From the NCBI RefSeq assembly GCF_025602895.1, contig NW_026516342.1, forward strand, positions 39,102-103,101: a DNA stretch of 64,000 nucleotides, written 5' to 3'. This document shows, piece after piece, positions 1 to 64,000 of the stretch (within the stretch, counting starts at the first letter, position 1; each line of letters starts with the position of its first letter). The position numbers and the translations under genes are program-made. A model generated the notes under the pieces. That model saw only the letters and a list, made by a program, of their open reading frames with translations, made no database searches and had not been told where the DNA came from. Source of the DNA: Polychytrium aggregatum. Its lineage: Eukaryota; Chytridiomycota; Chytridiomycetes; Polychytriales.

Positions 1-953
1 GCTCAGCCACCCCAGGCACAAGCAGTACCACCCAACCGACAGCCGACAACAGCACACAGCCGCCCTACACAGTCGGTATCATCATTGGCTTCTCAGTGAT
101 TGCCGTTTTGCTGGTACTGCTACTGGCCAGCATCCTCTTCATATATCGCAAGGTCTTTATCATAAAGAACATGCCTGGCGGATCTGCCGACAGCACTTTT
201 GCTAGCACTCAAGCCACTGGACGTCATTCGCCGTCGCCCACGCCGTCGGCTCGCACGATTGACAGCGACCCGGTGGTGGTGACAACGCAGTCCCCAGAAC
301 CAAGGTCCAACGGTCACTACAGCGCAGCCAGGGAATCTGAGCATTCGTTCCAGTCCCCGGCCCCGATTGCCGTCACGGATCGTCCGTCAGCATCACCCAA
401 TCCAAAGCGATTCTCACATCTGTCCCAAGTCTCTGGACAGAGCCCCAAGTCGATCCTTCGCGACAGCATGTCCGTGGTTTCGGTCGAAGATCTCACCCTG
501 ATGGCATCGAAGGGCAACTTTGACGCCATTACCGAGCTTGAGAAGCGAATCCGATCGGCTTCCTCGAGTCTTGCTCGATCCAACCAACTCTTGGCCTTGC
601 TTACAGAGCAGATGAAAAATCAGCAGCAGCAGCAGCAGCAACAACTTCCTCATCCATACATTCCGCCGGTGGGCCAGAGCTTCTCCGAGGGCTCTCCTCA
701 GTCACTAAAGCTGAGATCGATGACGCCGCTCGTGAGCTCGGTGTCGCTTCCCTTGGGCTCGCTGGATGGCGGTGCAAACTCATCCGCTCACTCGTCGATG
801 AGCCAAGAACAAGCAAACAAGATCCTGCAAGTATTCTTGAAGGAGCTGCGGAATCCCCAAGTCGGGAGCTGGGACGAGGTCGTCGGTAAGGTTGGCCAGA
901 TCATCCGGGAGAATCCGGATCTGTCTGAGGCCCTCAACCACCCTCACTCGTGA
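1..953 (+). CDS. Single-pass membrane protein, 3' part (5' end outside window)
   Basis: The frame is open from base 3 to a TGA at 951-953, so the protein starts upstream. What is visible begins with a Ser/Thr/Pro/Asn-rich stretch, as in an O-glycosylated ectodomain. A hydrophobic segment follows (IIIGFSVIAVLLVLLLASIL, bases about 87-147), then the basic stop-transfer YRK. The rest, about 260 residues, would be cytosolic. It is Ser/Pro-rich and disordered, carries an eight-residue glutamine run near 620-646, and ends in a more ordered, probably helical block (about 795-940). Topology suggests a type I surface sensor or adhesin like fungal wall-stress sensors. That is inference from architecture only, because no conserved domain is visible. 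Confidence 0.7.
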   Translation, partial: SATPGTSSTTQPTADNSTQPPYTVGIIIGFSVIAVLLVLLLASILFIYRKVFIIKNMPGGSADSTFASTQATGRHSPSPTPSARTIDSDPVVVTTQSPEPRSNGHYSAARESEHSFQSPAPIAVTDRPSASPNPKRFSHLSQVSGQSPKSILRDSMSVVSVEDLTLMASKGNFDAITELEKRIRSASSSLARSNQLLALLTEQMKNQQQQQQQQLPHPYIPPVGQSFSEGSPQSLKLRSMTPLVSSVSLPLGSLDGGANSSAHSSMSQEQANKILQVFLKELRNPQVGSWDEVVGKVGQIIRENPDLSEALNHPHS

Positions 954-1977
954 AGCTCGTCACAAGTGGGCGTCTGGTTGTGATCAAGCAGCGGTATAGA
1001 ATGCTGTGGCTCGTTCTACTTGTTGCTCGCAACGTAAGCGGAGGCATCCAAGATATGGTATGGATGAACTCTTTATCTCTAGATCTGAATACATGCATAA
1101 ACTTCCATGCTCAACAGCCCGCCGCCACTCCGAGCTGCTCTCTGTCGTCTTTGATGGAATGCCCTCGATCCGCCCATGTATCTGGATCCCACTGTTTGGT
1201 CTCACTGTTCGGTCTTACAGGCACTCCCAACTTGCACCGCGACAGTGTTCCTGATGCCGCGATGTTGGATTGCGACATTGGATTGTGCCGTTGGATTGTG
1301 CCGTTGGATTGTGCCGTTGGATTGTGCCGTTGATTTGTGACGCATCAACACATCCCCCATTATGCGCCTCCACTCCTTCCTTGTCCAGCGGGACGAATGA
1401 AATGAATCGGGAACATGTGTTTATTCGGGCCCAGAGGGAATGATCGGCGACCGCAAAGCGAGGTGTCTCGTTTCATTTTGTGAGCGCTGCAAGTGCAGAG
1501 TCCGGCATTAGCCAGAGACAAGTGGATTCACACATCCACGGTTCTACAGCTACCATTCTTCGTCTAGAGTACGTGGCAGGAGGGATGTCTATCGAGTCAG
1601 AACCCATTCTATGCAAGACCAAGGAGATCCAGGAGTAGACGATCGAAACAGGAGAACAATGAATCAAACAAGCAAACGCAACAGAGGCAAACGTGGCGCT
1701 TGCTCTCTACGAGTAGCAAAGATATGGGGCTATCCATATGAGCACATGAAAAGCGTCAACGGTGCAAGCGTGGAAGAAGAGGAAATATAGAGCATCCCGG
1801 TGCTGGAGCAAGGGCGGCTGTTAGGGCCGAGATCGTGAGCAGAATGCAGCAGGTAAGAGCGTTGAGCTGGGGATGGAAAGGGTGTAGTGCTGCAGCATCG
1901 GGATGAGTGAAAGTGTACCCAGCGGGGGCCCTTGCATGCGTGTGCGCTATTGGAGAGGTTTGCATGCAAGCTTCGAC
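954..1977. other. Intergenic spacer between convergent genes
   Basis: No convincing reading frame. It holds the 3' flanks of the membrane protein (+) and of the minus-strand gene ending at 1978. The only structure I see is the 13-bp tandem repeat listed separately. Confidence 0.6.
1278..1329 (+). repeat. 13-bp tandem repeat, four copies
   Basis: Four consecutive copies of TTGGATTGTGCCG, followed by a degenerate half copy. It lies in noncoding DNA 3' of the first gene. Confidence 0.9.
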
Positions 1978-3428
1978 TCAGTCCGTGTATCCGTAGTCCT
2001 TCAGTCGAAGCACGTCGATGCCACCGGCTCCAGGTTCAAACACAAAGGCAAGGCAGAGCACCGTCGTTGGTGCATTTCCGGCGTCGATGTCCTTATAGAT
2101 CTGGTGGACGTTGCGAGACGGTATCCGTTACGATCAAAGTCTGGGGTCGCAAAGCCGATTCAGACTTCATGTCCGCCCAATTGCTCGCAGGCGAAATGCT
2201 CCTGGCAGCAGAGCCGCGGGCGTGACCCCCGTACAATGGCTTGCAATCGGTTCTCCGTGTAGAGCACCGTCCGGGGAAGCCATCGCCCACTTTCTACTCA
2301 GTCGCTCCCTTTTCGTCATACGCACCTGCATGACTGTGAGATTTTCGATCGCCCAGACTGCTTCGCTGTAGGTTTCAAGTTGTGAGAAGCCATTGAGGAA
2401 GGTATTGAAGAAATCCCCGGCAAAGTCAAACCGGTATATCAGCCGGTCGTCTTGGTTGAGTGGATAGCGCATCTCGGTGGTCTCGAGGATCTTTTTGCCA
2501 AAGGAATGGATACTTGTCGTGCACTCTATGGTGCGGTACCGCAGCGACTCGTAAATGGCAATGTTTTTGCACACACCCGAGTATGTGTATCCCAGGTCGA
2601 TGTTCATCTGCAAGGATGTGGATTAGACGGCAAGGGTCACCCAAACAAGTAACAGCCAGAATAGCATTGGGCATTAGCAGTTAAGTATGAGTCGGTTGGG
2701 CATTGCAGCGACACTGGTGCCTCGATTCGTCACAGCGAGCCGCTTGCGCTTTGAATCTGACGTCAGCGCGAGCCATCCTTCTGTGAACGGTACCTACCTT
2801 CAGCAAGAAGAACGAAGCCGATCTGATGCTCTTGTCGAATTCGTCTTGTAGTCCAGGCAGCAGGTTAAGAGGAGCACTACATATATCGATAGCTGGAGCC
2901 GAAAGGAGCGTTTGGCGTTCGTTCAGACGGACCAATTGGTGTCGCTGGAGCTGGACAAACATGTGCGGCATAGAAATCAGTGTCGATTTATCGTCGGGCA
3001 GTGCCAGGATCCCACTGAACCAAGACGACGCAGATCCAGGACCACACTCAGCTCCGGATCACTTCCAGGCCCCAGGGGGACCACGTTAAGCATGCAGCTC
3101 GAAAATGTACCAACCTCGGTGCTGCAGGTCAGGTCGACAAAGTCCAGGTGCATCTGAAAGTAGGTCAGATAGAAGACCGGAGAGCCACGAGATCCATCAT
3201 CCCCGAAAGTGATGTCATCCAGGTTCACACTGTGCCGACATTGTGCCATTTTAGGGGCAGCATATGGACACGCCGACACCAAGCCGCCTATACGAACAGG
3301 CGATTCCGAGGGGCTTGGCGACGGCAGAGAATAGGGCCTGCACTCGGTAGGAGACTGGTCCGGCAGCTTGGGATGCAGATCCGATGGCGTTGGATACGAT
3401 CGAGACACGTCCTGTGGCTCCGTGGGAG
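1978..3428 (-). CDS. Unrecognised multi-exon protein, 5' end unresolved
   Basis: Minus strand. The last two exons join cleanly: 2607-2326 (94 codons, entered after TTGCAG, left at CAG|GTGCGT) and 2100-1978 (41 codons, stop at 1978-1980). An upstream exon, about 3014-2798, ends at AAG|GTAGGT. Another begins near 3428 after CAACAG and runs to about 3113. The visible protein opens with a Pro/Ser/Thr-rich segment, then has spaced cysteines and mixed hydrophobic, beta-like blocks. The C-terminus contains CLAFVFEPGAGG and ends KDYGYTD. I recognise no family. The join between the 3428-3113 and 3014-2798 exons does not resolve by simple phase. The 5' end may lie in the low-complexity DNA upstream; a hydrophobic stretch at about 3700-3740 could be a signal peptide. 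Confidence 0.6.
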
Positions 3429-6400
3429 CTGTTGATGAGCGAGGCCGGCGAGGGGGGAATCGATTAGTGTCTGCACGCATAGCGAGGCAGAGCACAGAGG
3501 ACCGACAGTAGCATATCGACTTGACCAGTGTCCCAAAAGGCAGCCAGCTAAGGATGCAAACCCCGCCTCGATGATCCCCTCCAGCACACGGAGGGAGGCG
3601 GTGAGAATGCAGTGGAAAGGCAGCCCACCCTTGCGATCGGTGCTTTTGAGGAGGCCTTGAGTGTTCTGGTTGAGATGGATGGATGGAGAATATAGACACG
3701 ACGAGAAAAACAGGATGAGTGGAGCGAATCGGACCCATATCGCTCGCCAAGGCTCCGCAGACTCCATCCCGCCGTATCGAATCGTGCAGGGCAGCTACTC
3801 TTGTTGGGAGACACCGTACCAGGCTCGGAAGCCGTATGAAGAGCTTGCGGGCCGTTGCTCGACTTGAGCCGGCATCTTTGGAGGACTCGAGTGGTGATAA
3901 GCTTTTGGTGTGGCCGTATGGATGGACTGGAGGGCGGGTTGGAGGATACGGTCGGATACAGCCCGGCAAGAATAAGCAAAGACAACGATTCCAGGAAGTA
4001 AGTGCTTGGTCACTGGCATGTATAGAGTTGTCGACGACTTGGCTTACCGCCGCGCTTGGTTCGGGATGCCAGAGATTCGACACAGAGCGAGCGCGAGTCT
4101 CGGGCCGACGACTTTAACGAAGATTTCGAGACATCGGCCGACCGCAGCTCTGCCTGGATGCCTTGAAGACCGGGCGGGCCCGAAAACGAGTAACCGAGGG
4201 GCTTGGAGGTACTTGGGGAGAGCGAGGCAAAGGCACTGACAAAGGACGGAAAGTGCTGGATCGAGTACGTGCTGCGAGCCGGGAGCTGCTATCGGAGACA
4301 GAGGGCAAGCGAGAGACAAGGTTGTCAAATAAGTGTTTTATCGAGACTGGAACAGCAACTCAATGGGGGGGGGGAAGCCATTGGACAGCTTTGACGAGCC
4401 TGGCTCAATTGGGAGCGATACTCCCATAGGGTACGAAATACGACGAGGCGGAGGGCGGAATTATAGATCCACCCGAAACCAAACCAGCCAGGTTCAAGCC
4501 CCGACGACAAGAGTCCATGATTGCAAGGAGTCTGTATGAATATGGCAGCAACAGCGACATGAATCGCATGATAGACCCATACCGCGACATCCGAATCCGA
4601 GTCCGAGTACATCTCGGGAAACTGAATTTGGAGAGGAGGCAGGTGCTGGCACTGGAGCATGGCTGGCAGAGAAGACAGGGCTATGATGCGGGAAGATGGC
4701 GGGAAAGCAGGAGGGCGGGTGACTGCTTTATGTGAGAGTTGAGTGGATGTGTGGGCTGGCGAGGACCGAATAAAGTCTCTATGGGAAAAGCAGTGCTGTG
4801 GAGAAGAATGATGCAGAGAGTTGAAAGCGCCCGGTCTTTGCAAATGTGGAGGAGGAGGGCGCTGGAGGAATTAGAGACAGGAGATTTGCTGCAGCGGGCT
4901 GAATTGGTAGAAAGCGACGGCGACGAACGAGGGAGAGTCGATGGGCCAGAATTGCGGACCGATGTAGGACCAGGGCCAGTCTTTCAGCCGATGCCAGAGG
5001 TATGATGCCAGAGTTATGATTGAGGGAATGTGCTGGAAAGGCGAAGATGTTGCTTGCCCAGCCAGACAGATCTGCAAAGCCAGCGACCCGGACAGTTCAG
5101 AAGGACAGACCCTGATCGATCGGCGAGCGCTCGAGAATGCTCCAGCTATCGAAGCAGCCATCGGGCAAACCAAGAACGTCGAGCCCGGAGCGATGCTCAT
5201 GGCATGTTCTGGGGGGATTGGGCGAAGGGAGATGCTTGCGGCAAGACGATCAATCGCCGACCAGGGTGAACGACAGGTACTTACAGGGTCAAGCAGCACA
5301 GCGAACGAGGGCAAGATACGAGAGATTATCGCCCAACTGGCTCGAAAGAATAGGGGCGCTGGGTTGGATCCAAGGATGAGGGAAAGAGCAGCTATCGAGG
5401 GATTGTAGCAGCAGCCCCAGGAACACAGCTACTCCGGGAAGCGACGGCAAGAAGGGATGGTGGTGATGGATCAACAACGGAAGTGCTGTGGCAAATACTG
5501 GACCGAGCCCTGGATGATGTCGACCAGTCGATGGCAGCAACTCGGGCGGATGGAGAATGCGGTGCAGAATGAGGGATGAAATGAGGGATGAAATGAGGGA
5601 TGAAAGGGGGGGGAGGAGGACCTGAGATGGCGGCACCGGCTAGATGAGTGATTGGGGTCGGCGGGAGATTGGGATCGGGGCAGCGCCTGGGCGAGTGGCT
5701 CGAGAATGAAGCTCCAGGCCAGGATGAGTGGGGATGTATTGGCAGAAGCGAGGCAAAAATGGAGGGAATTCTGTGGGAGCGAGGGAAGAGTGTTACGGAA
5801 TACTCCACAATACAGCAGGAGGAGTTGCTGTGCTGCCGCAGGGGTCTGGTCCAGCCTTCCAGCCGACCGACTCTGGGCGGGAGCGAAAGGCGGTTCGGGT
5901 TTGGTGGATGCGGGTGGGCGGCAGCGGCAGCGGCGGCAAGCATCGCTGGTATGGCATGCTGGGGAGGGCGAGATCGGTGCAGTCGATGCTGCCGGTTGAT
6001 GTTGCCTTCGATGCCGGTGTTGAGATGTCAATGGCGAATGGATGCACCGGGCGAGCGTCAGGGCGCCAGCAACATGCATGTCGGCGTGTCGGGTCCATTG
6101 TCCATCGTCATCAGGTCGTTGGCGTGCTGCAGCACCGTCTCCCACGGGTGCAATCCAGCGGGGCCGTCTCCGGACGGTTGAGTTGAGCAGGCACATTGCG
6201 CGGGAGTGCTGATGGGCGCGGCAAAGTGCGGGTGGGTGATGTCGAGCCAGGAGGCCATTCGACCTCGTCATGACGGCCGTCTGGGCGGATCATCATGCTC
6301 GGCAGCGATCGAGTGATCAAACAACGGAGCGTTCGAGTGACCGAGCCAGAGAGCCAAAATCACCCGAACCGCCAGGGACAGCACAAACAACACAACAGCG

Positions 6401-6543
6401 CACACAGCACAGAAGAGCAGCTTCATCGAAAACTATGGCCTTTTATTCTTGAAACATAAACGCAAGGGACTTAGCTCCCAATAACAGCCCCACAGAAGCA
6501 GGGCTGCATTGGTACACCAGTGGGGCTGCGGACAAATCTCCAT
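3429..6543. other. Unassigned strand-asymmetric, low-complexity region
   Basis: About 3 kb without a gene I can defend. From roughly 4.1 to 6.0 kb the plus strand is conspicuously purine-rich, so the minus strand is pyrimidine-rich. Minus-strand open frames here are Pro/Ser/His/Arg-rich and look like composition artefacts. A GTAAGT donor on the minus strand near 5283 preceded by a hydrophobic reading (IISRILPSFAVLLDP) could mark a missed exon. The region probably contains the promoter and perhaps 5' exons of the gene at 1978-3428, and the 3' flank of the uL1 gene. Confidence 0.4.
5570..5606 (+). repeat. 12-bp tandem repeat, three copies
   Basis: Three tandem copies of GAGGGATGAAAT-like units inside the purine-rich stretch, followed by a G tract. 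Confidence 0.85.
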
Positions 6544-7660
6544 TTAGTAGAGGCGGACAGGCTTGCCCATGGACGACTTGATGAAGAGGGACTTGACGTT
6601 CTGCCAGTTCTTCTTGAGAAGGGAGACCAGGAAGTTGATGGACATCATGGTGTTCTGGATGATCTCGTCCTCGGTCATATCGACGTGGCCAATGGCAACA
6701 CCGAGGCAGAGAACCTTCTTGAGCTGGAACTTGATGGTGGCCTTCATCTCAGTGACCTTGTCACCCAGGTTCTCGGAGTGGGTGAGGGGGGTGGGGAACT
6801 TGCCGGCCTTGGCCAGACCGGGACCGAGCAGACGGGGGATCTGCTTGATGAGAGCCTCAGAGGCCAGGAAGGCATCGTACTTCTTGGCAAGCTTCTTGAT
6901 CAGCTTCTTGTTCTTGTTGAGCTTCTTGAGGTCCTCAACAGACTGGTACTCGAGGTCGATCTGCTTGGCCTGATCAATGTGGGCCTGATCGGCGAGAATG
7001 CAAATCTTCATCTTGGGCTTGGGGATGTTGGGCAGGCGGACGGTTCCAGAGAAACGCTTGTCACGCTGGGGATCGTAGTTCTTGAGACCGATCTGGAGCT
7101 CGATGGTCTCGGTGAACTTTCTGGGCTTCTCCTCCTTGGAGTAGCGGAGGAGTTCCTTGACAGCCTCACGGACGGCACTCGCTTGAACCTTGCTGTGAAC
7201 AGCGACGGTGCGTGTGGGATGGGCGGGCGAGAGAGACGTTGATGTTGAGTATTGGTGCGCATGGGCTGCTTCTTCTACATGGCGACCTCCCGCTTTTCTC
7301 CCTCTCGCACACAGCGGTGGGTGTAGTTTCCCACGAGTGCGATCCGGGCCAAGTTTGGCCGTGAATTGCTCCCGCGGAACAGCTGCCTCCATCCCGTCAG
7401 GCCCAATGGGCGAGGCATCCGAGTTTGTGCCATCGTGGATCTGCCGTGCACCTTGAGGCATTCGTGTGCTCCGGATTGCTGCTGGTGCTGGTGTTGCTGG
7501 TGTTGCTGCTGTTGTCTTGATGCAGGTTTGCCCAGGTCCACATTCCGCCGAGCGTTGCATGCCTGCTGTCACGCTGTGCGCCTCGCGTACGACCACCTCC
7601 TCTCCACAGCCGATCCGCCGCATCTCCTGCCCAACGAGTCTGCTCGTTCGTTTACCTCAT
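6544..7660 (-). CDS. RPL10A: 60S ribosomal protein uL1 (L10a)
   Basis: Cytosolic large-subunit protein of the L1 stalk, which helps release deacylated tRNA from the E site. Exon 1 carries only ATGAG (7660-7656) before GTAAAC; exon 2 is 7192-6544 after TTCACAG. The join gives MSKVQASAV and 217 residues, the usual eukaryotic uL1 length. Diagnostic blocks are [59 protein letters not shown] and the C-terminal MGKPVRLY. The 463-bp intron directly after the start is typical of fungal ribosomal protein genes and includes a CAG/CAC-rich stretch on this strand. It diverges from the mitochondrial uL5m gene. Confidence 0.97.
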
Positions 7661-8096
7661 GTTTCGTTTTCGGGATGAAAGGGAGGGGCAGAAGGCGCTG
7701 CCGCCCACGCCGAGCAGAAATACCCCGCCGTGCCGAAGAAAAAACACACGTGTGTGGCTTGGCAGCCGCCTGCGCCACGCCACTCCTCCCGGTCGCAGAC
7801 GGTCACGTGGCGCACGTGCTGTGGCCTGTGTGTGCTTGCGCGGCGGATCCAAGTCGAAAAAATTTTCGGTCACCAGCCAGATCGCCGATCAGGATCGCGG
7901 GAGCCAGCATCCTCAGCCCCGCCCATCAGCCCATCTGTCCATCTGCCCATCTGTCCATCTGCCCATCTGTCCATCTGCGCTGCCTGCTCCAGCAAGCCCA
8001 GCAAGCCCAGCAAGCCCAGCAAGCCCGGCAAACCCGCAAACCCGCATAACTACAACCCCAGTCAACACCATCTCATCGATAACAACGTCCAGCACA
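7661..8096. promoter_or_regulatory. Shared divergent promoter of uL1 and uL5m, with short tandem repeats
   Basis: A 436-bp spacer lies between the two start codons. On the plus strand it holds an octamer-like repeat (CCATCTGT/CCATCTGC, about 7922-7978) and then a 9-bp repeat (CCAGCAAGC-like, about 7990-8035) directly before the uL5m start. No TATA box is obvious. Shared regulation of a cytosolic and a mitochondrial ribosomal gene is inference from position. Confidence 0.6.
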
Positions 8097-9547
8097 ATGA
8101 GATTCGCTCCCGTCCGCCTGCTTTCGTCGCTCGGCCGACCCTGCGGCCCCCATCGCCTGGCCGCGTCCGTGGCCTTGCCGGCGCGGGCTTTCGGCTCATC
8201 GTCGTCGGCCATGGCCAAGCCAAAGCCATCGGCATCGTCAGAAAAGGGCTCCAGCTCGTCGCCGTCGCAGGAGACCACAGCAACTTCGCCGCATGCACCC
8301 CTCGCCGACCAAGTGGTTCGTGTTCGCCTGGAGGAGCATTACTACAACACACTGCTGGAGGACATCATGATCCTCTCATACGATCACTCATCCCCTACAG
8401 CCAGTCTCGAGGCCGCCCTCCCTGCGCTGAGCCGCAAGCTCCCTGAGAACGCCCTCGAGGATCTTTTCTCGACCCCGTTTTCCGATCTGCCAACACACCC
8501 CACCAACAACGTCACGACACACTTTCTCCTGTCCAACGAAAACTCGGGCTCGGTCGTGAACTTTCCGAAACGTTCGTTTGCCAAGAAGAAGCTGAACCCG
8601 ATCGATTACACCATTGTCAAGAAGGAGGTCATGACGGCACTGCCGCCTCTCGATATCTGGAAGCCCTTCTCACCCTCGCCAAAGCGGCTGCCGCTGCTGC
8701 GGAAGGTCACGGTGAAGGTCTGGGAAGACTCTGCTGCTCACAACAAGTACGTAATTCGGGCACTGCGCGTCTTGCATCTGCTGGGCGCGCTAGCGGTCCA
8801 GGCGGGATCGGCTCTGCGTGGTAATTTCCACCCTGCCTCGACTCTGCCTCGATCTCGCCTTGCCCTGGTCTCGATCTAGCCTCGATCTAGCATCTCGTGC
8901 TTGCTTGCAGTTCTGAACAGACAGACGAACGTATCGCACGACAGCTCTGGTTGCTGACAGCACTCTCGACTCGATCTGGTGCCCCCCCCCATGCCGATCG
9001 CTCATCATATTGCCGCCGACATAGATCCCTACTGCTGGGTGCCATCATGAACCTCCAGTCAATCACCGGTGTCGAGGGAACGCCGCTCTTTTCCGACAAG
9101 AGCGATGCTTCCCGCAAGATCCGTGCTGGCATGCCGCTAGGTGCCAAAGTAGACCTCTACGGCGACAAAATGTACGAGTTTGTGGACAAACTGAACCAGT
9201 GCGTGCTGCCCCGCCTCCGCGAATGGGAAGGCATCAACCCGGTTGGCAACAACCTGGGCGCATTGAAGCTCGAGCTCCCCGAGTCGGCCATGGGCTACTT
9301 CCCCGATATCGAGCCTCACTTTGACATGTTCCCGAGGATGTTCAAAACCGAGATCACCTTCTTTACGACTGCCCGCAACGACCGTGAAACCATGCTGTTG
9401 CTCAGTGGCTTCCAGTTGCCATTCCTAGACAAGCCGATCGTCCAGCTCGAGGAGACCTCGGACGACAACTCGGATCCTTGGGCCAAGTTCTACAAGACAA
9501 AGCGACAGCAAGAGATGAGAAAGCAGAAGCTCATGGGCAAGAAATAG
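8097..9547 (+). CDS. MRPL7: Mitochondrial large-subunit ribosomal protein uL5m
   Basis: Exons 8097-8746 and 9025-9547 (donor GTACGT, acceptor ACATAG) give 390 residues. The N-terminus, MRFAPVRLLSSLGRPC then an Ala/Ser/Arg-rich run, looks like a mitochondrial targeting peptide. The core matches the L5 family: LRKVTVKVW, GVEGTPLFSDKSDASRKIRAG, MPLGAKVDLYGDKMYEFVDKL, then a long C-terminal extension ending KKLMGKK-like. uL5 sits in the central protuberance and contacts 5S rRNA in bacteria; mitochondrial forms keep the position. The low-complexity Ser/Lys linker after the presequence is probably disordered. The intron has CTCGATCT-type short repeats. Confidence 0.92.
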
Positions 9548-9660
9548 AGTCTGTCTTGAGCGTGTCCTGTGATGACGGCGAGTGTTCCAGTATACATATG
9601 CCCAATGAAAGAAATTCGCCTGGACATTACCCAAAACATTACCTGGGAGTGGTGCATGGT

Positions 9661-9712
9661 TGGCAATCCAAGTGCTCGGTGGCAATCCAACTGCTCGGTG
9701 GCAATCCAAGTG
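9661..9712 (+). repeat. 19-bp tandem repeat, 2.7 copies
   Basis: Units of TGGCAATCCAAGTGCTCGG with one or two substitutions, between the uL5m stop and the ChaC start. Confidence 0.85.
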
Positions 9713-10015
9713 TCTCATCTGCCCGAGCGCTGATTGGCGCTACCGTTGGTGAAATCATCGATTCATCCAAAGAGCTCTGCGACCGGGGTTGGCTCGCTGC
9801 CATTCGACCAGCTCGTCCAGCCAGGCTCGTCAGGGCCGGGCGAGAGTCGGAATCCGGCGATGCCTTGTCGCAAGCGTTGTCAGCAGGCTCAGGCCACATC
9901 CAGCGCAGCGCCCGGCAATGACGCCAGCCAACCCGCCTCTGGCGACATCCGCATCATCTCTACAACATCGACAGCCGTCCCGCAGGCTGCATCTTGCCAT
10001 TGATCTTCGCCAACA

Positions 10016-11513
10016 ATGTGGGTGTTTGGATACGGCAGCTTGATCTGGAAAGTCGGTATGTTGAGTCGCTCTCGGTTGCAGCCAAAAGCCCCGCCGTTGC
10101 CGCCTGCTGCATCCGTTTCCCCCAGCACTCATGTCTCGGAACACCAACCTTTGACAGACTTTCCATATGAAGTGAGGATACCGGGATACATCTGCGGATT
10201 CGTGCGGCGATTCTGGCAGGTTCGTTCAGCCGCCGACGATGCCCTGTCAGCGAGCTTGGAGCAACGCTCTGCCCGCTGGGTTTGCTTTCCTGCCATCCAG
10301 TGCCTTGCTGGATGGGGGTCGTCAGTGTCGTCCGCAAGGTCGACCAGGAACAACTCTGGTCTTTATGAGCAGCTGCCGGTGTTCAGAAACCAAAGACCCG
10401 TCGTGCTGATCCTCTCTTGTCCCCGCCACTCAGGGCAGCCACGATCACCGAGGCACTCCAGAGTCGCCCGGCCGTGTGGTGACCCTCCTGCCGTATTCCG
10501 AGTGGCAGACGCTCTCGGATCGAGACTTTGCGGTCCACCAGCGAGCAGATGTCTGCTGGGGCGTTGCATGTGAGCTTTGTTGTCGAACGATCCGAGCGAG
10601 GGCAAACGACGACAGCGCCTGCGAACCAGTATGCCCTCCATTTGGACTTGTCGATGCCTTCAATGCGTCGGTTGCTGCTGCATTGATAGCCAGCTCAGCC
10701 GGTATCCATCTTCAGTTTGCCTTGCTGCATCCCTCTGATCTCGCTGTCGCTTGCACCATATATTTCATCTGGGTTTGGCTGCTCGTATGCAGACAAGGTT
10801 GCTCCCAAGGACGAGGCATGGGTCCGGGCCCACCTCGACCACCGAGAGAAGAATGGATACGAGTCTTTCAAGGTGCCTGTCTATCACCCGCTCGCAGGAA
10901 GTGACCAGCCGATCGTTCAGAATGCCATGGTCTATCTCGCCGGCATCGAAAACGAGGCCTTCCTGGGTCCAGAAACGCTCGACCACATGGGCGTTCATAT
11001 TGCCCACTCAAGAGGTCCAAGCGGCCAGAACTATGAATGTAAGTCACCTGAAGCTTCGAGTTGGGGCTCAACGCAAGAGTGCCCACAGCGAGCGATCCTT
11101 GGATGGATTTGGCTGCGTGTATTTGTCCTGGCAGTGGTCATATCGACAGGATGCCATCTGGTGGCCTCGAGAGATCGTCTGGCATATTGCGATCTACAGC
11201 TCGGGCCCTTCTGTGCTATCTTCAGAGCCGCTGACTAAGTGCGATACCAACCGCAGACCTCTTTGGGCTTTACAAGTCCCTGAAGGCGCTGGTGCCCGAT
11301 TTCCCGGACGAGCACGTTGAGCAACTCACCGACCGGGTGGTCCAAGCCCTCAAGGATAACCACGCCTTTGATCCCAGCATGCTAGAGAACCCCAAGTTTG
11401 ACGATGCTCTGGGGGAGCTTCGAGAAATGTCAATCTGGACGCACGAGCGCCTGCAAGAGCGGCTGGATTTTGCGCACAAGCTGGAACAGGCCGAGGAGAG
11501 CTTGGCTGCATGA
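10016..11513 (+). CDS. GCG1: Glutathione-specific gamma-glutamylcyclotransferase (ChaC/Gcg1 family)
   Basis: Cleaves cytosolic glutathione to 5-oxoproline and Cys-Gly. Five exons join in phase: 10016-10055, 10158-10219, 10434-10569, 10793-11038, 11257-11513, giving 246 residues. The N-terminus MWVFGYGSLIWKVDFPYE carries the family YGSLIW substrate loop. GFVRRFWQGSHDHRGTP, GRVVTL, CWGVAYKV and DHREKNGY follow. Glu98 in REKNGY is the expected catalytic acid. Later blocks QPIVQNAMVYLAG and GPSGQNYEYLFGLYKSL also fit. A charged C-terminal helix (about residues 185-246) extends slightly beyond the shortest homologues. All active-site elements look intact. Confidence 0.94.
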
Positions 11514-12563
11514 GCAAAGTTGCTCTTGAGCTCGGCCGTGTGCCCTTTGAATGAGCCAGGCAGATTCGTGCTTGGCGATTCGTCATGGAGGCATCTCTGA
11601 AAGAGGTTCATCGCTTGTTGATATGTGACCAGAGCTTGCTTGGTTGGAAATCGTTGGCGGTGCGATCATTGGCACCGCATGTTGCGCCAGAACATGCCGC
11701 TGGATTGAACACGGAACAGGACGCCCTGAACATGCATGTGCACCGAGGAGCCAACGCAATGCGGTCGACATGAGACACTGGCATATGTGGATTCTGTTGT
11801 GCCCCTCAGAAGTGACAGTTACAGCTTCCCGCACACCTCGCTTGGGTGCGTCGACACGGGCTTCTGGCAAGCGAGCCCTGCATGGCACAGCTGCGGTGAC
11901 TATGGCGGGAAGCACAATCGGCTCTCATCCCCTCCCCTTGCAATCGGGATGCTCCTGTCCGTGCTGTGTGCGTCTGGAAGTACAGTCTGTCCAGAAAGAA
12001 ACGGGTCACTTTCCCTTCCTGGCTTCAGATGTCTGAAGCCCGCTGACTGACTGTAGGCAGCGGACAAGCCGTGCGATTGTTTCCCGTCCTGGTTGGCAAT
12101 CGAGTGGTTTTGGTTAGTTTGGGAAGCACAGTCTTGAACACACTCGGTCGATCTCCTGTGGCGATGATCGACTGGCATACCGAGATCATGTTCCTTGAGG
12201 CATTGATGTCTCGATCCCACAGCGTATGGCAGCTTGCACAGCTCCGGACAAAGTGTGGTTTCTCGATATCAAGATGGTGCTGTGCTTGGCCATGAATGTG
12301 ATGAGTGGGTGTGTATTCAGGTTCCAGAAAACAACAATGTCCTGGTTAAAAACAGGGGTGTCCCATTTCATTTTGGAATCGCTGTATGTCTCAGCCGAGC
12401 CACGATTCCCACGACTCCCACAGACCAGCCGTGGCGCAGTCGCATGTGACCCGCACATGACCGCGCCTTCAGCCCAAACCCGAACATCCATCGCCGATCG
12501 AGCGGTCCTCTGCATCCGCAACAGCATTCTGTTATCCGAGACCGCTCTGACCATCCTCCATCC
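11514..12563. other. Intergenic spacer, 1.05 kb
   Basis: No reading frame here resembles the missing N-terminal half of NOT1 or any other family I know. It is too short for about a thousand codons. Confidence 0.6.
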
Positions 12564-15500
12564 ATGAACCACCTTCCTGCCGCACACACTGCATCTTTCT
12601 TCCCAAACGCTCTCGCCGGCAACGTCGATGAGGCCAGCGCCAAGCAGATCCTTGGCCACTTCAGCACGCTCAACTTTGCGACCCTGCCCGCCAAGGTGCT
12701 GGAGCTCAAGGGACTCCTGCAGACTCAGTACTATCCCTTCGTGTGCCGACACATTGTCTTCAAAGAGATCTCTCGGGATTCAAGTGTCATACCCTTGTTT
12801 CTGGATCTCTTTCAGTCGCTCAACATCCCCGAGCTAGACCATGTTTCGTTGACTCTGACGGTTGCGAGCGCGAAGGCGATCTTGGGCTCGGACGAGATTG
12901 TTGTCTCGCCCGAGCAGCGCCTCGCTCTGCGAAATCTGGGCGTCTGGCTGTCCGGCTTGAATCTTCGACGCTGGAAGCTCGTGAAGGCCAAGCATCCCAT
13001 CCACAAGGTTGTCATCCCTTGCGATCCCTGCTTGTCGCTCCTCCAGGCGCTAATCCCCAATCTTTCGCACCTTTCACGCTGCCGATGCATCAACAGGAGC
13101 TCGTCCTTGACCTGATGGAGATCGATCGCCTGACTGTAGCCATTCCATTCATATGCAACGTGATGGATTGCTGCAACAGCGCTAGCCAGAACTTTCGCCC
13201 GGCAAGCCCATGGGGCAAGGCTCTTCTGAGATCGGTCTCGGACTTTTACCAGGTGAAGCTCAACATTCGAGCCGAAGTCGATGAGCTCGAGCACCTGGGG
13301 TCATATCAAGGTAGAGCGCTTGCGCCGATATCTACACCGGCAATTGCATGTGCAGTTTTGTCCCAGAGACATTGGCGATGTACTTTAGAGCCGATCCTGT
13401 CACAGCCTCGACTCGGCCATGGTGGTTCACTATGAGACATACCCTTTTGATTCATTCCATCGACCCCTCGATACCGTCCGCCCTGACTTTTGTTGTAACA
13501 TATGACCATTACAGCGCACTACCCTGTCTCCCGGCAGAACTTTTCGGCTGATCTTGTGGTCAAGCCCGCCGCCGGTTTGGCCCCTGACACACTTCGCCGC
13601 TGCCTGTATGAGTCCTCCCGTCGAACCATCGATGAGGTGAGTCCGTCCTGATGGTGCAGCTGCAGTCGGCTCTATACGCGCCAGTAAACCTGGACTACCA
13701 AGCCACAAAGCTGGATCCGCTTACTCATCGCACTCGTGCTGTGCTGATTCTTTGGCCAATGTCGTTGGCCATCCTCATCGAATAATCCACAGGTCATGGA
13801 GTACGTTGTTGACCGGTGTGTCTCCATTGCCACGAACACAACGCGCCTGCTGCTGCACCGTGATTTTGCTCCCGAGCATAGCGAAGCCAACATCAAGACC
13901 GCTATTCGCATTTTGGTCCAGTCCCTTGCCGGTGGGTGTCAGTTCCTGAGCAACGTCGGCACCCACAGTTGCTTGAACCTGACACATAGGACGTGCAGAC
14001 ACAACAAAATCCGTCTCTTACCTCCGACCCTTATGTTCATGCCATTAGCTGCGCTGTCAAATGTTGTATCGCGCGACTCTATCCGGCAGCGCACCAAGGC
14101 TCACATGGTTGAGATTTTCAAGGCCGCAGCGGAGGTACGTGGCTGGACAGATCACCGAGGAGGCGGAAGGCTATTTTTGACTCTGCGACTGTAGTCAACT
14201 GACGGCATTTCATATATGTTGTACAAATCCCAGGTTCCTGTCTCCGAGTTCTTGGTCTCCAGCTGGGTTGCAGACAACCTTGAAGTCCTTTCGCTCATCA
14301 TCGAGCGGGCAACATTCTCTACTGCTGCTCATGAGGTCGACCGCCTCTTTTCGGTCTACCGGGAGCAGGTACGGCACGAGTCATGCTGCTACATATGTCC
14401 AGGTCATCCTGGCTCGACTGTCGACTGTCGACTGTCAACCTGGAAGCCTGCGCAGCAGCATCCGTGGTGTGTCAGGGGGAAAGCAGGCTTCCGTTGTTAT
14501 TTCACGCCCATGTGAGGGATACAGAATTGTGTATTCAGCGCACCACGTAGATGCGATTGCGGCCATATCGAGTTCTGAACGACGTCGGTGCGCGCCGTTA
14601 GTCCCAGATACTGATGAATATGCTGTGACGTTGTCCACCAGCTTGCAAGGGGATTGGAACCCTTCCGTCGACTGGGAACAAATAGCAGCGTTGGGCTGGT
14701 AGGCATGACTGTCACTGTCCAGCACCGCTCTATGGCACGGCGCTGATTGTCGTTCTCTGCGTCATTATCCCACACAAAGGCGCGCGAAGGCTCGCCAAAG
14801 CCCATCCGACCTGCACTCTCTGGTGGCTTTCCTGATCTCGAGAGTCTACAATCGCCCGTTCCCAGCACATCCGCCCGACGATTTTCGGTAATGCGATTCG
14901 AATCGATGATCGTCACGCCGAGCTGATGGGAGAAGTTGTGCATCATCGACCGGATGTGGGAACGTGTTACCCTACACCCTCTCGTTTTAACGCCAGCCCC
15001 TTCAAATTGCCCTCTATCGACTCAGCAACTATTGATCGATCTCGAGACCATCATTGCGCAGAACTCGTCGCTCTCATTGGCGACCTTGCCGAACCAGCAG
15101 GATATCAAGCATTCTGTTCAGCAGAGCTTGGTGTTCATCGACAAATTTCCAGCGCGGTCGACTCAGCAGGAGGAGTTCTGTACACTCTTTGTCCAAAAGA
15201 TTCTGCAGTTGTTGTACCAGTATCCAGACTCGCAGCTGGCGCGCGAGGTCTTTGTTGTGATGCTGCAGAAGCTGACCGAAGTTTCAAAGAAAGCGCATGC
15301 CGAAATCCAAGAGTGGCTCCTGTACGCAGACACGGAGCGAAAGCTGAGTGTCCCGGTGATGTTTGTCTTGGTACAGTCGCGTCTGCTCCCGATTCTGGGG
15401 CTTGATGTTCAATTGGCGAGATACATCCAAAGCGCTCAGCCATCCGAAGTCGAGTTTGCGATCGACTTTATCAAGAAATGCCTGCTGGAGAAGACGGATG

Positions 15501-17012
15501 CCGACCATGCGCTATGTAGCCGCATTGATTTGCTGACCTCCCTGGACGCCCTTGCTCATCAAAAGTCGGCGGGGACGCTGAACGAAAGGTAGGAGTGATG
15601 GATTGTATTTGGCCGAGCCGAGCCGGGCAGTGACATGGCGTGTGGGCTTGAAGGGCGCATTAATGTATGCTCTCGCTGACGCATCTTCCCAACGGATTGT
15701 TGTGTCTCCATTTTTGTCTGCCATGACGCAGCGGTGCGGCGCTATTGGACCAACTTCGGTCGCAGCTGCGATCTGTCGGCGATATCGAACACGAGAGCCT
15801 CCAGGAGCAGCTGTCGCTCGTCTTTGCCGAATGGATCCGGATCTATCAGCACCCGTACTCGAGCGAGCGCATCCAAGGTGCATATATCGAGGAGATTTTC
15901 GACCGTGGGATCGTCGACAGCAACGACAGTCTCCATATCTTTCTCCGAACCTGTACCGAAGCCAGCCTTGACGAGTATGCCCACAAGACGGCTTTCCTGG
16001 CACCGGCAGCTCCGCCGACGAGTTCAGACAGGATCGTTGCAGTTGATGCATTTGCTCGTCTGATCGTTATGATACTCAAGCGCGATCTTCTGCGGTCTGA
16101 CGATACTTCGATCGACCAAGCGGCTGCCGAGGGTGAAGCAGCGAACACCAGAGACCCTATGTATCTGACGACCAAGTCGCTCTCGATCATCACCTTGGTG
16201 CTCGTCCACCGACACAAGGAGCTGTCCACTGAATTCAACCCTCAGCCGTTCTATCGCCTCTTCTCGACCATCCTCTCGGAGCTCGAGGCGAGCCGATCCG
16301 TTCTGAAAGGCAAATATGTCAAAATCCTAGTTTGCTTTGGGTACGTGCGACCACGACGATCCTGGACCGGCATGCCGAACACACGATTGCGCCAGCACAC
16401 TGTGCATGGTGCCCAGGTTGTGAAGCATACTTGATGGACCCTCATACTGACTGAGCCACCTTCACGAATGTCGATGTGTAATGCCCTTGCCGTTCCGAAC
16501 TGTCTACAGGAATGCTTTGCATAATCTGCGTCCATCCCTCGTTCCCGGGTTCGCATTTGCCTGGCTACAGCTCGTTTCCCATCGCTACTTCATGCCCAAG
16601 CTCCTTCTGGCCAAGAGACGAAAAGTATGTGTGTCACGGACAAATCGTCCTCACGGCCTGTCGATCTGCTTTATCCATCATGGAAGGCGACGTCCCGGTG
16701 GATAACTTGTTGCTCCGCCATCTCCATTTCATTCGCGCCTGCTACATCCCCTTTGCTGACATGTGTTCGCATGTGTTGATATGTTTCTAGGGCTGGTCTG
16801 TCTTTGAGCGGCTCCTCAGTGATCTGCACCAATTCATCACGCCTCTTCCAAAAGACGCCGAGTCGGTCGACAAGTCGATGCTGACGCTCTATAAAGGAGC
16901 AGCCCGGGTGTTCCTCATTTTGATACACGATTTCCCGGAGCTGCTGAAAGAGAAGGAGACTGCTTGCTCGGAACTGGTCGAGTCCTTGAAGGCGTTGAAC
17001 GTCGCTGAGTGA
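12564..17012 (+). CDS. NOT1-like protein: central part of the CCR4-NOT scaffold only
   Basis: NOT1 is the scaffold of the CCR4-NOT deadenylase. Ten candidate exons join in phase (12564-13007, 13097-13310, 13515-13636, 13793-14134, 14234-14368, 15026-15588, 15732-16340, 16510-16624, 16791-17012), counting 13793-14134 as one although it may hide a short intron; total 921 residues. It begins in the MIF4G domain that binds CAF1/POP2 (DEASAKQILGHF to about residue 220). The CAF40-binding DUF3819 follows (VMEYVVDRCVSIATNTTRLL, IRILVQSLAG), then a helical connector. The N-terminal part of the NOT module comes last (FAEWIRIYQHP, FNPQPFYRLF, PGFAFAWLQLVSHRYFMPKL, LYKGAARVFLILIHDFPELL). It stops about 20 residues after the point where family members continue into the NOT2/NOT3-binding end. 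The N-terminal HEAT half is also absent, and the neighbours leave no room for either. Confidence 0.85.
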
Positions 17013-17602
17013 GCCGCCGCCCGCCACCATGGCCTTGCTGAATATGGCTGGCATTGGTCGCTGGTCAAGCCCGGAGACGCCTGGCTTCAGACAGACACGC
17101 TATATCAACGCAAATGTGTATTCGGGGAGAACTCGTCTGCTGCAGAGCTCGGTGTTCTCGTGGGTCTCATATCGTACAGGTGAAGGTGAAGGCTGCATCA
17201 TCAAACAGCCTTGGATGAAGTAAATGCAATACAGAACGGGGCACCCAGGGCCGTCGCTTGTTTCTGGGTCCTGAATACACCACTCCATCGTTGCGCTGCG
17301 ATGCTGCGGTCCCAGCTGCCGAGGTGATCGGCTTCATCGCATACGGCCCTGCCAAACCCAGGCCGCCGCATATCGCACGTTGATCTCGACGAGATCATGT
17401 CTCACGTGCAACGCGCTGCCTGGCGCCGCCCGATCGATCACGTGTGCGGGTAGCCAACACGATCGCCGTCGCTGCCCTGTCCTGCCCTGTCCTGCCCTGC
17501 TCGGCCTGGCTGTCTCCGTCAACGACATCCCTCAGGCAGACACTACACTCGGGAGGGTCGAGCTGCACACATCCCGGGCACCTGCGTTGGCCGTTTGGAA
17601 CC
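17013..17602. other. Intergenic spacer and promoter of the WDR33 gene
   Basis: No continuation of NOT1 is visible. The stretch contains a CCTGTCCTGC-type 10-bp repeat at about 17470-17500 and ends at the WDR33 start. Confidence 0.6.
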
Positions 17603-21010
<3,408 letters not shown>

Positions 21011-21378
21011 GGACATCCTTGAAGACCGTCTAATCAACAATTCAATTCGTCAAACTGATTTCGACAACAAGATTCGTGTTGGCTCTGATGCGAATAACAC
21101 TAGCTGAACTATGCCTGCACGCTTATCGCCACGGCTGTGATCTGGCCGGCAATGCTCAGGTGGCTGCCTGGCAACTCGCTCAAGGGCGACGTATCCAGGC
21201 TGCCAAACGTCATGAGCTGTCCGACAAAGACTGTGCCGCATGGTCCGGGGTGTTGATGTGTGATTCGACTGATAATGCATGACAATGGCAGGCGAAGGAT
21301 TGACTGCTCCCAGTGCCGCCGCTGAGCGTTGCGGCAGCGCCGATACCGGGCAATAGATATGAAGGACCTGATTCCTTC
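21011..21378. other. Spacer between convergent WDR33 and prominin-like genes
   Basis: 3' flanks of both genes. I see no gene in it. Confidence 0.6.
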
Positions 21379-24300
21379 TCATTTCTTCTCTGGGTCTCTG
21401 GCCTCTTCATCGGTTACACGGCGCCATTTCTGGGCCACTTGCTTGCTCATTTGCAGAAAGATCGAGGTTGTGGTGACGCCTGTGATCACCAGCACAAAGA
21501 ATCCAAACCAAATACCATCGAGTCCTCCTCTGTTCCAGTCCCGACGTTGGAGGTTTCGCATTGTGAGGCAAAGAGGAACCCATTAGCGCGAGGGGAGGGG
21601 AGGGAGATTTGGTCGACCATGGGCAACAGCAACCACCCAGCGACAAGTTCATGCCGCACTTACTGGACGCCCATGCAGATTTGGGACTCAATGGACAGAA
21701 TGTCGGCTCCCAATGTCTGGCAGCTGAGCGCCGTCGTGAGCACGGCCTGTGCGGTTTGTGCACCCGACATCACAGTCGAAAGCATGTTTGGAATGGCTGC
21801 CTGATTCAGCTGCGTGAGAAAGCATGGGTTATTTCGTCGTCTCGCATAGAGCCCTGTCCAAGGGATCTGCGGCTTGCGATACGTGCAGATGTAGTGAGTG
21901 CCGTCGCAGTGCCTATGTGGCTCACCTCGCTCGTCAGCAAGCTGGTAAAGTTCGAGCCGGCCAGCTGAGGGCCGAGCGCATCGACCAAGGACACAAGGTT
22001 CTGCTTGATGGCCTGGCAGTACAGAAATGCGAGTGTGGCAGCTCAGTTAGCCACATCAGATTGCATCGGATTGCCTCGGATTTCATCGACTGTGGTGGGC
22101 CATGCGGTCGGAACACCATCCAGCACGCATGATGGCATGGAATAGCATATTCCGAATCCAAGAGCTGTCGAAGCCATCTTACCAACAGAGCTGTAATGCC
22201 ATTTTCCATGTTGGTCACTGAGCCAAGAAGCTGGGCCGAGGTGGCGATCTGTGGACCGTTCTGCTGCTGGCTTACTTGCTGTCGTATGGAAGTACAGCGG
22301 GACTGAAAGTCGGCCAGCGCGGCACTCTTCTCTGATGCAGAGACGCTCGGGGGTGAGTACGTGAGATTCTGAGTCGTGGAGGAACTGATGAGAACATTCA
22401 GGCCGGCGATGACATTGGTCAAGTTGCCATCGATCCATCCGACGGCTGTTTGGAGATATTGTATTTGACTGAGCGGAATGGAGCTTGTGTTGAAAGTCAG
22501 CTGCCGAACCGAGTTGGGCACTGTGGCAGCGTTGCTCAAAGCACTTAACGCAAGGTGAATTCCAAGATTCAGCAAAGGAAAGCGCAGCTATACTCCACAA
22601 ACGACCCAATATCCTCCAGCCAACAGTATGGACAACAGCCCGCTCTCTCGACTGCCGATATCCCTGTATGCCAGTTGCGTCAGCGCCTCTCGTTGCACAA
22701 CTTCATAAAACGACGCCGCTGCCAACCTGGTGTCGACGTTTTGTAAAAGGCTCGAGATGTTGAGTTGCTGCAGTGTTGAGTTCACTTGTGCTGGGATATT
22801 GGTTTGATTTGCGATTGATGCGGGGAGGAGACCGGTGTTTTGGATGACGTGCAGCATGTCTATGCCTTGCGCGCATTGGTTGACAGCAGTAAGAGCTACA
22901 ACCGGGCTGATTGGAATGCCGATATGGACGGTTGTGAGGGCGCTTTGTAGGTTCTGTCCACCGTTACCGAAGGCCGTGTCGCAAGCTGAATCGCCGAGGG
23001 AATCACGAAGGTCGACGGCGATTTAACTAGGGTTAGCGGCTCAGTCAGGGCGTGTTTCAGTCGGGTCTAGTATGGCACGGACGAATGTGGTCTCACCGTA
23101 TCCAAATAAAAGCGCGGCCAGGAAGAAGATGAGACCAAACAAGCCAACAATGATCTGCGGACAATGTGAGAACAATGCGCAACTGGTGGAGCACGAAGGG
23201 GCCATTGTGACAAAGGTTTAGTACTGGAGACGATTAGCTCAACATGTGCACATCACACTTGGATCATCCCATCGACCCAGGCAGCCCGTCAAGTCGGCGT
23301 CTTTGTGTGATTGAGGCAGATACCAACCAGCGAACTGATCTGGGCGATTGCATTGCCGTTCCGACGCTCACGACTGACACCAGTAATATCAGCGGCCATA
23401 AGAGGACTAGGATGAGCCCCTCCAGGCCAACGGCCCCAAGGTTGATCCACTTGAAGTAAGTCGAGGGGCTTGGGAGGAACCCTGACACATTCGGAACGTT
23501 GGCCTGTAGTTGGTTGGTCAGGCTACTATTGATATTCTGCAGCTGAGACTGCAATGTAGGCTTGTAGCCTGGTGTCATAACGGCTGGATGTGAGTACTAC
23601 TGGCACGAGCTTAATATACATATACCCTAGAGATGACATCGGTCCCGCAGGTCGCAATCATGGCACCAAAATACCGAGACCGATATCGTTTGGAGCCATA
23701 GTCGGAGCCGACGCAAACTTCAGATCTGGACAGCTCTTCATGATTACCCTCGATTTGATTGGACGACGCATTCTGTAGGCTCGTGATTTGGCCGTTGATT
23801 TGTGTCGCGGTGGCGTTCAAGTCCGGTAGGTTTTGGAGCTGCGACGTTTGCTGGACAAAGTCGGGCATGTTGCCCAGGATCTGGTTGATGCTCTGGATCA
23901 GATTCATTATGTTGCTGACGTTTGGTGCTTGACCTCCGCTGTAGTAATAGCTGTCGGATGTCGATGGGATGGGAGCGCTCGAAGAAAGACCCGTGATTGA
24001 GCTTTGGATCGGCGACATGGCTATGGAGTTGGAAAGTTCCGGCCAACGGCCGCGAGTGAGTGGATGGGAAGTGTGCCTCAAAGCCTGTTCGATTATTCGA
24101 CATGACCGATGGGCTTAGCAGCAGCTGAGGCCAAGGTCGAACATACACACCGGACGAGAGAGTGTTCATGTTGGATTGAAAGACGCTGACTTTGGAGTTT
24201 GCCAGAGTGGCGTTCGCGGTGATGGCAGTCGCGGTGGGGTTGACTAATTTCATCAGCGCGATGATTTGTGGGATTTGAACGACTTGCAAAAACCCACTGA

Positions 24301-25195
24301 TGGCACTCGGTAGATCGACACTAGCCATATGATCGATGGCAGTACCGATGGCGGTCGTCAGAATGCCAACCGAGCTGCTCAGACCGTTCAATGCCGAGGC
24401 AACAAAGTTGTTGACATCGTTTGGGATCTGATAGACAGTGTGATACGCCAGGCGCATTTGATCTGACGTCTGGAAAGATCCGTTGCCGGCCCCCAGGATA
24501 GAAATGCTGTTGTGCAAAGGCCAGGTGAGTACTCGCGGTCCAGGGGTATGATTGCAACACACATCCAGTCATTGGTGATACTAACCACCACAGGATCATC
24601 AGCAGTGTCGACATCAAGAGAATCATGGCCTTCTGGCACGGGGTTGCTCGCTGCTGCTTTTTTTGTCTTGGGCAGCAGCAGCAGCAGTAAGCGCAAATAC
24701 AACCAAATACGTGGGTGAGCATGGCCAAGGCGAACATTCCGATGATGGAGAGAACCGGCTGGGATCAAATGGCATGCGGGTTTGTTAGTTGTGAGTCCTG
24801 TCGGTTCATATCTGCTGGACGGCAGGCACGGCGGGCACGGCACCTACAATAAAGTACGGCAGAACCCCAAGAAAACTGTTGATGGACAGCGGGCCGTTGG
24901 AAGCCTGTACGATCTGATCGATCGGGAGCGGCTGCCCCTGGTTCAGTAGCTCACGTATGATTCCACCGACCGTACCCCAGAGGGATACGGCGGTGGTGAA
25001 GGAATTCACGCGATGGACGGCGTCCATGAAGGTCTGCATCAAGCTGTTGGCCATTGTGACAATATCGCGGGGCTCAAGGCGCACGAAAGCGGGCTCGGTT
25101 GGAGCTCTCTCGGAATCTTCGGCGAGGGCACCGAGGCATACGGTTGCCAGCGATGCTATTGTGCCAAGCACGGCAATGACGGCAAGCTTCTTCAT
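21379..25195 (-). CDS. Prominin-like five-pass membrane glycoprotein
   Basis: Prominins are pentaspan proteins that collect in plasma-membrane protrusions and bind cholesterol. The protein opens with a signal peptide (MKKLAVIAVLGTIASLATVC; an ATG 24 bases upstream is in frame). Exons include 25195-24848, 24758-24586, 24506-24151, 24020-23748, 23583-23381, 23154-23097 and 22985 onward, then blocks around 22540-22190, 22030-21925, 21810-21665 and 21530-21379. Order: ectodomain; TM1 (VLSIIGMFALAML); a Cys-rich cytosolic loop (CICAYCCCCCPRQKK); TM2 (AMILLMSTLLMILWW); a large loop rich in Asn/Ser with N-glycosylation sites; TM3 (LGAVGLEGLILVLLWPLILL); TM4 (IIVGLFGLIFFLAALLFGY); a second large loop (CDTAFGNGGQNL, CAQGIDML); TM5 (GIWFGFFVLVITGVTTTSIF); a short charged tail. 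The five-pass pattern and Cys cluster after TM1 fit prominin. Sequence identity appears low, so the family call rests on architecture. Confidence 0.65.
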
Positions 25196-26194
25196 CGGAA
25201 ATCCGTATTGGAGCTGCAAAGCTTGCGAAGAAAGTTGAAGGCGAGCGAGAGCAGGTACAGGCTCTGAGTTGGCTTATATCCGGCTCGCAGAATGAAAATC
25301 GGATACGCTGGCCTTGACACGGCGCACGCTCATTTCAGGCCAACATCATTGAAACCGAGTGCCTCAACGCGCAGATGGCTTGTGTGGGCTGAAAGACGCT
25401 GATCGGCCGCCTGGTTGAATGACGTCGATCGGCGCTCGCACTGCTGCAGTGGACTCGGTCAACGAACTCGACCGCTGAGATATTTGAGGCATGGGCTGAC
25501 TCCGTGAGATAGACTGACTCCAGGGAACGGACTGACTCCATGAGACAGACAGACAGATTCCATGGATGCACGCACAGGAAGTGATTTGACCCACTCTGTT
25601 GCTCTTGGTCGAGTACATCTTATCACCCGGGCAAGACCATTTGTCCCATCATTCACCACACGCACGATCGTCATCTGCTTCAGCATCGCGATGACGTACG
25701 AGCCCCTGCTGATTGAGCAGCCGATGCAACTGGGGCTTGCTTTGACTGTCATGGCAAGGGCTGTCGAGAACTGCTCGCTGGACTCGCTCGCCTCTCTCGC
25801 AGCCGCTTCCGAGATAGACAGGCCCGTGCGTCGCATCCGCTGCGTCGCATCCGCCCATGTCCAGCGCGTTCTAGCGGGCTGGACTGGCCGTGGCGCAGTG
25901 CAGGGTGACTTCCACATGACCGCCGTGTCCAGCCGCAGCCCGGCCCCGGCGCCCAAATGCGCTTTGCTGGTCGTCGGCAGACCACGAGGACACCTGTCCT
26001 GCTTTGAACACTGCGATCGGGCAGACCCGAGGTGCGTCTGGCTCTGGGCTCTGGGCTCTGGGCTCTGCTGCTGCCGCCGAGGCCAAGCGAGTGCCCTGCA
26101 TGCCGAGCTGTGCGCGGTGGCGGTGCATCTCCATCCGCTGTCCTGACTGGCCTGCTCGTCATTTTGTCCATCCATAGCTGCTGCCGGTGCCATC
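25196..26194. promoter_or_regulatory. Divergent intergenic region, prominin-like / CID gene
   Basis: About 1 kb between two divergent starts. It contains irregular ACTGACTCC-type repeats (about 25497-25560) and a GGGCTCTG triplicate (about 26039-26066). No gene is visible. Confidence 0.5.
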
Positions 26195-28862
26195 ATGAGT
26201 GTGTACACAAAGGACGATGTCGTCTCCAAGCTGAGAGGGCTTGTCGACTCGCAAGAAAGTATCTCACTGCTCTCACAATGTCTGTACCATGAGCGGCAGC
26301 GGAATATCGATGCAGCAGTCTGTGCGATTCCCCTCATGCTGACGCCCATCTCGGTCTACTCGGCCGCCGAACTCGTGATCTTGATAGGGATAATCTATCA
26401 CCGAAAACGTGCAGCCGAATCAGTCGACACTTGGTTTGAGGAGCTCCGGAAGTGTGAGTAAACCATCCGATGTCCCGCCTAGCTCGGTTCGGATCCAATG
26501 CAGCATGGGCGGTGTCTCCAGTGGCCCGGCCTGGCGAGTCTGTCGTCATCGACAACACGCCTCTTACCATCCAGATTCGCCTTTTCGACGATGGGCACGG
26601 ACCTGGCATGTCGCTGTTGCAATCCACCATCGAAACACACAACGATGCAACCACACAACCATGCCGATGCTAAATCAACCCTATCCATCTATTTCGATAA
26701 TCGTGCGATATCCCAGGCACCAGCTCCAAAAAGCTGACCATGCTATATCTCTGCAACGATATCGTCCAAAACAGCAAGCGCAGAGGCGAGGAGTTCGTGC
26801 GGCTCTTTGGGAATGTATTGCCAGCTGCCATCTCGCACATCTACAGGTAAGGGCGATCTCGGATCCCCAATGATCTCGAGGCGGATCCTGTGCGTCTGAG
26901 TTTAGGTTCTCTGACCGCCTCCCGAAGCGACGCCGGTCTTGTTTGAGTTGATGCGCATATTTCCTGTGAGCCTCGATACAACTTTGGACGACCAGAATGA
27001 GGCTTGGAGCGCATTGCTTAGGCGATTCGCGGCGTCCAACACCATCGGCGGACTGAGCCGGGCATCTTGACGGCCAAGCTGTTATCTAAGCAACCAATAT
27101 CCTCCGCCAAACTTCAAGGCATGGGACCGTTGCCATCCAAAACAAGACTCTCCGGGTTCTTGGAATCTGGGAGGAGCGCCATATCTATCCGTCTTCGTTT
27201 ATACAAGAAATAAAGGCTTCTCTGGGTACATCATCATCGGCTTGGCTTTGTTATGCTTGGGTATTCGCCTGATGGAGCGCCGCTACTTTCAGTTTTGCAA
27301 GTCTGTTGTTGATCTCGTCGCGGCTTCTGATTTTTCGCAATTGTGAGCATCTGCCGTTCACGTCGCACAGCGACACCCTCGGTTTCTCTCTCGACCTTAT
27401 TCATTGATTGTTTTACCTGCACTTCCCAACCCGAGAGCGGCATTATAGTGATTTTACCATCTCGGGACAGTTTGCGGTGGCTTTCGCCTGGCGGTATCTA
27501 TATGGATCACTAATCTCTACTTTGACCGCTCAGGGATTGCTCAAGGGTCATCCACGCCAAGCCGAAGGGCGTTGCCAACGGCAGTCAAAGCCGATTCTGA
27601 AGAAGTATGTCCCTCATGGCTATGGATTATAGATCTGGCCTGCTTGGAAATGCCTGTGAAGAGTGTCGAATGTCGGCGAGACACTTGACCATCATTCTAT
27701 CTTATCAGACCCACCCGCACACTCACTTACTCACCAACAATTCGCAGCTCAAGGATGTAGCGAATGCCCTCGCACTTGCCAAGCAGGCCGAGAAAAGAAA
27801 GGACGAAGTTCTCGCGAACACTCCGAAGGAGCTCCTGGATCCTGGAGAGGGCATCATAGTTCAAATTGACGGTATGCTTGCCTGACTGTTTCGTCTCGGC
27901 TAGACTCATATTCCCCTGGTGCCCCGATGCCGAGCAATATTGCACACGTGGCGCCTAATGTATCTCTGTATTTGGTGCGCATTCGCAATCGATGCTGCCG
28001 CGGACATGAACCGACTCGGAATATGCCTTGCCTCCGAATGGAATCGGTGGACCATGCAGACCCAACCAAGCAAACAGAGTGCCAGACGCTCTTTTCTGAG
28101 ATCAACAAGCGGCTTTCTGAAGAAATTGATGCCAAGCAGCGGCTCGTGGGTTGCCTCCATTCACTCGCCAAGCACTTTGAACTCCAACTCGGTGGACTCG
28201 AGAATATGCGATCGGTATGAACAGATCCTTGCATGGACCAGGCTCGGTCTCTGCCGATGTTGCCTACTATTGGCACTGCTCAGTCCGACCGGGAGATGGA
28301 AGTTTTCGTTGTTGAGCCCGACTGATTCCCACGCTCTTGGATACACGATCTCGGATTCCTCAGGAATATCAGGGGAGAGCCGACGCGCTTCTCTCTGCAG
28401 CAGCGGGCCCCGTTCTGTTAGAAGGCTATTCTGAATCCAGCCCACCGTTCGACCAAATCCAAGCCACCATGGCTCTGTCCTCGCTGTTACAAAGCGTCAA
28501 GGAGACGACAACTGCATCCGTACCCTCGGAAATGTGGTCGACACCGCCGGCAGGCGGGCTTCTCGCTGACCCTGGAATGCCGCAAGGCTTTCTTTCGCTC
28601 TCGCATCCGGACGAACAGTCGGATATTTCGGCACTGGTCGACACAGGTGCCCTCGCCGCGCTTACCCATGTAAGAGCGCCAAGGGCGTTACAATTAACTG
28701 CATTTGAGACCGCCGCAGCCACCAGTCGAGCTCGGGCGGCTGCCGATTGCGACCCGCCCGCGGCCCATCTTCCCTTCTGACTCGCGAATATCCTTAATCC
28801 TCCAGGACGACTCTGCGGGTCTTTGTGAGTCTGAATGGATTTTTCCAAACCCAGGTCTGTGA
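26195..28862 (+). CDS. CID-domain protein of the Rtt103/RPRD1 type
   Basis: Proteins of this type bind the phosphorylated C-terminal tail of RNA polymerase II and act in termination or CTD dephosphorylation. Exon 1 gives MSVYTKDDVVSKLRGLVDSQ and HERQRNIDAA. A short exon near 26408-26452 encodes VDTWFEELRK. The next (about 26721-26848) gives SSKKLTMLYLCNDIVQNSKR and the VLPAAISHIYR helix. After a long intron an exon from about 27117 gives KTLRVLGIWEERHIYPSSF, completing the eight-helix CID at the family spacing. Later exons (about 27750-27870 and 28080-28215) encode a coiled coil (LKDVANALALAKQAEKRKDE, EINKRLSEEIDAKQRL), as in RPRD1. The last large exon (about 28364-28670) is Ser/Pro-rich. The end is either TGA at 28780 by read-through, or TGA at 28862 after splicing at CAT|GTAAGA. 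The exon 1/2 junction is not uniquely resolved. Confidence 0.82.
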
Positions 28863-28970
28863 TCACAGCTACCCATATCTTGACTACTCAGGGTCCGAGG
28901 CAAGGCGAAGCAAAGCAAGGCAAATCTGAGCCAAGACCGGTGAACCCCAGATAATGCCATTCTGGGTGCT

Positions 28971-30702
28971 TCACCCACGGACCTTCTTCTTCTTGTACCG
29001 CTCTCTGCAGTCGTTGCAGTACCATACTCCCTTGGGCGGTTCATCGAGCCCAACGCAGTCCAGATGGAACCATTCGTTGGGACAGTCCTACGCCGTATCG
29101 GTTGGTGTCAGAGCGGGCAAGGGCAAGGGCGCTTCTACCGATTCCCGGCTGGCCAACTCTCGTCGACCAGCCAGTTCCAGTCTTTGATGCTGCCTACCTC
29201 GGCATCGCAGCCAATCATTTCTCCATAGGATACTCCTCTGCAGTAGCAATATAGTGGCTCTCCCTCGCCCTCCATTGGATGCTCGACCTCATGATCGTCG
29301 ATATTGATTTGGTCCGATTCGCCGCTGTCTCTGAGTAGAACCGCGCCAAAGTATGTTAGCTGTACGGAGATGCTTCATTGCGCGCGGAGTCGTTGTCCCT
29401 GGTTTTCATACATTGGCTCCTCATCGGCCCACATTGGCTCCTCATCGGCCCACATTGGCTCCTCATCAGCCCCGCATCGGCCGAGCACACATACTCTCTT
29501 TTCTTTGGGGTCCTGTCTTTCCGTGGGGCACTCAGCTTGGAAACCTTCCGCTCTAGATACAATCGGTCAGAGAGGTCAGTATCCTTAGTCTGCAGCGCTG
29601 CCTATCATCTGGCAATCGCAAGACGCATACTGTTTGATGAAAGACTGGAAAGGCTTGACGACTTTTCCAAGACTCTATCCTTTCGTTGTGGCTGAGGTGG
29701 GGTCGAGAGGACCGGGGCAGCAGCTTCGGAACTGGGCTCTTGGTTCATCCGACCCATGTCTGTCGCGAGCCGGCTAATGTTTTTGTCGATCTGATCGAGA
29801 CTAGGGCGATGAGTACGATGACCTAGTCCTGTATGACATTTCTCCTACACCCCGCTGGGCCAGCTAATAGAAGAGACTTGGCAACCAAGGAACCATACCA
29901 TTCGCAGCACCTTGTCGATCAACTCGACCTTTTGATCCGAGATCTCGAGCGCGCTCTGATAAAGCGTTTGTATGTCTTGATATCTCCGCAGGGTACTCGA
30001 GCTGTCTCCTATAGCTGCGCGAATCCAGTCGCTGGGTTTGATTTGGCCAGCACCGGGTTGCTCGGTAGTGCTGTTCTCGATCTTGATGGGCGGCTTCCCC
30101 TCTCCAGTGCCATCGAGCTGGCCGCTATTTTGGGCCTTTCCATCTTTCCCACGATCCATTTCGGGCTGGACTGGCTTTTCGGATGCAGCTTCTTTCTCTG
30201 GAGAGGCAGTGGACTTTCCCGCCAAAGATTGGGTGGCGCTTGGCTTCTCTTTCTTGTACTCTTGTTTGATGAATCTCCGGATATCCTGATATCCCGACCG
30301 TATCTCCTGTGCGAGGCCTTGGGAAGAGGGAAAAATGACAAATACCACAAGGCAGAGGCCATGCTCGTGGATGAGTCTATCGGTCCCACTGACTTGCAGC
30401 GACGAGCTGCTCGAGCTTCATCAAGGAGACGAATTCGAACTGCCGCGATCGCCATCGGCTTTTGGATACTGACCATGGAGCTCCTTGTCCTTGGTACCGA
30501 GCTCCACAAATGCCTCCTGAACATCGCTGGGAATGTATTCGATGCCTGAATATCGAGGTTATTGAGGATGGAACGTCAATGTCGGCTCCCAGGCCAACCA
30601 GATACTGGGCCATCTGTGTTACCAGAACCTGGAGATGGCATGGCGCTACCGGCTTTACCGACTTTGGAGGTAGTCTTCGAGATATTCCAGATAATCGGTC
30701 AT
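28971..30702 (-). CDS. ING-family PHD-finger chromatin reader (Yng/ING)
   Basis: ING proteins read histone H3 lysine-4 trimethylation and anchor acetyltransferase or deacetylase complexes. Exon 1 is 30702-30663 and exon 2 is 30545-30474; joined they read [19 protein letters not shown], the ING N-terminal helical motif. A block about 30330-29905 holds a Lys/Glu/Pro-rich linker and [15 protein letters not shown] further exon (about 29800-29690) starts [18 protein letters not shown]. The PHD finger is split: one exon (about 29345-29187) ends with [20 protein letters not shown]. The last (about 29085-28971) gives [37 protein letters not shown] and stop. All zinc ligands (C4HC3) are present, and the Tyr, the GCD motif and the Trp of the H3K4me3 pocket are kept. 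There is no sequence after the finger beyond the basic KKKKVRG. Middle exon borders are approximate. Confidence 0.88.
29411..29473 (+). repeat. 21-bp tandem repeat in an ING intron, three copies
   Basis: CATTGGCTCCTCATCGGCCC plus A, repeated three times with minor change in the third. It lies between the PHD exons and the upstream helix exon. Confidence 0.9.
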
Positions 30703-30824
30703 TTTGCAACATCAACGCGGACGACGGCCTTTGGATGCACACTTGTGCTTGTTGGCTCCAAGATGCGACGAACAAGGAGAATGACCATCGATATTGATTG
30801 GCTTCGGCATATGGCTGGGGTTCT

Positions 30825-30960
30825 CGAAACGGGGCAGTCCAAACGAACGCCTGATTCATCGTCTGTCGTGCTGCAGCAGGCTTATTTCGAAACGGGGCAG
30901 TCCAAACGAACGCCTGATTCATCGTCTGTCGTGCTGCAGCAGGCTTATTTCGAAACGGGG
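30825..30960 (+). repeat. 63-bp direct repeat, two copies plus a 10-bp start of a third
   Basis: Copies at 30825-30887 and 30888-30950 appear identical; a third begins CGAAACGGGG at 30951 and then diverges. It directly precedes the 9-bp array. Confidence 0.95.
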
Positions 30961-30989
30961 CACCTTCACACACAGATGACTTGCGTGAG

Positions 30990-31124
30990 TTGTGTGGGTT
31001 GTGTGGGTTGTGTGGGTTGTGTGGGTTGTGTGGGTTGTGTGGGTTGTGTGGGTTGTGTGGGTTGTGTGGGTTGTGTGGGTTGTGTGGGTTGTGTGGGTTG
31101 TGTGGGTTGTGTGGGTTGTGTGGG
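30990..31124 (+). repeat. 9-bp G-rich minisatellite (TTGTGTGGG), 15 perfect copies
   Basis: Fifteen uninterrupted copies (135 bp) with all G runs on the plus strand, plus a partial unit. Every unit has one GGG run separated by six-base TTGTGT loops, so the plus strand could form G-quadruplexes. The array begins about 290 bp upstream of the ING start codon. Confidence 0.97.
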
Positions 31125-31744
31125 TTGTGTGAACCAGACGGCACCGAACTCCATGAAATCTCCTCGCCGAGGTCCTGCGGCGATATGGCTCTTTGCCCTG
31201 CATCTTCCCCCATCCCAGGTATGTCGTGCTCTGACCTGCAGTGCCTGCATCTGCAGCGGCTCGCTGGTCCCATCGTGCCCACGATTGTTGCTGTGATAGC
31301 GGGCAGTACTCTGGTTTGTTGCGAATCTACACTCTCTCATCTCGTGACTCTGAAGCATTATCGATCACAATACAGAAGCAGGACAGATGCCATAAGTGGA
31401 ATGATTATATTCATGGCTCATGGTGGCGGTTAATGCTGATGCCCAGAATACTTGGACTCGAGTGTCTGCGATATCTAGCTAGTTCAGAGGCACGTTCACA
31501 AACTCAGTTGCCCGGCCAAGTCACGGACATGAAGCGAACTGGCGGGATCGCAAACTATTTATGAATTCTCGACTGCTAGAAGCTTCAGAACTGGGTATGA
31601 TCATTGATTCTGTTCCCCAATCGCCACTGTCAAGATCGAGAGACTAATCGTAGCCACTGCTTTGTTTTTGATTGTATGACTGCCTCTACGATGATGCTTC
31701 GAAACGGCTCAACTGCAAAGGCTTCTCGAGTTCAGAGACAATGA

Positions 31745-34700
31745 CTACAGGACCATAAGGATTGCGATTGACAAAAGAGCCGCAACTGCCGATGCCACCG
31801 CAGGACCGGATCTGGACGCATCAGAGGCAGACAGTCGAGCAAAGACAGCCCAGACCCGTCCGTCGAGAGGTGGACTCTGGTTCCAGCTGTACGTGGCCGT
31901 GTTGGCTGTTGTGTTCAGCATCGAGGTGCCGTTTCCGACGGTCCAATATCCACCATTTATGGAATTGTCAACTTGATAGTAGCTATAACCATCCACAGAA
32001 ATGCCTCCTTTAGTGTTGTGGAAACCCCGACAGCAACCACGCCAAGTAAACATGCCGAGGATCAGATTCGACAAGCCGCACTTACGCCCAAGATACCGAA
32101 GAGGCGCTCCAGCCCTGACTTTGCAGTGCGCTCGGCGTGAAGGTATAAGCAAGTGTGACACTCGTTCCGGTTGATGTGGATGCTGCGATCAGGTATTCGA
32201 CCACTGGATAGTTCCCTGAATCTCCGTATTTGACACTGGGATTGATGGTAACGTTCAGGACGGTGTTTGATGGGCAGCTGTAGGTAACAGAAAGTCCATC
32301 GGTTGCCGATTTGAACACACGCTGCCCCCAGGCGCTCAAATATTGGAGACCGCCGAATGTGAAAGGAATGGTGGTCGTCTGAGGCGACATGTATGCCAAA
32401 AGATATGTCCCGGGCTGAGGTAGCTGTGCGCTCAGGACCGGTGGAGTCGAGCTCTGGAAACTGGCTGGCGTTACATGAAAAACCTTGCCTGTGGCGGTGT
32501 CATAATGTAGGAGACTTATCACCGGCAACGAGCAATTGTTAATCCAGTCATAGCGAATCTGAGGCAATTGAATCGACCAACTCAGGATGGAGCCGGTGCT
32601 GATGCTCAACACGAAGCCGGCGTCAAAATGATCAGCGAATGGGAGGCGATAGAAGCCGGCCGGGTAGACAAACGATGGATCAAGCGTGACTGCCCCCGAG
32701 AGTGTGACATTGGCCTGGGCGCTAGTGGTGATGTTCATCATCGCTGTTTCGACATTCCATGAAGCTGGTGTGTTGGCTTGCACCATGGTCGATCCGCATG
32801 CCCACCGGTGTGGGTTTCCGCTCGCAAATAGCCCAGCCGAGGGGGTGACCAAGGCTCCACTTGAGCCAACAATAACACTGGAGCAGTAAGCCGGGGTCAT
32901 AATAGGCGCAGACTGCGTTGAAGGACCTGATCCGGAGATGCTGATGGGGATGTTGACAGTCAGAGGCACGGTAGGCCCGCTGATGAAGGACGGATACGTA
33001 GCGACGAGGGTGAGGGTTGTTGTGGCAGAATTGGAATACGGATTGTATCGGATTTGGGCGTTATCAATCCAAGACTGGAGCATTGTCCCGTCAAGCGGAG
33101 GAGACAACCACAGCATCGTAGATACACCCCGTGTGGGGATGAATAGGTGCATATGTAAAACAATCCAAAGATCATTAGATGCCATTTTTGGCAGGACATA
33201 GCGATGCTCAACGATAATGTGAATGGCAGGGCATGGAGAGTCGACGATTGGCCAGCAACGAATCGATTCGAAAAACACATGTACGAGAAAGCGTCAGCGG
33301 TCCAGCGATGCTTTAAGGCACAACATAGCACACACCTGGTTCAAGAGGATTGGTCCCGATCCGATCGAGGTCCACACGCCGGGGCTTCCGCATTGGCTAT
33401 CAGGGCAAAACCATTCCAGAGCTCCGTTCGAATAAGCGCCATTCGATGGAAGGAGGGACACAGCGTTGCTCACGTTCCAGATAACATTCCAAGGATCTAG
33501 ACCGTGCGCCTCAGTCAACGTCATCACGGTAGGGCCGATCACTACCGGCGTCAAGGGGGCTGTGGTGAGAGACAGGGATGACTGTGGTGCGATAATTGGC
33601 GTATACTTGAAGGTCACCGCAATGGTGAAAGTGCCGCTCACAGTTCTGGAAAGTGAATCCGTAGCAGTGAACTGAAACGAAGCTGTGGCTGAAGACCCGA
33701 TGGTTGTCAGCAGGGTTGGCGCAAAAGTGATCAATCCCGCGTCGATGTCGGACTGGTAAAACGACGATGTGGCTGTGCCAGACTTCAGAATCGTGCCTCC
33801 AACGACAGTCGAAGGGATATACAGTAATGTCGCTGACTGCACATTTCCCAAGGTTTGAAGCTTGTCGTGAGTTATGGCCACGCTGAGGTAGTCGTCAGTC
33901 GCCAGTGCCACATTTCTATTGATGTACAAACGCGTGACGTCGGGAACGGCTATGATGCTGAACTGCGCCGTTGCTTGATTTCCTGAAGGCGTCACGCACC
34001 GAAGCGACATGGTGTAGTTTCCTGGAGCGACGTTGGCGCCGATTTGGACCGCAGTCGAGTTGATAACCGTAATGAGCCCCCCGGCGCTGCTCTGAGCCGA
34101 AAGAGCGCATGTGGATGGATATGTATAGCATGGTGAAGTTGCGGTGTAGCCGACAGTCAGAATCTGGCTGGTTGAGGCAATGCTGACTCCGAGAACGGCG
34201 GAGCTGAGAGTGATTGTTGGAGGGTTTCCATCAACAAAGGATAACGAGGCGTTGCAAACTGTTGCTTTGCCTGTTGGTTGGTGCATCCGACAGGTCAAAG
34301 TTGGTTAGCGACGACCACTTGCAGTGGCTATGCCGATAACATGGGTTGATATGGCGGGGGGGGGCGTCGTCTCCAATACACTGTCGATATACTATCGAGG
34401 ATCCCACCGATGGTCTGACTCTCAGGACGCCGAGCAACCAGAATATCGAGTCGCAAGGATATCCGATAGCTCGAGGCGGTGATTAAATTCACTTACGTTT
34501 GCCCTGAACAGTAACGCTGACAACTTGCGGGATGTTGATTCTTCCTACGAGAGAAAGCACAGTTCCGGTACCGGGGCTTTGTGAGAGCGAGTCCGTCCCG
34601 GGCCACCAAAACGCCGACGGATAGTCTGTAAACGTGGTTGTGGACGTGAGGGCCGGAACAAGAGCAGAGCAGGTTTGATCCACAGCGACGGGAGCGACCG

Positions 34701-35193
34701 ATCCACAGGTGGTTATGGCAGGTGGAGCCAGTGCCGTGGAGTTGATCGCATAGAGAGTGGTCGTAGAGGCTACGGATGTGCCGCCCGCGGTACAGTTGAT
34801 TACCAAGGTATAGTTCTGGGTAGTGATGTTGGTCAGTGGCTGGATGGAGGTCGAACTAAGGAGCTGTACACCGGTTGTGGGTGAGACTCCGAGCGTACAA
34901 GCGACGCTATTGCCGCCACAAGAGTCGGATGGGTTGTATGGGACAGTCAACGAGGAATATGGAGCGGCGCCGACCCCGGTATCCACCACCAGCAGCTGCG
35001 ATGTGTTCACCCAGACAATGGGTGAGGGAATGCATGCTGGGGACGGCGATGGCGAAGGAGACAAAGAGGCTGATGGGGTCGAAGTGGTTGAGTTTTGACT
35101 TGCGACTTGTGCAGCGAAAACCAAGACTGTGGAGGTGGAGGCTATCAGAGCTCGCGGCAGGAAGTAAGGTGATGGCGCACGATCTCTCAACAT
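31745..35193 (-). CDS. Predicted GPI-anchored cell-surface protein with repeated beta-rich domains
   Basis: Start at 35193 (an upstream in-frame ATG lies at 35244). A signal peptide (FLPRALIASTSTVLVFAAQV) is followed by a Ser/Thr/Pro stalk (SLSPSPSPSPACIPSP). Main coding blocks are about 35193-34500, 34260-33335, 33110-32100 and 32030-31745, separated by introns. The sequence is dominated by Thr, Ser, Val and Asn, with many NxS/T sites and spaced cysteines. Repeated beta-sandwich-like modules include DSLSRTVSGTFTIAVTFKY and DAGLITFAPT, reminiscent of CSPG/cadherin-like extracellular repeats. The chain ends in a hydrophobic tail (SAVAALLSIAILMVL) preceded by small residues and a Ser, with no basic stop, as expected for a GPI signal. 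A wall or adhesion role is inferred. I cannot name a family. Confidence 0.7.
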
Positions 35194-35939
35194 GACCAGA
35201 GAACCCGGGCCATGCATGCAGTCGAGGCAAACTCTGACCCACATCTACACCCGATCCAGCGCGCACATCAAAGCCCCAAGCAGGGCTCCGGACCGATGGT
35301 GTATTTCGTATTCTTTCGCAGACGAGTTCTCCCCATCAGCTTGACCATTATGCGCCCGGCTGGTACTCATGTGCGGTACTTACGCAGCAGTCCGAGCGCT
35401 CGGGCGGCAAATGCCAGGCGCTGCATGTTAGGCACAGGTGTCTCAGAAGAAAATGCGGCTCGGGTCCACTGATGCAACGGGATGCAAAATCACTCGAAGA
35501 AGATGGCTCGTCCTCGCCCAGACTTTGTTTTGTGTCTTATGTGACCAGGTTGGTCGCGGATGATGCAGGTCGCTGCAAGGCATCGATAGGTCATCGGGAC
35601 GCCAGGTCATCGAATCACGAGCACAGTATGATCAGTCCAGTTGATTGGCAGAAGCACGACTGCTGTGTTTCGAGTTGCCTCCGACACTCGTGTCCACACT
35701 CGCCAATTGAGGTGCAAAACTCGAGCGCGGAGCGCTTGCATATCGGATGGGTCGTGGATAGTAGCGAACGCAATTGTATTGATATAAATTGAGAGTCCTG
35801 AGGAGATCGATCAGCGATATGCGGGTGGGCGAGCCACCGTTCTTGAAGGAACGTGCTCAGTCGTCCTACAGCGATGAACTCCTTCAGCATCGAAAGCGAC
35901 TCGAAGCACACATGTGTTCGATTGCATTATCCATCTGAC
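35194..35939. other. Intergenic spacer
   Basis: Promoter side of the surface-protein gene and 3' flank of coronin-7. No gene or repeat seen. Confidence 0.55.
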
Positions 35940-38900
35940 TCAACATACCCATTCGGCATCGTCGACACCCTCCATCTTGTCTTGCTGCAGGACTTCATTC
36001 TCATCGTCATCGATGGCATTGGCTCTCATTTGAGACAGCAGCTGCGATTTCTTCTCATCCTCGGTGAGCTCTTTGGGCTTGGGTCCGCGTCGGATTGGTA
36101 CAGAAGGCTGCACCGCAACTGCCTGAGAGACTGGTAGTCCTCACTGGTTATTTGTCTACGGTCCCAAAACTCGCGAGTCGCACTGCGCGAGGCGCCGAGA
36201 GCGATGCAGGCATTTGCATCCGAAATGGAGCTGCACATGAATCTTACTAGGTGTCATGTGGTTCGGGCGGAGGTCGAGATACTTGGCTTCCTTTTTCTGG
36301 CCTCCAATCCACTCCAGAGCTGTCAGGAGGGGCTCCCAAGTTACCCGGGTTGGAGTGAAGATGTCATCTTGAAAGTACTCTTTCTGAAAGTGACAAGGAG
36401 CAGCATCAGCACCGGACAGCCCGCAACAGCCCGGGACTACAGTAGAGCCCTCAGGCGCAACATACCTTGAGGCGCGGTACAGTAAAGGAGATGGACTCGA
36501 CCCCACTTGAAGTTAGTCGCCATCCGACAGCAATCTCGATCTCAGCCACGTTGCACTGGCGTTTGCTAAGGAAACCAAGACCCTGCTGGACCGCGCTGCC
36601 GTCAAAGCGCGCAATCACTTGGACAGAATCTTGGTCCTTGGAGACCTCGCAGATTTGAATGAAGCTTTCGCCCTAGCAAACACGACCATGGGTTTAGTGT
36701 CAGTAACTCTGTCAATCACATTCGGGGCTAAAAGTCGATGCAAATGCGTGTCTGTACCCGGCCAACGAGGTAGAGGAGCGAAGTATCTTCATCAAAGTGA
36801 GGAATCAGTAATGACGGCGAGATATCCAGCTCGAGGGTATAGATCGGCCCACTGAGTCTGTCGACGTCGTAGATTCGGACTTCTCTGGTGCTTGTCCTGA
36901 TACCGACCGAATCAGAGAGGTGTTATTTCAGTGGCTCTGCGTTCCTCACTGGGCGGAAAGAGAACATTGACCTACCTGCCATATCCCACAGTCACAAACC
37001 GAGTGTTGCCTGCGAGCCATGCCAAGCGACACCCCTTCGTTCCGTCGTGCGAGGGACCCTCCTGTGATCAAACGTGCATGTTGAGCCAACAGAAAGCAAT
37101 CCATGGAGCGGTCGATGGCGAGAGAGGCAGCGATGTTCAGCAGCGCGCGCACCTTGATGAGGGCTCCGGTCAAGGCGTCGTAGATTCGAATGATTTTATC
37201 ACGACAGGCGGCCACAATCCTGTCACCTTCGAGGCTAAAAACAACACCAAGCGGCTGAATTTGACAAGACGCCCGTGTGGTGGTCAGCTCAAGATATATC
37301 CATGATTGCCGCGACTAAGTCCTCAGGAACACACTGTGATAATGTCGGCGGGCATGCAAACAAACACAGTCAAAGAAGGCCTACCAGATCTGGAAGAGGT
37401 ATCTGGGTGGTTGCCTGAAGGGTCTGCATGTTCCATATCTTGATTTTTGGGCCATCCTGCTCAATTGATGCCTTACGATGCGAAAGTGACTGAGGTTGTT
37501 AGCCAGAGTGCCATGTGATTGGATCCACAGGGATACCGGAGCACCAACAAGGACGCTTGGGAGTTGTACGAACCGACAGAAGCACATCTTTGACGATTGG
37601 ATGGAACAAAAGGGCAAGAACTCTATTGCCGTGGGCTGTGGCATCAACGAAACCGGCAGTGAGTTCACTTGTTTTAAATGGTTCTGATACACTCTATGGC
37701 ATACAGAGAAGTGGCCATGCTAGCCAGGAAGGTGCGATTGCTTCCGTCAAAAGACCTACCAGAGAGCACCTGAGTAGGTTCAAGGCTATCGTCGCTCAAG
37801 CCTTTCTCCGGGATCTACGCAGCGAACAGAGCCGTTACTATCTTCCCCGGATATTCGGCTGCCTCGGGCATCTCGAATAATGAGCCACTCGACTCAAGAC
37901 CATCGACGCACCTGCCAAATCCGAATCTTGCCATCGTCGCTGCCTGACACATATGGGGCAGTGACGGCGAGTGAATCAGAGGGGAAACGCATCTAAAAAC
38001 GCCCGTCCAGTAGCGTTGTCTGGGTTGCTTCAAGCTCAGAGCGCATGGGTGCAGCAACTGACACTGCTTGTTGGCCCACGCAGTCCGTGTCGCAATACTC
38101 CGCACGTTTCTGCAATCCACATGTATCTCTCACCAGCAACCAGTTTGTGGCCATCAAAGGGGTCAAACTTGAAGCTCGTAACGTCCGAGCCTGACAGAAA
38201 ATGCCAAATCAAGATGGCGTAAGATGCACTGATAGTCTATGGAGGCACGCGTCGTTGAATTGATGCTCACGGGCTGCATCGTACCAGAGAGTACCGCGGG
38301 GATTTTGGGGTCGAACCTCTTGGGCTGATCGGCCCTGATGACGGCAATCCGACCACCAGGACCAGTGATTGGGAAGGCAATCAATTTGTCGCTAACCTAG
38401 GTATGCACGATAAACGAGGGATTGTAGTGTTTGGTTGAATACGCCAGGTCCGGAAAGCCCTCTACGTCGAAAATGCCGCGCATAACGCACTCGGGACACA
38501 TTAAATATTGACATCCGCACCATTATTGTATCTGCCCGTGCGACCAGGGTCACAGCCTCGACTGAGTCGTCGTCCATACCTCTAAAAAGTTACTTTCAAT
38601 CGGCAGGCTGACGTTGAGCTGTCGAAGATCGGTAAACTTGGGTACGGCCTTGCCCGTCACGAATCTGTAATTGGAGTGCTTTGCGATAATCGGCTTGACC
38701 TCGTGCACCGCCTCAGCGGCGACTGTGCTGCTCGCGACCAAGGGAACGCGGGCCGGGCTTGCACCAGAATCCACGACAGTGATGATGCGTGGCGCCAGAC
38801 TTCCGTTCAAGGAGGCTGACTGGACGGGAACTGTCTTTATAGGAGCGGGTGTGGGGTCCACTTGAGCCCCAGAAGTAAGGCCAAGTGAACCGGTAGCGGT

Positions 38901-41010
38901 GGTCAATGCACCTATGCTAGCTGATGTAGAGGGGGTGGTCGGATAGGTTCTCTTCTTGGGGTCGAGAGAAATGAGTCTAGCGGGTCGATCTTCTTTGGAC
39001 ATCCAACTGTCGATGGTGTGCACGGGCTCGGGTGCACGAGTATCTGGGAAGATGTCTGTTCAAGCAGGGATGCAGTATCAGCTGACGCCATAGCCGTTCA
39101 AACCTGTGCTGGTGACGGTGCGGGCGACACCGATCAGGCCACTGACCACTGTGAAAGTCCAAGTTGGTCTGTAAACAAGGTTGAATTGTCATCTTGGTCA
39201 GCACGCAAAAACTGCCGTTGCTGTGATGTGCGCCCAGATGCATACCTTTCGTGGAACTGTGCAGGAAACTGGCACAATGGTTGTTCCGTCGCTTCCAAGG
39301 AGCAAAAGTCGAGCGATCTCGCAGGCCATAACATTGGTTGAGTACTTTGGAATCATGCAGCCGCCACTGAGGACCTCTTTACCAGAGTATCCCAACAGCC
39401 CCGCAGTCACATATGGATCTTCGGCCTTGAGTTCGACCCATTTAACTGTGGTGTCGCCCTAATGGAAATAACGGGAGACCGCATCTGCGGTGAGCAATGT
39501 GTGCAGGCACGGCAAGGAATCGCCGTGTACCATACCTTCCCAGCAAGGAATACTATGCTGGTATCCGGATCGTAGAGTGGGGTGACAATTCCGGGTGAGG
39601 TATCCAGACGATTTAAAACCAAAGGCTTGGATGCATTTCGAGTGTCCCAGAGGGCGTATTCTTGACGACCGAGACACCGTGTTAGTCTGACTTGGCGACA
39701 TGCGGGCAGAACCATCCTCGTCGTCCCTCATCCTGGGCGAGCCCAAAGGCGCCCATGTACCTCTATCTCGCTTCTTGTTGAATCCGGTTGAGAAGAGAGT
39801 TGTCGTGCCGTCAACCCAGACAAGTCTGGATGGCTTAATTCCGTCATGAATCAGCCCCTTCTGATTGTTTGTAGTTACCGTATGGGATAGAGGCGTAAGC
39901 GATTCCGTGGGAAAGGCGCATTCAGCACGATTATGGATACTCCCCCGGTGCGCATGGAACTTTGGGCAGGGTATCTTTCCGACACAGCATCTCATTCATG
40001 CGAGCAGCGTGTGTGGGTACACGAGTGCCATGTACTCACCGAGACAGCTGAAGTGCTGCCACGCGGATCGTAAATGCGCATCGAGTTGTCCTTGGTTGCA
40101 GCGGCCAACAAACTTCCATCGAGACTCCTGTTCGGGCGATTACACCAAGGTATTAGAACAAGTGATTCGGGGCGGATACAGCGGAATATCCAGGGTTTCT
40201 AACTATGAACATCCTGCTGCCAGTGATGTCCCGCAGCCAGTGTCGGGGCGCAAAATTGGGTGCACCGACCATGCAAAGTGCTGGACAGGCGACTCGTCCG
40301 CTGGCAGCTGGAACAGCTGCGTGGATTGGTGGATGTTCCAGACTTGGATCTGACTACCAGTTGAAAGCGAGAGGATGCCATCGGCAGTGGGATGGAATAG
40401 GACAGACTCGACTCTTTTTCCACCCGAGCCAGAGTTGAGTGTCGATAGATTGGTGAAGGCGTCGGCGCCGCTGGTGGACCACAGCTTCACCTGGGTGATG
40501 GGATGCGCGCCGTTGCAAAGAGTCAGCCGCCGCAAAATGGTGTACCCACCCACCACTGCCGACAATCATCGAGTAGGTCGCAGCAGTGGGAGAGCACCCA
40601 CCAATCCATCGTCTCCGGCGCTGGCAAGAGTTTGGGCCGGTCCGAAATCAATATCGGATACCAGGCAGCCGTGGTTGAGCGAAACCACATCGTCGGGGTG
40701 CAGTTTGCCGGTCTTGTTCAGGTTCACCAGGTTGACGAGGGAACCGCTTCCAGATCGAAATGCAATATGATGGCCATTGGACTTGACGGGGTTATGCTCT
40801 CCAGAGGTGCTCGCCGAGGCCGGAGGCAAGGCATACCATTCCTTGTGACAACAAGCCAGAGAGGAGGATATGCTAAGTTTTGTGCTGCACTGCTGGGCCT
40901 CACGGCGAAGGAGCCCAGGTCTGTCTGGCGTGTGGTCGCAGTACCTCTCGTCGGGCGGCCGTGAGGACCGAGTTGCGGTACTTGGAAAAGTGCTGGAAGC
41001 GCTTGCTCAT
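35940..41010 (-). CDS. Coronin-7-type protein (two coronin propellers in tandem)
   Basis: Conventional coronins have one WD propeller and a coiled coil; coronin-7/POD-1 has two propellers and an acidic tail. Animal coronin-7 works at the Golgi, and fly POD-1 links actin and microtubules. About 15 exons. Start: MSKRFQHFSKYRNSVLTAAR (41010). First propeller: DGLV around 40590, VKLW, VQVWNI and SLLAAATKDNSMRIYDPRG around 40050-40130, FSTGFNKKRDR, EYALWDTRN, LYDPDTSIVFLAGK. A Ser/Pro linker follows (about 38950-38700). The second propeller opens with the coronin signature KHSNYRFVTGKAVPK (about 38660). It continues SFKFDPFDGHKLVAG, FHPIVKDVLLS, ACRDKIIRIYD, and VTYGYGR-like text, to EYFQDDIFTPTRVTWEPLL (about 36400). 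The C-terminus, LLSQMRANAIDDDENEV to KMEGVDDAEW, matches the acidic Arp2/3-binding-like end. Individual exon borders are approximate. Confidence 0.9.
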
Positions 41011-41362
41011 TTCCGGGGTGATGGAGAGGGGGCACGGTGCTGCTCGGCCAGAGGCTGAATCGGGCGACGAGGCGGAAGCGCAAGGCCGCTGCTGTCACGT
41101 GTGGACGCATCCGTCACGTGGGTTGCAGATCAGAATCCCGTGGGAAACGAGCGGGGACACTCGCTTCTGGGCTCAGACGATGGCTGCTCTCCGGATACTG
41201 AAGACGCACGACCATGACCAAGCAGCGTGTGAAAGGGGACTGATATTGCTGCTTCATATTTGAATGCCTCGTGGAGGCAAGCGAAGGGAGGGAACATCCA
41301 ACTAGCGAATTGGACGGAGGATGCCTGTCCCATGTTTCTGCGGCTGCTTTGGCCTTGTAAGA
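41011..41362. other. Spacer between tandem minus-strand genes
   Basis: 352 bp, promoter of coronin-7. Nothing else is visible. Confidence 0.5.
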
Positions 41363-43333
41363 CTAGCAGCCCGTGGTCTGTTCAATTCTCTTTAGCGACT
41401 CTACAGCCATGATCTCGCATTCGCGGAATTCGAGTTCTTTGCCATAGTCTCGGGCACGGGTGAACCATTTCGTGGCCAAAGCATAATCCTTCTTCATCTA
41501 GATATCAAAGTAATACGGGAGGGGGATCAACTTGGCGCTCATAGCCGCTTGGAGGCTTGATGGAGCGAGAGGATCCATGGCCGCAGGGGCGGTGACCTAC
41601 CTCATGGATCATTCCGAGATTGTACAAGCCCGTGGCAAAGCATTCGCGACAGTTGCCTTGATCAGCTAACGGCTTCGACAGCTTGATGGACTGCTCGACC
41701 CATTTGAGCGCATCGCCCCAATGCTTGGAGCCCATGGCTACGCGGCAGTCGGCAATATTGTTGGCGATGACTGCAAGTTGACACGAACGTTCCTCGGGAA
41801 CAAGCGAATCCCCGTCGTCCTCGTTCAGGATCTGGGCCGCTTTGAGGTAGAGGGATATGGCAAGTTCATGTTTGGCCTGACCGGCGTAAACCCCGGCCAG
41901 CTGGTTCAGTGACTGGCCAAGGTCTCGCAGAGTAGCCCAAGGGGCGACTTGAACAGAGCGCATCGGGTTTGGCGGTGGGCGTTGCGGGGGAAGGTTTGAC
42001 GGCTCTCCTTCAAGGACTTGGCTGTTCTTGAGCCGCGGTGGGTTCTCGGGAAGGCCGATGAGCATTTTGACGGCCCACTTGGAGGAAGCAGAGGTGAGAG
42101 GTCAGAGGCCAAAGGTCAGAGATCAAACGTGCCGCATCGTACTTGGCACGATCGATATCAGATGGGGGGGGGATTGCGGGCGCCGTTTCGGTGTGATTCG
42201 TTGCGGCTGCCTGGGCTTTCATCTTCGCCAACACAGCCCAACAAGCCTAGCATCATGAAAACAGCCATGCATATTGCGATCGATGACCTCCAACACATCG
42301 GCTCGCTGCCACTGCCGAGACATGGCCAATTGCAACTCATACCTCGAGATACATCGCCGATCCACTCAAGTTTCCGCCTTCTTCGAGAGCCGATGCGATC
42401 TTGAGGGCGATTCGAATGGCACCCATCATCTTGGTTCCTTCAGCCTCAGCGCTGATGGTGCCGTTACTGAAGCTTTGCTCAAAAACTTGCGAATATGTGA
42501 AAGCAGCCTCGGCTGGGCGGTTGACCTTTTGATAGAGCTCTCCGAGGCGAATAACGATGCCGGACACCTCGGGAGAGTCAATGGCAAACCCCTCTGTCGT
42601 GAAGCGAGGAAGCAGGCATCAGCGATGCTATGTCCAATTCAAACTCCATGGTTGAGAGAGTCTCGTTGTGGCCAAAGCGGGAGGGGCCGCCCATCGCTGG
42701 TGCATGTCGATCAATGAACAAAATCAAGAAAGAACGCCGATAGCAGGCAAGGATGTCCACTCGTTCATAGTGCGAGCGCGACGCACAAGATCCCAGACCC
42801 GACTCTGGTTGAAGCTCACCTTTGATGCATTCATCCAGGGCACGCAAATACTCGACTTCTGCATCGTGGGGGTTGCCGTATGAGTGAGAGTAGAGGGCCT
42901 TGCGCAGGTGGATCCGAACCTGAATGTCGCTGCCGTCAGTTGTTATGCAACCAAAGAGCGATCAAGCGGCCGATTCAGGATTTGGCGGCAGCTCAGGCAC
43001 GCAGTGATCGGCACACATGGCTCGTAGATAGCTTACACTTCGTGGATATGGATTGCCAAGGCTCCAATACCAGCCGAGGCCCAAGAAAACGGAAAGCGAT
43101 GCCAGCCCGAGGCCCCACTTGAGGCCATCGGCAAGCATCCGGCGAACTGTTCCAAAGTTATCGGCGTGGATGCTCTCCGACGACCGATGGATACGGCGCC
43201 ACTGCTGCTGGCCCGCTATAAACTGGGCGATGGCCCTAGAAGGCGGCGGTCCATGTACGAGGACATACCGCCAGTGTCCACCCCAGAGAGTACGGAGAGG
43301 GTGGCCCGGGAGCGCTTGAAGAGCTGGTTTCAT
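41363..43333 (-). CDS. Mitochondrial TPR membrane protein, Mgr3-like
   Basis: Five or so exons. Exon 1 (43333 to about 43040) has a basic N-terminus and one membrane segment (LGLASLSVFLGLGWYWSL), ending YPRS|GTAAGC. It joins VRIHLRKALYSHSYGNPHDA and EVEYLRALDECIK (about 42920-42810). A block at about 42590-42340 reads SGIVIRLGELYQKVNRPAEA, typical TPR text. A large exon (about 42080-41610) adds repeats including ALKWVEQSIKLSKPLADQ and FATGLYNLGMIHE. The last exon (about 41496-41363) reads MKKDYALATKWFTRARDYGK and ends with TAG at 41363-41365. A single N-terminal membrane anchor followed by TPRs is the architecture of Mgr3, the substrate adaptor of the i-AAA protease in yeast. TTC19-like proteins share it, so the exact orthology is unsure. 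Confidence 0.7.
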
Positions 43334-43814
43334 GTGGGAGGGTCAGATCAGAGTCAAGACGCGCGCCGAAGCACCAGACCGAGATGCGACCGACATCGGG
43401 CTGGGATCTCGGAGCACGGCACTGCAGATTCGGATCTTGAGTCAGCCACAGCGACAACGGAGCAAGGATACTCTCATCGGTGCCGAGGGCCGCAGCTCGT
43501 CTCCGAGGGAGCGAGCACATGGCTCTGGCCACATATGTCTCGGCATGGGCTGCTATCGCCCAAGCCTCGCCTCGGGCGGTGCATGGATGAACATGTGTAT
43601 ATTCGTGATCCAGAAAAACGCCACCAACGTCCCCAAAAACAGATGGCTCTGTTTCATTTTTTGCGACCGCTGTGAATAGACAGTACATATCTACAAAATT
43701 ATCATCGCGTCGGCAGTCAAACGTGGTCGGGGCTCGCATCGCTTGGATGATGGAGACCAGGCGCGGCTGTTGCTGTCTGTTGCCGATCGGTACCGCGAGC
43801 ATACGCATGCATAC
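43334..43814. other. Spacer between minus-strand genes
   Basis: Promoter of the TPR gene and 3' flank of eIF3e. Minus-strand frames here do not resemble a protein family. Confidence 0.5.
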
Positions 43815-45971
43815 TTAGTTGGCAGCAACCTCGGGGGCAGCTTCGGTTGCTTTGGGGTTGGCGCGCTTATCGGCGAGCTCAGCTTCGCGCTTCTCAATGT
43901 TGGAAGCCAAAAGCGAGGCACGGAAGGCCAGGGGGCGGGTCCGCTCGATGACCTGCTGGTAGATGGACGAGTTATGGGTTCCCATAACAACGGTGTTCTG
44001 AAGCATATAGAAGGGCGGGCCGGAGACAAAGACAAAGGCATTAGCGCCGGCAAAATCCAACACTGCTAACGAGCGGCGGTCGATTCGAGACTGGGTTGCA
44101 AACAGCCCCAGACATGGACACAGCATCGTCGATTGGACGAGTCGCTCACCATCTTGGAGTCGATCTTGGCATCCATGCGAGCGTTTCGGATCAAGTTGAC
44201 GATCCACTTCTCGCCCTCGTCCTCGCCCATGTTGAGCTTCTGGCTCAGACCCTTGATGTCAATTCGCTGGTGGATGCGGCAATAGGTCTCAAAGATGAAG
44301 AGGCGGGCGTTCTCGATAAAGTCCTCGCGGGTGGCGACAAGGAAAAAGTCGTTGTCCAGGACGTCGTCACAGGCCTTGAGTTTCTGCTGGGCTCCGTCAA
44401 AGTCAAAGTTGACGTACAGACACTCGATAAACTCGGTGATGGGGTCCCGGTAGATGTGAGACTCTTGCTGAATGATCTTGACAAGGTCCTTGAGGTAGCT
44501 TCGGCGCTTCTTGTTCGTCACCACGGCCGTAGCGAGATATCGGAGGATCCAGGGACACGAGGTCTGGATGGTGTTGATGTACTGGGGCAGGAAGAACAGG
44601 TCGATGATGGCGTCGCGGCCTTTGGGGTGGTTGAAGAACACAAACAGAGACCAATGGATGAGCCAGGATCGGTGCTGAAGCTGGACGACATCGGCAACAT
44701 TGGACTGCTCCACGGCTTCCTTGAGCTTCTGAAGGTCATCCAGGGCAGTCTCCCAGTTCTGGGTCAGAATCTCCGAGGCGAGCTTGCCCCAAAGAGCGCT
44801 GAGGTTGAGCTCGGGGTCCGTCGACTGTAACCACATGGCGATCGGGACACGAGGCACACAGGTCAGTGATGTACTTGTGTGCACGGACCTGTATCTCGCT
44901 CGCAACTCGATGACGACAGTCGCCGAGCGAGTGCCGGCAAAGAAATAGGCATTGACGAATGCGCCGCTCGGTGCCGCGGCGAGATGCGCCTCGGAGTAGA
45001 GCACGGCCTTACCAAGATTCGGAAATGGTACAGCATCTCGGCGGTGCCGCTATAGTTTCCGACGGCAAACTGGAACATGGCGAATCTGTACAGCACAGTA
45101 AGCATCTCTGGCTTGAACTGGAATGAGAGGAAGACCGAGTGAGGCACATTAGTGCGAGGCGCTTGGACGCTGATTTTCTGGACTCAACGAGAAGCTGCAA
45201 CGATCTCCGCATCCAAATCATCGGACTCCAGGGCAACCGATCCCAGCGACCGAGACTGACATTGAAGTTCTCCTTCAGGAACTGCACGTTCGCCAGCTTG
45301 TCTTGCTTCAGCTGCTGAATAACGGTGGGATCCTGGAGGATCGTCATGATCTCGTCGCTTTCATCTTGCAGGTTCTCGAGCTGCTGGAGAACCTGGTCAC
45401 GCTTTTCGTCGTAATCTGCAAGCGGCGCAGCAGACATGATTAGGGCTTGCGTCTCGATCGGGGAGACGGATTCACATGTGCTTCATCCGCACAAGCAGCC
45501 CGGAATCGATCCAAGGCAGGCAGGCAGTGTGGTGGCATCGAACACGCAGTTGAATCGATACCAACCCGGGGCGTTATCTTCGGTCTCGTGCAGCGACTGG
45601 TAAATGCTGTTGGCAAAATCAATCATGTTGGTTTTGCTCAACAGATCGTACTTGGCCTCCAGTAGGTCCTTTTCGTCATAGAGCTGGTCGACGTTGGAGG
45701 TTGCCACAGGAGAAGGACGATGGGCGGGATAAGAGGGTGAGACAGCCGATCTCGGTCACGGTGCGCCGAATTACGATCAGCAAATCCAAGCACGGCGGGG
45801 TACGTTGCTGGGGAGAAGGTGCAGTCGCTATCAAAGGGTGCTGTTGCAGCCTCTTCGCTGAAAATCGGACCAAAGACCTACGTTTTTGTGGGTGATGAAC
45901 TCCAGCAAAGGGATGACCATGTGTCGATCCAAGTACTGTCCGATCTTGGAGGTAAGGTCGAATTCAGCCAT
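43815..45971 (-). CDS. INT6: Translation initiation factor eIF3 subunit e (Int6)
   Basis: Subunit of the eIF3 PCI/MPN octamer; also linked to proteasome and decay pathways in other species. Exon 1 is 45971-45882 ([20 protein letters not shown], ending ITHKN). Exon 2 begins [20 protein letters not shown] after GACCAG (about 45690). Exon 3 begins [16 protein letters not shown] (about 45415) and ends LKENFN. A small exon gives [20 protein letters not shown]. The large exon (about 44825-44150) carries [60 protein letters not shown], and the PCI winged helix [20 protein letters not shown]. The last exon gives [20 protein letters not shown], an Ala/Glu-rich tail and a stop at 43815-43817. Length near 440 residues is normal. 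Diverges from the eL6 gene. Confidence 0.96.
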
Positions 45972-47323
45972 GCTTGCGGGTTGGGAGTGCGGGGTAGTTG
46001 GGTTCACGTCGGTGGGCAATTGCGGATGCAAGTCAGGGAGCCGGACGGGGGGGGTGTCGCTGGTTGTGCTGGCTGGTTTACGGGACCGTTCTGACACACG
46101 ACGGCGAGACGACAACGAGCAATCGAGTCGGAAGCGAAGGAGGGAGGAGACGAGGTGCGGGACGAGCCGATGGCAGAGACCGAGGCTCGCGCGGGTCTGG
46201 TTGGTGGACACGCCGCGCCCTGTGAAAAAAAAGATGGTTCGATCCGTGCGCCGCTGGCTGGGATTGGGCTGGTCGCACAGAGCTCTCGCGAGAATGAATT
46301 TCATCTGTGTGTGTGTGTGGCTCGAATGGCACGTGGCTGGAGCCAGCCTCACGTGGACCGGACGAAGGCTCCGTGGCGGTGGAGGCAGTGCTGCCTCTCG
46401 CCGTGTCTGCCCGTCCCTCTCGGCGCCTCTCGCTCCTCGGCGTCTCTCGCCGAGCCAGCAGCCTGGTCACGTGTGTCGCTGCATTTGGTTGGTGACTGTC
46501 TTTATTGGGTCTTTGCGAATCCTCTTGCTTTCCCTCCTTCTCTTTTGCACACATAGCATCGGTGAGTAGCGGCATGGCAAGGCGACCGACGACGACGGCG
46601 TCATGCATCCATGCATCCATCCGTGCATCCGTCCATCCATCCATCCATCCATCCATCCATCCATCTATCCGTGCGCCCGGGCATCTATCGGGCGATCCAC
46701 TCCGCGACGCCCAGAGCCAATGTTCGGCAGCGATATCGGCCAACCACAATTGAGCAATTCGGCTCTGCAGCCGGAGATTCGATCATCAAGCACTGAACTC
46801 GATATTGCGTGGACTTTGACTTTTCCAATTATGGATATCGTTGATGTACCCGGTCAGCCTGGAGCTGCGATCGACAGGACGCCGCCATGCTGTCAGCGCT
46901 CATGGGGGATGCCTTGAGGCTGGCCGGCTGATCCGGCCCAGCACACCACCACGGAGTCGCGGACCTCTGGTGGATCGTTTTGCGGATATGACGATGCTGA
47001 CCAGCCGACAGGAGCAACTCTCAGCCATTTACTGTCACCCTGATTCAGCCAGCGTTCGCATGACGCATCGGAATCGACCGCGAATCGGATGCGGCGGGCA
47101 GCTTGGCAATCGACTTGCGGGCACAACCATCCCGGCGACCTAGGTCTCAGCCATGGACCTGCTCCTGTCCACGCCTCAAGATCAGCGACGGTGGTGCAGA
47201 TGGATGGATCGGATGGCGGCTTGCAGAGTCTGCAACTGAAGCGATCGCGTGCAAACTCGACGGCGCCACTAATCATCTGGATCACTCCGGTCGTTCTTGC
47301 GGCAACAGTGGAAAACGTCAGCA
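45972..47323. promoter_or_regulatory. Divergent intergenic region, eIF3e / eL6
   Basis: 1.35 kb between the two start codons. The eL6 side has a CATC-type microsatellite, listed separately. Homopolymer G and A tracts occur near 46048 and 46227. No gene is convincing. Confidence 0.5.
46600..46672 (+). repeat. CATC/CATG(CATC)n microsatellite
   Basis: Imperfect tetranucleotide run of CATC and TGCATC/CGTC variants, about 70 bp, in the eIF3e/eL6 divergent spacer. Confidence 0.9.
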
Positions 47324-48321
47324 ATGGCCCACGCTCCCAACGTTCAGCTCATTCCTGGAGTCTCCAAGCTCTCTAGATCTCAGGTCTACGCCAAGAAGGC
47401 CCTCTACAAGAAGAAGAAGGTCGTCATTGCTGCCAAGACCGAGGCTAAGGCTGCCACCAAGACCGTCACCGTTGGCGGCGCCAAGAACGGCCAGACCCGT
47501 GTCGTCCCTGTCGAGAAGGCCTCCCGCTTCTACGCCGCCGAGGATGCCCCCCAGCCCAAGGTCTCCCGCAAGACCGTCAAGACTGGTGCCCTCCGCCAGA
47601 GCATCACCCCCGGCACTGTCCTGATCGTCCTGTCGGGCCGCTTCCGTGGTAAGCGCGTTGTCTTCCTCAAGAGACTCGACTCTGGCCTCCTCCTCGTCAC
47701 CGGCCCCCACAAGGCCAACGGCGTCCCCCTCCGCCGCGTCAACCAGGCCTACGTCATTGGCACCTCCACCAAGGTCGATGTCAGCAAAGTCAACGTTGAC
47801 AAGTTCGACGACGCCTACTTCAAGAAGCCCAAGGCTGCCAAGGCCAAGGCCACCGAGGAGGCTCTCTTCAACGCTGCTGAGGTGCGTAGATAAGAGCGCA
47901 TCGAATCTGTGGCTGAAAGGAGGACGTTTGCTGGGCAGTGGCTGCGGGAAATGCGAGCTCCTCCCGAGTCTGGCCGCTCTGCGTCTTTTGAGGCTGGGCG
48001 ATGACGTTCTTGGAGCCGCCGATTTGCACGGTCGCCGATGGCTATGGCTATGGGTCGAATCACAATGGTGTCTCGGCTTCTTTGCCAGCACATAGCACAT
48101 AGCACATAGCACATAGCACATGGCGCATGGCGCATAGCACAGGGCTCTAACCTTCCGATCTCTTCCAGCGCAAGCCCGTCGATGCCCACCGCATTGCTGA
48201 CCAGAAGGAGGTTGACGCTGCCGTCAGCGCCGCCATCAAGAAGGTTCCCGCTCTCAGGGGCTACCTCAGATCGTCCTTTGCTCTGTCCAAGGGTCAATTC
48301 CCCCACTTGCTGAAGTTCTAG
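47324..48321 (+). CDS. RPL6: 60S ribosomal protein eL6
   Basis: Eukaryote-specific large-subunit protein. Exons 47324-47881 and 48169-48321 (donor GAG|GTGCGT, acceptor TTCCAG) give 236 residues. Family blocks: basic N-terminus with LYKKKKVV, the KOW-like [20 protein letters not shown] and [40 protein letters not shown], and the C-terminal [18 protein letters not shown]. Codon use is strongly biased towards C-ending codons (AAG, GTC, ACC), as expected for a highly expressed gene, and differs from its neighbours. Confidence 0.98.
48086..48141 (+). repeat. AGCACAT heptad-like repeat in the RPL6 intron
   Basis: CACATAG/CATGGCG units of about 8-9 bp repeated six to seven times, just upstream of the second exon. 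Confidence 0.8.
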
Positions 48322-52118
<3,797 letters not shown>

Positions 52119-52931
52119 TCTATCTCTTCGTAGTGTGTGTATGGCTCGTTGATGCAGGTCGGCCTGCGAAGGTTGTCTCGCCACAACCACATGGATGATG
52201 CCCTCGATACCGTTTTCCACCCCATCGAGATGGCTCCATGATTGTCCTCTGCCTTGGTTCGGCTCAGTGATTGATCATTCCGCCCTGCACGAGCGCCAAG
52301 TACCTCCTTTCCACCTTTACAACGCGCACGACACAGAGCAGACCCTCCTTTTATTGTCGTTGACTGTGTGCTCGTTCGGATACAATACATCCATCCATAA
52401 CACGCAATGGCTACATCCACCCTGTCGACTTACAACAAGGGATGCGTCTCCAGTCCCCATCACTTGGGAGGGGGGAGAGGGTTTCGAGCACTCAAAGTGG
52501 CATCGAGTACGCCGATGCTGCAGTCAATGAAGCTGGTGGGCATCGTTCTAGAACTGCAAGATCATCACAGTTAGATTTATCCAGTCAGGCATCAAGACGG
52601 TATACAGCGAACTCGTTTTGAAAGGGGACGCCTCATCTCGAGACTGACAGCACCTGCATGGTGTTGATCTCAGCGACTGAACATCGATTGGCAGTGCGGG
52701 TCACCCCGCCGCTGGCAGTGGACCACTCAAAACACCACAGGGATCCAGGGGATGGGGGCAGGCATATACTTTGCTCGATCTCCACGGGAAAGATCGGCTT
52801 TGTGAATGACGGACGGGCATGTATATTCGCATCCTGAGATCCAATGGTCGGCGATCTCACAGCCAAGGTGTCCATTTGGGTTTGTGAAGACCGGAACAAG
52901 CATGCGCTTCTGGGCGCGCGTGTGAGCAGCA
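52119..52931. other. Spacer between convergent Arg5,6 and Nca2 genes
   Basis: No gene supported. A minus-strand frame at 52633-52968 overlaps the Nca2 end but has no coding character. Confidence 0.5.
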
Positions 52932-55900
52932 TTAAAGGGTTTGTCTCCAGAACGGATAGGTTCTCCACATCCGGTTGATGGTGCCGAGCCGCTGCGAAAC
53001 AGCTAGGTCCATGCTTTCAAGCTCGCGCAAATCCTGCATGAACATGGTCCGATACTGGCCCTTTGTCGGGATGAAGCTGGTGTTCTGGCGCAAGCGATGT
53101 ACCTCCATCAGCACCAGGCCCTGCTCGCGGTAGGGCAGATAGAGACGGGAGGCCGGGATATCGGTGGTTTCATCATCCGTCAAGCTCAGTTCCTTGGGCG
53201 AGCTCGCTAAATTCAGAATACGCTCGATTGTTCTTTTGTGCGAATCGAGCAGCCGGTTTGCCAATGTGATAGCGCATGACAGTGCATGCGTTGCGCGGCC
53301 AGTGGAAATTGGTCAGTTGACAAAATCGGACACACGATTGCCGGATGCGTCACCCGCGGAGAAGCGAGTTTCCCTCAGAGGTCGTCAAACAAACAGACTA
53401 GGCCACTCATCCCTTCGCCATTCCTTTCGCCATTACTTTCGCCATTACTTTCATCGGCCCACCATTCCATTCGCCTCTTCATCATCCACTTGGCCAGGCA
53501 CACACCGCTCGCGTTGCGTCAAGATGCCAGCTTTGGTTCAAGGAGCGGACCTGAGCCCGTGGCTGTGGGGCCGCTTGGACGAGGTCATGTCTGGCGTTAC
53601 CTGAGACTATGGCGGATGGATTGATAGGCGTTGGTGCGCCCGATTCCCATGCGGCTTCCCCACAGCTGCTGGAGCTGATATCCGACGCTATAAACGAGCA
53701 GAAGCGATGGAACCGTTGCCAAGAAGGCAAAGTTGAGCTCGTTCGCCTTGAGCAGCTTGTCCAGCGCCGTCATTGCAACTTCGCCGTCGACTTTTGTCTT
53801 TTGCACCTGAATGAGCAAGGTGCGGATCAAGTCGCCTGTAGATACGGTCAGCGAAGTGAGCTCTCGCGGGCGATCCCATTCGCGATTAGGCATTTGAAAA
53901 AATCCACGAAAAGTTCAAAGATGCACCAAAACGCAGCTTGAGCATGGCGATGTTGCCATGCGAGGCTCCGGTGCACTGGATCAGGTCGAATCGAGCTCAA
54001 GGTCACGGCTCGATATCTTACCAAACACCACGTTTCGGAGGGGCTGTTTGAGCTCTTCTTCATATCGCCGGAGCACAACCGTCACGTCCCCGACTCTAGC
54101 CCTTCCAATAATGTCTTGAAGTTCGGAGGTCGATGCGACGCCATGGTCTTTGGCAAAGTCGACAACCATTCGCTCTAGCGACTGGCACCATGCGCAATCC
54201 AAGTGTGCAGAACAGCCATCAGACATTGGCCGAGAACCGAGACCCCCCCGGCACGGTTCTGCTCGCTTCCATCAAAAACGTCCGCACCAGTCAAGCAAGT
54301 AAAGAGTCATTACAACCACGATACTCTCTTCGTTCACCCACCTCAATGTCCGAGTTCAATGACTCTGCTCCGAGAAGGGCGAGCTGTGCCTCTTGGTGGC
54401 GAATCGTCATCCAAATATCACGAAGAGGCTTATAAATCCACTCGGACGCAAAGGAGTGGACTGTGAGCCCAATCTCGGTGATGTAGTCGCTGATCACTTG
54501 GCCGGTCAGGACCTTGGACAGCTTCCATGCGGCAAAGGCACCGAGGGAAGCCGGCAGCCACCAACGCGTGACAAACGATGGGCGGCCATGGCTCCGCCCG
54601 AGGTGCGCATAGTGGCCCTCCAAAGTCTTGAGCGAAGAGATTGCAGCGAGCGCTCGATCATATATGATTTTGGTGGAAAAGTCGGTACCTTCTTCCACCT
54701 CTACAACAACTGGAGAGACCGTGGATCCACAAGGCGCGGTGAGATTGATTGCTTAGTAGACAGCGCGCGCCTGACAACAATGATTCTGCGGACTTTCACC
54801 CAAGCTTATCCCAGGCTACAGCATCGGAGGGTCACGCACATCTCTTTGGCACGGCAGAGATCATTTGGAGCTTCCCATACCATCAAGATCCATCAGGATA
54901 GCCTCCATATCATCGTCGTGGTCTAGCTTTTGCGTTTTGTCCATGATGCTCTGCATGAGGCCCAAACTCCAATTGACGTGCGACTTGAGTTGAAGGATAA
55001 AGGTCTTGTCGGAAGCATCCACACGGACTTGGCTAAGCTCGTTCAAGTTGAGTCCACGATTGGTCAACAGGCCCAGGTACGCAGCCTGAACTTCGTGTGC
55101 CCGCCAGAGAGCAAGTCTTTTCTTCGATATCTCTGTGCGAGTCAGCTGCAGCAGCGACGGCGCAAAGAGCATATAGTTCTTTAGGCCAATAGTGCTCGAG
55201 GATAGGAACGACTTGAAATTGCGACTGGACTTTGAAAGCGACAGATGTGAAGCTGCCGAGATGGTCGTATCCGAAAAGAGCGAGAGCGACAACGGCAGCG
55301 ATGTCAGGGAAGTGAAGAGCTGTGCAAGCGAGGGCCGCTGATGTTTTGCCCAGGCCGAAGCCACGAGTCGGAAGAGCCGTTCAGGAAGCGTTTGTACGAG
55401 ATAGAGGCCAATGGAAAAATTCGAGCCCTCGACATCCAGCCAATGACCCATGCTTGGGACGATCGAGGTCGATTGAGCGAGGATCTTCTCGACAAGGTGC
55501 GCGTGGATCACCGAAGCAGCTTTGGCAAGAAGCAATATCTCCAGCGTGCTCGCAGTTTCGTCAGGCTTTGCTGGAGGAACCTCGGAAACAGAGGTCGCTG
55601 TATGATGCCACAGGTGGGGCCCCACGGGTGAAACAGCAATGATGTAAATGTCAGAAGCAGAGGCCGTGGCGGTTTTCCGGCTGATATCGCAGCCCAAGGT
55701 CGCTCGGGTGCATGCAGCTCACGACAAGCTGGACAGATAAAGATATATCTGACAAAATCTGGCTGGCTCTTGAAGTCATCTTGGACCACGGCTGGACTTA
55801 CCCGTTTCCTCTGCATAGAGCAACTGACGACATTGGTGGATGGTGCTTTCGATGGTATCGATCGAGGGGATATGTGAGTCCGAGTGGCCGCTACGTCCTT

Positions 55901-56153
55901 GACTGGTGACGTTGTCGGTGGATGGGTAGAAAGGGTCTAAGGCAAACGCGGCCGGAGAGGTACCATCTGATGACACCAGCGAGAACGCCGGGCTGTGGAC
56001 ATGGCGGAAGAGTGAGTGGGTGACTTGCTTCGAGACGGATTCCTGGAGCTCGGGCGAGTCGAGCAAGAGAAGCTGGAACGAGGAAGACGACGTGGCCAAC
56101 TGTGAGTCAATCCTGGCGAGCCGCGCCTGGAGCTGTTCAGAGACGAAGCCCAT
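52932..56153 (-). CDS. NCA2: Nca2-like mitochondrial protein
   Basis: Yeast Nca2 is a mitochondrial membrane protein needed for correct expression of the mitochondrial ATP synthase genes ATP6 and ATP8. Start at 56153 (MGFVSEQLQARLARIDSQLA), exon to about 55803 at G|GTAAGT. Further coding blocks are about 55600-54870, 54690-54310, 54240-54020, 53870-53660 and 53270-52932. Matching features: LVTRWWLPASLGAFAAWKLSK-like membrane text (about 54560), SLERMVVDFAKDHG, GDVTVVLRRYEEELKQPLRN, then the highly conserved GDLIRTLLIQVQKTKVDGEV and LDKLLKANELNFAFLATVPS with a second membrane segment. The C-terminus reads GQYRTMFMQDLRELE and ends RTYPFWRQTL. Intermediate splice borders are approximate. It shares a divergent promoter with p23. 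Confidence 0.85.
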
Positions 56154-56258
56154 GGCGGAGGGGGTGAGTAAGGGGCGGGACGAGAGCCGACGGCCAAGGT
56201 CGAGTTCGATGGCAAGGTTGACCAGGGCGATGGTGCAAGCGAACAACCGCGAATATGA

Positions 56259-56338
56259 GATCGGCAAGGCGCACGATCGGCAAGGCGCACGATCGGCAAG
56301 GCGCACGATCGGCAAGGCGCACGATCGGCAAGGCGCAA
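56259..56338 (+). repeat. 16-bp tandem repeat, five copies
   Basis: GATCGGCAAGGCGCAC repeated five times, only the final base of the last copy differing. It lies about 105 bp upstream of the Nca2 start. Confidence 0.95.
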
Positions 56339-56398
56339 GATGCACCGCCACAGAACGCCATGGAAGGCCGCTCAGCCCACCGCGGGCTCTCGGGCTCT

Positions 56399-56451
56399 CT
56401 CGCCGCATCTCGCCGCATCTCGCTGCGTCTCGCTGCGTCTCGCCGCGTCTT
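56399..56451 (+). repeat. 10-bp tandem repeat, five copies
   Basis: CTCGCCGCAT/CTCGCTGCGT units, five in a row, in the CT-rich stretch about 115 bp upstream of the p23 start. Possibly the transcription start zone. Confidence 0.9.
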
Positions 56452-56567
56452 GCCCCTTGCCCAGCCCGTCCTGAAAAAACGGCCCGATCGATCTCCATCC
56501 GCCCACCATCTTGGATCTGCACTCCTGCCCTGCTCGCCCAAGCGCCCCCACTGCACAAGCTCGCACC

Positions 56568-57497
56568 ATGATGGCCTCCAACACTATTCTCACTCCCGAG
56601 GTTCTCTGGGCTCAACGACCGGACGAGCTCTTCGTTACCATCTCGGTCTCCGATCTTGTCAACCCCTCCATCGACTTTTCTTCCTCCCACCTCAAGTTCT
56701 CCTCCGACACTGTCGATGGCAAGCGCTACGAAGTCACCCTGGAGTTTCTGAAGGAGATCGATCCTCAGGTGCGTCTGCAATGATCCGTCCACCGCTTACA
56801 CTTTCTTGGCTCTCTGCTCCGTGCTTGTGTATTCCATCCGCGAGGCGATCGGGTGCGATCGGGTACGATCGGGTGCGCTCATGGACAAGCCAAAGCCGAT
56901 CAGAGCCGATCAGAGCCGATCAGAGCCGATCAGAGCCGATCGCAGGCTACGGGGCACTCTTGTGGTGATCGGGTCACTCCAGCTGACTGGCGGGTTGCTA
57001 GCCTCAAAGCCGAGCCACGCAGACCGCCGATCAACGAGGCTGCCTTGGTTTGGTTGAACGCAGACTTGTCTCCTCCGGAACCATAACCATATATTACCTT
57101 CTTTCATCAGGCCTCCAAAAAGCACGTCACCGCCCGTCAGGCCTTCTTCGTGCTCTCCAAGAAGGACAAGAACGAGGCTTATTGGCCACGCTTGCTCAAG
57201 GCTTCTGGCAAGCCGCACTTTCTCAAGACTGATTTTGCCCGATGGAAGGATGAGGATGACGACGAAGAGGAAGACACTGGCAAGCCCAACTTTGACATGG
57301 ACATGAGCCAGCTGGGCGACTTTAATGGCATGGACTTTTCAAAGATGGGCGGTATGGGTGGCCTCGGCGGTATGGGTGGCCTCGGCGGCATGGGTGGCCT
57401 TGGTGGAATGGGCGGCCTCGGCGGCATGGGCGGCGACGACTCGGATGACGACTTGCCTGAAGACGAAGAGGGTAAGCATTCGCGTTCGATTCGTTAG
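56568..57497 (+). CDS. SBA1: Hsp90 co-chaperone p23 (Sba1/Wos2)
   Basis: Binds the ATP-bound closed state of Hsp90 and slows its ATPase. Exon 1 is 56568-56768 (MMASNTILTPEVLWAQRPDE; CS-domain strands SVSDLVNPSIDFSS, LKFSSDT). Exon 2 starts at 57111 (ASKKHVTARQAFFVLSKKDK). It contains EAYWPRLLKASGKPHFLKTD, the p23 signature after the CS domain, then DFARWKDEDDDEEE. A Gly/Met tail follows with repeated GGMGGLGGMGG (about 57351-57430), then an acidic end. A second ATG directly after the first could also serve as start. The frame ends at 57497 if read through. GGTAAGC at 57471 is a good donor, so a further small exon downstream is possible, but I could not find one ending in the usual acidic tail. 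Confidence 0.9.
56847..56941 (+). repeat. Short tandem repeats in the p23 intron
   Basis: GATCGGGT(G/A)C units, 11 bp (about 56847-56880), then four GCCGATCAGA units of 10 bp (about 56898-56941). Confidence 0.85.
57351..57431 (+). repeat. Coding 18-bp repeat of the p23 Gly/Met tail
   Basis: Tandem GGCGGCATGGGTGGCCTC-like units encoding GGMGGL, four to five copies, in frame. Confidence 0.9.
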
Positions 57498-58277
57498 GCT
57501 ATCTCCAGCAACAACTGCCAATCAAACGGCTGCACTTGGGTTGGATCGGCTTTGCTGCTGCTGCTGCTGCGTCTACTTTCAGGGGTGGTGTGTTGCTAGT
57601 GTGGGACTGGACTGCTCGCCGGAGATCGACGTTAGTGCCGGTGGGTGCTCTCTGGATCTTGCCTGTATACTCTCTGGATGCTCGTCATGTGCTGTACTGA
57701 CAGTTTGATCGTCCACCCTGTCCCATGTCGATACGACCTTCAAGCTCCTCCTACCGAGTCTGCTTAAGACGACTGGGCATTGACGATGTTTGGAAAATAC
57801 AGACAAGAATCCCGGTCATTGGGAGCGTATGATCGCGTTGTAGCGACCATGAAACGAAATGGGACATCGTATTGATGAAATAACCCATCGCCGTTTTATC
57901 CTTTTCGGAATCATGAATATATTTGTTCAGTAAGCATGTACAAGAGCACCATCCATCGACCAGGATCGCGAAAGGCCGTGCTGGTGGACAATGTGCACAA
58001 ATATATGCAGGTGCCTTGGTGAGCCAGCCGCCAGCGTTCACGGAATCGGCTGTGTGCCTCCGCTTGATGCGGACGCTGATGTCACTCAGCGCTTGCGAGC
58101 AGGGTTGCCGGCCTTCAAACAAACTAGCACCGCGCAATCTACGGTTTGGTGATATAATGATACGTTTTGGTGTCCATGCAGGATAACCCTCACTCCCCGA
58201 GAGGAACTCATCTTCCTGTTGGGATCGATAAGATTGATCCAATGTGATGCCGCGCCTCAGACCGGGAGAGTGTGCTC
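57498..58277. other. Spacer between convergent p23 and Kintoun genes
   Basis: 3' flanks. Nothing else supported, apart from a possible extra p23 exon. Confidence 0.5.
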
Positions 58278-61200
58278 CTAGTCATCGAGATCATAGAGAA
58301 GCTGACATTGGAGCTCGAGACTTGCGAGATTTTGCTCCAGTTGGGCACGCTCTTCCGGGCCGTCCTCAGGCTCGGTGTCAGCCTCGAGACCAGCCTGGGC
58401 CTTGTCTGATGCACATTTCTTGGACTCGGTCTGCAAAGTGACATAATATACAGTTGGCTACGGAATACTAATGGCATTCTATAGGTCGCGAGGCAGACAG
58501 CGATGTCAAATACCTCTCGAGACTTGTCCGTGGTTGTCTCGGTGTCGAAAGGGCAAACTTTGTTGATGCCATCCACATCCACCAAAATGACATGGTCCCA
58601 CATTCCGCGGGCCTCTTTTTTGGCGATGGCTATAACTTGGTTCGGGCCAAGGATCAGGACGAACGAGTCTTCTCGGATGGCATGATCGGGAAACTTGACG
58701 AAAATCTGCTCGATGCCCCAAGTGAGCTGGATCTGAATCATGGAGTCGGGTAAGAGTCTCCACGGATCCAATGGAATCACTCCAAAGCAACGATGCGTCC
58801 AGGGTAGTGCTCCAGGGTGGCCGACTCCTCGCCATGCTGGGCAAGTGTGTATGTTTCACCAGCCATGGTTTGTTTCAAGCAAGAATACAGACTTACAGCA
58901 TGTTTGCAGACACGTTGTACCACGTCTGCTTCCTGAATCACCGACAACGGAGAGACGATCAAGCGGAAACGTTCCGGATCTTGTTCAAGACGAAAGTTGG
59001 CCGGGCGGCGTGCGGACCCAGTGACGGCCATCTCTTGCTGGGATGCAGTGATGGTCTCGCAATCGAGGACATCCCAGTCACTGTTGGGTGTCTCAGTCCC
59101 AGCAACAATCGATTCTCTAGTCAGCAGCTTGTCCGTCGTAGAGATCCTCTGGCCGGGCTCACAGGTGTCCGGGTTGGCGCAGGCCTGGCATTCGCGAGTA
59201 CATTCTTGCACTGTTTGGTTTGGTGATGAGCAGGCATGATCCGCTGCTGGGGTAGCCTCTGGGCGATCCTGCGTGATCTCACAATGAATAGCGCCGTTTG
59301 GTTCTCTCTCTGCGTCGATAGAGCCTGTGTCCTTCACAGTGGAAGTCGGCGGATCTGCGGGTGTGCCAACGGAAAAATTGGAGCGGGCATCATGTCCTGG
59401 TTGTGCGCTGGAATTCAGCTCGGTCATGGAATGATGCTGGGGACTTGGAGGCCGATCAGTGTGCGGATCCATGGCTGATGTCGATGCCTTTGGGTTGACG
59501 ATTGGAATTCCATTCGGACGTTGCGCACAGCGATTGAATACGGATATGTATGTTATGATATGGTCCACACTTGGGTCGGTGACGGAAATATCGATCGTAA
59601 GCTCTGGGCGGGTGTCGATCTCTGACCTGCAGAGGGTGCTCTGGCTTCGTCACGGGCAGAACTAATTCTAGACAGCGCGTTTTCTTGATGAACTTGGCGC
59701 TGCCATTATCTTGATCCACTTCAAACGAAAGATCGACACTGAGACGGTATTTCGAAGGTACACTAAGGGTAACCTGCCTCGCTGTCACATCGAGCTCAGC
59801 TTCTTGGACTGTTTCCTGTTTGTTGATGGTCGAGTCAATAGTGCGCCACAGCCAGGCAATGTCTCCCGCGCTATCGGCCCATACAGTAGCCGTTTCGGAT
59901 TGCTCGAGGCGTCGTTGAGCTACCAGATGAAATCCATAAGATGATATCCATATGATGAAATCCATACCATTCTGGGGAGTTCGACTTTTAGGACGAGATA
60001 CTCTGGTCGTGTGGGTAGATCACGGACTTTCTGCGAAGTGAAGTGAGAGTAGTCAATGGCGCCACGATGCACCAGCGTATAGGAAGGCGTTTCAATTCCC
60101 TGGCTTGCCAAAGTATCCAGGACCTGAGCCGCTGCAGAGTCGTCGCTGGTCGATGTACTAGCAGAATTGGGCGGTCTCTCATTGTGGACGACGCTTCGGT
60201 GCTTAGAAAGTGCAGGAGCTGGCAGAGGCTTGGATGAATTCTGAAGCTCATGGAAGAAGGTGTCCTTTTCGTTGATTGGGTCACTGATTGGCGCAGCCCC
60301 ACGAATGATAGTCTGTGTCGGGACACCCTTGGATTTCATCTTGGGAAATGTCCATGTTGCCTCTGTATGGCAAGAGATCAACTGGGTAAGTTTTGATCCA
60401 TACGATGCAGATATCCGAGCCACCAACCATCAGTTGAATTGAAATGTAATCACCTGAGCCAAGCAAAACATCAAACTGCCGCTGGATGCCTTCGACGGCC
60501 GTGCCCATGAGCATTTTTTGAAAGCGTGGATTGTTTTGACCGATTTCCATCGTGACTGGATGGAAAACAGCATCGAAAACCACGCATCTTGTGTTGTCTG
60601 CAATAGAAACTCTCTGATTAGAGCTCCAATGACCCGATGGTGTTGGCAGATGGCAAACGCCTTTGCTGCAATAGTGCTACATAACCAATCGTCTCACCTC
60701 GGCAACAATCTTCCTTGGGCGCGGCCAATGAATACGGAATGGACCAATTCTGTCCCCGCCCCTTGGAATCGGACCGCTCGGTCGCTGGCTGGATTTCCGT
60801 GCTGGTACATATGTTGATGAATACCTTCGTGTTCACCTTTGCGAAAGCAAACACGAAGGAGTCGGGGGGATCTCGGGTAAATCGCGTCTTCAAGACAAGC
60901 TGAGGAATTGGTTTCACAAACCGAATATTGTTTCCTCGCTCGGCCTCAAGAGCGGTGAGCTCAGCCTCATAGAGCTGGACGCAAATGAAAGATGCTTAGC
61001 GTTCCCGCATCCGTATCACTCAACCAGAGACGTGCAATAGGGACACACTCAAGTACCTCGCGCACTTTGGGGTCCTGAAGTTCCTGGCAGTATTCGCCAA
61101 ACATCTTCCGGAACTCTGGATTCTTGAAAGCCTTCTCAATCTTGAGGTATTCCTACACAGGCACGAGGGCGTCAGGTCCATGGGCAAAGGCAAAGTTCGA

Positions 61201-61302
61201 TGGGATCGGCACTATTTTGAACGTAAAGCCAGTTCTGGGCAAAGTGGCAACCTCATGAGTGATCTTCAGCTCATCTTTTTGCTTTCGACAGAGATCTTCC
61301 AT
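58278..61302 (-). CDS. Kintoun/DNAAF2, PIH1-family dynein-arm assembly factor
   Basis: Kintoun works in the cytosol with Hsp90/Hsp70 to pre-assemble axonemal dynein arms, so it marks a flagellated organism. The clear PIH1 domain begins YLKIEKAFKNPEFRKMFGEY and CQELQDPKVREVL (about 61155-61050). It continues ERGNNIRFVKPIPQLVLKTR, KVFINICTSTEIQ and NWSIPYSLAAPKED (about 60950-60700). CVVFDAVFHPVTMEIGQNNP and FQKMLMGTAVEGIQRQFDVL (about 60590-60455) are the Kintoun-specific block. The second half contains LPTRPEYLVLKVELPRM and SVPSKYRLSVDLSFEVD, probable CS-domain text, then a Ser/Thr-rich linker. A late block reads MIQIQLTWGIEQIFVKF and VILVDVDGINKVCPFD. It ends QNLASLELQCQLLYDLDD and TAG at 58278-58280. 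The start (ATG at 61302, MEDLCRKQKDEL) and its link to the first PIH1 exon are tentative. Confidence 0.87.
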
Positions 61303-61614
61303 GGTCGCGAGAGTATGCGCAGGGATTGCCAGTACGCTGATACAAACAAGTCCGAGCTCAGCCGATAGCCAGAAGCGAGCTGGGACCGGAGGATACCTCG
61401 GGTGGTGGAGCGCCTAGCCCAGTGATGAAAGCCCCTCTGATACCAAACAGTAATTTCCCGCCATTTTTGGCAAGCCCCATAGCTATGGCGCCAAAAGAGA
61501 CAAACGTTTAACCGCCCTGCCTTGGCGAAAGGGAGAGCCCGAGCCCTTGGCGTTGTTTACATTCCTCAATTGCGAGAGTCTTCTCAACCCCATCGCTCTC
61601 ACGATTTGCCAGCC
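61303..61614. promoter_or_regulatory. Divergent spacer between Kintoun and the last gene
   Basis: 312 bp between the proposed starts; no repeat seen. Confidence 0.45.
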
Positions 61615-64000
61615 ATGCTTCAAATATTCAAGTCCAAAAGACAAGGCGCACTACAGCGACTGACTCAAGAGCTCATCGAATATGAAAGGGCGTTTCCAGA
61701 GCGCGCAAGTCAAGTACTGAAGAAGGTAGAATACCGAGTCCAGAGAAAGTGCCGATTCCGCCTCGGCGCTGATGGAACTAATATTTGTGGTCGATAACAG
61801 GTCGGAGCCATCCCACTGATGTCGAAATACCTCTGGGAAGCGCTAGACAGGATGATCATGCAGAGTGTGCAATCCATGTCGTCGAAGGTCTCACAGGTAC
61901 ACTCCCATGCCAAATACGCGACCGGGCGAAAGTCAAGGAAGTGCATTTTGAAGGAGGCAATGCCCTTTCTCGTGGAGGCGTGGATGCAATATCGCGTTGC
62001 ACGCTACTGACAACCAGATATTCAATTTAGACGAAAAGCGATCTGCTGGCCATCGCCTTTGAGGAGATTATGGTAAGTCAATCATCGCGAAGTGAACGGA
62101 AGGGCGAAAGGTCGCCGACGCGTCGAAGCAGGGTGTTCAGCAATGTGGTTGGTGGGGTGCAAAGGAGAGACTCGAACGGGCACAAGGGGCTTGAGGAATC
62201 AATCGCGGCGAATAGCAATCTGAAATCTGCAATCCACAGCAATCGAGGTCATACTACGAGGAATTCATGCAGGCGCTGAGAAATATGGAGTCGTGCCCAG
62301 GCTATCACGATATGGGCACTCTCATGAAGGAGCAAGTATGTGTGGAATGCCATGAGTGCAGGAAAAGAAGTCGATTGATTTTGAATCTGGTCCTAACCAA
62401 CATGCATTTACAGATATTGGCGACCGAATACAAGTGCATCCTCGAGAGGCCGGTCTGGCACCGCTACTATCTCCATAAAATTAGCAGATATCAAACGCCA
62501 CCGTGCAACCTGCTCCAGCGTACGGATCATTTGGTGATACAAATCATGAATATGCTCGAACTCAGTGTGGAAACATTTGAGCTGAACTGCAAAATAGAGG
62601 AGCGGGTTTGTGATGAAGACTGGGTAAGAAACACAATGAAGCACAATCGGAGCACAGTGTTATGGCCTTGTTTGACTCGAAGGCGGTGCCCCCTGCCAAT
62701 GTGGAGTGATCAACCGGAAGTACTCGGATTGATACTGTTGCCTTTCAATGCAGCTTTTGGTTCCTCTGAACAAGCCGGCACTTCCAATCGGTCTTGGAAA
62801 GGCAATCTGTCCTGTCTATTTGGATGAAATGCAATTTCTCGAAGTCAGATGGGAAAAGACACAACACATCACCGAGCGTGATCTTACAGAGCAAAAGTGG
62901 ATGATATTCTTATTTGATTACACCCAAACTGCATTGATAGCCAGAGAAAGCTCGAACGGACTGAGCACAACCCAATACCTGCCATGCTCAGCACTTCAGT
63001 TGCGGTCACATCCACATTCCTCCATCCGTCAGTATTGTGCAACCCTCATGAGGCCGTGATAGGCTTGTAAGCAAAGACTGATACCATATATTACATAATG
63101 CAGAAAACTTGATTGAAGTGACCCTCCCTGGTAGAATACTGCTGCTACAGATGAATCAAATGCACAGAGACGACGGCCTCAGATTTTTCAGAAACTTCGC
63201 GAGGCTGCAGGGTGTCATGAAAGACGATCCGCTGAAGAGCTATGGCAGCTTGGACGGAGCTCCAGAAACGAAACAAAAAATCGATTGGGATGAAGTCTTG
63301 ATCAGCATGGTAAGCTCGGGTGCCTCTGTTGTCATGGCGGACGCAGAATTAAAACTCACCCGGCATGATCGGCAGGACGGTGTTACTCCTCCAATTTTCG
63401 GCAGTGTCATGGCGAAGCCAAATTCAAATATGACACCGAAACGAGCCGTGGTGTCAAAGCCAAATCGAATTCACTTCTACGAAACTTGCAAGCCACATCG
63501 ATGGGATCCTGCAGAGAGAGAGTGGCTTGATCTTCCCCGTTGCGAAACTCGAATTCTGGATGGGCCTGATCAGTTTCGATACCTGTACCTGAGCGCCGAG
63601 AAAACCGGTCGCTCCGTGGTACTTGCTCCGATCATTCCAAGCATGCAAATGGAGAAGGATGGAAACAAAATCCAGCTCAAATGCGATGTAAGTGGCATAT
63701 ACGAGTAAGCTTGCGAAATGTGAAAGGATATTTATGGAATGGTATCCAACTGATTGGCGATATTCCCAACATTCAGCTCCCTGGAACCCATAGACGAAAT
63801 AAGTACTCGATGAGATTCCGTCAAGAAGCACAGGCGAAGGAATTCCATGAGTGTCTCGAATACAATGTCAAAGAGTCTATTCGAAGAGCCTCACGGCGAG
63901 CATATGATCAAATCGCTAGGCTGGCAGGAGAACATCCCTTTCATGAATTGAGGAGTGTCGAGTGGCCAGTCCAGGTTGCGGTGGCGTTTGAAGAAACATT
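61615..64000 (+). CDS. Unrecognised multi-exon protein, 3' end outside window
   Basis: First exons join in phase 0: 61615-61725 (MLQIFKSKRQGALQRLTQEL), 61801-61887, 62031-62072 (TKSDLLAIAFEEIM), 62240-62335 (SYYEEFMQALRNMESCPGYH) and 62414-62623 (ATEYKCILERPVWHRYYLHK). Another begins at 62754 (LVPLNKPALPIGLGKAICPV). Exons from about 63109 (NLIEVTLPGRILLLQMNQMH) and about 63440-63690 (KPNRIHFYETCKPHRWDPAE, FRYLYLSAEKTGRSVVL) follow. The last begins near 63777 (KYSMRFRQEAQAKEFHECLE) and runs off the window. The N-terminal third is helical. The part after 63.4 kb alternates beta-like strands and ends in a helix with RFRQEAQAKEFHECL, as in PH or Ran-binding folds; that is only a pattern impression. 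AT content is higher than in its neighbours. The exon leaving 62754 has several possible donors. Function unknown. Confidence 0.65.

Follow-up and report, generated by a model that had tools for sequence, protein, structure and literature searches.

A gene for a NOT1-like protein was found at positions 12564–17012 (+) of the window, the whole 64-kb stretch of DNA that was analysed. It encodes only the centre of NOT1, and its domains have diverged to different extents. NOT1 is the scaffold of CCR4-NOT, the main machinery for shortening mRNA tails, and to our knowledge it is known only as a single gene, one lineage excepted. We tentatively favour the reading that the gene is a functional, diverged and shortened NOT1 paralogue and infer that a full-length NOT1 is encoded elsewhere in the organism. 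New here is the uneven divergence among the domains of a shortened NOT1, which suggests a specialised second copy.

The exons were joined by reading phase and homology. Eleven exons joined in phase to give a protein of 918 residues (Table 1), with 10 GT-AG introns of 89–411 nt and a TGA stop at 17010–17012. The preliminary description of this DNA had also joined the exons in phase, but had counted 9–10 exons and 921 residues. The third-position GC content was 0.65–0.73 across the four domains, compared with 0.53 for the GC content of the introns, and the probability that 918 codons stay open by chance is about 6e-14 for an unselected background of the same composition. The gene looks genuine, with a coding character in all four domains. 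Exon 7 is doubtful, since its codon positions are not coding-like; if it is omitted, 882 residues remain. Intron 4 (13932–14048) has a length that is a multiple of 3 and contains no in-frame stop, which makes its retention possible. The domain picture is unchanged by either point.

Table 1. Exons of the NOT1-like gene, positions in the window
Feature	Coordinates	Strand	Content	Evidence
Exon 1	12564..13007	+	ATG, 20-residue leader, first part of the CAF1-binding MIF4G domain	splicing model, Pfam
Exon 2	13097..13310	+	rest of MIF4G; preceding intron with weak donor GTTGTC	splicing model, Pfam
Exon 3	13515..13636	+	linker, then start of the CAF40-binding domain	splicing model, Pfam
Exon 4	13793..13931	+	CAF40-binding domain	splicing model, Pfam
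Exon 5	14049..14134	+	CAF40-binding domain; preceding 117-nt intron can be retained in frame	splicing model, Pfam
Exon 6	14234..14368	+	end of the CAF40-binding domain	splicing model, Pfam
Exon 7	14780..14887	+	36-residue linker, doubtful	splicing model; codon positions not coding-like
Exon 8	15026..15588	+	connector (ARM_Cnot1)	splicing model, Pfam
Exon 9	15732..16340	+	end of the connector, start of the NOT (SHD) domain	splicing model, Pfam, PDB alignment
Exon 10	16510..16624	+	first half of the NOT domain	splicing model, Pfam, PDB alignment
Exon 11	16791..17012	+	NOT domain up to the HDFPE motif, 19-residue unmatched tail, stop	splicing model, Pfam, PDB alignment

The 918-residue model was searched against Pfam. 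The CAF1-binding domain (PF16415) was identified at residues 21–212 (profile 5–198 of 225, E 8e-31, 107.5 bits with a cut-off of 33.4), the CAF40-binding domain (PF12842, DUF3819) at residues 245–375 (profile 2–133 of 143, E 6e-23, 82 bits with a cut-off of 27) and the connector (PF25097) at residues 422–614 (profile 2–200 of 201, E 1e-21, 77.5 bits with a cut-off of 27). The Not1 family (PF04054) was matched at residues 787–902 with profile positions 3–119 of 372 only (E 8e-33), and PF23590 stayed under its cut-off of 27 with 21.8 bits. In a comparison with the PDB, residues 626–899 aligned to solved C-terminal domains of NOT1 from human, Chaetomium and yeast, over the first half of each. One of these chains, 4c0e, is named NOT1 in its record and is taken by us to be the Chaetomium protein. 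The alignment stops at the HDFPE motif. The protein breaks off near the middle of the NOT (SHD) domain, and its start lies 20 residues ahead of the MIF4G match. The domain order of MIF4G, CAF40-binding, connector and NOT (SHD) is that of canonical NOT1. With three of its domains complete and a fourth present by half, the predicted protein falls into the NOT1 superfamily. It departs from the architecture of a complete NOT1 in two respects, since within the window neither a full SHD with the NOT2 anchor nor the N-terminal HEAT and TTP-binding regions were found. The Pfam result, with full MIF4G, CAF40-binding and connector domains and a partial Not1 domain, agrees with the preliminary description, which had seen only the NOT1 centre.

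The missing ends were searched for in the 64 kb by tblastn; the queries were the HEAT region from human, the TTP-binding region from human and yeast, and the C-terminal region from human, Chaetomium and yeast. HMMs of the same queries were run against the 1785 six-frame ORFs of at least 20 residues. Neither method gave a credible match in the 64-kb window to the N-terminal HEAT region, the TTP-binding region or the second SHD half. The best tblastn E values were 0.12 for the human HEAT query, 0.34 for the C-terminal queries and 0.04 for the yeast TTP query, the last covering 15 residues at 60884–60840. The human TTP query reached 0.004 on the connector of the NOT1-like gene itself, and its HMM gave 0.0094 with the same connector ORF. 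The first half of the human NOT domain served as positive control and recovered the gene from the window with an E value of 1.6e-16. The absence of the HEAT-repeat N-terminal half, noticed earlier, was also seen with tblastn and HMMs across the 64 kb. Relatives were also looked for in two collections not meant for eukaryotes, where no relative was confirmed among 86 pattern matches from viral contigs or 96 from prokaryote genomes.

The conservation of each domain was measured as the bit score between window and human divided by that between yeast and human. For the MIF4G domain, 70 bits were obtained against 155 (ratio 0.45), and for the CAF40-binding domain 39 against 65 (0.60). The NOT half, in contrast, scored 146 bits against 87 (1.68); the human–Chaetomium comparison gave about 86 bits. 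The control, a 184-residue fragment of the neighbouring WDR33, scored 291 against 184 (1.59). This rate comparison rests on human and yeast, with Chaetomium added for the NOT half, and on WDR33 as the single control gene. The identity to human was 21% for the window and 31% for yeast in the CAF40-binding domain, whereas it was 37% for the window, 30% for yeast and 29% for Chaetomium in the NOT half; the contrast between the two domains had a z of 2.47 (p 0.014). Relative to human, the Pfam bits were 0.39 for MIF4G, 0.49 for the CAF40-binding domain (human 177, yeast 166, window 87) and 0.81 for the first third of Not1 (human 141, yeast 141, Chaetomium 107, window 114). The connector, with 0.30 of the human bits, would depart from a simple two-part pattern. 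It was dropped as evidence for divergence because it diverges fast among canonical NOT1 proteins: a phmmer search with the human connector did not recover that of Chaetomium at E ≤1, and the window connector matched the latter weakly (E 0.001). A missed exon as the cause of the low MIF4G scores was rejected, since 186 positions were aligned at 28% identity with no large gaps. By these scores, the NOT half is conserved like WDR33 and the MIF4G and CAF40-binding domains are far more diverged; going by this single control, fast evolution is not general in the genome but is seen in the two docking domains. Even conservation across all domains, as the earlier description implied, is not supported, the NOT half being the conserved part.

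The partners of the NOT half can be estimated from its extent. It aligns with positions 21–286 of a 535-residue C-terminal construct, which by length would correspond to roughly HEAT repeats 1–5. In the part of PMC4032980 available, NOT3/NOT5 is described to anchor on HEAT repeats 1–5 of the NOT1 C-terminal domain, and NOT2 on repeats 9–10 and 4–6, beginning at 9–10. The lost portion of the SHD would roughly include repeats 9–10 and with them the start of the NOT2 anchor. Of the NOT2/NOT3-binding end, described at first as missing altogether, the distal NOT2 site is lost, but the NOT3/NOT5 anchor half is roughly kept, if the excerpted mapping of PMC4032980 is followed.

Because the docking domains are diverged and the NOT half is conserved, a shortened paralogue selected mainly for its NOT half fits best, and of the options raised in the preliminary description that of a paralogue agrees best with the uneven divergence. 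We infer its function as follows. The conserved NOT half would offer the NOT3/NOT5 anchor site but not the distal NOT2 site, and the paralogue would tether NOT3/NOT5 within an incomplete NOT module, while the docking of the deadenylase and of CAF40 would be weakened or altered. It would then compete with full-length NOT1, such that deadenylation is damped or NOT3/NOT5 is redirected. According to the available portion of PMC4032980, an intact NOT module is essential for activity, and the fly Not1 mutant delta-N-SD, by which I take the authors to mean that the C-terminal homology domain is absent, still bound Caf1 and doubled the mRNA half-life. The further proposal of a natural half-module NOT1, i.e. 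a fungal short second scaffold with a strongly selected NOT3/NOT5-docking SHD half and a drifting docking of deadenylase and CAF40, is doubtful, if conceivable. If true, it would mean that NOT3/NOT5 functions have been parted from deadenylation, or that CCR4-NOT has a built-in dominant-negative regulator.

Alternatively, the gene might be the central piece of a split canonical NOT1, the only one of the organism, with separate genes for the N-terminal half and for the remaining part of the SHD, the products of which assemble in trans. The clean start at a domain edge and the canonical conservation of the NOT half are consistent with this. The N-terminal half is also dispensable in yeast, where cells whose Not1 is truncated up to residue 753 show good growth at 30 °C, as reported in the accessible text of PMC8970588; its loss is therefore tolerable and unremarkable alone. 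However, the docking of CAF1 and CAF40 should be held at canonical conservation in a canonical NOT1, and here both domains are strongly diverged. For this reason a split NOT1, like a misassembly, is less likely, and its other pieces were not found within the 64 kb. We regard it as unlikely. If this were the organism's only NOT1, the scaffold would be shown to be breakable inside the SHD.

Somewhat less probable still is the mini-scaffold of the preliminary description, which would bind CAF1 and CAF40 and separate them from the NOT2/NOT3 module. In its favour, both docking domains are complete as judged by their Pfam profiles. The contacts to CAF1 were followed at 13 human positions in two CAF1-facing loops, as named in the available part of Petit et al. 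2012 (PMC3510486). Six of the 13 were identical (K1208, K1218, S1249, F1252, P1257 and W1258) and 7 were changed (N1207, P1209, H1212, V1250, V1251, P1255 and N1256), with the first-loop alignment depending on the weak donor, and the conserved PPNPW was found as PASPW. Since the first loop straddles the junction of exons 1 and 2, an alternative alignment is possible there and only the second loop is firm. The binding of CAF1 is uncertain, but it may persist, as the retained central contacts F1252, P1257, W1258 and K1218 would allow. Against the mini-scaffold, the domains for CAF1 and CAF40 are the least conserved compared to canonical NOT1, and the half that docks NOT3/NOT5 is the best kept. 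With the two domains so strongly diverged, a scaffold made for the deadenylase and CAF40 is disfavoured.

The neighbouring genes were located as described before, with ChaC 1.05 kb upstream and WDR33 0.59 kb downstream. The presumed last exon of ChaC (ORF 11235–11510) has its stop at 11513, 1051 bases upstream of the NOT1-like gene, and the WDR33 ATG at 17603 lies 591 bases downstream. This last ChaC ORF is without a Pfam match, and ChaC rests on the two preceding ORFs, which have one. For the surroundings, 50 stretches out of the 651 window ORFs of at least 60 residues were given to Pfam. Nearby, an amino-acid-kinase ORF adjoins an ORF with NAT and semialdehyde dehydrogenase, the arrangement of fungal ARG5,6. 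NCA2 and PIH1 were also among the ORFs identified in the window. Together these neighbours suggest a fungal host, and PIH1 would fit one with flagella, probably a zoospore former. Close to the left edge of the window a YAP-binding domain was matched, and no TEA domain was detected among the 10 nearby ORFs.

A misjoined contig, in which the exons of a normal NOT1 are severed by wrong neighbours, is improbable. Directly beyond the end of the gene the GC content climbs from 0.52 to 0.60, and a small tandem array of 29 bases lies at 17472–17500; neither is taken here as the sign of a misjoin. A misjoin would also require two separate breaks that between them left a start codon right at the edge of a domain and a coding-like tail closed by a stop. 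Direct repeats of at least 20 bases were absent from 11000–18000, and a normal NOT1 is not expected to diverge unevenly.

A decaying NOT1 duplicate that still appears intact would account for the two strongly diverged domains and the loss of both ends, but has just as small a chance in view of the 918 open codons, the 10 in-phase GT-AG introns, the raised third-position GC in four domains and the canonical conservation of the NOT half. A dead gene is disfavoured because the frame, the splice sites and the well-conserved NOT half are all kept. The earlier argument against it from conservation holds in that four domains look coding, although the conservation is uneven.

With the canonical NOT1/CNOT1 of human, yeast and Chaetomium, the window gene shares the domain order and gives significant profile and sequence matches. 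It differs by the lack of the HEAT and TTP-binding N-terminal half and of the second SHD half, and by the unusual divergence of its MIF4G and CAF40-binding domains. According to the available part of PMC4032980, NOT1 is an essential protein of both yeast and human cells. If the gene is a shortened paralogue whose docking half is intact while its deadenylase docking drifts, it would amount to a naturally occurring separation-of-function allele, through which the role of NOT3/NOT5 in the absence of the nuclease module could be studied.

The status of a second NOT1-type scaffold, as we propose it here, is also that of NOT1-G of Plasmodium, Theileria and Babesia, described in the accessible text of PMC8562791. 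There, the NOT1 domains of the two Plasmodium copies share 50% identity, and NOT1-G carries a TTP-binding domain, whereas the window gene has half an SHD, showed no TTP-binding domain in the 64 kb and would belong to a different lineage. In 2021 the same authors called the NOT1 duplication of the Aconoidasida unique to their knowledge. Among the available parts of PMC8562791, PMC8970588 and PMC8009681, drawn from the literature on truncated, split, short or paralogous NOT1/CNOT1, no natural case beyond NOT1-G was mentioned. The window gene is not a NOT1-G as described and may work like a truncated NOT1. It has the loss of the N-terminal half in common with the yeast Not1 lacking up to residue 753 (PMC8970588, in part) and the crippled C-terminal domain with the Drosophila delta-N-SD variant (PMC4032980, in part). 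As far as these excerpts describe them, the laboratory variants are engineered and altered at one end each of an otherwise normal protein, unlike the window gene.

In tblastn, the human TTP-binding domain, an N-terminal region of NOT1, aligned weakly (E 0.004) at 15182-15436 (+) with the connector of the shortened NOT1-like gene, the ARM_Cnot1 domain between its CAF40-binding and NOT domains. The match perhaps stems from a common MIF4G-like fold.

Six neighbours were of housekeeping type by Pfam, and the one with PCI and eIF3_N is eIF3e-like. Across the 64 kb, no tRNA genes were detected by ARAGORN and no Rfam families were matched at gathering scores.

Housekeeping-type neighbours and their Pfam families
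Position	Strand	Pfam family
6547-7656	-	ribosomal L1
8891-9544	+	ribosomal L5-C
44069-45482	-	PCI + eIF3_N
47273-47890	+	ribosomal L6e
52935-54752	-	NCA2
60621-60995	-	PIH1

Near the left edge of the window, which is apparently fungal in character, the ORF at 2170-2622 (-) matched the TEAD-type YAP-binding domain PF17725 in Pfam (29.7 bits, cut-off 23). A TEA domain was not found among the 10 nearby ORFs tried. The long ORF at 33297-34304 (-) matched the cadherin-like PF16184 at 19.7 bits, under the cut-off of 25.5.

At 48780-51922 (+), an amino-acid-kinase ORF is followed by an ORF with NAT and semialdehyde-dehydrogenase domains. This order, read across two ORFs, is presumably the ARG5,6 arrangement.
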